Positions 1 through 64,000 of a stretch of DNA of 64,000 bases are shown here, in pieces. The stretch spans positions 124,001 to 188,000 of the forward strand of contig JAIQGG010000003.1 in the NCBI GenBank assembly GCA_020072785.1, read 5' to 3'. This DNA comes from Terriglobia bacterium (GTDB lineage Bacteria; Acidobacteriota; Terriglobia; Acidiferrales; UBA7541). The notes beneath the pieces are model-generated. The model searched no databases. It saw only the letters and a program-made list of their open reading frames with translations, and had not been told where the DNA came from. Each line of letters starts with the position of its first letter. Within the stretch, counting starts at the first letter, position 1. The position numbers and the translations under genes were made by a program.

Positions 1-1271
1 TCGGGAAACAGGGCATCCTGCTGGAGGACGGCTGGGTTGACTCCAATTCCCGCCGGGTCAATGGCCTGGATCTCCGCCGGGCTCAGCGCGTAATACCCCG
101 CCGGAATGGCCCCGCAACCCGCCGCGGCGGAGCGGCAGGGCTGCAAGTTTGCGTCCATTCCATAGGAAGCACCGCTGACGCCCTGTACAAACCCGCCGGC
201 AGGCGGCACGCAAGGGGCATTGCCGGGCACGTCGGTACACTGATAAAAGAAGACTCCATCGCGAAAGGCCACGGAGGGAACACTGCGTTCGGCGGAGGTA
301 AACAGCGATTCCTTCAACCGCTCGTAATTGCCGAAGATGAACACCCGGTCCTTGATCACCGGTCCACCCGCGGACCCGCCGAAGAGGTGGTGGCGGAATT
401 TCGGCTCCTTGATACCGGCCTGGTTGAGGAAAAAGTCGTTGGCGTTAAACGCTTCGTTGCGGTGAGCGTAGTAGGCCGTACCGTGGATATTGTTCGTGCC
501 GCTCTTGGTCACCAGTTGCACCTGCGCCGCCGAGGAGCGTCCTCCGGAGTCCGCGTCATAACTCGTGGTGGTGGTCCGGAATTCCGCCAGCGAGTCTTGC
601 GGTACGCGCAGCACGGTCGTGAACGCATAGCCCTTCTGCGGGTCGTTCGCGTCCACTCCGTCCAGCGTCACGTTGGTCTGGTCGCTGCGCGCCCCGTTCA
701 CCGACCCGCTGCGCCCGTCCTGGTCGTTCGTCCCTCCGTAACCGCCCGGCAAGTCCGATTTCGTAGGGATGAAGGCCACACCGGTCTGCAAGCTGAGCAG
801 CCCCGCCGGATTCATGTCCAGTTGCGGCAGCGAGGACACTTCCTTTCCGGAAATAGGTGTTCCGATGCTGGCGTCCGTCGTGTTCAGCGCCGCCACCATC
901 TCCGTCACCACCATCGTTTCGGTGACCGCACCGACCGCAAGGTGGATATCGAGCGTACTGGTGATGCCGACGAGAACCTCGACATGTTCGCGAGCCGCGG
1001 TCTTGAATCCCTGCGCCTTCACTTCGATCTTGTATTTTCCCGGAGGCAATTGCGCGAACACGTATCTTCCATCCGCCTCTGTTGCCGTCGTGCGCGTCAG
1101 CCCCGTGCCTTCCTGCGCGATCGTCACTTGGGCGCCCGCAACGCTGGCGTTCGCCGGGTCCAGCACCGTGCCCGACAGAGAAGCCGTCTGTGACCACACC
1201 GGGCTGGCACTGAACAACACCCCCAGCGCCAGAACACACGCCCACCCTGCTCCTTTAAAAGTTTTCGTCAT
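1..1271 (-). CDS. Oar-like TonB-dependent receptor, N-terminal part (runs off left edge)
   Basis: Outer-membrane receptor of the acidobacterial Oar/TonB-dependent type; substrate unknown, large carbohydrates or peptides are typical guesses. Only the first 423 residues lie in the window and the frame stays open to base 1. The ATG at 1269-1271 has GGGGAGG a few bases upstream. Residues 1-27 form a signal peptide (hydrophobic ACVLALGVLFSASPVWS). Residues about 29-110 are a carboxypeptidase-regulatory-like beta-sandwich (SLSGTVLDPANASVAGAQV, then GRYVFAQLPPGKYKIEV). A plug domain follows, with VNGARSDQTNVTLDGVDAND and LVTKSGTNNIHGTAYY, both characteristic of Oar-like plugs, and FGGSAGGPVIKDRVFIFGNY marks entry to the barrel. 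Its upstream neighbour on the same strand is a scar with remnants of a similar receptor and of serA. Confidence 0.93.
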   Translation of the reverse strand, partial: MTKTFKGAGWACVLALGVLFSASPVWSQTASLSGTVLDPANASVAGAQVTIAQEGTGLTRTTATEADGRYVFAQLPPGKYKIEVKAQGFKTAAREHVEVLVGITSTLDIHLAVGAVTETMVVTEMVAALNTTDASIGTPISGKEVSSLPQLDMNPAGLLSLQTGVAFIPTKSDLPGGYGGTNDQDGRSGSVNGARSDQTNVTLDGVDANDPQKGYAFTTVLRVPQDSLAEFRTTTTSYDADSGGRSSAAQVQLVTKSGTNNIHGTAYYAHRNEAFNANDFFLNQAGIKEPKFRHHLFGGSAGGPVIKDRVFIFGNYERLKESLFTSAERSVPSVAFRDGVFFYQCTDVPGNAPCVPPAGGFVQGVSGASYGMDANLQPCRSAAAGCGAIPAGYYALSPAEIQAIDPAGIGVNPAVLQQDALFP

Positions 1272-1473
1272 AAGCCTCCCCCTAAACACTTGAGCGGCAA
1301 TATAAAGCCACGAGTCCCCAAAAACCCATGCTTTCCCGGTGCACGAAGAAAGATCAGTCTGTTCCGGAACCCGGCTGGCTAACTGCTGAGCCTTCTAACT
1401 CATGCTGCGGGAGATTGTCAAGAACAAGTAAAAGCAAGCGTAAGCCTGAGTCATTCCTCGCCAAACATGCGAC

Positions 1474-1613
1474 TCAGCCGTTGGTAAGATGGATGAGTTT
1501 CGCCGCCGTCACAGCGGCGAGTTTGCGGATCGGCTCCACGCAGTTTCCCGCACGTCGCCGTCCAGCCGCACCAGCGACACCGCTTCCGCTCCGCGCGTCG
1601 CGTCCCGCCCACT
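1474..1613 (-). pseudogene. Decayed duplicate of the serA 3' end
   Basis: This fragment matches the end of the intact serA at 1853-3451. Bases 1550-1601 are identical to 1930-1981 (52 bases), and similarity continues on both sides with changes. Translated, it gives GRDATRGAEAVSLVRLDGDV, then one missing base shifts the frame, then VEPIRKLAAVTAAKLIHLTN and a stop at 1474-1476. That corresponds to the C-terminal ACT domain of phosphoglycerate dehydrogenase. No start or catalytic part remains, so it cannot be functional. It is best read with the receptor-tail remnant at 1696-1830 as the residue of a tandem duplication. Confidence 0.85.
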
Positions 1614-1645
1614 GCTGTGTCGGCAATCATTCGAGAAAAACAAAA

Positions 1646-1673
1646 CCGCCGGGAAGCTTGCGCTTCCCAGCGG
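1646..1673 (-). terminator. Rho-independent terminator of the lost receptor copy
   Basis: On the minus strand a 12-bp stem (CCGCTGGGAAGC with GCTTCCCGGCGG, one T-G wobble) closes a GCAA tetraloop. It is followed at once by a T-rich run (TTTTGTTTTT, plus-strand bases 1636-1645). It sits about 20 bases after the stop codon of the receptor-tail remnant and probably once terminated that gene; it may now terminate serA. Confidence 0.8.
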
Positions 1674-1695
1674 CTCTGCAAAGAGTGGAACTCCG

Positions 1696-1830
1696 TTAGA
1701 ACTCGTAGCGCAGCGCGAACTGCATCACCCGCGGGTTGGTGAGCATCCCGGTGTAGTTGCCGAACGAGCCGCCCACGTCCAAACTATCGGACACGCCTTG
1801 CACATCGAACCGTGAGAAGTTGATGGAAGG
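1696..1830 (-). pseudogene. C-terminal remnant of an Oar-like TonB-dependent receptor
   Basis: Read on the minus strand, this ends in NYTGMLTNPRVMQFALRYEF followed by TAA at 1696-1698. An aromatic-terminated last beta-strand of this kind (ALRYEF) is the typical end of acidobacterial Oar-type receptors. Only about 45 codons (from INFSRFDVQG) remain, with a stop upstream in frame, and the fragment begins just 23 bases after the serA stop. There is no start, plug or barrel, so it is a gene relic. Its terminator (1646-1673) is still intact. Confidence 0.75.
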
Positions 1831-1852
1831 TTACAAGGCGCCGCCGCCCGCC

Positions 1853-3451
1853 TCAGCTCTTGCCCAGGTGCACCAGCTTCGCTTCGGTCACCGCGGGCAG
1901 CTTGCGGATCGGCTCCACGGCGGATTCCGGCACGTCGCCGTCCAGCCGCACCAGCGACACCGCTTCCGCTCCGCGCGTCGCATCCCGCCGCCCCAGCGCG
2001 AACGTGGCGATATTCACTCCCTGCTGCCCCAGCAGCGTGCCCACCTGCCCGATGACGCCGGGCTGGTCGTGGTTGCGCAGGTAGAGAATCGTCCCCGCCA
2101 GCTGCGATTCCAGCGGAATTCCGTCAATCGCCAGCACCCGCGGCGAAGCGTCGTGCAACACCGTGCCCTCCACGCTCAACCCCGGCTGCTTGCTCCCCGG
2201 CTCCGGCAGCGACGCCACTTCCAGCGTGTTCGGAAAGCCGTGCTCGCGCCGCCGCGTCTCTTCCTCGACGGTCAGCCCGCGCGCCGCGGCCACCGCCGCC
2301 GCGTTCACCAGGTTCACTTTCTCGTCCAGCACCGCGTTCAGAATCCCCGTCAGCACCGCGCTCTTCAGCAGGTGCGTCCCCGCCTCCGCCAGCTCCCCGG
2401 AGTAGCGGATGCGGATGCGCGCCGGACGCACCGCGGCCGCCTGCGACACCAGCGAACCCAGCCGCTCCGCCAGCTCCAGATACGGCAGCACACGCCGGTA
2501 CTGTTCCGCCGAGAGCGCCGGCAGATTCACCGCATTGCGGATGATCCCGTCGGCCAGGTAGTCGCGCACCTGCTGCGCGATCTGCGTGCCCACCTCCTCC
2601 TGCGCTTCCGTCGTCGATCCCGCCACGTGCGGCGTGGCGATCACATTCGGCAGCGCGATCAGCGGCGAATTCTTCGGCGGCTCTTCCACGAAGACGTCCA
2701 GCGCCGCCCCCGCCAGCCGCCCGCTCTTCAGCGCCTCGGCCAGCGCGCCTTCGTCCACCAGCTCGCCGCGCGCCGCGTTCACCAGCCGCGCGCCCTTCTT
2801 CATCTGCGCGATGCTCTGCGCGTTGATCAGGTTCTGCGTCGCCGGACTCAGCGCCGTGTGCAGCGACACGAAGTCGCTCTCCGCCAGCAGCTTCTCCAGC
2901 GGCACCAGCTCCACCTGCGCCTCGCGCGCCGCCGCTTCGCTGATGTACGGGTCATACGCCAGCACGCGCATCTCGAACGCCCGCGCCCGCCGCGCCACTT
3001 CCCCGCCGATGCGCCCCAGCCCGATCAGCCCCAGCGTCTTGCCGCGCACCTCGGTGCCCGCCGCCGAAGACTTCTCCCAGCGCCCCGCGTGGATGGCCGC
3101 ATCGTGCCGCGGCACCTGCCGCGCCAGCGCCAGCAGCAACGCAAAGGTGTGCTCCGCCACGCTGATGGCGTTGCCTCCCGGCGTGCTCATCACCAGCACG
3201 CCGCGGCGCGTCGCCGCTTCCAGGTCGATGTTGTCCACGCCCACCCCGGCGCGCCCCACCACGCGCAGCCGCGGCGCCTTTTCCAGCAATTCCGCCGTCA
3301 CCTTGGTCGCGCTGCGCACCACCAGCGCGTCGGCGTCCGCGATCTCCGCGTGCAGCGTCTCCTTCGTGGTCAGGACAATCTTCCATCCCGCCTGCGCCCG
3401 CAGCAGCTCCACGCCGCGCTCGCTGATCTTGTCCGCTACGATGACTTTCAC
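1853..3451 (-). CDS. serA: D-3-phosphoglycerate dehydrogenase
   Basis: Cytosolic first enzyme of serine synthesis: 3-phosphoglycerate plus NAD+ to 3-phosphohydroxypyruvate. The chosen GTG start (3449-3451) gives 532 residues beginning VKVIVADKISERGVELL, the usual family start; the frame extends upstream without homology, and AGGA lies about 9 bases before the GTG. The Rossmann motif is GLGRIGGEVARRA, with the family signatures VGVDNIDLEAA, GGNAISVAEHT and GTEVRGKTLGLIG. The catalytic Arg-Glu-His set is visible around VNAARGELVDEGAL, DVFVEEPP and TPHVAGSTTEAQ. An intervening ASB domain and a C-terminal ACT domain (HDQPGVIGQVGTLLGQQGVN) make it the long type with likely serine feedback. A decayed copy of its 3' end lies downstream at 1474-1613. 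Confidence 0.97.
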   Translation of the reverse strand: MKVIVADKISERGVELLRAQAGWKIVLTTKETLHAEIADADALVVRSATKVTAELLEKAPRLRVVGRAGVGVDNIDLEAATRRGVLVMSTPGGNAISVAEHTFALLLALARQVPRHDAAIHAGRWEKSSAAGTEVRGKTLGLIGLGRIGGEVARRARAFEMRVLAYDPYISEAAAREAQVELVPLEKLLAESDFVSLHTALSPATQNLINAQSIAQMKKGARLVNAARGELVDEGALAEALKSGRLAGAALDVFVEEPPKNSPLIALPNVIATPHVAGSTTEAQEEVGTQIAQQVRDYLADGIIRNAVNLPALSAEQYRRVLPYLELAERLGSLVSQAAAVRPARIRIRYSGELAEAGTHLLKSAVLTGILNAVLDEKVNLVNAAAVAAARGLTVEEETRRREHGFPNTLEVASLPEPGSKQPGLSVEGTVLHDASPRVLAIDGIPLESQLAGTILYLRNHDQPGVIGQVGTLLGQQGVNIATFALGRRDATRGAEAVSLVRLDGDVPESAVEPIRKLPAVTEAKLVHLGKS

Positions 3452-3620
3452 GGTGTCCTCATTCTCCCGGCGGATTTCCGCCCCTGGTTCTGAACTTACC
3501 AAAGTATCGGTCACCGCGCGGCATGTCAAATCCAAGAATCCTCTGTCTTCCATTAGCAAAAACTATAGTCTGCGGGAACTTGTTCCGAGCCTAGGGAGTC
3601 TGTATGCCGGCCATGCGCCG

Positions 3621-3654
3621 CCCGGTAGCACCGGCTAAAGCCGGTGCTACCGGG
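3621..3654. repeat. REP-like perfect hairpin between serA and the YqeY-domain gene
   Basis: Two perfect 15-bp arms (CCCGGTAGCACCGGC and its complement) flank a TAAA loop. There is no T-run, and the genes on either side are divergent, so it is not a simple terminator. A related hairpin sharing GGTAGC-N-CCGGC arms occurs at 22100-22132, which suggests a dispersed REP-type family. Confidence 0.7.
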
Positions 3655-3693
3655 CGTGCTGCTCTGCTATAGTCGGGGCTTGAGGAGCCCGCG

Positions 3694-4155
3694 ATGAGTC
3701 TTGCCGAAAAACTCCAGAAGGACCTGGTCGACGCCATGCGCGCCAAGGATGAACTGCGTCTCAGCGTCCTGCGCATGATCAAGTCCGCCCTGAAATACAA
3801 GGAGACCGAGAAGATCCGCCCGCTCGAGGAAGCGGAAATCCTGCAGGTGCTGCAGACCCTCGTCAAGCAGCGCAAAGAGTCCATCGAGCAGTTCACCAAG
3901 GGCGGCCGCCAGGACCTGGCGGACAAGGAAATCAAAGAGCTGGCCATTGTCGAATGCTATCTGCCCGCCGGCGCCACGGCCGCTGAAATGGACGCCGCCG
4001 TCGCCAAAGCCATCGCCGAAACCGGAGCCAGCTCCATCAAGCAGATGGGTGCGGTGGTCAAGGCCGCCAGGGCGCACCTCGAAGGCAGGACCGTGGACGG
4101 CAAGGCCCTCAGCGACCTCGTCCGTGAACGGCTATCCAAGCTGACGACCCCATGA
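3694..4155 (+). CDS. GatB/YqeY domain-containing protein
   Basis: A 153-residue stand-alone member of the GatB/YqeY family, related to the tail domain of the GatB subunit of the tRNA-dependent amidotransferase; a role in binding tRNA or aminoacyl-tRNA is assumed but unproven for the free-standing proteins. The start MSLAEKLQKDLVDAMRAKDE and the motifs RLSVLRMIKSALKYKE, RKESIEQFTKGGRQDLADKE and ECYLPAGATAAEMDAAV are family hallmarks, and the length is the usual one (about 150). The ATG follows GAGGAG with good spacing. It is transcribed away from serA. Its stop codon lies in the loop of a hairpin (4142-4165). Confidence 0.92.
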   Translation: MSLAEKLQKDLVDAMRAKDELRLSVLRMIKSALKYKETEKIRPLEEAEILQVLQTLVKQRKESIEQFTKGGRQDLADKEIKELAIVECYLPAGATAAEMDAAVAKAIAETGASSIKQMGAVVKAARAHLEGRTVDGKALSDLVRERLSKLTTP

Positions 4156-4165
4156 AGGGTCGTCA
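4142..4165 (+). terminator. Hairpin over the stop codon of the YqeY-domain gene
   Basis: Nine-base arms TGACGACCC (4142-4150) and GGGTCGTCA (4157-4165) enclose the stop codon TGA. No long T-run follows, so termination is plausible but not certain. Confidence 0.45.
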
Positions 4166-4187
4166 TCCTGAGGAGCGCAGCGACGGT

Positions 4188-4204
4188 TGACCGCTTCGCG
4201 GTCA
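4188..4204. repeat. Dispersed palindrome TGACCGC-NAA-GCGGTCA, copy 1
   Basis: Perfect 7-bp arms around a TTC spacer (GAA on the other strand). It sits inside a longer stretch, CGTCATCCTGAGGAGCGCAG before and AGGGATCTCT after, that itself looks like a dispersed repeat. One of ten copies in the window. Confidence 0.8.
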
Positions 4205-4285
4205 CACATATCAGGGATCTCTCTTGGCTACTTGAAAGACTGTGCAGCGGTAACTTACTGCGAACACTGATCGAGAGCTTCTGCA

Positions 4286-4909
4286 ATGTCTCTTCCCGAA
4301 ACTATTCCCGTTCGCTTCACCGAAGAAGAGGCCGGCTACCTCAGTGTGCGCCCCGTCGTCCGCCAGACCTTTCGTCTCGCCGAACTTGCCGACATGGTCG
4401 TCTCCGTAACCGGTAAGGACGCCGCGCGCGTCGCGCAGATCTTCCGCGCCGGCGCGGTCCTTTACAACAGTTACCGCTACTGGTGGGATGGTTTCTCCGC
4501 CGCGCCCGGCGAAGTGGCCGCGCTCCTCGCGCCCTTTCCCGACGCCGATCCTTCTCGCCCCTTCCGCTGGGAAGAAGCGGCGGAGGTCCTCCTGGAAAGC
4601 GGCGGCGGCCCGGCGCGCACCGCCAGCGAGGTCACCCGCGCGGAAGCCTCCCGCCGCCGCCTTTTTCAACACCGCAGCGCCTGGGATTGCCTGCGCGAAG
4701 CCCTGCGTGATTCCCCGCCCGTCTACGAAGAATACTCCTACGCTCGCCGCGCCGACCTCTACCGCAAGTCGCTGGCCCACGACGCTGCGCGCCGCCTGCG
4801 CGCCGAGCTTCTCGCCGCCGCGCCGCGCGCCCTCCGCGCCCGCCTCGCGGCCGCCGCCGTTCCTTCTGCTCTGGTGTTCGCTTGTCCCCGCACTGCGGCC
4901 CGGCCGTAA
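4286..4909 (+). CDS. Conserved hypothetical protein, about 207 residues
   Basis: I do not recognise a characterised family. The protein is soluble, without signal peptide or membrane segments. The N-terminal half is the more ordered part (TIPVRFTEEEAGYLSVRPVV, then RQTFRLAELADMVVSVTGKD and IFRAGAVLYNSYRYWWDGF). The middle is acidic with WEEAAEVLLESGG, and the tail is Ala/Arg-rich and probably disordered. Codon use (strong G/C third positions) matches its neighbours, and the ATG follows an AGAGCTTCTGCA leader without a strong ribosome site. It ends 10 bases before the convergent DUF3857 gene. The frame is long, starts sensibly and has coding-like composition, so it is probably real. Confidence 0.6.
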   Translation: MSLPETIPVRFTEEEAGYLSVRPVVRQTFRLAELADMVVSVTGKDAARVAQIFRAGAVLYNSYRYWWDGFSAAPGEVAALLAPFPDADPSRPFRWEEAAEVLLESGGGPARTASEVTRAEASRRRLFQHRSAWDCLREALRDSPPVYEEYSYARRADLYRKSLAHDAARRLRAELLAAAPRALRARLAAAAVPSALVFACPRTAARP

Positions 4910-4919
4910 CGCCGTTTCA

Positions 4920-6962
4920 CTACTTCGCCACCGCCGGCTTCAACACCGCCGTATTGCGCTCGTCGCCGGCGATGAGCCGATACAATTGCTTCAGCTCTCC
5001 GACCTTCTCCAGCGGCACGCTGAGCTGCTTCACTTCAAACACCCGCGTGTAGCGCACCACGTTCCCGCTCGCTTCCGTCTTGCTGTGGTAGCTGGCGAAG
5101 CTGTACTCCGCGTTCACCGGTGGCGGCAGGTCGTCCACCTCGTACCCCGGCGGCAGCGTAATCTCAAACGTATCCGTGTCCCGCTCCGGCCCCTCGAATT
5201 CCACCGGATACTTGCGCGGTTCCTTGGTTTCCAGGAAGGAGAGCGATTTGCTGCCTAAAACGCGCGGCCGCACCAGCAGCAGGTTCCCCGCCGCTTTGCC
5301 GTAGTTTTCCGCCACCAGGGAATAGTCGTAAAGGAAAGGCCGGTCGGTCTGCTCCACATTGCTCACCGCCGCTTTCAGGATATGGAACCTCGCCAGGGAC
5401 TGGGCCAGCAGCGTCTCGATGGGCTTGATTTTATCGGCATCCCGGGTTGCCGTTTTCAAAGCTCCCCGCTGCCACCGCGCCTGGTCGCCCACGCGCACTT
5501 CGCGCACGTCGCCCTGCAACGTCCCCGATCCGTCCAGCGTCAGCTTTCCCGTCCGCTGAATCCCGTTCATCGTTGGAGACTGCTTCGGCAGCTCGATCAG
5601 TTCCCCGCCGTCCGGCGTCACCAGCAGTCCGTAATTCCCCTGCAACTCTCCGCTGAGCTGCCCCAGGGGCGTCAATTCGTTGGTGGGATCAAAGAACAGG
5701 ATCCGCCCCAGCTTCGGGTGCTGCAGCACTGCGCCCAGCGAGCCATCCGCGACTCCCTCGGGCAGCTTGATCGCCAGAATCGCGTGATTGAAGCCCCCCA
5801 CATGCGCCGGCATCTCCGCAGTCACCGCGCCGCGTTCCGTGTAGATGGGCACATAATACGATTCGATTCCTATCTCCTGCAGCATCGCCCCCATCAGCGT
5901 GACCTTGTCTTTGCAATCCCCGTAGCGGTTTGTCAGCACTCCGCCCGCCGGATGCGGCTGCCACCCCCCTATTCCCAATTCGATGGCCACATAGCGGATC
6001 TCCCGCTGCACGAAATTCGCCAGCGCCCGCATCTTCTCCAGCGGCGCGGGAGCGGTGGACGTCAGCGACGCCACTTTCTGCCGGATTTCCGGGGTCGCAT
6101 CGCGCCGCCCGTTCGTCAGCTCCCGATACCAGTTGCCCATTTCCCGCCAGTTTTCGAATCCTTTGTTTCCGCGCGTCCCCGCCGGCGGCAGAAAGGAGAT
6201 CACCATCTGCCCCTCGATGCCGCGCATCGGTGGCATGGCCTCTTCCTGCTTGATCGCCTTCACGTCGTTCACCGTCCATTGCCACTGCCCGCTCCCTGCC
6301 GCTACCGCCTTTACTTCCGCATTGTTCAGCCACGACGCCTTGTATTCCCACCCCGCGGGGAGCTGCAGCGAATATTTGGCTTCGCGCACCGGGCTCGTTC
6401 CCTGGAAATACCAGATATCCTGGAGAACGTAGGGGCGATCCTGCTGCTCGTATTCATATCCCACGATGTTCCCCGGCTCGGAAGCTGGAATGCGCAGCAC
6501 CTTCACCCGTACGTCGGTGATCAATTCGCTGCCCGGCACCGCCGGCAGCGACACCTCCGCTCCGTCCTTCTCCTTCACTTCGTAGTCTTTGCCCTGCGCC
6601 GGAATGCACCAGGCGTGCAGGCTGGTGATTTTCGTCTCCGCGCTGAAGGGGATGACCACCGTGCCGAGTTCCCGCCCCCCGGGGCGGAGAATCTTGTAGG
6701 CCGCGCGCGTCAGTGTCTTGATCTTCTCCGCCGACTGCACCGTCACGATCTCCTCGGAATAGAGCAGAACCGCGTCCGTCTTCTCGTCGTGCACCGGCAG
6801 AGGTGTATTCACCAGGGCGTGCATCCACCCGGGGGCATCGCCAGCCGCAGCCTGCGGCGCTGCCGCCCAGCACACCGCAAGCAGCGCAAACCAGCGGAGC
6901 GTTCTTCGCCGCTCCTGGCGCCCCAGTCTACGTCCCCGGTTGCAAGACAATCTGCTGTTCAT
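4920..6962 (-). CDS. Secreted DUF3857/transglutaminase-like protein, catalytic triad intact
   Basis: Predicted exported protein of 680 residues with an N-terminal DUF3857 beta domain and a central transglutaminase-like (papain-fold) domain; substrate unknown. Residues 1-40 are an Arg-rich n-region plus hydrophobic core (WFALLAVCWAAAPQAAA) with likely cleavage before GDAPGW. The triad is present: Cys350 in NRYGDCKDKVTLMGAML, His393 in GGFNHAILAI and Asp425 in ILFFDPTNEL. A C-terminal beta domain follows (about 450-680). The ATG has AGGA six bases upstream, inside the end of the preceding gene, so the two genes overlap by 35 bases and are probably translationally coupled. The upstream partner is a paralogue whose catalytic Cys and His are lost. 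Confidence 0.9.
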   Translation of the reverse strand: MNSRLSCNRGRRLGRQERRRTLRWFALLAVCWAAAPQAAAGDAPGWMHALVNTPLPVHDEKTDAVLLYSEEIVTVQSAEKIKTLTRAAYKILRPGGRELGTVVIPFSAETKITSLHAWCIPAQGKDYEVKEKDGAEVSLPAVPGSELITDVRVKVLRIPASEPGNIVGYEYEQQDRPYVLQDIWYFQGTSPVREAKYSLQLPAGWEYKASWLNNAEVKAVAAGSGQWQWTVNDVKAIKQEEAMPPMRGIEGQMVISFLPPAGTRGNKGFENWREMGNWYRELTNGRRDATPEIRQKVASLTSTAPAPLEKMRALANFVQREIRYVAIELGIGGWQPHPAGGVLTNRYGDCKDKVTLMGAMLQEIGIESYYVPIYTERGAVTAEMPAHVGGFNHAILAIKLPEGVADGSLGAVLQHPKLGRILFFDPTNELTPLGQLSGELQGNYGLLVTPDGGELIELPKQSPTMNGIQRTGKLTLDGSGTLQGDVREVRVGDQARWQRGALKTATRDADKIKPIETLLAQSLARFHILKAAVSNVEQTDRPFLYDYSLVAENYGKAAGNLLLVRPRVLGSKSLSFLETKEPRKYPVEFEGPERDTDTFEITLPPGYEVDDLPPPVNAEYSFASYHSKTEASGNVVRYTRVFEVKQLSVPLEKVGELKQLYRLIAGDERNTAVLKPAVAK

Positions 6963-8871
6963 CGCCTGTCCTCATCACCCGGAAAAAATTCTGCAGGGCC
7001 CCGTAGAATTTGGTGTCCAGCATCAACAGATCCACCTTCACCTTCCGCGTCAGATGCAGCGTGCCGTTGTTGTATTCCTCCTTCAGGGTGTAGACCACCG
7101 CCTTGCCATCCTGATTCTGGGGCGCCGGAAGACTGCTCACCTGCCACCCCAGCGGCAGCTCAATCGTCACGTCGTCCGCCTTCTCGAATGGAAAGTCAAA
7201 ATAGATGGGGTGTTCGCGGTTGGCGTGCTCGAACACGTGCTTTTCCGTCCCGCTGAAAAGTCCCGCCGGCATCAGCGCCCGGCGGCCCGCTCCGGAAACC
7301 CACCCCGGAACTTTCAACTCGTATTCCGCTACCAGCGTTTGCGCGGAGCTCGCCCAATCCGGCTTGTTCTTCAATTCCACCTCGATCCCCGCGGGCACAT
7401 ACTCCTTCACTTGCTCTTCCAGAAATTTCTTGCGCGCGGCCTCGTCTTCGTTGTGCTCCTCGATCCGCCGCCACAGCGCTTCCAGCCCCGTGAAGGTGAT
7501 CGTGAGCTTTCCCGCGAGATCCCCTGTGTCCGTCAGCCGCAACTCCGCTTTCCTCTCGATCCGCGACGCGGAGCTTTCCGGCAGCATGGTCTTGACCCAA
7601 CTGCCCCCGTCTTTGTCCAGACGCAGGCCCACCACCCCCGTTTCCGGCCACGGCAGCAGCCCAAACGGCGTGAACATTGTTCCCGGATCGCAGTAAATCT
7701 CCTTCCCGTTCAGCTTCACCAGCACCACGTTGTCATTTAACTCGAAACTGTTCATCAGGTGGGGATCGAAAAAATATTGGCTCCGCCGCGAAACCAGCAC
7801 CGGGTACGCCTCGAACCCCGCCGCGCGCACCAGCGCCAGATAGAGCCAGGTGATCTCCCGCCCGTACGCATAGCCCCGCTTCCACACGTCCTCGACATTA
7901 TTCGTTTCCTTGAGCTTCTCCCGCTTCTGTTCCTGCTCCGTCTTCCCCTCTTCAAAGCCGAGGTTACGCACCTGCTGGACCCGGGCGTAGATCTTTTGCA
8001 GCTTCACCTCCGGCGCATCGTTGGGCGACACGATTTGCGCCACCGCCTGCTCCATCGCTTTGCGCTTCCCGGTGAAGTTTTCCACCCCTTCGTGTAGTCT
8101 CTTCCCCTCGCTCTTCCAGAACTTGTCCGCATTCGCTTCGCTGTTCTGCGTGTAGACGAAATCGACGCGCGCCTTCAGCGTATTTTCTGGCGGCATATAA
8201 TCCTCGGTCTGAAAGGCCGGAATGTTCTGCACGTCGAGCCGCACCGTTCCCGATTCCTCTTTCGGCGCAGTCGTTCCCGGCGGCAGATTGAACCAGCTCC
8301 ACCGCGCCGGAAAATACGTGCTGACCTTCAGGCTGAACTTGGCGTGCTTGGTGAACAGTTCTTCGCTCAGGATCCAGTGCGAGTCGTAGATCAGGTTCTG
8401 CTCCCAGTCATACATGTAGTGATATTCGATGATGCTGCCGGTCTGCACCTCGGGCAACGTGAAGGTCTTCGCCAGATATTTCAGGCCCTTCGCTTTCACC
8501 ACCGTCTTGTCATAGACCTGCCCGGCGAAGTTGCTGATGCTTCCATCCGGCCGGATGGTCCGGGCCTTGATGCCGTGAATGCTGCCCACCCCCTTGACGT
8601 AAGGAAGCTCGATGTCCGCATACTTGCGTCCTTCCTCCGTCAGGATCTTGATCCGCGCATACGTGTATTCGTGGCCATTCGCGTCGTCGCGGTCCACCTG
8701 CCGGTAGAGATAGATCGCCGGCGCACCCGGCGCCTGCGGCTCGCTGGTCATCTTCAGTTCTGCCGGATTGATCGGCTGCCATTCGTCTCCCGCGCGTGCC
8801 GGGCGAAACCCTATCGCCACGCCCAGAACCAAAAGCAGCGCAAACGCCGGTATTCGCCGCAGTGCTGACAA
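6928..8871 (-). CDS. Secreted DUF3857/transglutaminase-like protein, catalytic residues missing
   Basis: Paralogue of the downstream gene (647 residues). I chose a TTG start at 8869-8871 because GGGGGAGG lies six bases upstream and the protein then begins with a clean signal peptide (SALRRIPAFALLLVLGVAIG, cleavage after ARA). Upstream codons in the same frame show no homology. The DUF3857 domain covers roughly residues 40-240 (YTYARIKILTEEGRKYADIE). The transglutaminase-like domain is recognisable, but the Cys position reads KRGYAYGREITWLYLALVRA (no Cys) and the His position reads NSFELNDNVVLVKL (no His). Only the Asp equivalent in YCDPGT remains. It is therefore probably a non-catalytic partner. 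It is transcribed first, overlapping the active paralogue by 35 bases. Confidence 0.85.
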   Translation of the reverse strand: MSALRRIPAFALLLVLGVAIGFRPARAGDEWQPINPAELKMTSEPQAPGAPAIYLYRQVDRDDANGHEYTYARIKILTEEGRKYADIELPYVKGVGSIHGIKARTIRPDGSISNFAGQVYDKTVVKAKGLKYLAKTFTLPEVQTGSIIEYHYMYDWEQNLIYDSHWILSEELFTKHAKFSLKVSTYFPARWSWFNLPPGTTAPKEESGTVRLDVQNIPAFQTEDYMPPENTLKARVDFVYTQNSEANADKFWKSEGKRLHEGVENFTGKRKAMEQAVAQIVSPNDAPEVKLQKIYARVQQVRNLGFEEGKTEQEQKREKLKETNNVEDVWKRGYAYGREITWLYLALVRAAGFEAYPVLVSRRSQYFFDPHLMNSFELNDNVVLVKLNGKEIYCDPGTMFTPFGLLPWPETGVVGLRLDKDGGSWVKTMLPESSASRIERKAELRLTDTGDLAGKLTITFTGLEALWRRIEEHNEDEAARKKFLEEQVKEYVPAGIEVELKNKPDWASSAQTLVAEYELKVPGWVSGAGRRALMPAGLFSGTEKHVFEHANREHPIYFDFPFEKADDVTIELPLGWQVSSLPAPQNQDGKAVVYTLKEEYNNGTLHLTRKVKVDLLMLDTKFYGALQNFFRVMRTGDEQQIVLQPGT

Positions 8872-9196
8872 GACACACCTCCCCCGCCCGCCCGCAGGCG
8901 GAGACACTAATATGGATGGGATAGGCTGAGAAGCGAGCCCGGAACCACGACGTGTGGAGTTGACCGCTTCGCGGTCACGCATACAAAGGACTCGACTCAT
9001 AAATGGCGTTGCTAGAACGTATAACGTATATGACGTGTGCAGCGCGACACTACGCCTGCCCATCATGCCTGTCAAGAAAAAGCCCGCGGCGCTCCCCGCT
9101 CCGCAGGATTCGCTTCCCCGGGCCCCGCGTCTGCGGCATAATCCCCGGCGTGCCCGCAGACGCGGGCCCCTATCGCGCGCAGTCGGGAGGCTTACG
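8872..9196. other. Divergent intergenic region with a palindrome
   Basis: This 325-base gap separates the divergent DUF3857 and OPT genes and must hold both promoters, but I see no convincing -35/-10 pair. It contains the dispersed palindrome at 8961-8977 and an A/T-richer stretch with alternating ACGTATAACGTATATGACG at about 9017-9035. No gene is supported. Confidence 0.5.
8961..8977. repeat. Dispersed palindrome TGACCGC-NAA-GCGGTCA, copy 2
   Basis: Perfect arms around a TTC spacer. The flanks GTGGAGT and CGCATAC match the extended consensus of the family in inverted orientation. Confidence 0.8.
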
Positions 9197-11398
9197 GTGA
9201 GCAAACGTCCCTGGAGTTCCACGGCCCCGCCGCAAGAATTTCACACGTACGTGCCGGCGGACGAGAGCCCCGCGGAGTTTACCCTCCGCGCCGTGCTCCT
9301 CGGCGCGCTCTTCGGCCTGCTTTTCGGCGCCGTCACCGTTTACGTCGGCCTGCGCGCCGGCCTCACCGTCTCCGCCTCGATCCCCATTGCCGTGCTCTCC
9401 ATCAGCATCCTGCGCGCCTTCGGCCGCTCCACCATTCTCGAAAACAACATCGTGCAGACCACCGGCTCGGCCGGCGAATCTGTTGCCGCCGGCGTCATCT
9501 TCACCCTCCCCGCGCTCATCTTCCTGGGCTTCGGCTCGGAGTTCACCTACTGGCGCATCTTCCCCCTCGCTCTCCTCGGCGGCTGGCTCGGCGTGCTCTT
9601 CATGATCCCGCTGCGCCGCCAGCTCATCGTCAAGGAGCACGGCAACCTCACCTATCCCGAGGGCACCGCCTGCGCCGACGTCCTCGTCGCGGGCGAGCGC
9701 GGCGGCTCCTTCGCCGGGCGCGTCTTCTGGGGCCTGGGCCTCGGCGGCGTTTACACCCTGCTGATGAACACCGCGCAGGCCTGGACCGGCCAGCCGGAAT
9801 ACCGCCCCAGTTGGCTCCCCGGCGCGTCCTTCCGCGCCGCCATCACCTCCGAGTATCTCGGCGTAGGCTACATCGTCGGCCCGCGCGTGGCCGGCACGCT
9901 CTTTGCCGGCGGCGTCTTTTCCTGGCTGCTGCTCATGCCCGCCATCAAGTTTTTTGGCCAGCTCGCGCCCGGCGTGGCCCTCTACCCCAGCACCGTGCCC
10001 ATCCCGCAGATGACCCCCGACCAGCTCTGGTCCAGCTATGTCCGGCCCATGGGCGCGGGCGCCGTGGCCGCCGCCGGCCTCTTCACCCTCCTGCGCACAA
10101 TGCCCACCATCCTCTCCGCCCTGCGCTCCGGCCTGAAGGATGTCCGCGCCGAAAACGCCGGCGCCTCCGCCGCGGCCAACCGCATTGACCGCGACATGCC
10201 CATGCGCACGGTGATCCTCGGCTCGGCCGTGATCGTCGCCATGATGTGGCTGCTGCTGACCTTCCGGCCCATTCCCGGCGCGCAGACCACCCTCGTCTCC
10301 AACCTCTTTGCCGCCGTCTTCGTGGTCGTCTTCGGCTTTCTCTTCGTGACCGTCGCCTCGCGCATCAGCGGCTTGCTCGGCAATTCCTCCAATCCCATCA
10401 GCGGCATGACCATCGCCACGCTCATGGCCACCTGCGCCGTCTTCCTCGTTTCCGGCTGGACCGCGCCGAACTACGCCGTCCTGGCCCTGACCATCGGCGG
10501 CGTCGTGTGCATCGCCTCCGCCATTGCCGGCGCCACCTCGCAGGACCTCAAGACCGGCTACCTCGTCGGCGCCACCCCCGTGTGGCAGCAGTGGGGCCTG
10601 CTCGTCGGCGTCACCGTCTCGACCATCGCCGTCGGCGGCACCCTCGCGCTCATGAACAAGGGCCTCGAAAAATACGTTCCCAACCAGATTCCCCTGAACG
10701 TGCAGGCGCTGCCCTCCGGCGTCAAAGTCGAAAAGCCCAGCTACGCCTACAAGGGCAAGACCTATACGCTCATCAATGCGCTCGGCTCCCGCGAAGTTCC
10801 CGACGGCGAATACCTCTACGATGCGAACACTCAGAAGATCGAAATCCAGTGGGTGCAGGGCATCGGCAGCGACCAGGCCGCGGCGCCGCAAGCCCGCCTC
10901 ATGGCCACGGTCATCAGCGGCATCCTCAACCAGCGCCTGCCCTGGCACCTCGTCCTCATGGGCGTCGCCCTGGTCGTCGCCGTCGAGCTCCTCGGCGTCC
11001 GCTCGCTCGCCTTTGCCGTGGGCTCCTATCTCTCCATCGCCACCACCATGGCCATCTTTGCCGGCGGTGTCGTCCGCTGGCTCGTCGAGCGCGGCTCGAA
11101 GAAGGGCGAAAGCGAAAGCGAAGCCAGCCCCGGCGCGCTTTACTCCAGCGGCCTCATCGCCGCCGGCGGCATTTTTGGACTCCTGGCCATCGTCCTCAAC
11201 ATCCTCCAGGACCCGCAGATCGCCGCTGGTCTGCCGGGCTGGCTGACGGGCTTGCTGCACCTGCCGCTGCGGCCCGATCTCTTCAACTTCGGCCCGAAAC
11301 TTCTGGGCTCCCTGGCGCGCGGCAACCTCCTCGGCGTGGTCATGTTCGCCTTGCTGGCGGCCTCGCTCTACCATTTCGCGCGCAAAAAACTGAGCTGA
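9197..11398 (+). CDS. OPT-superfamily oligopeptide/metal-chelate transporter
   Basis: Inner-membrane protein of 733 residues from the OPT superfamily, importing oligopeptides or metal-siderophore-like substrates; substrate not determinable here. The GTG start at 9197 has GGGAGG six bases upstream; the longer upstream frame crosses a palindromic repeat and has no homology. After a soluble start (EFHTYVPADESPAEFTLRAV) come many transmembrane helices, with the family regions GLRAGLTVSASIPIAVL, ENNIVQTTGSAGESVAAGV (conserved OPT motif), YPEGTACADVLVAGE and SNPISGMTIATLMATC. About 15 hydrophobic segments can be counted, in line with the family. A rhomboid protease gene follows 137 bases later on the same strand. 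Confidence 0.93.
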   Translation: MSKRPWSSTAPPQEFHTYVPADESPAEFTLRAVLLGALFGLLFGAVTVYVGLRAGLTVSASIPIAVLSISILRAFGRSTILENNIVQTTGSAGESVAAGVIFTLPALIFLGFGSEFTYWRIFPLALLGGWLGVLFMIPLRRQLIVKEHGNLTYPEGTACADVLVAGERGGSFAGRVFWGLGLGGVYTLLMNTAQAWTGQPEYRPSWLPGASFRAAITSEYLGVGYIVGPRVAGTLFAGGVFSWLLLMPAIKFFGQLAPGVALYPSTVPIPQMTPDQLWSSYVRPMGAGAVAAAGLFTLLRTMPTILSALRSGLKDVRAENAGASAAANRIDRDMPMRTVILGSAVIVAMMWLLLTFRPIPGAQTTLVSNLFAAVFVVVFGFLFVTVASRISGLLGNSSNPISGMTIATLMATCAVFLVSGWTAPNYAVLALTIGGVVCIASAIAGATSQDLKTGYLVGATPVWQQWGLLVGVTVSTIAVGGTLALMNKGLEKYVPNQIPLNVQALPSGVKVEKPSYAYKGKTYTLINALGSREVPDGEYLYDANTQKIEIQWVQGIGSDQAAAPQARLMATVISGILNQRLPWHLVLMGVALVVAVELLGVRSLAFAVGSYLSIATTMAIFAGGVVRWLVERGSKKGESESEASPGALYSSGLIAAGGIFGLLAIVLNILQDPQIAAGLPGWLTGLLHLPLRPDLFNFGPKLLGSLARGNLLGVVMFALLAASLYHFARKKLS

Positions 11399-11535
11399 GA
11401 GGAAGAGTCAAAGAATCCAGAAACCGCTGAGTAGAAAAGTTCGCGGAAACGTGCCCGCGATGCAAAAAAAAATGGCCTGGCGTGCTCCGCACACGCTTTG
11501 ACGCGCGCCCCCCGCCGCCTTACACTGGAGTGCTT

Positions 11536-12321
11536 ATGGGCCCGCGCTCCAGCATCCGCAACTACCGCGTCAGCTTTAATTTCTACATGACACCCGGCGT
11601 GCAGCTCCTGCTCATCGCCAACTTCGCCGTCTTTTTCTTTCAAGTCTTGCTGAATCACTTCTGGGGACCCTTCGCCCACCAGCGCCTGCTCACCTGGTTC
11701 GGCCTCGTCCCCGCCGCCGTCGTTCCCGGCCTGCGCATCTGGCAGCCGTTCACCTATCTCTTTCTCCATGACCCGGACACCATCTGGCACATCGGCATGA
11801 ACATGTTCCTGCTCTGGATGTTCGGCCGCGAGCTCGAACTGGTCTGGGGCCAGAAGCGTTTCCTGCAGTATTACTTCCTCACCGGCGTCGGCGCGGGCCT
11901 CATCAACGTCCTGGTCAAGACCGCTCCCGTCCTCTGGGGCCGGGGCTTCTCCTACGTCCCCACCATCGGCGCTTCCGGAGCCATCTTCGGAATTCTGATG
12001 GCCATGGCCATTCTCTTCCCCGATCGCCAGGTCGTTTTTTTCCCCCTGCCCATCAGCATCCGCATGCGCACGGCCATGATCGTCCTGGCCGCCTTCACCT
12101 TTCTCGGCACCTTCGGTTTCGGCGCCGACAAGGTCAGCCACATCTGCCACCTCGGCGGCATGCTCGTCGGCTGGATCTACCTGCGCCGTGGCTCCTTCCT
12201 CTACCGCGTGCGCAACGGCTTCGCCGACTGGAAGGTCCAGCGCAACCGCAAAAAATTCGAAGTCTACATGGGCGCCAAAAAGAACGAGCCGCCCTCGCGC
12301 CCCGACCGCTGGGTCAATTAG
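11536..12321 (+). CDS. Rhomboid-family intramembrane serine protease
   Basis: Integral membrane protease (261 residues) that cleaves transmembrane segments of other membrane proteins; target unknown. The ATG at 11536 follows GGAG with six-base spacing; an upstream in-frame codon gives a proline-rich non-homologous extension. Hydrophobic helices alternate with rhomboid motifs: FLHDPDTIWHIGMNMFLLW (the helix with conserved His and Asn), the catalytic serine Ser147 in TIGASGAIFGILM (GxSG), and the catalytic histidine His205 in SHICHLGGMLVGW. A basic cytoplasmic tail (DWKVQRNRKKFEVYMGAKK) ends the protein. The gene marks the left border of the lower-GC island that carries the SIR2-like gene. Confidence 0.93.
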   Translation: MGPRSSIRNYRVSFNFYMTPGVQLLLIANFAVFFFQVLLNHFWGPFAHQRLLTWFGLVPAAVVPGLRIWQPFTYLFLHDPDTIWHIGMNMFLLWMFGRELELVWGQKRFLQYYFLTGVGAGLINVLVKTAPVLWGRGFSYVPTIGASGAIFGILMAMAILFPDRQVVFFPLPISIRMRTAMIVLAAFTFLGTFGFGADKVSHICHLGGMLVGWIYLRRGSFLYRVRNGFADWKVQRNRKKFEVYMGAKKNEPPSRPDRWVN

Positions 12322-12459
12322 CCCGCCTGCCGAAAAACTCTTTTCTCTCCCGATTTTGTAGATGCCGGGCGGAATCTATCCTGACCCTGTCGGGAGCCTG
12401 GCATCATGTTTTCAAGGATTTGCCTGCCTGCCGGCGGCCGCTACGCCTGTTCTTTGCTC

Positions 12460-12487
12460 TTTTTCCGCAGCCTGTTAAAGGTATTAT
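12460..12487 (+). promoter_or_regulatory. Possible promoter of the SIR2-like gene
   Basis: A -10-like TATTAT (12482-12487) lies 16 bases after a weak TTTTTC (12460-12465), 24 bases before the ATG of the SIR2-like gene, with AGAGG between. The -35 match is poor. Confidence 0.3.
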
Positions 12488-12511
12488 CCTGCAAGAGAGG
12501 TTATACGGAAA

Positions 12512-14614
12512 ATGTTAGATGGGAACGAGAAGCAGAATTTTTATTCCCTGATGCGATTGCGCGACGTTGTTGTCGAGGGGTCTAAACCTATCGTGTTGTG
12601 GGTGGGAGCGGGTACCAGTAGGTGGTGTGGTTATCCCTCATGGGATGAGCTAGCTGGTCAGTTACATTCAATATTTTCCCGTAGCGAAGCCAATTACGAG
12701 AAATCTATCGGCGCAGAATTGGTCGCCAAGGGCGACTTGCCTGCAGTTCTTAGCAATTGCCGAAAGGCGAACGCGGCGCTTTATCACCAATTATTGGTTT
12801 CTGCCTTATCCCCTCGGCCAACCACGCCGGTCTACGACCATTTTTTGCACATCCTCTCATCCTTCAAACCCCTGTACGTCGTCACAACAAATGTGGACGA
12901 AGTGTTGGAACAGCATGTTCCCTCGGCCGCAATCGTGCAGAGGTCAGATTTCGAGAGATGCGCCTCTCTGATTCAACAAAAGCAATCTTTTGTCTGCAAG
13001 TTGCACGGCTCGATAAGCTCAGTCGAGCAAGCGGTGTTCACAACTGAAGACTATTTGAAGTTAGAAAAAGACCCCGCTTACTTGTCGCTGGTGAAGCATA
13101 TTTTCGCAGACGCGACAGTTATATTCATTGCTTATGGACTCAAGGACGAATACGTTTTGAATGCTCTGACCGCGCTCGAACCGCAGTCAAGAATCTTCGG
13201 CAACGGGCCACATTTCCTCGTAACACCGTTAGCCCCGCCCGTTTTGCCATCGAGCATAATCCCCATAAAATACTTTGTTGGCATGCAGCAAGACCACCGT
13301 TCTGCGAGCATGGCCTTGGACATCATCCGGGCGGCGCAAGAAGGGAAACTGTCACGTCTTCCGACAACCGATGTGACTAGTAGCGCCACTGAACTCACGA
13401 GTGGATATTACATCTCGGATTTTACTCCCGCTGGGACATGGACCAGTTCACAAACTCTGCAGCTCGGAAGGCCCGATGGCACGTCTTTCTTCGTCATTGT
13501 GGGGCATGGCTTCATCGATTCCGAATTACCTAATTTTCATTCTCATTCACCGAGGGATTTCGTCGTTGGCCTCTTATGTTTCGAAAAGGTGTATTTGCCA
13601 CTCTCATCGCTTGCGGCCTTGCATGATTATGTGGGAGGGGAATACTTCTGGGAGTTGGTCAAAGAAGATGTGCTTCGATTCGTTCATGTGAATGCCCAGC
13701 CTGGATACATTTATGACAGCAGTGAGTCCCTAACAAGTGTGGACGTCGGCCTTATAGGCTTGAGCGGTAGGGACGGCGTTCTTGCCACGGCTCAGGAGCA
13801 CATTCGCCGTCAAATAAAAGCTGCTCCGGGAATGGAAGCCGCAGCCGAAGTTTTGCTCACGCAATTGGAAAGCAAGGTTCATGTATTTGATAGTGAAAGC
13901 TGGGAAGTAGCCAGGCTTGTCCGAGGAGCCCTTCTGCATCCGAGATTGCGACGCCTTCTAGGCATGAGCGATGGAATTTTTCCAATGGCAATTCCTCGAT
14001 GGCTCGTCTTCCCAGCTTTGAGAGTCGCTCATACTGTAAACACAGCTGTCGTGTGCCAGCAGTTTAATCTTGCAGCCGCGAACATCTGGTTTGGCGGTGA
14101 AATAATCGTCGGAGCCACATTCGGACTTGCAGCCACGCGAGATTGGGCGCATGAAGCCGCAAGTTATGTCATGACAAGTCAGGCCGACATAGACTTAGGG
14201 GCGACGATGGATGTAACGGTTCTCAGGACCATTTTGAAGTTCCGGAATACGAGCGAAGGCGTCGCACTTAGGCAAGAAGTGCTGGAACAGCTAAAAGTAA
14301 ATGCGGGTTCCGAGTTTATTTCTTCGGTCAATGCCGCACTGAAGAGGAACATTCCATTCACATCTTTGGATAAACCGCGAAGAGTATTCGCAGCATTGCT
14401 AGCGGCGGAGTCCAGCGTTCCTCGACTTACGCGAGCCATTTCACACAATCAGTTCTATTCAGATGCGGCTATCTCTTTCTGGCGCAAACGTAGTCTTCAA
14501 GAACTTAACGCGGTATGTGAAGCGCGAAAAATAGGTCCATACGACCCATGCCCGTGCGGCTCAGGCGAGAAGTTGAAGTTCTGTTGCTTAGAAGCATTGA
14601 GATCGGCTGGGTGA
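12512..14614 (+). CDS. SIR2-like domain protein with C-terminal SEC-C zinc motif (candidate anti-phage effector)
   Basis: A 700-residue soluble protein. Residues about 20-290 form a SIR2-like NAD-binding fold: VLWVGAGTSRWCGYPSWDEL (GAGTS at 32-36), VVTTNVDEVLEQH (TTNVD 125-129, the conserved Asn-Asp), CKLHGS (His165) and IAYGLKDEYV (209-212). These are the signatures of bacterial defence SIR2 domains that hydrolyse NAD+. Residues about 290-670 match nothing I recognise. The end is a SEC-C motif, DPCPCGSGEKLKFCC, a zinc-binding unit also found at the SecA C-terminus. Base composition is clearly lower in GC than the flanking genes and codon use differs, so recent transfer is likely. It stands alone between a rhomboid gene and convergent pyk. 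Defence function is inferred from the family, not shown. Confidence 0.85.
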   Translation: MLDGNEKQNFYSLMRLRDVVVEGSKPIVLWVGAGTSRWCGYPSWDELAGQLHSIFSRSEANYEKSIGAELVAKGDLPAVLSNCRKANAALYHQLLVSALSPRPTTPVYDHFLHILSSFKPLYVVTTNVDEVLEQHVPSAAIVQRSDFERCASLIQQKQSFVCKLHGSISSVEQAVFTTEDYLKLEKDPAYLSLVKHIFADATVIFIAYGLKDEYVLNALTALEPQSRIFGNGPHFLVTPLAPPVLPSSIIPIKYFVGMQQDHRSASMALDIIRAAQEGKLSRLPTTDVTSSATELTSGYYISDFTPAGTWTSSQTLQLGRPDGTSFFVIVGHGFIDSELPNFHSHSPRDFVVGLLCFEKVYLPLSSLAALHDYVGGEYFWELVKEDVLRFVHVNAQPGYIYDSSESLTSVDVGLIGLSGRDGVLATAQEHIRRQIKAAPGMEAAAEVLLTQLESKVHVFDSESWEVARLVRGALLHPRLRRLLGMSDGIFPMAIPRWLVFPALRVAHTVNTAVVCQQFNLAAANIWFGGEIIVGATFGLAATRDWAHEAASYVMTSQADIDLGATMDVTVLRTILKFRNTSEGVALRQEVLEQLKVNAGSEFISSVNAALKRNIPFTSLDKPRRVFAALLAAESSVPRLTRAISHNQFYSDAAISFWRKRSLQELNAVCEARKIGPYDPCPCGSGEKLKFCCLEALRSAG

Positions 14615-15154
14615 ACTGGGGCGTGAAAGACAGGCGGGTGGCGCATCCGAACCCAGGCGGTGGCGCAAACTTAGTGTCTCGGCATGGTCGGGGTAGTCTC
14701 ATTCCCGAGCCCGCTTTGCCGCACCATTCAAAATACCACTAATTCATATAGACCGTAAGTACATTCTCCGTTATAATTGTTTCGTTTTTCGGCGCGGAGG
14801 AGATGGAGATGCTGCCCCTTGTCCTCGCTACCGCGCTGCCCCCAATACCCCTTCCCCGGTAACCACCTTGCAAACACCGGAGCGCCAAAGCCTCTCCCAC
14901 AACCCCTGCAGAATCATCACTTACACACTCTTTTGTATCAACGGAAATCTACAGGACTTAAAATCCTTTCCTTTGATACTCTTGCGCACTCTTCAACCAA
15001 GAGCGGCGCACTAACTCCTTCAGATTCATATACAACCGCACTCTTTGCGAAAAACAACGGGGGTGGGGGTAGGGGTGCAGCCGGAATTCTAAGCCAACAC
15101 TTGAAGTTCACAGCCCTTCCGGCTCTGCGTGGCTCTGCGTCCCGTCGCGGCGGG
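14615..15154. other. Non-coding tail of the low-GC island
   Basis: 540 bases without a credible gene. A TATAAT box occurs at 14772-14777 but has no good -35. A G-run (about 15058-15076, GGGGGTGGGGGTAGGGG) and a doubled decamer GGCTCTGCGT (15121-15140) lie near the pyk end. Short open frames here are proline/arginine-rich and lack homology or ribosome sites. The word pattern CTACAGGACTTAAAATCC (14952-14969) recalls the AAGTCCTTTG word in the 63-kb gap. Confidence 0.45.
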
Positions 15155-16579
15155 CTACGCTCCGCCGCCGATAATGTGGAACTTCATGAAGTTTGTCGTG
15201 CCGCGGACGCCCATGGGCATGCCCGCCACGATGCCCACCACGTCGCCCTTGCGCGCCAGGCGCTCTTCCAGCAGCCGTTTGTCCGTCAGCGCCGCCAGCC
15301 CGTCGATCTTGCGCGGGTCCGCAATGTTCCGCGGCAGCACCCCCCAGATCAGCGCCAGCCGCCTCCGCGTCTCGCGCTCCGGCGAAAACGCGATGATCGG
15401 CGTCTGCGGCCGGTACCGCGACACCAGCCGCGCCGTGAACCCGCTGTGCGTGAACACCGCGATCACCTTCATGTGCAGCTCGCGCGACGCATGGCACACC
15501 AGTTCCGCCACCGTTTCCGCCACCTTCAGCTTCTCGGTCGGCTCCGGCCGCGGAAACTCATGCACGCTGGCCTCCGCCTCCTCGATGATCCGCGCCATCA
15601 TGGCCACGGACTCCACCGGGTACTTCCCCGAAGCCGTTTCCGCGGACAGCATCACCGCGTCCGACCCGTCGAAAATCGCGTTGGCCACGTCCGAGGCTTC
15701 CGCGCGCGTCGGCCGCGGGTTCTGCGTCATGGACTCCAGCATCTGCGTCGCCGTGATCACCGGCCGCCGGAACACCCGCGCCCGCGCAATGATCTCCTTC
15801 TGCACCACCGGCACGCGCTCCGGGCTCATTTCCACGCCCAGGTCCCCGCGCGCCACCATCACCCCGTCGGCCACGCGCAGGATTGCGTCCAGATTCGCGA
15901 TGGCTTCCGGCTTTTCCAGCTTGGCGATCACCGGCGTGTCCTTGCCGGCCCGGCGTATCAGCGCCTTGGCCTGCAGCACGTCCTCGGGCCGCCGCACGAA
16001 ACTCACCGCCACGTAATTCACCCCGTGCGCCAGCGCAAACGCCAGGTCTTCGCGGTCTTTCGCCGTCACCGCCGGCACGCGCAGCTGCACCCCCGGCAGG
16101 TTGATCCCCTTGTTCTGTCCCAGCTCTCCGCCGTTCACCACTTCGCAGATCACTTCCCGGCCGCGCACCTGCCGCACGCGCAGCTCGATCAACCCGTCCG
16201 CCAGCAGGATGCGGTCGCCCTTATGCACTTCCCGCGGCAGCGCCGTGAACGTCGTGCTCACCCGCGTCGAATCCCCCAGCACCCGCGCCGCGGTAATCGT
16301 AAAGCGCTGCCCCGTGCGCAGCAGCACCGGCGCGCCCCCCGCCAGCGGCCCCGTGCGGATCTTCGGTCCCTGCAGATCGGCGATCACCGCGATCGGCTTC
16401 TGCAGCTTTCGGGAGGTCTCCCGCAGCAGCGCAATGCTGCGCGCGTGTTCGGCGTGCGTGCCATGCGAAAAATTGAGCCGCGCCACGTCCATGCCCGCGC
16501 GCATCAGCTTCTCGATGAGGCGCGGCGAGCGGCTGGCCGGTCCGATGGTGCAGACGATTTTCGTGCGTCGAAAGACCAT
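15155..16579 (-). CDS. pyk: Pyruvate kinase
   Basis: Cytosolic last step of glycolysis: phosphoenolpyruvate plus ADP to pyruvate plus ATP. The 474 residues match the normal bacterial length. Motifs: TKIVCTIGPASRSPRLIEKL, the substrate-binding Arg in GMDVARLNFSHGTHAEHA, the metal-ligand region VARGDLGVEMSPERVPVVQK, and the signature VITATQMLESMTQNPRPTRA followed by SDAVMLSAETASGKYPVE. The C-terminal domain is complete and ends FMKFHIIGGGA. ATG 16577-16579 follows AGGAG at ideal distance. It lies 51 bases after the M20 peptidase gene on the same strand, so both may share a transcript. The short terminal domain lacks any PEP-utiliser extension. Confidence 0.97.
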   Translation of the reverse strand: MVFRRTKIVCTIGPASRSPRLIEKLMRAGMDVARLNFSHGTHAEHARSIALLRETSRKLQKPIAVIADLQGPKIRTGPLAGGAPVLLRTGQRFTITAARVLGDSTRVSTTFTALPREVHKGDRILLADGLIELRVRQVRGREVICEVVNGGELGQNKGINLPGVQLRVPAVTAKDREDLAFALAHGVNYVAVSFVRRPEDVLQAKALIRRAGKDTPVIAKLEKPEAIANLDAILRVADGVMVARGDLGVEMSPERVPVVQKEIIARARVFRRPVITATQMLESMTQNPRPTRAEASDVANAIFDGSDAVMLSAETASGKYPVESVAMMARIIEEAEASVHEFPRPEPTEKLKVAETVAELVCHASRELHMKVIAVFTHSGFTARLVSRYRPQTPIIAFSPERETRRRLALIWGVLPRNIADPRKIDGLAALTDKRLLEERLARKGDVVGIVAGMPMGVRGTTNFMKFHIIGGGA

Positions 16580-16630
16580 ATTCTCCTGTGCTTTGGCGGG
16601 ACCGGCGTTCCGCGCCCGTCCCCAATCCGG

Positions 16631-18103
16631 TTACTTCGCCGCCGCGAATCCCGCGACGATCCGGTACAGAAACTGCACACCCTGCGCGAACGACGCCAGC
16701 GGCATCCGCTCGTCCTCGCTGTGCATCCGCTTCAGGTCCTCCTCCGTCAGCGGAAACGGCACCAGCCCGTAGGCCTGCACGTTGTGCAGCCGCAACTGCG
16801 AGGAATCCGTCGCCCACGTGGACAGGCACGGCACAACTGGAACCCCCGGAAACTGGTCCACGGCCGCCTTCTCGATCGCCTGGTACAGCTCGCTCTCCAG
16901 CGACGACGGCGGCGCGGCATACCCGGCATCCGGCTGCACCTCGAATTTCACCTGCGGGTCGCTCACCAGCTTCTCCAGCTCCCCCACCAGCACGTCCACC
17001 GTGTCCCCCGGCAGCAGCCGGATGTTCAGCATGGCCCGCGCCTCCGCCGGAATCACGTTGACGCGCACGCCCGCCGAAAGCATCGTCGGCGAAATCGAAT
17101 CCCGCAGCATCGAATTCCACACCGGGTTGGCCTCGGAAACCACCCGCTGCGCATGCTCCGCGCGATCCGGCGTGTCCAGCGCGCGCATCCACTTGGCCAG
17201 CTCCGGATCTTCGATCCGCGCCAGCTCCTCGAAGTACCGCCGCACGATGACCGTCGGCCGCGCCGGCGCCGAATACGCCCCGATCTTGGCGATGGCCGTG
17301 GCCAGATGCACCACCGCGTTGTCCTTCGTCGGTATCGAGGCGTGCCCCGAGGCCCCGCGCGCCACCACCGCCACGTTTACCGCCACTTTCTCGCTCGCCT
17401 GCACCGCCACGTACTGCACCTGGCCGTTCTTCACGATGACGTTTCCGCCCTCGTTCAGCGCGAACCCCGCCGCGAACTTGTCCCAATACTTCGCGATCAG
17501 CGTCTTGATGCTGGCATCCCCGCCCTGTTCTTCGTCGCAGGTCGCCAGGAAGATCACGTCGCGGTTCAGCCGCGCGTTGCTTCGCTTCAGCGCAATAAAT
17601 GCCGCCAGGTTCGCCGCCAGCATCCCCTTGTCGTCCACCGCGCCGCGCCCGTAGAGGTAACCGTCCTTCACCACGGCCCCGAAGGGGTCCACCGTCCACT
17701 TGGCGCGGTCCACGCCCACCACGTCCAGGTGCGCCACCAGCAGCAGCGCCCGTGTCGGATCGGCTACCGCCGCGCTCCGCAACCGCGCCACCACCGCCGT
17801 TCGCCCCGGTCCCGCTTCCAGCAGCTCCGGCGTGATGCCCTCTTTCTCCAGAATTCCGGCGATGTACTTCGCCGCCGCCTGTTCATTTCCCGGCGGGTTC
17901 GTCGTGTTCATGCGGATCAGATCCGCCAGCCACTTGGCCGCCTCGTTCGCCAGCGCGGAGCTTTCCGCCGCCGCCGCGGCTCCCGCCGGTACCGGAGTCT
18001 GCGGAAGCTTGGCCACCGCCTGTGCGCTGGCCCGCGGCGCCGCCGCGCCCGCGGCCAGAAACCCGGCCAACAACGCCACACCGATTCGCCTGCGCTTGTG
18101 CAT
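16631..18103 (-). CDS. Secreted M20-family metallopeptidase
   Basis: Exported dizinc aminoacylase/carboxypeptidase-type enzyme of the M20 family, 490 residues; the natural peptide substrate is unknown. The ATG at 18101-18103 was chosen because AAGGAG precedes it by eight bases and it opens a clean signal peptide (MHKRRRIGVALLAGFLAAGA, cleavage after ASA). An ATG-less extension ten codons upstream is less likely. Metal and catalytic residues are all visible: His125-x-Asp127 in LLVAHLDVVGV, bridging Asp157 in GRGAVDDKGM, Glu191-Glu192 in ATCDEEQGGD, and the Asp in STWATDSSQLR. The dimerisation domain lies between (ARGASGHASIPTKDNAVVHL). The divergent VWFA-protein gene starts 195 bases away, and pyk follows downstream. 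Confidence 0.92.
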   Translation of the reverse strand: MHKRRRIGVALLAGFLAAGAAAPRASAQAVAKLPQTPVPAGAAAAAESSALANEAAKWLADLIRMNTTNPPGNEQAAAKYIAGILEKEGITPELLEAGPGRTAVVARLRSAAVADPTRALLLVAHLDVVGVDRAKWTVDPFGAVVKDGYLYGRGAVDDKGMLAANLAAFIALKRSNARLNRDVIFLATCDEEQGGDASIKTLIAKYWDKFAAGFALNEGGNVIVKNGQVQYVAVQASEKVAVNVAVVARGASGHASIPTKDNAVVHLATAIAKIGAYSAPARPTVIVRRYFEELARIEDPELAKWMRALDTPDRAEHAQRVVSEANPVWNSMLRDSISPTMLSAGVRVNVIPAEARAMLNIRLLPGDTVDVLVGELEKLVSDPQVKFEVQPDAGYAAPPSSLESELYQAIEKAAVDQFPGVPVVPCLSTWATDSSQLRLHNVQAYGLVPFPLTEEDLKRMHSEDERMPLASFAQGVQFLYRIVAGFAAAK

Positions 18104-18298
18104 GCCGACTGCTCCTTCGAAGGAGATAAACACCCGGAAAACTTTATTCCATGAAAACGCTTCATATTACCATGCGCGCGCGGCCCGCCGCCGGACCGCA
18201 TAGCGGGCGCGTAGCGTATATTCCACGGTGCAGAGCGCGCTGCGGTTGTCACCAGCGGGCGCCTGTGTCAGCATGAACCGCAGAAAAGAGGGCCGATA

Positions 18299-19360
18299 AT
18301 GAAGCCGACCGCTTGGGGATTCCTGCTTGTGCTGCTTACCGCCGCCCTGGTGCTGCCGCTCGGCCAGATGCAGCTCCTGGCCCGCCCGCAGCAGGGTCCC
18401 GCGAACCCCCCCGCGCAGCAGCCTCCGCAGGGCCAGGTCTCCATCTCCGTCGAGGTCCCCGTCGTTGACGTCGATGTCATCGCCGCCACCCAGCACGGCG
18501 ACATCATCACCGGCCTGAAGAAGGAAAACTTCCGCATCTACGAAGACGGCGTCGCCCAGACCATCACCAACTTCGCCCCCACCGACGCCCCCATCACCAT
18601 CGTCATGCTTCTGGAATTCAGCAAGCTCGGCTATCAATACTATTTCGGCGAGCTGGGAAAAGTCGGCGCCTACGATTTCGTGAACCATTTGAACGAGAAG
18701 GACTGGGTCGCCCTGGTTACTTTTGACATGAAATCGCGCGTCGAGGTGGACTTCACCCAGAATAAGGAAGAGATCAAGGACGCCATCAGGCACCTGTATT
18801 TCCCGGGTTTCTCGGAATCGAATGTGTTTGATGCGCTCCTCGACACCGTGGATCGCCTGAAAGAGGTCAAGGGGAAAAAAGCCATTCTTTTGTACGCTAC
18901 CGGCAGGGATACTTTCAGCAAGCACACGCTCGACCAGACTTTGAAAGCCTTGCGCCAGACCGACGTAACCATTTTCTGTGTCGGCGTGGCCAAGGACCAG
19001 GTCGAATACATGGATTCGCACGGATATCTTGGCAATATCGGCAGGCTCGACTTCTACCAGGCCGATAATCAGCTTCGGGCTTTTGCCGAGATAACCGGCG
19101 GCCGTGCCTGGCTACCGCAATTTCTTGGGGAGATGCCGGGCATTGCGCAGGACGTCGTCGCCAGCCTCCGCAACCAGTACAGCTTGGCCTACAGCCCCAC
19201 CAACCGCGTCCTCGACGGCAAGTTCCGCAAGATCAAAGTCGAACTCGTCGCACCCGACGGCGGCCCGCTCACCGTCCTCGACCAGAAAAAGAAGAAACAG
19301 AAGATCGTCCTCTACCACCGCCAGGGCTACATCGCCCCCAAGGAGAGCGGCGCCAACTGA
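18299..19360 (+). CDS. VWFA-related acidobacterial domain protein
   Basis: Exported protein (353 residues) of the VWFA-related family that is expanded in Acidobacteriota (TIGR03436-type); function unknown. A signal peptide (FLLVLLTAALVLPLG) and a Pro/Gln-rich linker (QQGPANPPAQQPPQGQ) precede a beta segment with VPVVDVDVIAATQHGDIITG and LKKENFRIYEDGV, the family start. The von Willebrand A fold follows (KVGAYDFVNHL, DWVALVTFDM, KKAILLYATGRDTFSKHT). The metal-ion site is degenerate: the usual DxSxS reads EFSKL (106-110), so metal-dependent adhesion is doubtful. The last part (SLRNQYSLAYSPTNRVLDGK) is the typical family C-terminus. It is divergent from the M20 peptidase and convergent with the dehydrogenase at 19394. 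Confidence 0.92.
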   Translation: MKPTAWGFLLVLLTAALVLPLGQMQLLARPQQGPANPPAQQPPQGQVSISVEVPVVDVDVIAATQHGDIITGLKKENFRIYEDGVAQTITNFAPTDAPITIVMLLEFSKLGYQYYFGELGKVGAYDFVNHLNEKDWVALVTFDMKSRVEVDFTQNKEEIKDAIRHLYFPGFSESNVFDALLDTVDRLKEVKGKKAILLYATGRDTFSKHTLDQTLKALRQTDVTIFCVGVAKDQVEYMDSHGYLGNIGRLDFYQADNQLRAFAEITGGRAWLPQFLGEMPGIAQDVVASLRNQYSLAYSPTNRVLDGKFRKIKVELVAPDGGPLTVLDQKKKKQKIVLYHRQGYIAPKESGAN

Positions 19361-19393
19361 GCCGTTTCCGCGGAGCAACCCGGCGGCCGAAAT

Positions 19394-20401
19394 CTAATAC
19401 CCGCGCGCCAGGTCCACGCGGTTCACCATCTCCCGCCCCGCAAACCAGCGTTCCAGCAAATCCATCAACAACGCCGTCTCCCGCTCCCACAACCGGTCGC
19501 TCACCGCGCTGGTGTGCGGCGTAAGCAGCAGGTTCCGCGCCCTCCATAACGGCGACTCCGCCGGCAGCGGCTCCTCCACCGCCACATCCAGCGCCGCCCC
19601 CGCCAGATCTCCCGCTTCCAGCGCCCGCACCAACGCCGCTTCGTCCAGCAGCGAGCCGCGCGCCACGTTCACCAGCCGCGCGGTGCGCTTCATCCGCGCC
19701 AGTTGCGCCGCCCCGATCAGATGCCGCGTCTCCGCCGTCTCCGGCGCGGCAATCACCACATAATCCGCCGCCGGCAACACCGCATCGAGCTGCGTCGCCG
19801 CCACGATCCGCTCCGCCAGCGCCGTATCTCCTTCACCCGACCGCGTCACGCCCCACACGCGCATCTCCAGCGCCTGCGCGCGCCGCGCCAGTTCCCGCCC
19901 GATCGAACCCATCCCCACGATCAGCAGCAGTTGCCCGTTCAGTTCCGTGAGATGCTGCGGCTTGTCCCACAACTCCTGCTGCGCCCACTGCCTGCGGTCC
20001 TGGCAGCGCACCGAATCCGGAAAATTCCGCGCCAGCGCCAGCAGCAGCCCCAGCGTGTGCTCGGCCATGGGCACCGAAAAAATCCCGCTCGGATTCGTCA
20101 CCAGAATTCCCGAATCCCGCAATTCCGGGTACATCAGCTGCGCCACCCCCGCCGCCGTCGAATGAATCCACTTCAGCTTCTTCGCTTCCTGCAACTGCTG
20201 CGGCCGCAGCGAATAGCCCACGAAAATATCTGTGTCCGGCAACTCTTCCGGCAGCCGGTCATACTTCGGCAGGTGCACCACGCGCAGTTCCGGCCAGCGC
20301 CGCCGGATTGTCTCCGCCAGCAGCGCCTTCGGCCGCCACTCCGTGAACGGATGCCACACGCAAATCGTCAGCTTGGTCTCGCCCGGCTTTGTCCGCGTCA
20401 T
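19394..20401 (-). CDS. D-2-hydroxyacid dehydrogenase
   Basis: NAD(P)-dependent oxidoreductase of the D-isomer-specific 2-hydroxyacid dehydrogenase family, probably reducing a 2-keto acid; exact substrate unknown. Starting at ATG 20399-20401 it has 335 residues, normal for the family; a GTG twelve codons upstream is also possible and would leave only seven bases after gpmI. Nucleotide site: LLIVGMGSIGRELARRA. Catalytic elements: Arg in RLVNVARGSLLDEAAL, Glu in DVAVEEPLPAESP, His in LLLTPHTSAVSDRLW. The N-terminal catalytic domain shows STAAGVAQLMYPEL and SGIFSVPMAEHTLGLLLAL. It lies just downstream of gpmI on the same strand, most likely in one operon. Confidence 0.92.
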   Translation of the reverse strand: MTRTKPGETKLTICVWHPFTEWRPKALLAETIRRRWPELRVVHLPKYDRLPEELPDTDIFVGYSLRPQQLQEAKKLKWIHSTAAGVAQLMYPELRDSGILVTNPSGIFSVPMAEHTLGLLLALARNFPDSVRCQDRRQWAQQELWDKPQHLTELNGQLLLIVGMGSIGRELARRAQALEMRVWGVTRSGEGDTALAERIVAATQLDAVLPAADYVVIAAPETAETRHLIGAAQLARMKRTARLVNVARGSLLDEAALVRALEAGDLAGAALDVAVEEPLPAESPLWRARNLLLTPHTSAVSDRLWERETALLMDLLERWFAGREMVNRVDLARGY

Positions 20402-20444
20402 ACCCCGCCGCCAGTTTCCAGACTCAATTCGGTCCACGCGCGCG

Positions 20445-22013
20445 CTACGCCTTCTGCCGCAAATCCTTCCCCGTCATCTCCACCGGCGAGCGCTCCCCCA
20501 GCACTCCCAGCATCGTCGGCGCGATGTCCCGCAGCGCCCCGCCGCCGCGCAGCCGCACGTTCTCGTCCTCGCTCACGAGAATGAACGGCACGGGATTCGT
20601 CGTGTGGTAGGTGTGCGGCCCGCCGGTCAGCGGATCGATCATGGTCTCCGCGTTCCCGTGATCCGCGGTGATGATCCACGCGCCCCCGCGCGGCTTCAGC
20701 GCCTGGTAGATGCGCGCCAGCCCCGCGTCCACCGCTTCAACCGCCTGGATCGCCGCCTCCAGCTTCCCCGAATGCCCCACCATGTCCGCGTTGGCGTAAT
20801 TCATGATGATGGCGTCGAATTCGCCTTTCTCGATCGCTTTCACCACCGCGTCCGTGATCCCCGCCGCGGACATCTCCGGCATCAGGTCGTACGTGGCCAC
20901 TTTCGGCGACGGCACCAGAATGCGCTCCTCGCCGCGGTACGGCTTTTCCACGCCGCCGTTGAAAAAATAGGTCACGTGCGCGTACTTCTCCGTCTCCGCG
21001 CAGCGCAAATTCTTGAACTGCAGCTCAGTAAACACTTCCGCGAGGATGTGCTCCAGTTTTTCCGAACCGATCACGTAGCGCAGCCACGGCCAGGTCTTCT
21101 CATACTGGGTCATGGCCACGAAAAAAAGATTCTTCGGCCGCCGGGCGTCCGCAAATCCGTCAAAAGCCGGATCCGCCAGCGCCCGGGTCATCTGCCGCGC
21201 GCGGTCCGCCCGGAAATTGTAGAAAATCACCGCGTCCTCTTCGCGGATCAGCCCCACCGGCGCCGCCTCCGCGGAGGCTGGCCCGCTGCCCCGCGTGATC
21301 ACCACCGGCTTCACGAATTCGTCGGTCACTCCCTGCTCGTAGCTGCGCTCCACCGCCGCAACCGGATCCGCGGCGCGGGTATCCGCCTCCCCGTGCACCA
21401 TCGCGCGGCAGGACTTCTCGATGCGCTCCCAGCGCTTGTCGCGGTCCATCGCGTAGTAGCGCCCGCTGAGCGAGGCGATCTCCCCGCAGCTCAGCTCGCG
21501 CATCTTCCGCTGCAGTTGCCGCAGGTAGTCCCGCCCGCTGTTCGGCGGCGTGTCCCGCCCGTCCAGGAAGCAATGCACGAAGACGCGCTCCACCTTGTTG
21601 CGCTTGGCCATCTCCAGCAGCGCGAACAGGTGATTCAACTGCGAGTGCACGCCGCCGTCGCTCAACAGGCCGAGCAGATGCAGCTGCCGCGTTTTCCCGC
21701 GCTCCATGGCCTGCAGAATCAGCTTGTTCTTGTAAATTTCGCCCGTGGAAATCAGCGTGTCGATCCGCGTGATGTCCATGTGCACGATGCGCCCCGCGCC
21801 CATGTTCATGTGCCCCACTTCGCTGTTGCCCATCTGCCCTTCCGGCAGCCCCACGTACGGCCCCGAGGTGTGGATCAGCGTATTCGGAAATTTCCTCAGC
21901 AGCACGTCGTAGGTGGGTTTCCGCGCCAGGGCCACCGCATTGCCGCGCGTCTCCGCGCGGTACCCCCAGCCATCCAGCACCGTTAAAACAATGGGTTTTC
22001 GTGGTTTGCTCAT
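20445..22013 (-). CDS. gpmI: 2,3-bisphosphoglycerate-independent phosphoglycerate mutase
   Basis: Cytosolic manganese-dependent glycolytic enzyme interconverting 3- and 2-phosphoglycerate; 522 residues, the usual length. Alkaline-phosphatase-fold motifs are intact: the first metal Asp in [17 protein letters not shown], the phosphorylated Ser64 in [19 protein letters not shown], the phosphotransferase segment [14 protein letters not shown], substrate-binding [11 protein letters not shown], and the second metal cluster [11 protein letters not shown] and [11 protein letters not shown]. The end ([11 protein letters not shown]) is complete. ATG 22011-22013 lies in a short leader. The next gene on the same strand is the 2-hydroxyacid dehydrogenase. 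An REP-like hairpin sits between its start and the upstream cysteine-desulfurase-like gene. Confidence 0.97.
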
Positions 22014-22099
22014 AGCGGCTCAGGATACACGGATTTTTAGAGCGGTTGTAGCGGCTGCCGCAACTTATCCCGGGGACATCGGGAGGCGGGCAGCTTGCT

Positions 22100-22132
22100 G
22101 CGGTAGCGCCGGCGTCCCGCCGGAGCTACCGC
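22100..22132. repeat. REP-like hairpin overlapping a stop codon
   Basis: Arms GCGGTAGCGCCGGCG (22100-22114) and CGCCGGAGCTACCGC (22118-22132) pair with one mismatch around a TCC loop. It resembles the element at 3621-3654. The stop codon of the gene at 22126-23412 lies inside the second arm. Confidence 0.65.
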
Positions 22133-23412
22133 CCGGCGAATTCGCGCAGCGCAGCCAGCAGACGGTCCACTTCCGCGGCCGTGTTGTAGTGCACCAGGCC
22201 GATGCGCAGCATCCCCCCGCTGGCTTCCACGCCCAGGCGTTCCGTCAGGTTCAGCGCGTAGTAGTTGCCGTCCCAGGTGAAGATGCCGCGTTCGCCCAGA
22301 AACTTGGCCGCTTCCGTCGGCGTGTGCCCTGCGATGCGCACCGCCACGGTGCCCACGCGCTCCGCGGCACGCGCCGGGTCGCTAATGCCGTAAAAGCGCA
22401 GCTTCGGGATTCCCAGCAGACCCGCGATAAGCCGCGCCGCCAGCGCCCGTTCATGCTGCTGGATCGCCGCATAGGCCGCGAGCAGCGCCGCGCGGCGGTT
22501 CGCCGCCTTTGGCTCACACCGCCGGCCGAGTTCCGCGAGATAGTTCACCGCGGCGAGTATTCCCGCGAGGCATTCCTGCACCTGGGTCCCGGTCTCCCAG
22601 CGGTCGGGAATCTGGTCCGAGGCCGGCCGCACCTTGTAGGGCTTCAGCCGCGTCATGTGCTCTTTCTTCCCGTACAGCACGCCCGCATGCGGCCCGAAGA
22701 ACTTGTACGGCGAGCAGGCCATAAAATCGCAGTCCAGCGCGCGCACGTCGATCGCGCCGTGCGGCGCATAGTGCACCGCGTCAATAAACGCCAGCGCCCC
22801 GGCGGCGTGCGCCAGCCTCACGATCTCCGCCACCGGATTGATTGTGCCCACGGCGTTCGAGGCGTAACCCACGGCGACCAGCCTAGTCTTCGCGGTAAGT
22901 TTGCGCTGCAGGTCATCGAGGTCCAGCGTGCAATCGGCTTCGCGGATGTCCACCTGGCGAAGCACCGCGCCGCGCTCCTCGAGCGCGCGCCACGGCGCGA
23001 CGTTGGCATCGTGGTCCAGCGTGGTCACCACGATCTCGTCGCCCGGCCGCAGCTCCCGGCCCAGCGCCCGCGCAAACGCAAACGTGATGGTGGTCATGCT
23101 CGGCCCGAAGCTGATCTCCTCGGCGTGGCCATGAAGAAGATCGGCCATGGCCTCGCGCGCCGCGGCAATCATCTCGTCGTTGCGCCGGCTGGTGAGAAAT
23201 GCGCCGCCGCTGTTGGCGTTAGCCTGCAGAAAATAGTTCTGGAACGCGTCCATCACCTGCTGGGGCACCTGCGTCCCCGCCGGACCGTCGAGGAATGCCG
23301 CGGTGTGGCCGTTCACGGCAAGCTGCAGGGATGGGAATTGCGCGCGAACCCAGGCGGAATCCAGCGGCGCGCCCGCCGCACTTCCTGATTCATGAATGAC
23401 CGGTGTGCTCAT
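22126..23412 (-). CDS. Cysteine desulfurase-like PLP enzyme (class V aminotransferase fold)
   Basis: Fold-type I PLP enzyme of the cysteine-desulfurase-like subfamily (TIGR01976-type), 428 residues; biochemical activity unassigned. Motifs: FLDGPAGTQVPQQVMDAFQN at the start, ISFGPSMTTITFAFARALGR, the cofactor-clamping His-Asp region VTTLDHDANVAPW and FIDAVHYAPHGAIDV, and the Schiff-base lysine in CSPYKFFGPHAGVLYG. The catalytic cysteine loop of true SufS/IscS enzymes is not evident near the C-terminus (GGMLRIGLVHYNTAAEV is seen instead), so sulfur transfer should not be assumed. No nearby suf or isc genes. ATG 23410-23412 lacks a strong ribosome site. It is divergent from the flavin-binding protein gene. 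Confidence 0.88.
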   Translation of the reverse strand: MSTPVIHESGSAAGAPLDSAWVRAQFPSLQLAVNGHTAAFLDGPAGTQVPQQVMDAFQNYFLQANANSGGAFLTSRRNDEMIAAAREAMADLLHGHAEEISFGPSMTTITFAFARALGRELRPGDEIVVTTLDHDANVAPWRALEERGAVLRQVDIREADCTLDLDDLQRKLTAKTRLVAVGYASNAVGTINPVAEIVRLAHAAGALAFIDAVHYAPHGAIDVRALDCDFMACSPYKFFGPHAGVLYGKKEHMTRLKPYKVRPASDQIPDRWETGTQVQECLAGILAAVNYLAELGRRCEPKAANRRAALLAAYAAIQQHERALAARLIAGLLGIPKLRFYGISDPARAAERVGTVAVRIAGHTPTEAAKFLGERGIFTWDGNYYALNLTERLGVEASGGMLRIGLVHYNTAAEVDRLLAALREFAGR

Positions 23413-23585
23413 TGCGGTAGTTTCTCACAACCGCGAAGGCCTTTGCGAGAGCCCGCGCCGCACCGCGCGTGATACCATTTCCCGGTTCGTTCTCACCACT
23501 TATGCCGCAGTGGCGCCGGCTAGCAACACTACGGGGGACCGCAAAGCGCTGGACTCCGCGCCACGTTTCGCCAAGGAGGTGCAGC

Positions 23586-24239
23586 GTGCCCGAGAACTTC
23601 ACTCCCAGCGACAAAACCCGCGTGGTGCGCGAGCCGCAGCGCGGCGTCTATGACCGCGCAGCCATCTACAAAATTCTCGACGAGGGCTTCGTCTGCCATG
23701 CCGGCTTCGCCATCGCGGGCCAGCCCTACGTGATCCCCACGATGTACGCGCGCATCGGCGACGCGCTCTACTTTCACGGCTCGGCAGCCAGCCGGATGCT
23801 GCGCAATCTGAGCGAAGGCGCCCCGGTGTGCATCACCGTGAGCCTGATCGACGGTTTGGTGCTGGCGCGCTCGGTATTCAACCACTCCATGAACTACCGC
23901 TCGGTGGTGGCGCTGGGCACGGCCACGCTGGTGGACGACCCGGCGGAGAAGCTCGAAGCGCTGCGCGCCTTCACCGAAAAGATCCTGCCGGGCCGCTGGA
24001 ACGAGGCGCGCGGCCCCAATGAAAAAGAGATGAAAGCCACGAGCATCCTGCGCCTCCCGCTGACCGAGGTTTCCGCGAAGGTCCGCTCGGGCGGCGTGGA
24101 GGATGACGCCGAGGACTACGCGCTAAAAATATGGGCCGGCGTCATTCCTCTGCATCTCGCCGCCGGCGCCCCGGTGCGCGATGAACGGTGCGATCCGGCG
24201 ATTCCCCTGCCGGACTACCTCGCGAAGTACCAGCGCTGA
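23586..24239 (+). CDS. Pyridoxamine 5'-phosphate oxidase-family flavin-binding protein
   Basis: Split-barrel FMN-binding protein (217 residues) of the pyridoxamine-phosphate-oxidase-like group; members act as flavin reductases, heme-binding proteins or antibiotic-modifying enzymes, so the role is open. The GTG start (23586-23588) is fixed by a near-perfect AAGGAGG seven bases upstream; the frame extends further upstream with no homology. Motifs: YDRAAIYKILDEGFVCHAGF, QPYVIPTMYARIGDALYFHG, SAASRMLRNLSEGAPVCITV and NHSMNYRSVVALGTATLVDD, all typical of the NimA-like/PF12900 type. It lies between a divergent PLP enzyme and convergent homoserine dehydrogenase. Confidence 0.9.
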   Translation: MPENFTPSDKTRVVREPQRGVYDRAAIYKILDEGFVCHAGFAIAGQPYVIPTMYARIGDALYFHGSAASRMLRNLSEGAPVCITVSLIDGLVLARSVFNHSMNYRSVVALGTATLVDDPAEKLEALRAFTEKILPGRWNEARGPNEKEMKATSILRLPLTEVSAKVRSGGVEDDAEDYALKIWAGVIPLHLAAGAPVRDERCDPAIPLPDYLAKYQR

Positions 24240-24258
24240 ATCGCGGCTGGGGCCGTCC

Positions 24259-25317
24259 TCACCCCGCCGGATCTTCCGCCTGGACGGCGCGCAGAAAGTC
24301 GGCGAGGAGGCCGTAAGCGGTGGCTTCGATCCCGGGATTGTGCTCGACCAGGGAGAGGCTGAAGACGTCGAGATCGAAGCGGATGGCGGAGCTGGTGCCT
24401 TCGAGATTCGCGAGCGGGTCGGAAAGCGGGAGCAGCTCCGGCTGCACGATCGCTTGCACGGGGATCTCCGCGCCACTGTGGCGCTCGGCGCGGCAGACCA
24501 GCTTGTAGCGCATCCCGGCGGCGCGCGCCGCGCGGATTTTCTCCACGCTGAGCTCGCGAATGCCCGTGCGGCGAATCTGCTCGAGCCGCAGAGGCACGCC
24601 CATCAGCACGATCACCAGCGCGGCGAGTTTCACCGCCGCGTCCCATCCATCCAGATCGGCGGTCGGATCCGTTTCGGCCACGCCCAGGGCCTGCGCGTGC
24701 TTCACCCCTTCATCCAGCGTGCGGCCCTTCTCGATTTCCGTGAGCACCACGTTGGTGGTGGAATTGAGGACGCCGGAAATCCCGCGCAGGCCGGCGGCGG
24801 GCAGCCCCGCGCGAAACAGGGAGAAGACGGGCACGCCATCCATGACCGTGGATTCAAAGAGAAAGCGCTTGCCCTTGGCGCGGGCCAGGGCGCTCAGTTC
24901 GCCGTAGGCGTGGACGAGGGGGCCTTTGTTGGCGCTGATGGCGTGCGCGCCGTGCTCCAGCGCGGCACGCAGATGCTCGATGGCCGGCTGGCCGTTCTGG
25001 GCGTTCAGCGAGGTGGCCTCGAAGAGCACATCGGCGCGGGCGCGCCCCAGCCACTCGCGGACGTTGCGCGGAGCATCGGCTTGCGGCGCCGGCCAGTGGC
25101 CGTTGAGCAGCGCGAGAGGATGGAGGCCGTTGGGATCGGCGAGCCATCCGGCACGGCGGGTGGCCACGCCGGTGAGGCGCCAGTGCACACCATAGCGTTC
25201 GCGCAGTTCGGACTCCTTGGCCACCAGCATGCGCAGGAAGGCGCGCCCGACATTGCCGAAGCCGATGATGGCGAGGTCATAGGAAGGAATAGGCGTGGCC
25301 TCCGAAGGAGCCGCCAC
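24259..25317 (-). CDS. hom: Homoserine dehydrogenase (short form without ACT domain)
   Basis: NAD(P)-dependent reduction of aspartate semialdehyde to homoserine, for threonine and methionine synthesis. 352 residues. The nucleotide site IIGFGNVGRAFLRML is at the N-terminus. Further hallmarks: FEATSLNAQNGQPAIEH, the lysine in HAISANKGPLVHAYGEL, and the substrate signature GVLNSTTNVVLTEIEKG followed by GVAETDPTADLDGWDAAVK. There is no C-terminal ACT domain, so feedback by threonine is not expected through this protein. The GTG start (25315-25317) has only a weak G-rich upstream element. The gene follows the M28 peptidase on the same strand after 78 bases. Confidence 0.93.
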   Translation of the reverse strand: MAAPSEATPIPSYDLAIIGFGNVGRAFLRMLVAKESELRERYGVHWRLTGVATRRAGWLADPNGLHPLALLNGHWPAPQADAPRNVREWLGRARADVLFEATSLNAQNGQPAIEHLRAALEHGAHAISANKGPLVHAYGELSALARAKGKRFLFESTVMDGVPVFSLFRAGLPAAGLRGISGVLNSTTNVVLTEIEKGRTLDEGVKHAQALGVAETDPTADLDGWDAAVKLAALVIVLMGVPLRLEQIRRTGIRELSVEKIRAARAAGMRYKLVCRAERHSGAEIPVQAIVQPELLPLSDPLANLEGTSSAIRFDLDVFSLSLVEHNPGIEATAYGLLADFLRAVQAEDPAG

Positions 25318-25395
25318 CCCGAAGCCCCGCTAAGAAACAGCCGGGCCTCAGGAGGGCCGTTGCGTTGCGGGCGTGAGCGGGTATGGACATGGCGC

Positions 25396-27702
25396 TCAGG
25401 GTGTGGTGGCCACGGCGAGTTTGGCGGCAGCGGTGGAGATGAGGGCGGCCTCGTCTTCGAGGACGCGGGCGACGACGCCGATGGACTGGTCGGCCTGCTT
25501 CCACTGTTTCAGCTCGATGGCCTCGCGAACCGCGGGCATGGTTTTGACGCCATAGCCGGTGTAGAAACCGGGGGCGTAGATCTGGTGCTTGAACCAGGAG
25601 CGATTGGGCAGGCCCTCGGGGATGGTGAGCCGGCGCTCGCTTTCGATGAGCAGGCGGTTCACATCGGCGAGCGAGGCGGAGGCCAGAGCGGCGCCGCCGT
25701 TTTCATTGGCGTGCGCATAGGCTTTGCGATAGTCCGCGGCGCTGCGGCTGAGCGCTTCGGCGGCGTTATCGAGCGGCGCGAAGTTGAGATGCGGCGGAAC
25801 GCTTTCGGCGGCCGGCGGCACGGTGGGATGCCGGGGATCGGAGGTGGCGGAGAAGACGCCCTCTTCGAGTTGCAGGTCGCGCTCGCGGATGTCGTCGCGC
25901 ATGCGCTGCGCGAGCTGCTTCAGCTCTTTGATGTAGGTCTGCATGGTGTCGGCGAAATCGCCGAACTCGAAGGGGAGCAGCTCCGCGTCGGCGAGACGCA
26001 GGACGGCGCTGCCGCCGGCCTGCGCCAGCGCGCGGCCATAGACGAAGCCGGTATCGCTGAAATGCGTGTACCAGTAAAAATCGTCGTAGATGGAGTGGTA
26101 GATTCCGCCCTCATCCTCGCCGTCGAAACCGATATCGAGCGAGGCGATGCCGAGGTGCTGGAGAAACGTCGTGTAGTCGGAGCCGGAGCCGAGCGCCGCG
26201 ATGCGCAGATCGGCGCGCTCGCGGATTTCCTGCTTCTTTTCGGCGGAGGACGCAGTGGCGATGTCGTGGAGCTGATGCCGCTTCCACACGGAGAGCTTGG
26301 TCTCCGGGTCCTGGACGTCGCGCGCAATGCCGTTGAGGAATTGCTCGAGGGTGTGCGAGCCGAGCATATCGAAATAGCCGCGGCCGTTGGAATCGGAATT
26401 GATATACGCGACGGCATGCTGGCGCAGCTCTTCGGCGTGCTCCTCGGCCCACTCGGTCGAGCCGAGCAGGCCCGGCTCCTCGCCGTCCCACGCGCAATAG
26501 ATGATGGTGCGCCGGGGCTTCCAGCCGGATTTCACCAGCTCGCCGATGGCGCGAGCTTCTTCGAGTTCGGCGGAGAGGCCCGAGACGGGGTCTTCGGCGC
26601 CGTTCACCCAGGCGTCGTGGTGATTGCCGCGGATGACCCATTCCTCAGGGTTCACGGCGCCGGGGATCTTCGCGATGACGTCGTAGAGCGGCTTGAGGTC
26701 CCAGTTGGACTTCACCTTCAGGTGCACTTTGCCCGCGCCGGGGCCCACGCGATAAGTGATGGGCAGCGCGCCGCGCCAGGATTCGGGAACGACGGGGCCG
26801 GTGAGCGAAGCGAGCAGCGGCTGCGCGTCGGCGTAGGAGATGGGCAGGACGGGAATTTTCGTGAGCGTCGGCGCATCCTTCAGCTCGAGGCGCTTGGCGT
26901 TTTTCGTGGCGCCGACGCCGGGCGTGAGCGGATCGCCCGGGTAGAGGGGCATATCCTCGACGCTGCCGCGCTGCACGCCGTCCTTCGGGCGCATGGGGCC
27001 GGCGGGAAACACGTCGCCATCGACATAGCCGTCCTCGTGCGGATCGGAAAAGATGAGGCAGCCGATGGCGCCGTGCTCGGCGGCGACCTTGGGCTTGATG
27101 CCGCGCCAGGAGTGATAGTAGCGGGCGATGACGATAGCGCCCTTCACGGAAATGCCCATGCGCGCGAGCTGCTCGTAGTCCTCGGGGATGCCGTAGTTCA
27201 CATAGACGAGCGGCGCGGTCACGTCACCGTCAATCGAGTAGGCGTTGTAGGTGGGAAGCTGCTCGGCCTGCTGGCTGGAGGTGGGATCCACCGCCAGCGC
27301 GGGCTCCTGCAGCTTGGCGATAAAGCTGGGGCCGGTGCCCTTGGCGTTGCGCGGCTCCACCAGCTCGACGGCGCGTTCCTTAGGCGTGGGAAAGAGCACG
27401 TCGAACTGCTCGATGTGCGCGTCCCAGCCGAATTCCTTGAATTTCGCGGCGAGCCATTCGGCGTTGTCCTTGTCATAAGGCGAGCCGAGGTGGTGCGGCC
27501 GCGCGGAGAGGCGCTGCATGTAAGCGCGGAGATTGTCCGGGCTGGGAATGGCGCGGAGTTTCTCTTCCCACTGGCGCTCGGCGCGGGAGGATGCGGCGGA
27601 GTAGCCGGCGAGCGGCGTTTCATCCGCGGCGCTGGGTGCGAAAAGGGGCGTAAGGGACAGGCTCATACTAAGTACGGCGACGAGCAGGGCAAGGCGCTTC
27701 AT
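25396..27702 (-). CDS. Secreted M28-family carboxypeptidase, PSMA/glutamate carboxypeptidase II-like
   Basis: Exported dizinc peptidase of 768 residues, built like glutamate carboxypeptidase II: protease, PA and dimerisation domains. The ATG (27700-27702) has GGAGG six bases upstream and opens a signal peptide (MKRLALLVAVLSMSLSLTPL). A PA domain covers about 150-330 (YNAYSIDGDVTAPLVYVNYG). Zinc and catalytic residues line up with the family: His361 (RGNHHDAWVNG), Asp371 (EDPVSG), Glu408-Glu409 (AWDGEEPGLLGSTEW), Asp437 (YINSDSNG) and the late His in GGIYHSIYDDFYW. The C-terminal helical dimerisation domain is complete. It probably trims peptides in the periplasm; the substrate is unknown. Confidence 0.94.
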   Translation of the reverse strand: MKRLALLVAVLSMSLSLTPLFAPSAADETPLAGYSAASSRAERQWEEKLRAIPSPDNLRAYMQRLSARPHHLGSPYDKDNAEWLAAKFKEFGWDAHIEQFDVLFPTPKERAVELVEPRNAKGTGPSFIAKLQEPALAVDPTSSQQAEQLPTYNAYSIDGDVTAPLVYVNYGIPEDYEQLARMGISVKGAIVIARYYHSWRGIKPKVAAEHGAIGCLIFSDPHEDGYVDGDVFPAGPMRPKDGVQRGSVEDMPLYPGDPLTPGVGATKNAKRLELKDAPTLTKIPVLPISYADAQPLLASLTGPVVPESWRGALPITYRVGPGAGKVHLKVKSNWDLKPLYDVIAKIPGAVNPEEWVIRGNHHDAWVNGAEDPVSGLSAELEEARAIGELVKSGWKPRRTIIYCAWDGEEPGLLGSTEWAEEHAEELRQHAVAYINSDSNGRGYFDMLGSHTLEQFLNGIARDVQDPETKLSVWKRHQLHDIATASSAEKKQEIRERADLRIAALGSGSDYTTFLQHLGIASLDIGFDGEDEGGIYHSIYDDFYWYTHFSDTGFVYGRALAQAGGSAVLRLADAELLPFEFGDFADTMQTYIKELKQLAQRMRDDIRERDLQLEEGVFSATSDPRHPTVPPAAESVPPHLNFAPLDNAAEALSRSAADYRKAYAHANENGGAALASASLADVNRLLIESERRLTIPEGLPNRSWFKHQIYAPGFYTGYGVKTMPAVREAIELKQWKQADQSIGVVARVLEDEAALISTAAAKLAVATTP

Positions 27703-27921
27703 GAAGCCTCCGGGAGTTGCGCCCGTATTCTGCCTGAAGCCGGCGGAATTGGGAATGGCATGAATGGGGGCGCCAGGCGAGTTCTTTCCTGGAGTAGAGC
27801 AGCTATCTGGATTTTGCAATGCCGGACAAAAGTGCCGCTGAACTAGCGCAGCGATAGTCAGAGGAGGGGGGTTGGGTTACTCTCTTGGCGTTGCAAAGTG
27901 GGGCGCGACAAAGGGGGCTGC

Positions 27922-28341
27922 ATGTACCGGCTGGCAATGGCCATGAGCATCACGGGAACGCTGCTGTACCACCTCTCGCAGAAGATGACTTCGCGGACGG
28001 TGAATCCGTTTCTGTCGCTGGCGGTGACGTATCTGGTGGCGCTGGCGGCAACGCTGGCGATGCTGGCCTTCTCCGGGCGCGAGGCGCTGAGCCGGGCGGG
28101 GCTGCGCGAACTGAACTGGGCCTGCGTGGGCTGCGGCGCGGCCATTTTCCTAGTGGAGATCGGGGTGTTGCTGGCCTACCGCGCGGGCGGGAACCTGAAA
28201 ACGCTGGCGCTGGCATTGAATACGGCGGTGGTGCTGGCGCTGGTGCCGATCGGACTGTGGTTCTTCAAAGAAAAACTGGATGCGGGGCAGACGATAGGGA
28301 TGGCGCTGTCCCTGGGAGGGCTTTTCCTGCTGCTGCGGTAA
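27922..28341 (+). CDS. EamA-type small membrane transporter (single 4-5 TM unit)
   Basis: Inner-membrane protein of 139 residues with four to five hydrophobic helices, one EamA/DMT unit instead of the usual two, so it probably works as a dimer like small multidrug transporters. Segments: MAMSITGTLLYHLSQKM, LAVTYLVALAATLAMLAF, CGAAIFLVEIGVLLAY, LALALNTAVVLALVPIGLW and IGMALSLGGLFLLLR. The ATG at 27922 follows AAAGGGGGC; an earlier in-frame start adds eight non-hydrophobic residues. Substrate unknown. It ends 49 bases before a convergent methyltransferase gene. Confidence 0.8.
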   Translation: MYRLAMAMSITGTLLYHLSQKMTSRTVNPFLSLAVTYLVALAATLAMLAFSGREALSRAGLRELNWACVGCGAAIFLVEIGVLLAYRAGGNLKTLALALNTAVVLALVPIGLWFFKEKLDAGQTIGMALSLGGLFLLLR

Positions 28342-28390
28342 TCATGCTTCTCCCGCGTTGCCGAGAGCAAAGAGCGGGGCGGCTGGGCGG

Positions 28391-29176
28391 TCAGGGTTTT
28401 TCGGCCAGGAAGAGGTAGCGGTTCAAACTGAAGAAGTAGGCGCCGGCGTCGCTGAGGGCTGGGAATTCGGCGGCCCAGGCCGCGACTTCCTCTTTGGTGA
28501 TGTCCTGGCGGCCGGGGACGAACGAGCAGATAAATTTGGCCAGGCCGTAGCTGTAGAAATTGGAGTGGTACTGCGTATTGAGATAGGGAATGACGCTCTG
28601 CCGGCGAACGACAAAACCGGCCTGGCGAAGTTGCACGGCGAGCGTGCGGGGAAGCACGGGATTTACGAGGTGGGCGTCCCAGGCCTGGAGAATGCGCTGC
28701 ATGCGCGCCGGGTCGGAGGAATGCCAGACGAGCGTGCGCCAATCGGTGTCGACAACGACGGCGCGCCCGCGGGGCCGCAAGACCCGAAAGAGCTCGGAGA
28801 GGGCTGCTGCGAGATCGGCGACATACTCATAGACCTGCGTTACCACGACGGCCTCGAAGGAAGAATCCGGAAAAGGCAGGCGAGTGGCTGCGGCAGAGCG
28901 AAACTCCACGCCGGCAAGGCCGGCACAGCGCCGGCGGGCCAGTGCGAGCGCGCTCTCGCTGCGGTCGACGCCCGTCACGCGCCCGGCAGGAGTCACGGCT
29001 GAAGCCAGGTCGGCAACCAGGTAGCCTGGGCCACAGCCGATATCCAGAACAGCCTCACCCGCGCGTAATTGCAGGGCTTGAATAACGCTGCGGCGCTGGG
29101 CCACAACCTCCGGCGCAGCGTAAGCGATCTCCAGAGTTCGCGAGGTCTCTTCGTCGAATTGCAGGACGTCGGTCAT
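28391..29176 (-). CDS. Class I SAM-dependent methyltransferase
   Basis: Cytosolic methyltransferase of 261 residues with a complete class I core: motif I VLDIGCGPGYLVADLA, motif II acidic end in VTGVDRSESALALARRRC, motif III FRSAAATRLPFPDSSFEAVV, and the post-core strand GRAVVVDTDWRTLVW. The UbiE/arsenite-methyltransferase-like core is followed by a tail (HSNFYSYGLAKFICSFVPGR) that I cannot assign. There are no conserved cysteines as in ArsM, so arsenic methylation is unlikely. Substrate unknown. ATG 29174-29176. It lies 115 bases downstream of the lysoplasmalogenase-like gene on the same strand, so co-transcription is possible. Confidence 0.88.
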   Translation of the reverse strand: MTDVLQFDEETSRTLEIAYAAPEVVAQRRSVIQALQLRAGEAVLDIGCGPGYLVADLASAVTPAGRVTGVDRSESALALARRRCAGLAGVEFRSAAATRLPFPDSSFEAVVVTQVYEYVADLAAALSELFRVLRPRGRAVVVDTDWRTLVWHSSDPARMQRILQAWDAHLVNPVLPRTLAVQLRQAGFVVRRQSVIPYLNTQYHSNFYSYGLAKFICSFVPGRQDITKEEVAAWAAEFPALSDAGAYFFSLNRYLFLAEKP

Positions 29177-29291
29177 GCGGCAGAATGCATTCTAGCCGAA
29201 TGCGGAGCGGCGCAAGGCCGGAAATATTGACCAGGAGTGCGGCGGCCCTGCGAAGAACGGAGCAGGAAAGACGCTGGGTTGAAATTAGCTC

Positions 29292-29984
29292 CTACTGGAG
29301 GGCGGCTTGGCCGGGGAAGCGGGCGGTGGAGTCGATTTTGATCTGGCCGGCGACGATGAGCCACTGTCCCAGGTAATAGGTGCCGAGAATGAAGAGCGGG
29401 GAGAAGGCCAGGGGCGCGTAAAAGCGGTCGAAAGAAAGAAGCGCATCCGAGAGCAGGAAAAGAAAAGCACCGAGGGCGGCGAGACGCGCCGCAGGCGTGC
29501 GCAGGACGAGAAAACGTCCCATGGCCTGTGCGGCCATGGTGGCCACAAAAAGCGCATAGATGGCGACGGGAAAGCGAAGCGGAGCCGCCAGCCGGGGCCA
29601 GAGGATGGCGCACAAACCGGCGCCCGCCGCGAGATAGAGAAGCCACACAAGCGCATGGGCAGGAAATTTTGCGTCGCGGGTCAGGGCCAGCAGATAAGCA
29701 ATGTGCGTGAAGAGAAAAGCCGCCAAGCCAGGAAGAAAGTAGCGCTCGGGCCACAGCAAGAGCACATCGCCCAGGAGGGAAAAGAGCATCCCGATGGTCA
29801 GCCAAAACGCGTAACGCTCACGGCGCGCGAGCCAGTTTGCAAGAGCAAGGCCCGTCAGAAAAATCGTTGCCAGAGGTTTAAAGATGAAAACCAGCCACGG
29901 AACTCCCGCAAGCTGTCCGGCGATGGCGGCAATCACCGCGCCCGCAAAGAGGATTCCAGCAACTTTCCAGTAGGCACCGGTCAT
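29292..29984 (-). CDS. Lysoplasmalogenase-like membrane protein, YhhN family
   Basis: Polytopic inner-membrane protein (230 residues, about eight helices) of the YhhN/TMEM86 family; the animal homologue hydrolyses the vinyl-ether bond of lysoplasmalogens, and bacterial members are largely untested. Family signatures: FIFKPLATIFLTGLALANW, FSLLGDVLLLWPERYF, FLFTHIAYLLALT and FLLSDALLSFDRFYAPL with the conserved acidic pair. Near the end YYLGQWLIVAGQI closes the last helix. ATG 29982-29984. It is followed on the same strand by a methyltransferase; upstream is the eno terminator. Confidence 0.9.
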   Translation of the reverse strand: MTGAYWKVAGILFAGAVIAAIAGQLAGVPWLVFIFKPLATIFLTGLALANWLARRERYAFWLTIGMLFSLLGDVLLLWPERYFLPGLAAFLFTHIAYLLALTRDAKFPAHALVWLLYLAAGAGLCAILWPRLAAPLRFPVAIYALFVATMAAQAMGRFLVLRTPAARLAALGAFLFLLSDALLSFDRFYAPLAFSPLFILGTYYLGQWLIVAGQIKIDSTARFPGQAALQ

Positions 29985-30033
29985 GAAGACTCCTCGAGCA
30001 GCCGGGTCACCCGCGCAGAACTATACACCCGCC

Positions 30034-30074
30034 AAAAACAAGAAGGCCGTTCTCTTCTGGTATGGAGAACGGCC
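30034..30074 (-). terminator. Rho-independent terminator after eno
   Basis: Perfect 10-bp arms (30045-30054 and 30065-30074, GGCCGTTCTC and complement) with a ten-base loop, followed on the minus strand by TTCTTGTTTTT. It lies 18 bases past the eno stop codon. Confidence 0.85.
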
Positions 30075-30091
30075 CGGTCCTTCCCGAACTG

Positions 30092-31444
<1,353 letters not shown>

Positions 31445-31453
31445 TTAGCAGAA

Positions 31454-31482
31454 GTTGAAAAGTTGAAAGTTGAAAGTTGAAA
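31454..31482. repeat. GTTGAAA tandem repeat
   Basis: Four copies of the heptamer GTTGAAA (one extra A after the first unit) lie between glgC and eno, 46 bases upstream of the eno start. Length variation between strains would be expected here. Confidence 0.85.
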
Positions 31483-31550
31483 GCAGAAAAAGCTGCGGGC
31501 TCCTTACTGCGCGGGGATCAATTCCGCCCGCCGCTACATGCCCCTGGAGA

Positions 31551-32789
31551 CTAGGCGGATTCGGGCTCTTCGATGAGCGATTCCTGGCGGACAACGACGA
31601 CGATGCCGGAGTCGGTGACGTGGAAGCGGCGCCGGTCGGCTTCGAGGTCAAAGCCGATTTCGGTGTTCTCGGGGAGGGTCACGTGGCGGTCGATGATGGC
31701 ATTGCGCACGTGGGAATGGCGGCCGATGGAGACATGGTTATAGATGATGGAACGCGAGATCTCGGAGTAGCTGTTGATGCGCACGTCGTAGCCGAGGACG
31801 CATTGCACGACCCGGCCGCCGGAGATGACCGAACCCCCGGCGACGATGGAATCGAGGGCGGCGCCCATGCGGTCGGGATCGGCAAAGACAAATTTCGCGG
31901 GCGGATACTGCTGCTGCCAGGTGCGCAGGGGCCACTCTTTGTCGTAGAGATTGAAAACCGGGGAAACGGAGACGAGGTCCAGGTTGGCTTCGAAATAGGC
32001 GTCGATGGTGCCGACATCGCGCCAGTATTGCGAGATCTGGCGGTTCTCGTCCTCGAAATTGTAGGCGAAGACGCGGTGCTTGTTGATGATGCGCGGGAGA
32101 ATGTCCTTGCCGAAATCGTGGCTGGAGCGGGGATCCTCGGCATCGGCGAGGAGGATGGGGATGAGCAGCTGGGTATTGAAGATGTACACGCCCATCGAGC
32201 CGTTGCACTTTTCGGGATTGTGGCGCGAGGGCTTGGGCAGCGCGGGCTTCTCCTGGAAGCCGGTGATGCGCCAGTTTTCGTCGGTCTCGATGACGCCGAA
32301 ACGCCCGGCGGCCTCCTCGGGGGCGATCTCGAGGGTGGCCACGGTGACGTCGGCGCCGGAATCGACGTGCTGCTCGAGCATCTTGCGGTAGTTCATCTTG
32401 TAGATGTGGTCGCCGGAGAGGATGAAGACGAACCTAGAGCGCTCGCTGCCGATGGAATAGATGTTCTGGTAGACGGCGTCGGCGGTGCCCTGATACCAGT
32501 GCTGGGAGACACGCATCTGCGGGGGAAGAACTTCGAAATAATCGCCCAGGCCGGCCAGGGAAGACCAGCCACGGCGCACGTGGCGGTTGAGGCTGAGGGC
32601 CTTGTACTGGGTGAGGACGAAGACGCGGCGGAGATCGCTGTTGAGGCAGTTGGAGAGGGTGATGTCGATGATGCGGTAGACCCCGCCGAAGGGCACGGCG
32701 GGCTTGGCGCGGTCGCGCGTCAGCGGCCAAAGCCGCTCGCCCTGTCCTCCAGCGAGGAGCACGCCAATCGCATCGCGCATATCGGTCAT
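31551..32789 (-). CDS. glgC: Glucose-1-phosphate adenylyltransferase
   Basis: Makes ADP-glucose from glucose 1-phosphate and ATP, committing carbon to glycogen. The ATG at 32787-32789 gives 412 residues and follows AGGGG; the frame runs 45 codons further upstream without homology. The pyrophosphorylase loop GVLLAGGQGERLWPLTRDRA leads, with AVPFGGVYRIIDITLSNCLN, HWYQGTADAVYQN, ILSGDHIYKMNYRKML, RFGVIETDENWRITGFQEKP and GSMGVYIFNTQLL. The C-terminal left-handed beta-helix is present (SEISRSIIYNHVSIGRHS). Allosteric control by glycolytic intermediates is usual for the family. No other glg gene is in the window; eno follows. Confidence 0.96.
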   Translation of the reverse strand: MTDMRDAIGVLLAGGQGERLWPLTRDRAKPAVPFGGVYRIIDITLSNCLNSDLRRVFVLTQYKALSLNRHVRRGWSSLAGLGDYFEVLPPQMRVSQHWYQGTADAVYQNIYSIGSERSRFVFILSGDHIYKMNYRKMLEQHVDSGADVTVATLEIAPEEAAGRFGVIETDENWRITGFQEKPALPKPSRHNPEKCNGSMGVYIFNTQLLIPILLADAEDPRSSHDFGKDILPRIINKHRVFAYNFEDENRQISQYWRDVGTIDAYFEANLDLVSVSPVFNLYDKEWPLRTWQQQYPPAKFVFADPDRMGAALDSIVAGGSVISGGRVVQCVLGYDVRINSYSEISRSIIYNHVSIGRHSHVRNAIIDRHVTLPENTEIGFDLEADRRRFHVTDSGIVVVVRQESLIEEPESA

Positions 32790-32989
32790 GGGAGGCCCCT
32801 GTGGTGCGCGGTTCCTGAAGCAAGGCAATTCTACCAGCATGCACAAGAGGCGCACACCGGGTTTTAGGCGGGGCAAAGGGAACACGGCCGGGCGGTGGCG
32901 GCGCGCCGGGGCCAGGCCGGACACCTGCCTGATCCGTCACTATCATTTGGGGAGTACTTGCGGAGGTACCCCCCTCCCGCAAAGATTAC

Positions 32990-33019
32990 TTGACTTCATA
33001 TGCCCGGATTGATTAGAAG
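32990..33019 (+). promoter_or_regulatory. Possible sigma-70-type promoter of rpsU
   Basis: TTGACT (32990-32995), an 18-base spacer and TAGAAG (33014-33019). Five of six and four of six matches to the consensus hexamers. The resulting transcript would carry both palindromes in its leader. Confidence 0.4.
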
Positions 33020-33039
33020 ATGCCAGTCATCTGTAGGCG

Positions 33040-33056
33040 TGACCGCAAAGCGGTCA
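33040..33056. repeat. Dispersed palindrome TGACCGC-NAA-GCGGTCA, copy 3
   Basis: Perfect arms with an AAA spacer, in the rpsU leader, 10 bases before copy 4. Confidence 0.8.
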
Positions 33057-33066
33057 GCTGTATGGG

Positions 33067-33083
33067 TGACCGCGAAGCGGTCA
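33067..33083. repeat. Dispersed palindrome TGACCGC-NAA-GCGGTCA, copy 4
   Basis: Perfect arms with a GAA spacer, in the rpsU leader, same orientation as copy 3. Confidence 0.8.
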
Positions 33084-33180
33084 ACTCGTGCGATACTGTT
33101 GGGATGCGGTACGGCGTTGGAAGCCGGTATCCGCCAGTCCAAGAGAAACCAATCCGGAACGGATTGGGGGTGAATGTACA

Positions 33181-33378
33181 GTGGCCGAAGTAATCATCCA
33201 GGAAACAGAATCCCTGGAAAATGCCCTGCGCCGCTTCAAGCGCAAGGTGCAACAGGAAGACATCATCAAGGAAATCAAGAAGCACAGCTTCTACATGAAG
33301 CCCGGTGAAAAACGCCGGGCCAAGGAAGCGCTTTCGCGAAAGCGACTGCGCAAGAAGCAGCGGCGCGAGCAGGACTAA
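33181..33378 (+). CDS. rpsU: 30S ribosomal protein S21
   Basis: Small basic ribosomal protein of 65 residues, located near the anti-Shine-Dalgarno end of 16S rRNA and involved in initiation. The GTG at 33181 starts AEVIIQETESLENALRRFKR and then KVQQEDIIKEIKKHSFYMKP, with the basic tail RKRLRKKQRREQD, exactly the family pattern and length. The upstream extension of the frame crosses the palindromic repeats and is not homologous. The leader ends GGGGGTGAATGTACA before the GTG. A zinc-ribbon gene follows 207 bases downstream on the same strand. Confidence 0.97.
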   Translation: MAEVIIQETESLENALRRFKRKVQQEDIIKEIKKHSFYMKPGEKRRAKEALSRKRLRKKQRREQD

Positions 33379-33585
33379 CCTCCTGCTTGGCCCGCTGCTG
33401 AGCGCTGCGCCTTCGTGATGTAGGCCCTATCTGGGAGTGATCGCAGGGGATTTGCAGCAGGCTTCGCGCCCGCTGGCCCAGAGGGAGCCGCGACCGGCAG
33501 TGGCGGTCCGGCCCCCTCGTAGACGGGAAGCGCGCGTGAAGCCTGCCGGATCCCTGCCGGAACGGGGTCATGGGGGGCACAGCCA

Positions 33586-33888
33586 ATGGAGTATCACGAT
33601 AAGGTCCTGAAGTGTTCCGACTGCAGTTCGGAGTTCGTATTTACCGCCGGCGAACAGATGTTTTTCGCCGATAAGGGCTTCAAGAACGAACCCAAACGCT
33701 GCAAAACCTGCAAGGCAAAACGCACCGAGGGTTCCGGAAACTCCGGGACGTCCCGCGCCGAAACGAAAACCAACTGCTCGCAGTGCGGCAAGGAAACAAC
33801 CGTGCCCTTCCGTCCCACGCAGGGGCGCCCGGTCTTCTGCCGGGAATGCTTCCAGCAGCGGCGCACCATGGGTGCTTCGCCGAACTGA
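33586..33888 (+). CDS. Zinc-ribbon protein with two Cys4 units
   Basis: Small protein of 100 residues with two zinc-binding ribbons. The first uses CSDCSSEFVFTAGEQMFFAD and RCKTCKAKR, like the probable zinc-ribbon domain found in bacterial cold-shock-associated proteins. The second uses CSQCGKETTVPFRPTQGRPV and CRECFQQRR. The linker is Ser/Thr-rich. Nucleic-acid binding, perhaps RNA, is likely but unproven. ATG 33586 follows a GGGGGG run at eight bases. Its position directly after rpsU on the same strand suggests a translation- or stress-linked role (inference). Confidence 0.85.
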   Translation: MEYHDKVLKCSDCSSEFVFTAGEQMFFADKGFKNEPKRCKTCKAKRTEGSGNSGTSRAETKTNCSQCGKETTVPFRPTQGRPVFCRECFQQRRTMGASPN

Positions 33889-33980
33889 AGCGAGCCTGTC
33901 GAAAAGCCATCTGACCGAACCTGGGCGGCGCGCGGCCCCGGAGGAGTTCTCTTCCCCGCCGGGCGCAGCCTATTTAGGCG

Positions 33981-33997
33981 TGACCGCCAAGCGGTCA
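33981..33997. repeat. Dispersed palindrome TGACCGC-NAA-GCGGTCA, copy 5
   Basis: Perfect arms with a CAA spacer, between the zinc-ribbon and methyltransferase genes. Confidence 0.78.
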
Positions 33998-34136
33998 ACA
34001 TATCCGCTCCTGAATTCCGTCTCCCGCGACGTGAAGCGCCATGACGCTGCGGGTGTGCCACCACCTGGCACCGCGTCCCACGTGGCGCTGCGCTAAGATA
34101 GAGAGGTTCATCCGCCTCGAAAAGGAGCTTTCTTCC

Positions 34137-35165
34137 GTGTCTCTCACTTCCCCGCCCCAGCGGCCTACTCCGGAACGCATTTTCAACATCCTGCACGCGT
34201 ATCAGAACACCGCCGCGCTGAAAACGGCGATCGAGCTGGACGTGTTCACAACGATCGGCGAAGGCGCGGACCAGGCGGCCACGCTGGCGGCCAAGATCGG
34301 AGCGGCGGAGCGCGGAGCGCGCATCCTCTGCGACCATTTGACGATTTTGGGTTTTCTGACAAAGAGCGGAAAACGCTACGCGCTCACTCCGGAAAGCGCG
34401 CTGTTCCTGGACCGGCGCTCGCCGGCGAGCATGGCGCCGCTCATCGGATTCATGGGGCGCGAGGAGTTTACCCGCGCTTTCGGAAAGCTGACCGAAGCGG
34501 TGCGCAAGGGCGGCTCAGCCTTGCCGGATGGAGACAACACCAAGCCCCAGGCCGATTTCTGGGTGGCGTTCGCGCGCTCGATGAAGCCGATCACCAGGCT
34601 GAACGCGGCGTTCCTCGCGCAACTGCTGGGAGCGAAAGAGGGCAAGCCCTGGAAGGTGCTGGACATCGCCGCGGGACACGGGATGTACGGGATCACACTG
34701 GCGCAGCAGAATCCGCAGGCGCGGATTACAGCGGTGGACTGGGCTCCGGTGCTGGAAGTGGCGCAGGAATCTGCGCGCGCGGCGGGGGTGGCGAAACGCT
34801 ACGAGGCGCGGCCGGGAAGCGCGTTCGAGACGGAACTGGGCGAAGGCTACGACATCGCACTACTGACGAATTTCCTGCACCACTTCGATCCCGCAACCTG
34901 CGAGAAAGTCCTGCGGCGGGTGCACGCGGCGCTGCGACCGGGCGGGCGCGCGGTGACCCTGGAATTCATTCCTAACGAAGACTGGGTGACGCCGGCGACG
35001 GCGGCGGCGTTCAGCCTGGTGATGCTGGCTTCGACGGATTCCGGGGACGCGTACACGGCGAGCGAGCTGGAACGGATGTTCCGCAACGCGGGATTCGGGC
35101 GTTCGGTGCTGCATGCCATTCCGGAGATGCCGCAAAGCGTGCTGGTGTCGGAGAAGGCGGAGTAG
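34137..35165 (+). CDS. Family-2 O-methyltransferase (dimerisation plus SAM domain)
   Basis: SAM-dependent methyltransferase of 342 residues with the layout of plant-type and polyketide O-methyltransferases: an N-terminal winged-helix dimerisation domain (ERIFNILHAYQNTAALKTAI, then TIGEGADQAATLAAKIGA) and a C-terminal Rossmann domain with VLDIAAGHGMYGITLAQQNP, ARITAVDWAPVLEVA and DIALLTNFLHHFD. The last His pair is near the expected catalytic position. The substrate is unknown; similar proteins act on phenols, quinones or bacteriochlorophyll precursors. GTG 34137-34139 was chosen for AAGGAG upstream and homology from SLTSPPQRPTPERIF; the frame opens earlier without similarity. Confidence 0.88.
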   Translation: MSLTSPPQRPTPERIFNILHAYQNTAALKTAIELDVFTTIGEGADQAATLAAKIGAAERGARILCDHLTILGFLTKSGKRYALTPESALFLDRRSPASMAPLIGFMGREEFTRAFGKLTEAVRKGGSALPDGDNTKPQADFWVAFARSMKPITRLNAAFLAQLLGAKEGKPWKVLDIAAGHGMYGITLAQQNPQARITAVDWAPVLEVAQESARAAGVAKRYEARPGSAFETELGEGYDIALLTNFLHHFDPATCEKVLRRVHAALRPGGRAVTLEFIPNEDWVTPATAAAFSLVMLASTDSGDAYTASELERMFRNAGFGRSVLHAIPEMPQSVLVSEKAE

Positions 35166-35179
35166 CGGAGGAGAAAAGA

Positions 35180-35199
35180 CCGCCCTCGGAAGAGGGCGG
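35180..35199. terminator. Bidirectional hairpin between convergent genes
   Basis: Eight-bp arms CCGCCCTC and GAGGGCGG close a GGAA loop, between the methyltransferase stop and the convergent deaminase stop. No T-run is present. Confidence 0.5.
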
Positions 35200-35219
35200 C
35201 TACAGAGTGTCTTGAAGAT

Positions 35220-35687
35220 TCAATAGGGTTTTTTGGAGGAGAGCTCGCGCCACGCGGAGAAGATGGCGAGGGCCTCGTCGCGGAGAAGCTGGGTCATGGG
35301 CAGGTGGCGCTGGGCGCGCGGGTGTCTGAGCTCGTCGTAGATGAAGGCGTCGTCGAAGCCGGCAGCGGCGGCGTCCTCCGCGGTGCCGGCGTAAAAGATG
35401 CGCGCGGGGCGGGCCCAGTAGATGGCACCGAGGCACATGGGACAGGGCTCGCAGGTGGTGTAGAGATCGCAGCCGGTGAGCTGGAAATCGCCGAGGGCGC
35501 GGCAGGCTGCGCGGATGGCCACGATTTCGGCGTGGGCCGTGGGGTCGTTGGTGGCGGTGACGCGGTTGGCGCCTTCGGCCAGGATGCGGCCCTCCTGGAC
35601 GACCAGCGCGGCAAAGGGGCCGCCGCCGTGGACGCGGACGTTGTCGATGGCCAGAGCGATGGCGCGGCGCATGAATTCGGCAGACAT
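35220..35687 (-). CDS. Guanine deaminase-like nucleoside deaminase
   Basis: Zinc-dependent CDA-fold deaminase of 155 residues, closest in motif spacing to bacterial guanine deaminase (guanine to xanthine). Zinc site: DPTAHAEIVAIRAAC (His, with catalytic Glu) and CEPCPMCLGAIYWARPARIF. Other family blocks: RRAIALAIDNVR, GGPFAALVVQEGRILAEGAN, GDFQLTGCDLYTT and AAGFDDAFIYDEL. ATG 35685-35687 was preferred; earlier in-frame starts pass through the decayed palindrome at 35697-35713. The end SSKKPY is short of some relatives. It faces the O-methyltransferase gene convergently. Confidence 0.9.
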   Translation of the reverse strand: MSAEFMRRAIALAIDNVRVHGGGPFAALVVQEGRILAEGANRVTATNDPTAHAEIVAIRAACRALGDFQLTGCDLYTTCEPCPMCLGAIYWARPARIFYAGTAEDAAAAGFDDAFIYDELRHPRAQRHLPMTQLLRDEALAIFSAWRELSSKKPY

Positions 35688-35696
35688 TCGATTGAG

Positions 35697-35713
35697 CGAC
35701 CGCAAAGCGGTAG
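35697..35713. repeat. Dispersed palindrome, decayed copy 6
   Basis: CGACCGCAAAGCGGTAG keeps the core GACCGC-AAA-GCGGT but has lost the outer pairs. Just upstream of the deaminase start. Confidence 0.6.
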
Positions 35714-35723
35714 ACATCTTGCG

Positions 35724-35740
35724 CGACTGCAAAGTGGTCG
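35724..35740. repeat. Dispersed palindrome, decayed copy 7
   Basis: CGACTGCAAAGTGGTCG differs from the core at two arm positions. It follows copy 6 after 10 bases, the same spacing as copies 3 and 4, so pairs may be duplicated as units. Confidence 0.55.
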
Positions 35741-36126
35741 ACGATTTACCCTCCCCAGAGTGCCCTTTTTTCAGAGACCGCGCAATCGAGGCGTCCCGGC
35801 GAGTGCGCAGGGAGTGGCTACGGGGCGTGCGAGGATCCCGGGCGAGAAAGACAGGAAGGGCGTGGCGTGGGGAGGTCTGCGCGGGGTGAGTATTGGCGCA
35901 GGCGGATGGGGAAATTAGCGCAAAATGGAACGCGGCCAGCCCAGCTGCAGCCGTAAGTTCTCTGTCCTCAATAGATTACAGCCATCCCAATCGGCATAAC
36001 CCGTGCTCAGATCTCCATAGGGGAGGATTCGCGGCGGTGTGTGCGCCGGGCCGCAGCACAAGCCCATACGCGCACGAAACAGCGCCCACCTGAGTCTTCT
36101 CAGCATGGTGCAAAAAGGGGTGAATC

Positions 36127-37752
<1,626 letters not shown>

Positions 37753-37866
37753 TACTCTAGGGGCCCGGGAATTCCTTATGTTGCGGTCTCTCCCAATGGC
37801 ACCCCTCGAACGCGCCGAAATTTGTTCTGCATTCGCATGCAAACCACTGCATCACTGGAGACAGGG

Positions 37867-40800
37867 ATGGCAAAGCCGATGGTCATTCTGGATGGAAACG
37901 AGGCCGCTGCCTCGGTTGCATACCGCCTGAGCGAGGTGATCGCGATCTATCCGATCACGCCTTCGTCGCCGATGGGCGAGCTGGCGGACCAGTGGAAGGA
38001 AGAAGGCAAGGCCAACCTGTGGGGAGCGGTGCCGCAGGTGGTGGAGATGCAGAGCGAAGGCGGCGCGGCGGGCGCGCTGCATGGCGCGCTGCAGGCCGGG
38101 GCGCTGGGGACCACGTTCACCTCGTCGCAGGGCCTGCTGCTGATGATCCCCAACATGTACAAGATCGCCGGAGAGCTGACACCGGCGGTGATCCACGTGG
38201 CGGCGCGCGCCGTGGCCACGCACGCCCTGTCCATCTTCGGCGACCACAGCGACGTGATGGCGGTGCGGCAGACCGGCTTCGCGCTGCTGGCGTCGAATTC
38301 CGTGCAGGAGGCCACGGATTTAGCCCTGGTGGCGCACGCGGCCACGCTCGAGGCGCGCATTCCGTTCCTGCATTTCTTCGACGGCTTCCGCACCTCGCAC
38401 GAACTGAACAAGATCCATCCGCTTTCCGACGCGGACCTCGGCGCGGTTCTCAGCGGGGAGCACGTGCGGCTGCACCGCGAGCGCGCCTTGAGCCCGGACC
38501 GCCCAGTGCTGCGCGGAACGGCGCAGAACCCCGACGTATTCTTCCAGGCGCGGGAGGCCGGGAACGCCTACTACCGGGCGTGCCCGGCGATCGTGCAGGA
38601 CGTGATGGACCGCTTCGGGCGCCAGACGGGGCGGCACTATCACCTCTTCGACTATGTGGGCGCGGCGGACGCGGAGCGCGTGGTGGTGGTGATGGGCTCG
38701 GCAGCGGGCGCCGTGGAAGAGACGGTCGAGTGGCTGGCGGCCCGCGGGGAGAAGGTGGGCATGCTGAAGGTGCGCCTGTACCGGCCGTTCGACCTGCACG
38801 CATTTTCCGCGGCGCTGCCCAAGACGGTGCACAGCCTCGCCGTGCTGGACCGCACCAAAGAGCCCGGAAGCATCGGCGAGCCGCTCTATCTGGACATCGT
38901 GACGGGGCTGGTGGAGACCTGGCGAACGGCACGGGTGATCGGCGGGCGTTACGGGTTGTCGTCGAAGGAGTTCACACCGGCGATGGCCAAAGCCGTTTTC
39001 GACGAACTGAAGAAGGACGCTCCGCAGAACCATTTCACGGTGGGCATCCAGGACGACGTGACGCACACCAGCCTGGCCTACGACCCGGCGTTCGTGACCG
39101 AGGGGGCCAAGACGGTGCGCGCGCTGTTCTACGGACTAGGGTCGGACGGCACCGTGGGCGCGAACAAGAATTCCATCAAGATCATCGGCGAAGAGACGCC
39201 GAACCACGCGCAGGGCTACTTCGTCTACGATTCGAAGAAGGCGGGCTCGGTCACCGTCTCGCACCTGCGTTTCGGGCCCGACCCCATCCGCTCGGCGTAC
39301 CTGATCGAGCGGGCCAGCTTCATCGGCTGCCACCAATTTCAGTTTCTCGAGCGCATGGACGTGCTTTCGCGCGCGGAGAACGGAGCGATTTTCCTGCTGA
39401 ACGCGCCGTTCGGGGCGGAAGCGGTGTGGGACCAGCTTCCGCGCACGATGCAGGAGCAGATCCTGAAGAAAAAGCTGCGGCTGTTCGTGATCGACGCGTA
39501 CAAAGTGGCGCGCGAAGCGGGCATGGGCCGGCGGATCAATATCATTATGCAGACCTGCTTCTTCGCCATCAGCGGGATTCTGCCCCGGGAAGAGGCCGTG
39601 AAGGCGATCAAGGGCGCGATCGAGCACACTTACGGAAAGCGCGGCGAGGCGGTGCTGCAGAAAAACTATGCGGCGGTGGACCGCACGCTGGCGCACCTGT
39701 TCGAAGTGAAAGTGCCGGACAAGATCACGGCGCACTTCGACGTGCTGCCGCCGGTGCCGGAGCGCGCGCCGGCGTTCGTGCGCGGCGTGCTGGGAGAGAT
39801 CGTGGCGGGGCTGGGCGACGAACTGCCGGTGAGCGCGCTGCCGCCCGACGGCACGTTCCCGACGGGCACGGCGAAATGGGAGAAGCGCAACATTGCGCAA
39901 GAAATTCCCGTGTGGGACGAAGTACTGTGCATCCAGTGCGGCAAGTGCGTGCTGGTCTGCCCGCATGCGGTGATTCGCGCGAAGGTCTACGACAGCAGCC
40001 AGCTGGCGAACGCACCGGAGGGCTTCAAGACGGCCAAGCCGCGCTGGCGGGAATTCGAAACGCTGCGCTACACGCTGCAGGTGGCGCCGGAGGACTGCAC
40101 GGGCTGCGCGCTGTGCGTGGAGGTGTGCCCGGCGAAGAGCAAGAGCATGGCGAAGTATAAGGCGATCAACATGGCGCCGCAGGCGCCGCTGCGCGAGCCG
40201 GAAAGCAAGAACTGGGAGTTTTTCCTGGCGCTGCCGGAGCTGTCGCGGGAACGGCTGTCCCTGGGGCAGGTGAAGGACGTGCAACTGCTCGAGCCGCTGT
40301 TCGAATTCTCCGGGGCCTGCGCGGGGTGCGGCGAGACGCCGTACATCAAGCTGATGACGCAGCTTTTCGGCGACCGGCTGCTCATCGCCAACGCCACGGG
40401 CTGCAGCTCCATCTACGGCGGGAACCTGCCGACCACGCCGTACACCACGAACCTGCAGGGGCGCGGGCCGGCGTGGTCCAATTCGCTGTTCGAGGACAAC
40501 GCCGAATTCGGTCTGGGGATGCGCCTGGCGGTGGACCACCAGGCGGAATACGCCCGGCACCTGGTGAAAAAGCTGACCGGGGAGATCGGGGAGGATCTGG
40601 CGCGCCGGATTCTGAACGCGGACCAGAGCCGCGAGGAAGGCATCGCGGAACAGCGCGAGCGGGTGGCCGCCATGCGGCGGCGGCTGGCGGGCAAAGAGAA
40701 CGCGGAGGTGCGCGACCTGCTGGCGGTGGCGGACACCCTGCTGCGCAAGAGCGTGTGGATCGTGGGCGGAGACGGCTGGGCCTACGACATCGGCGCCGGC

Positions 40801-41475
40801 GGTCTGGACCACGTGCTGGGCACGGGAATGAACGTGAACATGCTGGTGCTGGACACGGAAGTGTATTCGAACACCGGCGGGCAGATGTCCAAGGCCACGC
40901 CGCGCGGGGCGGTGGCGAAATTTGCCGCCGGCGGCAAGCAGACGGCCAAGAAAGACCTGGCTATGGAGGCCATCAGCTACGGCAACGTATACGTAGCGCG
41001 GGTGGCCATGGGCGGCGGGGACACGCACACGGTGAAGGCGTTCCTGGAGGCGGAGGCGCACCCCGGACCGTCGCTGATCATCGCCTACAGCCACTGCATC
41101 GCGCATGGCTACGACATGATGTTCGGAATCAACCAACAGAAGGCGGCGGTGCTCTCCGGCTACTGGCCACTGATCCGCTACAACCCGGGGCTGCGGGCGG
41201 AAGGCCGCAATCCGTTCCAGCTGGATTCCAAAGCGCCGAGCATCCCCCTGAAGCAGTATGCCTACCAGGAAGCGCGCTATACGATGCTGGCGCGAAGTAA
41301 CCCGGAAGCCGCGGCGGAACTCCTGCAGATGGCCCAGGAGGACGTGGAACGCCGCTGGCGGGTGTATTCGAACCGCGCGGCGCTGCAGATGCCCCCCCGG
41401 CCGGGGGAAAAGAGCCCCGCAGCAGGGGAAGCCCAAACCACCGTGCCGGCCGGCGGTAAGGAAGGAGAAGAATAA
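37867..41475 (+). CDS. nifJ: Pyruvate:ferredoxin (flavodoxin) oxidoreductase
   Basis: Single-chain homodimeric oxidoreductase of 1202 residues: pyruvate plus CoA to acetyl-CoA, CO2 and reduced ferredoxin. ATG 37867 follows GGAG and begins [20 protein letters not shown], the family start. Domain I carries [18 protein letters not shown]. The ferredoxin-like insert has two clusters ([16 protein letters not shown] and [15 protein letters not shown]). The proximal cluster and TPP domain show [52 protein letters not shown] and [19 protein letters not shown]. The stop overlaps the start of the next gene (TAATG), so translation is coupled to the DHOD-like protein and then to the sigma factor gene. 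Confidence 0.97.
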
Positions 41476-42479
41476 TGGTTGACCTCAGCGCACAGTACCT
41501 GGGCCTGCTGCTGAAGAACCCGCTGGTAGCTTCGTCTTCTCCACTGACCGAATCGGTGGACAACATCCGGCGGCTGGAGGACATGGGCATCGCGGCGGTG
41601 GTGCTGCCTTCGCTGTTTGAAGAGCAACTGACGCTGGAGAGCGCGGCGCTGGACGAGGATCTGTGGCGCGGCGCGGAAGAGTTCGCCGAGGCCACCACGT
41701 ACCTGCCGGACCTCTCGACGTACAACACCGGGCCGGACGGTTACCTGGAGTTGATCCGGCGCGCCAAGCACAGCGTGGCCATCCCGGTGATAGCCAGCCT
41801 TAACGGAGTGACGCCGAGCGGCTGGGTGCGCTACGCCAAGCACATCGAGCAGGCGGGCGCGGACGCCCTGGAGCTGAACATTTACAACATCGCCACGGAT
41901 CCGCTGCGCAGCGGCGCAGACGTCGAGGAAGACTGCTGCGAGCTGGTGCACCAGGTCAAAACCAGCGTGCGCATTCCGGTGGCGGTGAAGCTTTCACCGT
42001 ACTTCAGCTCGATGACGCACATGGCGAAGCGGCTGGACCGCGCGGGCGCCGACGCGCTGGTGCTGTTCAACCGCTTCTACCAGCCGGATTTCGATATCGA
42101 GGGGCTGGAGGTGGTGCCGCGGCTGCATCTGAGTCATCCCGAGGAGCTGCTGCCGCGCCTGCACTGGGTGGCCATCATCTACGGGCACATCAAGGGGAAT
42201 CTGGCGGTGACCGGAGGGGTGCACAGCGCGCTGGACGTGGTGAAGTGCGTGATGGCGGGAGCCAGCGTGGCCATGATGGCCTCGGCGCCCCTGGAAAACG
42301 GGGTGCGTTTCATCCACCGCGTGCGCCAGGACCTGGAACACTGGCTGGAAGAGCACGAATACGAATCGATGCGGCAGATGCTGGGGAGCATGAGCCACCG
42401 CGCGGTGCCGGATCCGGCGGCGTTTCAGCGCGGGAACTACATGAAAGTGCTGAGTTCTTACGCACTGCGGTTGCGCTAA
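41475..42479 (+). CDS. Dihydroorotate dehydrogenase-like FMN protein
   Basis: TIM-barrel flavoprotein of 334 residues related to class I dihydroorotate dehydrogenases; homologues often sit beside pyruvate:ferredoxin oxidoreductase genes, and their reaction is not settled. Blocks: [88 protein letters not shown] and [20 protein letters not shown] (FMN phosphate region). The usual catalytic Cys/Ser loop is not obvious. ATG overlaps the nifJ stop by one base. Because the real pyrimidine gene would normally lie in a pyr context, a redox role with NifJ is more likely (inference). Confidence 0.88.
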
Positions 42480-42482
42480 ACC

Positions 42483-43364
42483 GTGCGCGCCGAGGTGCTG
42501 AAGGCGGTCGAGCTGTTGAAAAAAGGAGACGCGGCGGCGACCAACGAGGCGCTGGCGCTACTGCGGGACACCGTGTATTCGTTCAGCATGCGCGTGTGCG
42601 GGCATCGCGAGGACGCCGAGGACACCTCGCAGGAAGTGCTGCTGAAGTCCATTCCCTACCTGCCGCGCTTCGCGAATCCCCAGGCGCTGGGCGTGTGGCT
42701 CTACAAGGTCGCGCGGAATCAGTGCCTGATGCGGCGGCGGAAGAGCAAGTTTGCTCCGGTGCGCGAACTGGCGCTGGACGCGCTGCTGCCGGAGCGCGCC
42801 GAATTGGAACGGCTGCTGCAGCACAAAGGAGCGACGCCGGAGGCGGCCACCCTGAACAGCGAGCGGGCGGAGCGGCTGCGCGCGGCGGTGCTGCGCATGC
42901 CTCCGGCCTACCGGCTGATCCTGGTGCTGCACGACATCGAAGAGCTCTCGAGCGCGGAGGTCGCGCAAGTGACCGGGCTGCGCGAAGGCACAGTGCGTGT
43001 GCGGCTGCACCGCGCGCGGCTCTTCCTGCGCAAGGAGCTGACGAAAGCCCCCGCGGCGCGGCGCAGCCGGCGGGAGGCGGCGCGGCGGCCGGCGCAGCCC
43101 GGCGGAGAGTTCCGGCCGTCGGAGCGCTGCCGGAGAATCTTTGCGCGGCTCAGCGACTATCTCGATGGCGAAATCGACCGCGGAACCTGCGAAGAACTCG
43201 AGAAGCATATGTCCGGCTGCGCCCCGTGCGAGGCTTTCCTCTCCAGCCTGCGCGCGACGGTGCAGCAGTGCCGGCAGGCCGGCGAACTCGACCTGCGCGG
43301 AGGAGCCACGCCGAAAACGCGGCCCACCCGCAAGCCAGAGGCGATGGCCTCGGAGGTTGGATAA
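42483..43364 (+). CDS. ECF-type sigma factor fused to a zf-HC2 anti-sigma-type domain
   Basis: RNA polymerase sigma factor of 293 residues. Region 2 covers about 25-90 (CGHREDAEDTSQEVLLKSI, ALGVWLYKVARNQCLMRRRK) and region 4 about 128-185 (LRMPPAYRLILVLHDIEELS, GLREGTVRVRLHRARLFL). After a basic linker (189-207), residues 215-265 form a zinc-finger of the anti-sigma HC2 type: CRRIFARLSDYLDGEIDRGT and His242-x3-Cys246-x2-Cys249 (HMSGCAPC). Such a module normally belongs to a separate, membrane-anchored anti-sigma factor; here there is no membrane helix. GTG 42483 starts three bases after the preceding stop, so it is coupled to nifJ and the DHOD-like gene. Redox control of the zinc site is a reasonable guess. 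Confidence 0.88.
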   Translation: MRAEVLKAVELLKKGDAAATNEALALLRDTVYSFSMRVCGHREDAEDTSQEVLLKSIPYLPRFANPQALGVWLYKVARNQCLMRRRKSKFAPVRELALDALLPERAELERLLQHKGATPEAATLNSERAERLRAAVLRMPPAYRLILVLHDIEELSSAEVAQVTGLREGTVRVRLHRARLFLRKELTKAPAARRSRREAARRPAQPGGEFRPSERCRRIFARLSDYLDGEIDRGTCEELEKHMSGCAPCEAFLSSLRATVQQCRQAGELDLRGGATPKTRPTRKPEAMASEVG

Positions 43365-43367
43365 GCG

Positions 43368-43384
43368 TGACCGCGAAGCGGTCG
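43368..43384. repeat. Dispersed palindrome, copy 8
   Basis: TGACCGCGAAGCGGTCG, one outer mismatch, starting four bases after the stop of the sigma factor gene. Confidence 0.75.
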
Positions 43385-43617
43385 ACGTGTAGAGAGGCGC
43401 GGAAGAAAGAGGAGATGGCCGTAGTTTAAAGTTGACCGGTCGTAATCGCAGTTTCCCTTCCTTATGCTAAGTGCTTTCCCTGTAATGGGTTACGGCCGGA
43501 GTGCTACTGTGGCGGCAGTTCCATGCGCTGCGTATCTCCAGGCCCCAAAGTTTCTGTAACAAATGCCCGCCAAGTGCATTTCTCTTGTAACGGGCAATCG
43601 TCCGACGAGGAGGACCC

Positions 43618-44088
43618 ATGATCGAAGCCAAAGTAATACTGACCCAGCCGACGCACGGCGGACGGCAGTTCGTGGCCGGGACCGGCAGCGGGCATCATTT
43701 CATTCTGGATGACGCCCAGGGAGGAACGGGCGCAAAGCCCATCGAACTGCTGGCCGTGGCCCTGGCGGGGTGCACGGCGTTTGACGTCATCAACATCCTG
43801 CGCAAAAAGCGCCAGGACGTGACCGGCTACGAGGTGCGGGTGGAGGCGGACCAGGCGGATGCGCCGCCGCAGGTCTTCACGCGGGTGCGCATTCACCACG
43901 TGGTGAAGGGGCACGCGGTGGAAAAGCGCGCCGTGGAAGAAGCCATCCGGCTCTCCGAAGAGAAGTACTGTTCCGTAGGAGTGATGGTGCAGAAGACCGC
44001 CAAGTTCACGAGCGACTACGAGATCGTCGCCGAAGAGGCCGGGGTGCACGGGGCCACGGAAGCAGCCGCAGTGCCTGTGGGGCATTGA
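43618..44088 (+). CDS. OsmC/Ohr-family protein
   Basis: Cytosolic OsmC-fold protein of 156 residues; members are thiol peroxidases for organic hydroperoxides or stress proteins of unknown activity. ATG 43618 follows CGAGGAGG. Family regions: FILDDAQGGTGAKPIELLAV, then ALAGCTAFDVINILRKKRQD with the first reactive-type cysteine, and a second cysteine in SEEKYCSVGVMVQKTAKF. Both cysteines are at positions typical of the OsmC fold, so peroxidase activity is possible. The C-terminal tail (HGATEAAAVPVGH) is short and non-conserved. It lies upstream of the efflux operon but is separated by 94 bases and a palindrome. Confidence 0.92.
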   Translation: MIEAKVILTQPTHGGRQFVAGTGSGHHFILDDAQGGTGAKPIELLAVALAGCTAFDVINILRKKRQDVTGYEVRVEADQADAPPQVFTRVRIHHVVKGHAVEKRAVEEAIRLSEEKYCSVGVMVQKTAKFTSDYEIVAEEAGVHGATEAAAVPVGH

Positions 44089-44145
44089 ACCCAGCCGGGA
44101 TATGCGGGACCGATTTGCGGCAGGAGAGCGCGCCTTTTGTACGCG

Positions 44146-44162
44146 TGACCGCAAAGCGGTCA
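44146..44162. repeat. Dispersed palindrome TGACCGC-NAA-GCGGTCA, copy 9
   Basis: Perfect arms with an AAA spacer, between osmC-like and tolC-like genes, 20 bases before the chosen TolC start. Confidence 0.8.
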
Positions 44163-44182
44163 ACCTGCGTGGAGGGAGAAGA

Positions 44183-45589
44183 ATGTCTGTGGTGATGGAT
44201 CGCTTGCGCCAAGTAGCGGTTTTCCTGCTGGCGGCAGGGTTGGGCGGAGTTTTCCCGGGAGCCGGCAGGGTTTGCGCACAAACGGCCCCCCAAGCGGGCG
44301 CGCCGCTGGCGCTCGCGGATGCCGTACAGATCGCGCTGGAAAAAAATCCGGAGCACAAGGCGGCGCTGGCCGAAGAACGCGCGGCGGCGGCGGGAGTACG
44401 CGAAGCACGCTCCGGGCTTTTCCCCCAGGTGCACTTTTCCGAATCGGGCTTTCGCAGCAATGATCCGGTCTTCGTCTTCGGGACCAAGCTGCGCGAGCGG
44501 CGCTTCACCGCGGCGGATTTCAGTCTCGGACAGCTGAATACGCCAACGCCGGTGGGCCTCTTCACAACGCGGTTCGCCGGCGGCTGGAACCTCTTCGACT
44601 CCTTCCGCACGCAGCGCGAGATGCAGGGAGCCTCGCTGCACCGCGAGGCCGCGGCACAGCAGCTGCAGCGGACGGACCAGGAGCTGGTGCGCAGGGTGGT
44701 GGGCGCGTACTACGACGTGCTGCTGGCGCAGAAGCAGCGGGCCGTGGCGGAAAAAAGCGTGGCGGCGGCGCAGGCGATCTTCGAGCGCGCCCAGGCGCGG
44801 CGCGAGACCGGCCTGGCGGTGGATTCGGATGTGCTCAGCGCGGAGGTGCATCTCCGCGAGCGGCAGCAGGAGCTGATCCGGGCGCGCAACGACGTCGCGC
44901 TGCTGCTGGCGGCGCTGGCAACGAGCATGGGCGTGCCCGCGGATTCCGTCTCCCGGCTGAACGACGATGTGCTGGCCGAGCGTCCGCTTCCCCTGGATAC
45001 CCTGCCGGAACTGGAACAGCGCGCGGTGGCCGGGCGGCCGGACCTGAAGCGCATCGGCAGCGAGAAAGCGGCACAGGAGAAGAGCGTCGCAGCGGCGAAA
45101 TCGGCGTTCGGGCCGCGGCTCACGGCAATGGCCTCCTGGGAGCAGGACAACATCACCCTGGCGGGCCACGGCGGAAACAACTGGACCGCGGGCTTCGACC
45201 TGCATATGGACCTTTTCGACGGTGGAGCGAAGCGAGCGGAGCTGGCGCGGGAGCGCGCGGTGGCGGAACGGCTCGGGCAGCTCGAAGAAGCGGCGCGGAA
45301 CGCGGTGCGCCTGGAGGTGCGCCGAGCGTACTACGGCGTGGAAACGGCGCGGCAGCAGTTGGAGGTAGCGCGCGCGAGCGTGGCGCAGGCGCAGGAAAGC
45401 CTGCGCATCCAGCAGAACCGCTATGAGGCCGGGCTGACCACGCTGCCGGATCTGCTGGCGGTGGAAGACGCGGCGCGGCACACGGAAACAAGCTACTGGC
45501 AGGTGGTCTACCAGTTGCGGACGAGTTACGCCGATCTGGAGCTGGCGACGGGACGGCTGAACACAAATTCTCCGGTGGTGAAACCATGA
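44183..45589 (+). CDS. TolC-family outer-membrane efflux protein
   Basis: Outer-membrane channel of the TolC family (468 residues) for the RND pump encoded next. ATG 44183 follows GGAGGGAGAAGA; the frame extends upstream through a palindrome and is not homologous. A signal peptide ([20 protein letters not shown]) leads to the first helical repeat ([20 protein letters not shown]). The second repeat starts near [20 protein letters not shown], with paired coiled-coil stretches [19 protein letters not shown] and [20 protein letters not shown], and strand segments [14 protein letters not shown] and [14 protein letters not shown]. The stop overlaps the adaptor start (ATGA). Confidence 0.93.
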
Positions 45590-46707
45590 CGGACGCAAAG
45601 AAGGTGTTGCTGCTCTCCCTGGCGGGGCCTTTCCTGTGGCTCGCGGGCTGCGGGCCGGCGGAAAAACCGCGGGCCGCCGCGCCGGAGACGCTGCGCGGTG
45701 TGGCCCTGATCGCGGTGCAGGCGGTCCCGGTCAGCGATGTGCTGGAGGCCGTGGGCACGGTGCAGGCGGCGCAGAGCAGCACGATTTCCAGCCAGATCAG
45801 CGGCACGATCACGCAGATTCGCGCGCAGGAAGGCACGCGCGTCAAGAAGGGGCAGGTCCTGGCGGTGCTGGACGACGCGCAGCCGCGCGCCAGTCTGGCC
45901 AGCGCGCAGGCCGCGCTGGCAGCCGCGGAACAGCAGGCCAAGCTGGCGGAGGTGGACGACCAGCTGGCCGCGGCGACGCTGCGGCGCTATCAGACGCTGT
46001 ACGAAAAGAAATCGCTGAGCGCCCAGGAGTTCGACGAGTTCAAGGCGCGGCGCGAGGCGGCCGCGGCGCGGAGCGAACAGGCCCAGGCAGGCGCGGCACA
46101 GGCGCGGGCCATGCTGCGCGAGGCGCAGATCGCGCTGGAGCACTCCCTCCTGCGCGCGCCCTTCGACGGCGTGGTGACGGCGAAGCGTGCGGATGCCGGC
46201 ACGCTGGCAGCGCCCGGCACACCGCTCTTCGTCCTGGAAGATACACGGGGCTTCCGGCTGGAGGCCACGGTCGGGGAGACCGAGATACAGCTGGTGCGCG
46301 CGGGGCAGAAAGTTCCGGTGGTGCTCGATGCGCTGGGGGCGGCGCCGCTCGCCGGCAGGGTGAGCGAGATCGTGCCCGCGGCGGACCCGCGGAGCCGCAC
46401 GTTCACGGTGAAGGTAACGCTGCCGGCGGATGCGCGGCTGCACTCGGGACTTTTCGGGCGGGCCCTGATCGCGCGCGGGAAGCGCAGCGCGATCGTGCTG
46501 CCTGCCGCGGCCATCGTGGAGCGCGGCCAGTTGCAGGCCGTGTACGTGATCGGCGCGGATGGAATCGCCGCGCTGCGCTACGTGACCGCGGTAGCCGCCG
46601 GCGCGGAGCAGAAGGAAGTGCTCTCCGGGCTGGCGGAGGGCGAGCGCGTGGCCGCGCATCCGGGCCAGCAGGAGCTGGCGGGCAAGCGCATCGAGGTGGC
46701 GCGATGA
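45586..46707 (+). CDS. RND efflux periplasmic adaptor (membrane fusion lipoprotein)
   Basis: Periplasmic adaptor of 373 residues linking the RND pump to the TolC channel. It starts in an ATGA overlap with the channel gene. The N-terminus has a lipobox ([13 protein letters not shown]), so it is probably lipid-anchored. Domains in order: barrel-sandwich half ([39 protein letters not shown]), alpha-hairpin (about 100-185, with [20 protein letters not shown]), second lipoyl half ([20 protein letters not shown]), beta-barrel ([34 protein letters not shown]) and membrane-proximal domain. Its TGA overlaps the pump ATG. Confidence 0.94.
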
Positions 46708-49700
46708 CGGATGCAGGCACGACCGGGCGGCATGGGCTGGGCCTGGCCGGGGGCATCGCCCGCGCCTTCCTGCAGTCCAAGCTGACGCCGCTCATCGTCA
46801 TCGGAGCGCTGCTGGCGGGAGCGCTCGGGTTGCTGCTGACGCCGCGGGAAGAAGAGCCGCAGATCGTTGTGCCCATGCTGGACGTGTTCGTGCAGATGCC
46901 GGGAGCGTCCCCGGCGGAAGTGCAGGAACGCGCGAGCATTCCGATGGAAAAGCTGCTGCGCGATCTGCCGGGTGTCGAATACGTCTATTCGATCAGCCGG
47001 CCGGGGCAGAGCCTGGTGATCGTGCGTTTCTACGTCGGGGAAAAAGAAGAAGACGCGATTGTCCGGACATACAACAAGCTGTATGCGAATTTCGACCGCA
47101 TCCCGCCGGGGGCTTCGCCGCCGCTGATCAAGGTGCGCTCGATCGACGACGTGCCGATACTCGCGCTGACGCTGTGGGGCGAGCACTACGACGGGTACCG
47201 TTTGCGGCAGGTGGCGGGCGAGCTGGAACATGCGCTCAAACAGATCGAGAACGTCTCGGAAACAAAGATCCTGGGCGGGCAGGCGCGGCAGGTGCGCGTG
47301 GTGCTGGATACGCAGCGCCTGGCGGCGCACGGGCTGACGCCGGAAACCGTCGTGAACCAGCTCGGGGCGGCCAACAGCCGGCAGCGCAGCGGAAGCTTCG
47401 CGCAGGGCAACCAGCAGATCGAAGTGGATGCGGGAAAGTTTCTCGCCACCGTGGAAGAGCTGAAGCAGGTGGTGGTGGGCGTGAGCGGCGGACGGCCCGT
47501 CTATCTGCGAGACGTGGCGGCGCGCATCGAGGACGGTCCTGCCGAAGCCACGCAGTACGCGCTCTACGGCAACGGAGCGGGGGCTGCGAAAAGCGCGGTG
47601 GCGGGCGAATTCCCCGCGGTAACCATCACCGTAGCCAAGCGCCGCGGCACGAACGCCACGGTCATCTCCGCCGAGGCCCTGGCCAAGGTGCAAGCGCTGC
47701 GCGGCACGCTGCTGCCGGCGGACCTGCAGGTCAGCGTGACGCGCAATTACGGCGAAACGGCCAAGGATAAATCGGACGAGTTGCTGAAGCACCTGTTCCT
47801 CGCGACCCTTTCGGTAACCCTGCTGATCGCGCTGGTGCTGGGGTTCCGCGAGTCCGGGGTAGTGCTGCTGGCGGTGCCGGTCACGCTGGCGCTGACCCTG
47901 GCGATTTTCTACTTCTTCGGCTACACCCTGAACCGCGTCACGCTCTTCGCGCTGATTTTTTCCATCGGCATCCTGGTGGACGACGCCATCGTGGTGGTGG
48001 AGAACATGGTGCGCCATTTCCGGCTGCCGGAGAACGCCGGACGGCCGCTCCCGGACGTAGCCGTGGAGGCGGTCAATGAGGTCGGCAACCCCACGATCCT
48101 GGCGACCTTCGCGGTGATCGCCGCGATTCTGCCCATGGCCTTTGTGCGCGGGCTGATGGGGCCGTACATGCGGCCGATTCCCGTGGGGGCTTCGGCGGCA
48201 ATGCTGTTTTCGCTGCTGGTGGCGTTCGTGGTGTCGCCGTGGGCGGCGTTGCGGCTGCTGCGCCACTCCGGCGAGCCGGCGGAGGCGCAGCATGAGAAAG
48301 AGGGCTGGACGACGCGGCTTTACCGGCGGCTGATGAACCCGCTGATCGCGAATCCGCGGCGGCGCTGGGCGTTTCTCGGCGGCGTAGTGGTGCTGCTGCT
48401 GGCGGCGGTGGCCTTCTTCCCGCTGAAGTGGGTGCGCGTGAAGATGCTGCCCTTCGACAACAAGAACGAATTCCAGGTGATCGTGGACATGCCGGACGGC
48501 ACAACGCTGGAGCAGACCACGCGTGTGGCGCAAGCGCTGGGAACGTCTCTCGCCAGAGAGCCCGAGGTGGTCAACTACCAGATCTACGCCGGCACTTCCG
48601 GGCCGTACAACTTCAACGGGCTGGTACGGCACTATTTTTTGCGCCAGGGAGCAAACCAGGCGGACCTGCAAGTGAACTTGCTGCCGCGGAGCGAACGCAG
48701 CGCGCAGAGCCACGAGATCGCGCGGCGCGTGCGGCCCAAGCTGGTGCAAATCGCGGCGCCGTTCGGGGCGCGCATCAAGGTGGCGGAGGTGCCGCCGGGC
48801 CCCCCGGTGCTTTCCACGCTGGTGGCGGAAGTGTACGGACCGGACCCGCAGCGGCGCTTGCAGCTCGCGGCGCAGATCAAGAAGATCTTCGAGCAATCGC
48901 CGGGCGTGGTGGACGTGGACTGGATGGTGGAGGACCCGCAGACGAAGTACGAGCTGGAGACAGACCTGGACAAGGCGGCGCTGCACGGCGTCTCTTCGGC
49001 GGTCGTGGCGCAAACGCTGCACATCGCGCTGAGCGGCGAAGAGGCGGGGCTGCTGCATGATGCGAAGTCCCGCGAGGATGTGCCCATCGAAGTGCGCCTC
49101 AGCCGCGGAGACCGCTCGAGCATCGAGGCGCTGGAGGATCTGCGTGTGGCGGGAGCAGACGGGCGGATGGTGGCGCTGCGCGACGTCACGCATCGCAGGA
49201 AGACCACCATCGACCGCAGCCTGTACCGCAAGAACCTGCGCGATGTGGTGTACATCATCGGCGACGTGGCCGGGGCGGAAGAGAGCCCGGTGTACGCGAT
49301 CCTGGCGATGAACCAGGCCATCGAGAAGATCCAGCTGCCGGAGGGATACCGCGTGGAACGCTACACGGCCACGCAGCCGCCGAACCCCAACCGCTACGCG
49401 ATGAAATGGGACGGCGAATGGCACATCACCTATGAAGTGTTCCGCGACCTGGGGCTGGCGTTCGCCGCGGTTCTGGTGCTGATCTACGTGCTGGTGGTGG
49501 GATGGTTTGGGTCTTTCAAGACACCGCTGGTGATCATGGCGCCCATTCCGCTGACGCTGGTGGGCATTTTGCCGGCGCACGCGCTGCTGGGGGCGTTTTT
49601 TACGGCGACCAGCATGATCGGATTCATCGCCGGCGCCGGGATCATCGTGCGCAATTCCATCATCCTGGTGGACTTCATCGAGCTGCGCCGCGCGCACGGG

Positions 49701-49922
49701 ATGCCCCTGGAGCAGGCGGTGGTGGACGCCGGCGCGGTGCGTTTCCGCCCGATGCTGCTGACGGCGGCGGCGGTGGTGGTCGGCGCAAGCGTGATCCTCT
49801 TCGACCCCATCTTTCAGGGGCTGGCGATCTCCCTAATGGCCGGAGAGGTAGCCTCGACGCTGCTCTCGCGCATGACCGTGCCGGTGCTGTATTACCTGAG
49901 CCAGAAGGGGGCGCAGGCGTGA
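46704..49922 (+). CDS. RND-family efflux pump, inner-membrane subunit
   Basis: Proton-driven RND permease of 1072 residues (normal length) that expels drugs, solvents or metabolites; substrate unknown. ATG 46704 overlaps the adaptor stop. The first helix ([20 protein letters not shown]) is followed by porter domain segments ([40 protein letters not shown]). The transmembrane core shows [20 protein letters not shown], whose Asp pair is the proton-relay signature, and [20 protein letters not shown]. The second repeat mirrors it ([40 protein letters not shown]). A small DUF2892 membrane protein gene follows after 79 bases. Confidence 0.95.
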
Positions 49923-50001
49923 TCCCGGCTCGCTGCAGGAAATTTCACCTGCGCCGTTTTTGTCCGGCGAAAAACGATTCTCAGAAGGAGGAAATACGAT
50001 C

Positions 50002-50232
50002 ATGAACGTAGAACGTCTATTGCGGCTGATTGCGGGAGCCTTCGTGCTGGCATCGCTGGCGCTCGGCTACTGGGTGCATCCCTACTGGTATCTGTTCACG
50101 GCCTTCGTGGGGCTGAACCTGTTCCAGTCCGCGTTCACCAACTGGTGCCCGATGATGACCATCCTGCGCAAGCTGGGCGTGCCGGAGAGTGCCGGCGGAC
50201 GCCGCGAAACTCCTGCGGCGACTCGCGCCTAG
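50002..50232 (+). CDS. DUF2892 small membrane protein (YgaP-type)
   Basis: 76-residue inner-membrane protein of the DUF2892 family, often linked to efflux or sulfur genes; function unknown. ATG 50002 gives MNVERLLRLIAGAFVLASLA and two helices (about 9-24 and WYLFTAFVGLNLFQSAF), then the conserved NWCPMMTILRKLG with a single cysteine. AAGGAGG precedes by about ten bases. An earlier in-frame ATG adds 14 polar residues and is less likely. Its TAG shares bases with the stop of the convergent MFS gene (CTAG at 50229-50232). As the last gene of the efflux run it may assist the RND pump (inference). Confidence 0.88.
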   Translation: MNVERLLRLIAGAFVLASLALGYWVHPYWYLFTAFVGLNLFQSAFTNWCPMMTILRKLGVPESAGGRRETPAATRA

Positions 50233-51560
50233 CCGGGCAGCGTCTGGCCGCGAGTTTCCGCTCCGAAGGGGACGAGGAGAAGACCGATGGCGAAGGCCAG
50301 CGCGGTGAGCGCCACGGGAGTACCCAGCGAGCCGTAGTGCCGCACTCCCGCCCCCACCAGAAACGTGATGCCGGCACCGCCGAAGCGCGCGAACGACGTG
50401 GAAAAGGCGAACGCACTGGCGCGGCATTCCGTCGGATATTGCTCCGGGAGCCACAGCGTATAGACCGCGAAATTGGCCCCGCCCAAGCCGAGAAAGAACA
50501 GACAGACGAAAAACCAGGGAAGCGCCGGCGCGCCCAGATAGAAGACCTTGCCGAAGGTAAGCGCGACGAAAACCAGCATCAGCGCGAAATACCAAGCCAG
50601 GGCGCCGCGCCGGCCAAAGCGTTCGGCAAGCCAGGGCATGGCCAGGCAGCCAAGAATGGTGGCGAAGGAGACCAGCATGATGGCGCGCGAGGCCAGCTGT
50701 GCCGCCTGCGGGCCGGCGCGCCCCGCGGCTTCCGCGAGCACCGTGACCGCGGCCGGGACGTAGACCGTGCCCGCCCACAGGCCGCAGATCGAAACGAGCA
50801 TGAACAGCGAATTCAGGATCGTGCGGCGGCGCCACGGGCGGGAAAATAGCGCGGCCAGAGGACGCAGGACGGCCCGCGCGCGGACCACACCCTCGATCTG
50901 TGTGACCGCGAAGCGGTCAACTTTCTCCCGCCAGCGCGCCGGCTCCGCCACGCCGTGGCGCACCCAGGCCAGGAGCAGCGCCGGCAGGCCGCCGACGGCG
51001 AACATGACGCGCCAGCCGAAGCGGCTGCCGATGGCGTAATTCAGCAGCGCCGCGAGAAAAATTCCGACGTAGTAGCCGGTGTGCATGTACCCAGCGCCGG
51101 CGCGGCGGCGCTCCTCGGGCCATTCCTCCGCGACGAACGTGCCGCCCATGGCCCATTCCCCGCCGATGCCGATGCCCGCGAGAAGCCGCAGCACGGCAAG
51201 CTGCCAGACGCTGCTGACCAGCGCGCTCAAAAAGGTGAACAGCGAATACCACACGATGGTGAGCATCAGCGTGCGCACCCGCCCGAATTTGTCTCCGATG
51301 GGACCCCAGAGAAAAGCCAGCCCCCAGCCGATCAGAAACAGCGCGAAAAGCAGCCCGCCGTAGTACCCGATGTTGCCCTTCGTGGCGGCGATGCCGGAGC
51401 GTGGAAGCAGGTCGCGCAGCGAGGGAACCAGCACCAGGGCATAGATGAAGGAGTCCATGCCATCGAGGGTCCAGCCGCCCCAGGAGGCCCAGAAGCCGCG
51501 CACCTGATTGCGCGTGAGCGCGGCGGAAGAAGGCCCGGCACTGGAGGCGGACGGAATCAT
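50229..51560 (-). CDS. MFS transporter, sugar/metabolite:H+ symporter type
   Basis: Inner-membrane secondary transporter of 443 residues with twelve predicted helices; the substrate is unknown, with sugar, aromatic acid or dicarboxylate uptake all possible. Signatures: FWASWGGWTLDGMDSFIYAL, the MFS loop GPIGDKFGRVRTLMLTIVWY, LLAGIGIGGEWAMGGTFVAE and the second-half loop WLAERFGRRGALAWY. ATG 51558-51560 was chosen; twenty more codons are open upstream. In the central cytoplasmic loop, residues 214-220 (VDRFAVT) are encoded by an in-frame copy of the dispersed palindrome (50903-50919), between otherwise normal helices 6 and 7. The gene ends by sharing CTAG with the convergent DUF2892 gene. Confidence 0.9.
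   Translation of the reverse strand: MIPSASSAGPSSAALTRNQVRGFWASWGGWTLDGMDSFIYALVLVPSLRDLLPRSGIAATKGNIGYYGGLLFALFLIGWGLAFLWGPIGDKFGRVRTLMLTIVWYSLFTFLSALVSSVWQLAVLRLLAGIGIGGEWAMGGTFVAEEWPEERRRAGAGYMHTGYYVGIFLAALLNYAIGSRFGWRVMFAVGGLPALLLAWVRHGVAEPARWREKVDRFAVTQIEGVVRARAVLRPLAALFSRPWRRRTILNSLFMLVSICGLWAGTVYVPAAVTVLAEAAGRAGPQAAQLASRAIMLVSFATILGCLAMPWLAERFGRRGALAWYFALMLVFVALTFGKVFYLGAPALPWFFVCLFFLGLGGANFAVYTLWLPEQYPTECRASAFAFSTSFARFGGAGITFLVGAGVRHYGSLGTPVALTALAFAIGLLLVPFGAETRGQTLPG
50903..50919. repeat. Dispersed palindrome inside the MFS coding sequence, copy 10
   Basis: Perfect TGACCGC-GAA-GCGGTCA within 50229-51560. On the coding strand it is read as KVDRFAVT without a stop or frameshift. The only coding copy in the window. 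Confidence 0.85.
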
Positions 51561-51668
51561 GGCAGGCGGGACTATAGCAAATGCCGGCCAACAGGGACAG
51601 ACGCGATCCTCCGGCTCCAACTTCGCCGGGCCCGCGGGTGACCACGCCAGACTTGGCGCTTCCCTGCT

Positions 51669-52904
51669 TTATGCCTGCAGCGCCTGCTTGCGTTTCGCGG
51701 GGGCGGTTTCGCGCATGAACAGCGCAGCCAGAAAAACCATGATGGCGCCGCCCGAGGCGATCCACAGCGCCGCGCTGAGGCCGTGCTTGTCGGCAACGGA
51801 GCCGGCGATGGCCGGCGCCAAAGTTCCGCCAAAGATTTCGCCGACCAGCGTCGTCAATCCGATCGCCGTGGCGGAAAACCGCGCCGGAACACTTTCCGTG
51901 GGCACCAGCACCAGCGCCAACGCAGAGATCGCCTGCGCGCCATTGGCAATGAACGCCGCCGCGGCCATCAGCCAGGGATGGAGGACGAGAAAAGGCACCT
52001 GGTAGGTCAGCGGCACGAGCGCCGAGAGCAGGGCGATGAAGATCAGCATGGGCTTGCGCCCGGTCGTGTCGGAAATCCACGGATAAAGCCAGCCCCAGAC
52101 AAATGCTCCCAGGCCGCTGGCTCCCATGACGAAGCCCGCCAGCGTCGGCGTTTGCTTCGAAACTTCGGTGATGTACAGCGGCGCGAACGCGTGCATCACG
52201 AAGAGCCAGGTCATGAAGCCAACGCTTGCCAGCGAACACAACCAGATGTTGCGGTAGCGCAGCAGCGCGAAATAGTCCTTCCAGGTGGCCTTGGCACGGT
52301 GGGAGTTCGCTTCGCCGCTGCGCACCGGCTCGCGCAGAAATTTCCAGAGCAGGAATCCCATCACCATTCCGGGGATTCCCGCGGCAAAAAAGGCCCCGCG
52401 CCAGCCGAAATGCGCGGCGATCTGCGTGGTCATCACCGGCGCAATGGCCATGCCCACCAGAGCCGCGGCGCTGACCACGATGCCGATATTCCGCCCGCGG
52501 CGTTCCGGCGCGGAAGATTCCTCGATCGTCGCGGTCATCGTGGACCACGTGGGCCCTTCCGCCACCCCCATCAGCCCGCGAACGGCCAGGAGGTGGCCAA
52601 AGGAGCGGGCGATGCCGGAAAGCCAGGACAGAACGGAAAACGCGAAGACCGCCGGAATCAGCACGGGGCGGCGCCCGATGCGATCGGAAAGCGCTCCGAA
52701 AACCAGGCCCGAGACGGCCCAGGTGATGGCCAGCGCCGATGCCAGCATTCCCACCTGCTCATGCGTGAGATGCAGATCCGGAGCAATGTAGGGCGCCAGG
52801 TAGAGAAGGCTCATGCGGTCGAGAAAGACCGTGCCCCAGGCGAAAAACATGAGGGCGACCAGGCCCAGCTCATAGCGCTTGGTATTCGGTGGTGTGCTGT
52901 TCAT
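51669..52904 (-). CDS. MFS transporter, anion:cation symporter-like
   Basis: Second MFS transporter (411 residues, about twelve helices), resembling hexuronate/phthalate-type organic-anion symporters. ATG 52902-52904 gives KRYELGLVALMFFAWGTVFL and DRMSLLYLAPYIAPDLHLTH, the typical family start; the frame stays open much further upstream without homology. Loop motifs: VFGALSDRIGRRPVLIPAVF and the matching WLYPWISDTTGRKPMLIFIA. Helix 4 block: GVAEGPTWSTMTATIEESSA. It is downstream of and divergent from the acyl-ligase fusion gene, and lies 108 bases before the other MFS gene on the same strand; the two may share a transcript. Confidence 0.9.
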   Translation of the reverse strand: MNSTPPNTKRYELGLVALMFFAWGTVFLDRMSLLYLAPYIAPDLHLTHEQVGMLASALAITWAVSGLVFGALSDRIGRRPVLIPAVFAFSVLSWLSGIARSFGHLLAVRGLMGVAEGPTWSTMTATIEESSAPERRGRNIGIVVSAAALVGMAIAPVMTTQIAAHFGWRGAFFAAGIPGMVMGFLLWKFLREPVRSGEANSHRAKATWKDYFALLRYRNIWLCSLASVGFMTWLFVMHAFAPLYITEVSKQTPTLAGFVMGASGLGAFVWGWLYPWISDTTGRKPMLIFIALLSALVPLTYQVPFLVLHPWLMAAAAFIANGAQAISALALVLVPTESVPARFSATAIGLTTLVGEIFGGTLAPAIAGSVADKHGLSAALWIASGGAIMVFLAALFMRETAPAKRKQALQA

Positions 52905-53224
52905 CGTTTGGTGACCCGCGCCATCCCCTGGCGAAGGCCGGTCGCCGCATCCCCGCCGGCTCTTCCTCCCTGTCTGCAGTGTCTTCGGCGGGAAAGTCGT
53001 AGCACGAACCCGCTTTTTGAGGCGCCTATCATTGCGCACTTGTGCTGCAGAGGAAAGCCGAAAAAAACAGAATTTCGAGGGTGGCCCGGAGCTTCCGCAG
53101 GCCGCGGCAAAGGCTTCTCGGATGCTCCTCAAACGTGATACAAGCTCTTGGCACCCCGGGTGCGGGGAAATGCAGGCTTGTGCCGGACCCCGGCGGGCGC
53201 TGCGCAGGTTGCGCGATTTTTGCG
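52905..53224. other. Divergent region between an MFS gene and the ligase fusion
   Basis: 320 bases; an open frame continuing from the ligase gene crosses it but has no homology and no ribosome site until 53225. I see no clear promoter or repeat. Confidence 0.4.
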
Positions 53225-55981
53225 ATGCTGGAACACGGGAACAATTTCTTCGATCGTTTCGCGGCCACGGCCGAGCGCTACGGCGGCAACGTCGCCGTGG
53301 AATTGCAGCACCGCGACACCGTGGAGACGGCCACTTATGCGGAACTGCGCAGGCAGGCCGAAGCGGCCGCGGGCTTCCTGACCGCCCGGGGCATCCGCAC
53401 CGGCGAGGCCTGCGCCATCCTCGCCGACAACGACATCGCCTGGTGCGCCGTGTATCTGGGCGCGTTGCGCGTGGGCGCGCTGGCCGTTCCCTTGGACACC
53501 CATTACTCGCCGCAGCAGATCGCCACACTGCTGCGCGACAGCGGCGCGAAGATGCTCTTCACCACCTCGCGCTTCGTCGCCGATGTCGAAGAGGCGCGCC
53601 GCCTGAGCGGCTCTCCTGCGGAGATCGTGCTCCTGCGCGGCCGGCATGAGGATTTGCCGAGCTTCGACGCGTTGCAGAAGAAGGAGTGGCCCGCGCTCCC
53701 CGCCGGCAGCGTCACGCGCGAAGATCCCGCCGTCATCCTCTATACCTCGGGGACCACCAGCGATCCCAAGGGCGTGGTCCTGACGCACGGCAATTTGCTG
53801 GCCGAGGCCGACGCCGTCTTCCGTACGGTGCAGATCGGCGCAGAAGACTCCGTCCTCGGCGTCATGCCGCTCTATCATGCGCTGGCGCAGATGGCCAATC
53901 TCCTGCTCCCCTTCGTGGTTGGCGCGCGGGTCATCTTCCTCGAGGAAATCAGCTCCTCCGAGCTGCTGAAGGCACTGCGCCAGCACCGCCCCACGGTGTT
54001 CTGCTGCGTGCCGCAGTTCTTCTATCTCATCCATCAGCGCGTGTTCGCCAGGGCCGCCGAAAGCGGCTGGACCCGGCGGACGCTTTTCCGCCTGCTGCTG
54101 CGCGCGAACGCCGCCTCGCGCCGCCTGCTGCGCCTGAATCTCGGCCCGCTGCTTTTTTCCGCCGTCCATGACGTCCTCGGACGCGAAATGCGTTTTCTGG
54201 TGACCGGCGGAGCGCGCTTCGACCCTGTCGTGGGGCGGGATTTCTACCGCCTCGGCTTCGATCTTCTCGAAGCCTACGGCTTGACGGAATCTTCCGGCGC
54301 AGCCACCTTGACACGCCCGGGCGAAGGCGGGCTGGGATTCGTGGGCCGCCCGCTGCCCGGCGTGGAAGTGAAGATCCTGCCGGCGGGGATGGGCACGGAG
54401 AACGGCGAGGCGCGCGGCGAGATTGCCATCCGCGGGCCCATCGTCATGCAGGGCTATTTCCGCCGGCCCGATGCCACGGCCGCGGTCCTGCAGGACGGCT
54501 GGTTCCTGACGGGCGACCTCGGCTGCCTGGACGCCCGGGGCCGGCTCGCGATCACCGGGCGGAAGAAGGAAGTCATCATTCTCAGCTCCGGAAAAAACAT
54601 TTATCCGGAAGAGATCGAAACGCACTACTTGCAATCGCCGTACATTGCCGAGCTGTGCGTGCTCGGCCTGGCGGCGCCGGACGAGCCCGCGGCGGAGCGC
54701 CTGCACGCCGTGGTCGTGCCCAATCTGGAAGTCCTGCGCGAGCGCAAGATCGTCAACATCAAGGAAGCGCTGCGCTTCGACATCGAAAACCTCTCCGTCC
54801 ACCTGCCCGCGCACAAGCGCATCCTCAGCTACGAGATCCGCATGGAGCCGCTGCCGCGCACCACCACTCGCAAGCTCAAGCGCTACGAAATCGAGCGCCA
54901 GGTGCGCAGCCGCGCGCCGGAAACGGAAAAGCAAGCCGCCGCCGCGCCGGACGCCGCCTGGGCCGCCGATCCGGACCTCGCCCGCGCTCTCGACCTGGTT
55001 CGCGAAGCCGCGCACGACAAGTCCGCCGTGCATCCCGGCGCCAACCTGGAGCTGGACCTCGGCCTCGATTCCATCGAGCGCATCGAGCTGCTGGCCAACC
55101 TCGAACAGCTCTTCGGATCCGCCATGCCCGCCGAAGCCGCGGAAGCCGCCTACACCGTGCGCCAGCTCGTCGAGGCCGTGCGCGCGCAAGCCGGTGCGCC
55201 GGCGCCCGGACGCCGCGTCAATGCCTGGAGCAAGCTGCTTGCGGATCTACCGGAGGAAGAGCCGCTTCTCCGCGATCTTTTAAAGCCGCACCACATCCTG
55301 ACGTTCGCGTGCTTCGTGGCGCTGAAGCTGGCGCGCCTCGCCGCCCGCTTCTTCCTGGGATTCCGCGTGCGCGGCGTCGAGCATCTCCCGAAAGACGGCG
55401 CGTTCCTCCTCTGCCCCAATCATCAGAGCTACCTGGACGCATTTCTCCTGGTCAGCGCGCTGCCCTGGCCCATGTTCCGCAGGCTGTTTTTCGTGGGTGC
55501 GAGCGAATATTTCGCCACCCCGCTGCGCGCCAGGGCCGCGCGCGCGCTGCACGTCGCTCCCGTGGATCCCGATACGCACCTGCTGCAGGCCCTGCAAGCC
55601 GGAGTCTTCGGCCTGCGCCACGGCAGGATTCTGGTGCTGTTTCCGGAAGGGGAGCGCTCGATCGACGGCGAGATCAAGAAGTTCCGCAAGGGCGCGGCGA
55701 TTCTCGCCGCGCACACGCAAGTGCCGGTGGTTCCGGCGGCGTTCGAAGGGCTCTTTGCGGTGTGGCCGCGGAATCGCGCGCTGTGCTGGCGCGCCTTTCT
55801 TCCCTGGAAACACACGCGGGTGACGCTACGCTTCGGCCCCGTCATTCCGGCCGCGCCGGCCCCGGGCGCGGAGGCCACGCAGGCGCAGAGCGAAGCCCTT
55901 TACGCCGCGTTCGCGGAGCATTTGCGCGGAAATGTCGTGGATCTGCAGACGTCCTTGCCCGCCAAATCCGCCTCGGCCTGA
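53225..55981 (+). CDS. Fusion of acyl-activating (AMP) ligase, acyl carrier domain and PlsC-type acyltransferase
   Basis: A 918-residue protein with three modules. Residues 1-560 are an ANL-family ligase: YTSGTTSDPKGVVLTHGN (173-190), TGGARFDPVV, DLLEAYGLTESSG, GWFLTGDLGCLDARGRLAIT and KKEVIILSSGKNIYPEEIE. Residues 575-655 are a carrier domain with the phosphopantetheine serine Ser616 (DLGLDSIERIELL). Residues 690-910 are a glycerolipid-type acyltransferase with LCPNHQSYLDAFLLV (His733, Asp738) and LVLFPEGERSIDGEIKKF (806-809 FPEG). Together they could activate a fatty acid, hold it as thioester and pass it to a glycerol- or amino-lipid. ATG 53225 fits the ligase start; the ribosome site is weak. 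Confidence 0.93.
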   Translation: MLEHGNNFFDRFAATAERYGGNVAVELQHRDTVETATYAELRRQAEAAAGFLTARGIRTGEACAILADNDIAWCAVYLGALRVGALAVPLDTHYSPQQIATLLRDSGAKMLFTTSRFVADVEEARRLSGSPAEIVLLRGRHEDLPSFDALQKKEWPALPAGSVTREDPAVILYTSGTTSDPKGVVLTHGNLLAEADAVFRTVQIGAEDSVLGVMPLYHALAQMANLLLPFVVGARVIFLEEISSSELLKALRQHRPTVFCCVPQFFYLIHQRVFARAAESGWTRRTLFRLLLRANAASRRLLRLNLGPLLFSAVHDVLGREMRFLVTGGARFDPVVGRDFYRLGFDLLEAYGLTESSGAATLTRPGEGGLGFVGRPLPGVEVKILPAGMGTENGEARGEIAIRGPIVMQGYFRRPDATAAVLQDGWFLTGDLGCLDARGRLAITGRKKEVIILSSGKNIYPEEIETHYLQSPYIAELCVLGLAAPDEPAAERLHAVVVPNLEVLRERKIVNIKEALRFDIENLSVHLPAHKRILSYEIRMEPLPRTTTRKLKRYEIERQVRSRAPETEKQAAAAPDAAWAADPDLARALDLVREAAHDKSAVHPGANLELDLGLDSIERIELLANLEQLFGSAMPAEAAEAAYTVRQLVEAVRAQAGAPAPGRRVNAWSKLLADLPEEEPLLRDLLKPHHILTFACFVALKLARLAARFFLGFRVRGVEHLPKDGAFLLCPNHQSYLDAFLLVSALPWPMFRRLFFVGASEYFATPLRARAARALHVAPVDPDTHLLQALQAGVFGLRHGRILVLFPEGERSIDGEIKKFRKGAAILAAHTQVPVVPAAFEGLFAVWPRNRALCWRAFLPWKHTRVTLRFGPVIPAAPAPGAEATQAQSEALYAAFAEHLRGNVVDLQTSLPAKSASA

Positions 55982-56284
55982 ACGCGCTGCCTTCTCCTGC
56001 CCCTTTGCGCGTGCATGCAGGTGTCGCAGGAAAACGCTCAGGACTTGCGCGGCGCCAGCTTGCGGCGGACTTCGCCGGAAAAGTTGAAGAGAAGGGTGAA
56101 TTTCCTGACCTGCCGCGAATCTGCACTCCAACGACCGCGGTCATCCCCCGCGTTATGCCCGGCGTCCAGACTTATGATAGGCTCCCGCTCATGTCATCGA
56201 GCACGGGGAGCTCAATTCGGCGCTCGGCTCCTTCTCCAGCTTTCCGCGCAGCTCCTAACGCCCGCAAAAACAGAGGTGAGCCCA
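55982..56284. other. Gap before the multicopper oxidase
   Basis: 303 bases; I see no gene. A TATGAT box occurs near 56173 but lacks a convincing -35. An AGAGGTGAG ribosome site at the end belongs to the oxidase gene. Confidence 0.4.
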
Positions 56285-56929
56285 ATGGTTGTTTGGTGCT
56301 TCTGTCAACTCCTGGCGCGGCAGAGGCGAGCCGCAATTTTTTTGCTGGCGCTGGCCGTGGCTCTGCTGGCGATTGGCGCGGCGCCGGCCTTCGCCAGTGC
56401 GAACACCGCGGAGGCCAGCCTTCCCGTCGTCTCGCCCAACGATAACCGCTTGCCGGGAGGCGTCCTCAAGGACGGCGCGCTGACGATCAAGCTGGAACTG
56501 CGCGAGACGCGCTGGTATCCGGACAAGGACGGCGGACCGAGCGTGGTCGTGATGACCTTCGGCGAGGAAGGGCGCGCGCCGCAGATTCCCGGGCCGATGA
56601 TCCGCGTGCCGGAGGGCACGGAGATTCACGCCAGCGTGCGCAACCTGCTGGCCGTCAACGCCACGGTGCACGGCCTGCACGCCCGCCCCGGCGAGGCCAA
56701 CGATTCCTTCGAGATTGCGCCCGGGCAGGTGCGCGAGGCGCGCTTCCAGGCAGGTGCGCCGGGAACGTATTTCTACTCGGCGAGGACGACGAAGGAAGAA
56801 GACCCCACGCCGGCGGAGACACCGCTTTCGGGCGCCTTCATCGTGGACCGGCGGGACAGGCGCCGAACGACCGGGTGTTCGTCATCGGCCTGTGGTACGA
56901 GGAGCCTGACAAAGAATCGCTCACCGTGA
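56285..56929 (+). pseudogene. Multicopper oxidase, N-terminal fragment (frameshifted)
   Basis: First half of a secreted multicopper oxidase. ATG 56285 follows CAGAGGTGAG. Signal peptide: ARQRRAAIFLLALAVALLAI, cleaved near AFASA. A cupredoxin domain follows (ALTIKLELRETRWYPD, IPGPMIRVPEGTEIHASVRN, VHGLHARPGEANDSFEIAPG) but without a full set of copper ligands; where a second His pair could stand it reads GTYFYSARTT. After GAFIVD the frame goes wrong at about 56845-56852 and runs into nonsense (RRDRRRTTG) and a stop. Adding one base there restores DPAGQAPNDRVFVIGLWYEE, which continues as the next entry. It is either a true loss or a sequencing/assembly error. Confidence 0.8.
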
Positions 56930-58200
56930 ACGGCAAATCGTATCCCTACACCGAACGGCTCACCTACACGGTTGGAGAGGAAACGCACTGGCGCTGGATC
57001 AATCCTTCTGTGTCGGACCACGCCATGCACTTGCACGGCTTCTACTTCACCGTAAACAGCGCGGGCACCGCGGAACGCGACACCATCTACAGCCCGGAGC
57101 AGCGCCGGCGGGTGGTGACCGAGCACATGGATTCCGGCGGCACGATGACCGCAACATGGGTGCCGCAGCAAATCGGCAATTGGGTCTTTCACTGCCATAT
57201 GACAGCGCACATGGGCGTAACGGCCCGGCTGGGACACGAGGAACACGCGAAACACGAAGAAGCGGCCTATGACGATCCAGCGGACCCTGCGGATACTGCT
57301 GGTTTCGGCGGGCTGGTCGTAAAAATAACGATCTTACCCAAGGGAGGCAAGGAGCCGGCGGCAATTGCCGCTGCAGCAAATGCGCGCAAGATTCGTCTCC
57401 TCGTAAAGGAACGCCCGGCAACAGAGCAGTCTCTCGCCGGATACGCATTTCAGATTCAGGAAGGGAACGCGGAACCCGCGGGCAGGCTGACCGTGCCGGG
57501 GCCGCCGCTGGTGCTCACGCGCGGCCAGCCGGTGGAGATCACGGTCGTCAACCAGCTCCGCAAGCCCACGTCCATCCACTGGCATGGAATCGAGCTGGAA
57601 AGCTATTACGACGGTCTGGCGGGATTCGGCGGAATCGGAACGCAGATTTCCCCGCCCGTGCCGCCGGGCGGAACGTTCACGGCGCGGATGGCCCCGCCTC
57701 GCGCCGGCACTTTCATCTATCACACCCACTGGCACGATTTTGATCAACTGACCGGCGGACTCTACGGGCCGTTGATTGTGGTCGAGCCGGGGGGAAAATT
57801 CGATCCCGAAACGGACAAGATTTTCGTCATGTCCCGCGCAAGTCTGACCGAAGAAGGCCGGGCCTTGCTCGTGAACGGAAAAGAGCAGCCGCGACCGGTG
57901 ACGCTGCACAAGGGCCGCAAATACCGCTTCCGGCTGATCAACATCACTCCCAATGATGCGGATGGTGTGTTCACGCTGAAGAGCGGCGAAACGATTCTGC
58001 AGTGGCGTCTGGTCGCCAAGGACGGGCAGGATGTCCCGGCGGCGCAAGCGGTCCTGAAAGAGGCCAAGCAGCTTATTACCGTGGGCGAAACCTACGATTT
58101 CGAGTTTCAGCCGGAAACGGCGGGCGATTTTCGTCTCGAAGCGTCTGCTCCGTTTGGCAAACGCTGGGTCATCGCCCCAATCCTTGTGAGCGAGGAATAG
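56875..58200 (+). pseudogene. Multicopper oxidase, C-terminal part with permuted copper motifs
   Basis: Continuation of the gene above in another frame; taken together about 638 residues. Numbering from the GTG at 56875, the copper-binding pairs come in unusual order. First come motifs that normally end such proteins: His49, His52 and His54 in SDHAMHLHGFYF, then HCH 106-108 and His112 in WVFHCHMTAHMG. After a linker come motifs that normally begin them: HWH 235-237 (TSIHWHGIE) and HTHWH 283-287 (FIYHTHWHDFDQL). A final ligand-free cupredoxin domain ends IAPILVSEE. All four HxH pairs are kept, so a type 1 site and a trinuclear site could form. The usual axial Met after His112 is not seen. Confidence 0.82.
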
Positions 58201-58324
58201 CGGCGAAAACCATGATGCGCCGCGCGGGAATTGGCCTGCGCGGTGCTCGATCCGATGATTGGTTCGGGCATAAGAAAAACGCGCTCGTCTTTTGTTTTGC
58301 GCCCCCGTAACGCAACTTCACAAA

Positions 58325-60256
58325 TCAGCCGCGCGCTGCGAGGAGCTCACCCACGGCGCGGTGGGCCTGGTCGATGGCGGCGTCGGTGTACGCTTCCGCG
58401 CCGGCATCGGAATTGGCGATGGCGATGCTTCCAAAGCGCTGCCGGCCGATGACCCACGGCTTCTCTTCTTCCTTCCAGTCCGGATCAAAGAGCGAGCTCT
58501 GCTCGTAGGCGTAGCCGTGCGCCCAGCGGTTTACGGTGATGCCCTGGATGTCGCGCGCCGGATCGAAGCCTGCCGAACCGAGCATGCGCCCCAGTTGGTC
58601 GCGAATCTTGCGTTCGAACATCGCGAATGGCGTCTGCATCAGCTCGTAGCGCCCCGCGCGGTATTGGTTGCGCATGGGCAGCCCTGGCGCGCAGGGCGTA
58701 CGGAGCATGAAGAGCACCATGGGCTCTTCGGGCTGGCTCGGAAAATGGTATTCGCCGAGGCTGACGGGAAAATCGAGAGCGGTGTAGGTATGGTAGCCGC
58801 CTGGCGCGACGATGTGCCGCACGCCCAGCTTGTGAAACGACGCCCAGTTGGCCAGCGCCACGTGCGTGTACACCAGCGGCGCCTTCACGAGATAGGCCAG
58901 CGCCTCCTTCTGCTTCTCCGGCAGCTCCGGGCACAAATACGGGATCATGCCGTTGTAACATGCCAGGACACAGTGTTTGGCTTGCACGCTGTACAGCTTC
59001 TTGTTGCGCACGTAAACGATCTCCACGGTCTTCCCTGCAACGCTTCCGGCATCCGCGTGGCGGGCCTCCACCACTGTGCTGTTCAGCCGCATGCGCACGG
59101 AAGAAGCGGCATTGTCGAGGCGGCTGTAATCGGCGCGTGAGGTAACCACATCGTCCATGGTGTGCCCCGGCACGGCCGCGGGAAGGAGAGCGCGCACCAG
59201 CAGCCGCGCGATCGCGGCGTTGCCATCCGGAAAATGGAAAATATACGGCTCTTCTTCGTGCTTCTCCTGCCCCGCGATGCCCAGGCCATCGAACCCGGCG
59301 TAGGAGAACGATCCGTAATCGTCCCCGGCTTCATAGCAGTCCAGCGCGGAAACGGCGTCAATGCCCACGCAGAAGAGATCGTGCGGGAAGGTCTGAAAAA
59401 ACTTCAGCGCTTCCGGATGGACCTTGCAATACTGCGTGAGATAGTCCGCGTAGCTGATCCGGGCGAGCTTCGCGCGCTTCTCTTCCCGCGACAGCCCCAG
59501 CAGATAGTCCACCTTTTCCATATAGGCACGGGCGATATCGCGCCGCGCCACATCGGAGAGCGGCGCCTTGGCCAGAAATTCGCGCCACGGCGTGCTGTTC
59601 ATGCCTGTCACCAGGCGGTCCGCTCCGAACGTTTCCCGGTCGAAAAACGCGGCCGTGCCCAGTTTCGCGTAGAGCTTCTGGTCGTAAGCCTTGTAGAAGC
59701 GCCGGGTTTCGACGCCCAGCTCGGCCAGCAGGGCCTTGGCCACTTTGCTGTATTTCCCGGGACTCTCGAGGGACTGCGTCCCGCCGTAGCTCAGCAGCGT
59801 CCGGCCGCCAGCGCGAAATTCGTTGCGCTTGGCGTGGCCCCCAAAGTCGTCGTGATTATCCAGAATGAGAACGCGCGCATCCGTGCCGGCGTTCTGGCGA
59901 TAGAAGTACGCCGCGGCCAACCCGCTGATGCCCCCGCCGACCACTGCCAGGTCGTAGGCTTTGCCCGTCGCCGCGGGCGCGCCCCAGGCGTTCCACCGTT
60001 CGCCGTCGCGCAGGCGGTGTGCGTAGGTGAACGTGCCGTCGTGGTTGCCACGCATCCCGGTCAGCGCCGGGGGGTAGTAACCCGGCGCCGTCTCCGGCGC
60101 GGCTTCGTCCAAGGTCATGGCCCCGAGCAACGCCTCGCCGGCCAGCGAACCGCCCAGCAGCGACGCGCCGGCGCCAACGGCGACACCGTTCAGGAAATCG
60201 CGCCGCGTGATCGCGCGGTCCATCCCCAGCTCCCGATCCTTCGATTCCTTGCTCAT
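58325..60256 (-). CDS. Tat-exported FAD-dependent oxidoreductase, spermidine dehydrogenase-like
   Basis: Periplasmic flavoprotein of 643 residues in the NAD(P)/FAD amine-oxidase-like group; some relatives are annotated spermidine dehydrogenase, but the substrate here is unknown. ATG 60254-60256 follows AGGGGGG. A twin-arginine signal is clear: [20 protein letters not shown]. The dinucleotide site is [20 protein letters not shown] with [14 protein letters not shown] as the second FAD strand. Further segments are [40 protein letters not shown] and the C-terminal FAD contact [17 protein letters not shown]. Folded export with bound FAD fits the Tat signal. It is convergent with the multicopper oxidase. 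Confidence 0.9.
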
Positions 60257-60351
60257 GGCAACCCCCCTGACTGACACAACCGCCACGAATTATAGCTTTC
60301 GGCAGGGTGGATGGAAAAAGTACAGCGCACTCCGCTCGCGAAACGGTAGGA

Positions 60352-62961
<2,610 letters not shown>

Positions 62962-63369
62962 CGCTCCAGCCTCTTGCCCGATCGCCCTGGCTAGCGCTGC
63001 GATGGATCATACTCCGAAGATCAGATGGAATGCCACGCGCGGCCCGCAGACCCTTCCGACCCACAAAGCCCTTATAACGCATTGCGCAAGCAAGAGTTAG
63101 CCACAGCTCGTTCATTCCGGTTGTGGCACCCACGGCACCCTGTGTACTAAGAAGTTCCCCCCGCCCCCCGGGGAGTGGGTGCTAGGACGCAGAAAGAGCT
63201 GCATTCTGAGGCAAATCGCGCAAGAGCCCTGATTTACGGTTCTAAAACAACTCTAAGTCCTTTGTTTACAGCATATAAGCCTGACCGCCAGACTCCCTAC
63301 GTGGTATAGCGCGTGCTTCTTCATATCACTGCATGAAGTCGGTACCCGCGCTATAGGAAAGGCTTTAGC
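62962..63369. other. Regulatory gap before the second oxidoreductase operon
   Basis: 408 bases between divergent units without a gene. It holds a C/G run (GTTCCCCCCGCCCCCCGGGG at 63155-63174) and an A/T-richer stretch with AACTCTAAGTCCTTTGTTTA (63249-63268). Similar run-plus-AAGTCC words occur near 14952-15076. I cannot define a promoter. Confidence 0.45.
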
Positions 63370-63651
63370 ATGGCCAACGAACCTCGCGGAAAAGTGACCA
63401 TCGACATTCAGGAATGCAAGGGATGTGGTTTGTGCGTGGATGCCTGTCCCCCGAAGTGCCTGGAGCTGGCCCCCGAGTTGACCACCTATGGCGTGCATCC
63501 CGGGCGCTACCTCGGTAGCGGTTGTACCGGCTGCGGGATCTGCTTCTACGCCTGCCCGGAGCCCGGCGCCATCACTGTCTATCGCATGATGCCGCCCCCG
63601 AAATCGGCGACCACCCTGTCTCAGGAGGCCAACCGTGCGGCAACTCTCTAA
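63370..63651 (+). CDS. korD: 2-oxoacid:ferredoxin oxidoreductase, ferredoxin-like delta subunit
   Basis: Small iron-sulfur subunit (93 residues) of a multi-subunit 2-oxoacid:ferredoxin oxidoreductase, passing electrons to ferredoxin. Two [4Fe-4S] sites are complete: [15 protein letters not shown] and [14 protein letters not shown]. The ATG at 63370 follows AGGAAAGGCTTTAGC. The next subunit begins inside its last codons (17-base overlap), so the two are translationally coupled. Exact 2-oxoacid (2-oxoglutarate, branched-chain or pyruvate) cannot be decided; the Kor/Vor type is favoured by the subunit order. Confidence 0.92.
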
Positions 63652-64000
63652 AGGCAATGTCGCGGTGGTGAAGGGCGCGCTGCTCGCCGGCTGCCGCGCG
63701 TACTACGGATACCCCATCACTCCCGCCAGCGAAATTGCCGAAGCGGCCGCGGAGTTTTTCCCGCAGGTCGGCGGCACCTTCCTGCAGGCGGAAAGCGAAG
63801 TCGCGGCCATCAATATGGTTTACGGCGCGGCGGCGGCGGGCATGCGCGTGATGACGGCCTCCTCCGGCCCTGGCATCAGCTTGATGCAGGAGGGCATCTC
63901 CTACCTTGCCGGCGCCGAGCTGCCCTGCGTGATCGTGGACGTCGGGCGCGGCGGGCCGGGTCTGGGCAACATCGCCCCGGAGCAAGGCGACTACTTCGCG
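63635..64000 (+). CDS. korA: 2-oxoacid:ferredoxin oxidoreductase alpha subunit, N-terminal part (runs off right edge)
   Basis: Start of the alpha subunit; 122 codons are in the window. GTG 63635-63637 follows AGGAGG at six bases, within the end of korD. The first residues are [20 protein letters not shown], then the family signatures [60 protein letters not shown] and [16 protein letters not shown], which fit the KorA/VorB type. The catalytic beta subunit should follow beyond the window. With nifJ at 37867 this is the second ferredoxin-dependent 2-oxoacid oxidoreductase here. Confidence 0.93.

What the first reader, a model, noticed from the sequence alone, without database searches (positions are those of the whole stretch)
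56285..58200. Multicopper oxidase with copper motifs in permuted order
Seen: the C-terminal-type pair (HxxHxHG, HCHxxxH) precedes the N-terminal-type pair (HWHG, HTHWH), and ligand-free cupredoxin domains lie at both ends. Known: three-domain oxidases have the reverse order and build the trinuclear site between first and last domains. Inference: here the site would form between adjacent central domains, as in a circular permutation or a fusion of the end of one oxidase to the start of another.
Basis: partly seen in the sequence, partly recalled or inferred. Interest (0 to 1): 0.6.

Follow-up and report, generated by a model that had tools for sequence, protein, structure and literature searches.

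The report
Four-domain copper oxidase, swapped copper order
A secreted bacterial copper enzyme that probably reduces oxygen to water appears to have arisen by doubling a small two-domain oxidase and losing copper sites from both ends, so its oxygen-reducing site sits between the two middle domains; the layout is real and shared by many soil bacteria, but was already known from larger six-domain relatives.

Summary
The gene (56285-58200) is split by a one-base frame offset, but over 55 unbroken homologues carry the same order. Domain 1 is a ligand-free Cu-oxidase_3 domain. Domain 2 has the C-terminal-type motifs (HAMHLHG, HCHxxxH), domain 3 the N-terminal-type motifs (HWHG, HTH), and domain 4 is ligand-free. 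The two halves are diverged copies of one two-domain unit (profile comparison E 3e-22), so this is tandem duplication with complementary loss of copper ligands rather than circular permutation. All eight trinuclear histidines and the type-1 Cys and His are near-invariant. A confident model of the nearest homologue (pLDDT 89, pTM 0.89) places domains 2 and 3 like inter-repeat pairs of ceruloplasmin and factor V, where such a site would form. The family occurs in 89 of 298 sampled Gemmatimonadota genomes and sporadically in Acidobacteriota. The order is not unprecedented: six-domain algal Fox1 and bacterial MnxG-type oxidases are reported to have their trinuclear site between domains 2 and 3 (PMC3600357). 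The unusual part is a four-domain version, outside that paper's two-, three- and six-domain scheme, with a 17-40-residue His/Asp/Met-rich insertion before the type-1 axial ligand. The window copy itself is frame-broken.

The parts
56285..56404 (+). N-terminal region with hydrophobic export (Sec-type) signal
   Evidence: Sequence; hydrophobic N-terminal stretch in 45 of 58 homologues by a simple count
56438..56843 (+). Domain 1: degenerate Cu-oxidase_3 cupredoxin domain without copper ligands (HGLHAR 56669-56686, YFYSART 56768-56788)
   Evidence: Pfam PF07732 E 2e-7; ligand positions degenerate in the family
56840..56880 (+). Zone of the frame offset that splits the gene in this assembly; homologues are unbroken here
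   Evidence: dN/dS 0.24 before and 0.17 after the break
56863..57342 (+). Domain 2: Cu-oxidase_2 type, with type-1 copper (H, C, H) and half of the trinuclear site (HxH, HCH)
   Evidence: Pfam PF07731 E 4e-20; ligands near-invariant in 57-58 homologues
57211..57303 (+). His/Asp-rich insertion (31 residues in the nearest homologue) between the last type-1 His and the axial position
   Evidence: 17-40 residues, median 27, in 57 homologues against 4 in the classical motif
57304..57306 (+). Axial type-1 position: Phe here and in the nearest homologue, Met in 56 of 57 aligned homologues
   Evidence: and sequence
57379..57795 (+). Domain 3: Cu-oxidase_3 type with the other half of the trinuclear site (HWHG, HTH) and the invariant Asp 11 residues after the first His of HWHG
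   Evidence: Pfam PF07732 E 4e-21; invariance
57799..58197 (+). Domain 4: ligand-free cupredoxin domain, homologous to domain 2
   Evidence: Profile comparison domain 2 against domain 4 E 2e-10; weak PF00394 match

Best explanation
The gene encodes (or recently encoded) a secreted four-domain multicopper oxidase, built by tandem duplication of a type-B two-domain oxidase (type-1 copper in the second domain) followed by complementary loss: copy 1 lost its N-type ligands and copy 2 lost its C-type ligands and type-1 copper. One type-1 copper in domain 2 takes electrons one at a time from a reductant. They pass through the His-Cys-His bridge to a single trinuclear cluster at the domain 2/domain 3 interface, where O2 is reduced to water. 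Domains 1 and 4 are structural. The sequence, repeat and conservation steps are shown; the cluster geometry is predicted; the copper chemistry and activity are inferred from family knowledge. The substrate is not known. I favour a metal ion (Cu, Fe or Mn; about 0.5) over phenols (about 0.4) because of the His/Asp/Met-rich insertion next to the type-1 site. The window copy is frame-broken, so it is either a recent pseudogene or a sequencing error.
For: Same order and ligands in 57-58 unbroken homologues. Internal repeat: half 1 against half 2 E 3e-22, collinear over 246 columns; domain 1 against 3 E 9e-13; domain 2 against 4 E 2e-10. Confident model of the nearest homologue (pLDDT 89.4, pTM 0.89). 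Four-domain match to factor V/VIII, ceruloplasmin and MnxG 9bxa (TM about 0.6), and 499 residues on factor V at 3.9 A. Domains 2-3 alone superpose as a pair on factor V residues 179-508 (Z 18.9, 263 residues, 3.6 A) and on ceruloplasmin residues 555-884 (252 residues, 2.9 A), whereas in the two-domain oxidases listed only one domain aligns. The Asp at the CueO D112 position is invariant. dN/dS is 0.17-0.24 against the nearest homologue. Precedent for a 2/3 site: PMC3600357.
Against: No coordinates could be measured, so the distance between the histidine pairs is inferred from superposition. Ceruloplasmin and factor V carry no trinuclear copper at the interfaces matched; equivalence with the copper-bearing 6/1 interface is by pseudo-threefold symmetry. 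Loss of domains 5-6 from a six-domain ancestor is not excluded. The window copy is frame-broken, so this genome may make no enzyme.
Confidence: 0.7

Rival explanations
1. [quoted passage not shown] Catalysis would be the same; only the origin differs.
For: The same site placement is reported for bacterial and algal six-domain oxidases (PMC3600357); MnxG 9bxa is among the best fold matches.
Against: In the members checked no fifth and sixth cupredoxin domain follows domain 4; no match to the four-domain profile at the thresholds used in the Pseudomonadota or Planctomycetota samples, though those searches had no positive control. No MnxG sequence could be fetched for a direct tree.
Confidence: 0.25
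2. True circular permutation of a three-domain laccase, or a fusion of the end of one oxidase to the start of another.
For: The motif order alone (C-type before N-type).
Against: Domain 1 is a degenerate copy of domain 3 and domain 4 of domain 2 in one collinear repeat; a permuted three-domain protein would have three domains, not two complete repeats.
Confidence: 0.05
3. Assembly or chimera artefact: two neighbouring oxidase genes joined in one assembly.
For: The window frame is broken and the genome is a multi-contig assembly.
Against: Unbroken homologues with the same order from many independent assemblies, including single-contig genomes and a plasmid of the named species Gemmatirosa kalamazoonensis.
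Confidence: 0.01
4. The chain does not make an intramolecular site; chains oligomerise and the cluster forms between chains, as in two-domain oxidases.
For: Two-domain relatives form their trinuclear site between chains of a trimer (established knowledge of the family).
Against: The predicted domain 2-3 arrangement within one chain already matches the inter-repeat interface, and the linker is only about 12-17 residues.
Confidence: 0.1

Closest known systems
Six-domain oxidases with a domain 2/3 trinuclear site (bacterial MnxG, algal Fox1)
   Same: [quoted passage not shown] MnxG (9bxa) is a fold match
   Different: Four domains (about 620 residues) instead of six (sequences over 800 residues in that paper); no domains 5-6; no conserved gene neighbours seen
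Ceruloplasmin, hephaestin, coagulation factors V and VIII
   Same: Tandem two-domain repeats; four-domain and domain 2-3 superposition
   Different: Six such domains; trinuclear site between domains 1 and 6 in ceruloplasmin (PMC3600357)
Type-B two-domain oxidases (small laccases)
   Same: Each half is one such unit; type-1 copper in the second domain; half and single-domain matches
   Different: Two units in one chain, each having lost half of its copper ligands; one trinuclear site rather than three per trimer
Three-domain laccases, CueO, CopA
   Same: Same eight-His trinuclear set and Cys-His type-1 motif; Asp at the CueO D112 position
   Different: Reverse motif order and three domains; scores far below the NCBIfam cut-offs for CopA, CueO and laccase

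Membership tests
Multicopper oxidase superfamily (blue oxidases) | Eight His in four HxH motifs plus the HCHxxxH type-1/type-3 motif | tested here: met
   At least 57 of 58 homologues at each of the eight histidines; Pfam PF07731 and PF07732 in 58 of 58
Multicopper oxidase superfamily (blue oxidases) | Binds four coppers and reduces O2 to water | not testable with these tools
   Needs purified protein
Three-domain laccase / CueO / CopA | Three cupredoxin domains, N-type motifs first and C-type motifs last | tested here: not met
   Four domains and the reverse order; scores far below NCBIfam cut-offs
Two-domain oxidase (type B) | Two domains per chain, with both kinds of ligand motif in the chain | tested here: not met
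   Four domains; each half has only one kind of motif
Six-domain MnxG/Fox1 type | Type-1 site in domain 2 and trinuclear ligands in domains 2 and 3 | tested here: met
   Ligand positions by sequence; interface by predicted fold only
Six-domain MnxG/Fox1 type | Six cupredoxin domains | tested here: not met
   The 58 aligned members have four domains, and the long frames checked have no fifth and sixth; L115 carries a further C-terminal extension of about 230 residues that was not classified
Ceruloplasmin type | Trinuclear site between first and last domains | tested here: not met
   First and last domains lack the ligands

The most novel reading that the evidence does not exclude
A four-domain class of multicopper oxidase, not covered by the two-, three- and six-domain classification, that arose by a single duplication of a two-domain oxidase and keeps one active site in an open two-thirds ring. 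It would be a living intermediate in the proposed path from two-domain trimers to six-domain rings.
Probability: 0.5. Interest if true: 0.55.

Novelty: new variant of a known kind. Interest (0 to 1): 0.42.

Why it matters
Models of how two-domain copper oxidases became three- and six-domain enzymes rest on hypothetical intermediates. A widespread four-domain enzyme with complementary loss of copper sites would give a protein to crystallise and assay at that step. It would also show that an oxidase can work with four of the six ring domains. The family is common in Gemmatimonadota, soil bacteria that are little characterised, and has a member in the named species Gemmatirosa kalamazoonensis.

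Tried and rejected
Circular permutation: rejected on the collinear repeat. Assembly artefact: rejected on unbroken homologues. Conserved gene neighbourhood as a clue to the substrate: no neighbour cluster in more than 5 of the loci. Finding MnxG through the solved-structure sequence search, to root the repeats: it did not rank among the 60 rows listed. Six-domain relatives through genome samples of Pseudomonadota and Planctomycetota: nothing at the thresholds used, with no positive control. Long open frames in Gemmatimonadota as hidden six-domain forms: the extra length lies upstream of domain 1. MnxG was not among the rows listed by the second-look structural aligner, which excludes nothing. 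Paper searches for a four-domain oxidase found none; the library is open-access only. Two genome searches failed because a locus id was given as centre and were repeated with a genome handle.

Full report
Observation. The window holds two overlapping open frames that together encode one multicopper oxidase: a 5' frame read from 56285 and a 3' frame 56875-58200. Pfam finds a degenerate Cu-oxidase_3 domain, then Cu-oxidase_2, then a full Cu-oxidase_3 and a weak Cu-oxidase match. The gene is broken by a one-base frame offset between about 56840 and 56880; intact copies exist elsewhere. Both halves evolve under constraint relative to the nearest homologue (dN/dS 0.24 and 0.17), so the break is recent or is a sequencing error. 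At the search thresholds used these are the only Cu-oxidase_2 and Cu-oxidase_3 hits in this genome.

Homologues. The nearest is in G009 (83% identity over the 3' part), with others at 43-47%. A scan of genome contigs gave about 60 further relatives, nearly all with unbroken frames of 600-690 residues. The alignment of 58 (A2) shows the C-type set H239, H242, H244, H296, C297, H298, H302 in 57-58 members, and the N-type set H426, H428, H474, H476 in 57-58. The fifth His of HTHWH is not conserved (35 of 58). The axial residue is Met in 56 of 57, but Phe in L005 and the window. Phe or Leu at this place marks high-potential fungal laccases (own knowledge), so this lineage may have a raised type-1 potential. 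The Asp 11 residues after the first His of HWHG, the position of CueO D112 (own knowledge), is invariant.

Architecture. Profile-profile comparison of half 1 (domains 1-2) with half 2 (domains 3-4) is collinear over 246 columns (E 3e-22). Domain 1 pairs with 3 (E 9e-13) and 2 with 4 (E 2e-10), while the pairs 1-2 and 3-4 are weak; domains 2 and 3, the two that bear copper ligands, also match each other (E 8e-8). The protein is therefore best read as a tandem duplication of a two-domain unit with complementary ligand loss. Between the last type-1 His and the axial residue lies an insertion of 17-40 residues (median 27; classical spacing 4), enriched in His (10.1% against 3.9%), Asp (11.4% against 5.4%) and Met (6.0% against 2.4%).

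Structure. AlphaFold2 on the L005 protein gave pLDDT 89.4 and pTM 0.89. Foldseek's best PDB matches are factor V, factor VIII, ceruloplasmin and the MnxG complex 9bxa, at TM about 0.6 of the model length. The second-look aligner fits each half to two-domain oxidases and nitrite reductases (Z about 24-26) and 499 residues to factor V at 3.9 A. A separate model of domains 2-3 (pLDDT 86.7) fits factor V residues 179-508 as a pair (Z 18.9, 263 residues, 3.6 A) and ceruloplasmin 555-884 (252 residues, 2.9 A); the two-domain oxidases listed align over one domain only. The domain 2/domain 3 contact is thus predicted to be the inter-repeat contact where trinuclear sites sit in this superfamily.

Distribution. 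89 of 298 Gemmatimonadota genomes have the family, often in two to four copies. It is in 6 of 396 Acidobacteriota, 7 of 101 near relatives including the window's own genome and 1 of 95 in the phylum of the Rokubacteria genome. It was not found at the thresholds used in Pseudomonadota, Planctomycetota or Chloroflexota samples, although one Steroidobacter bin has it. These are lower bounds, because only a few candidates per genome were scored in the large samples. The tree groups sequences mostly by phylum, with a few mixed clades. A plasmid of Gemmatirosa kalamazoonensis carries a member. No gene neighbourhood is conserved across the family; in G009 the gene lies next to the same P-type ATPase as in the window, without the FAD oxidoreductase in between.

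Mechanism. By analogy with characterised multicopper oxidases (established knowledge), the type-1 copper of domain 2 would accept single electrons, pass them through the Cys and its two neighbouring His to the trinuclear cluster, and four electrons would reduce O2 to water. The sequence supports every ligand; the geometry is predicted; activity and substrate are inferred. The metal-binding character of the insertion beside the type-1 site is the only substrate clue and is weak.

Comparison with the known. PMC3600357 classifies these proteins as two-, three- or six-domain, and reports that algal ferroxidases and all bacterial six-domain oxidases it analysed have the trinuclear site between domains 2 and 3, with the type-1 site of the bacterial ones in domain 2. 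The motif order is therefore known; the four-domain length is what falls outside that scheme. No paper on a four-domain oxidase of this kind was found in the open-access library, which is not proof of absence.

Verdict. A real, conserved and probably functional family; a new variant of a known kind.

Noticed in passing
58325-60286 (-): FAD/NAD-binding oxidoreductase with a twin-arginine-like N-terminus (Pfam NAD_binding_8, DAO); absent between the oxidase and the ATPase in the near relative G009, so probably an insertion or a loss.
   Followed up: partly
60352-62961 (-): P-type cation-transporting ATPase (E1-E2 ATPase, Cation_ATPase_C) whose position next to the oxidase is conserved in G009 (77% DNA identity).
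   Followed up: partly
53042-55981 (+): AMP-binding enzyme, carrier domain and acyltransferase in one frame (Pfam PF00501, PF00550, PF01553).
   Followed up: no
L115 (G381): A four-domain homologue with an extra C-terminal stretch of roughly 230 residues that was not classified.
   Followed up: no
Gemmatimonadota genomes such as G535, G582, G619, G655: Up to four diverged copies of the family in one genome, suggesting paralogues with different substrates.
   Followed up: no
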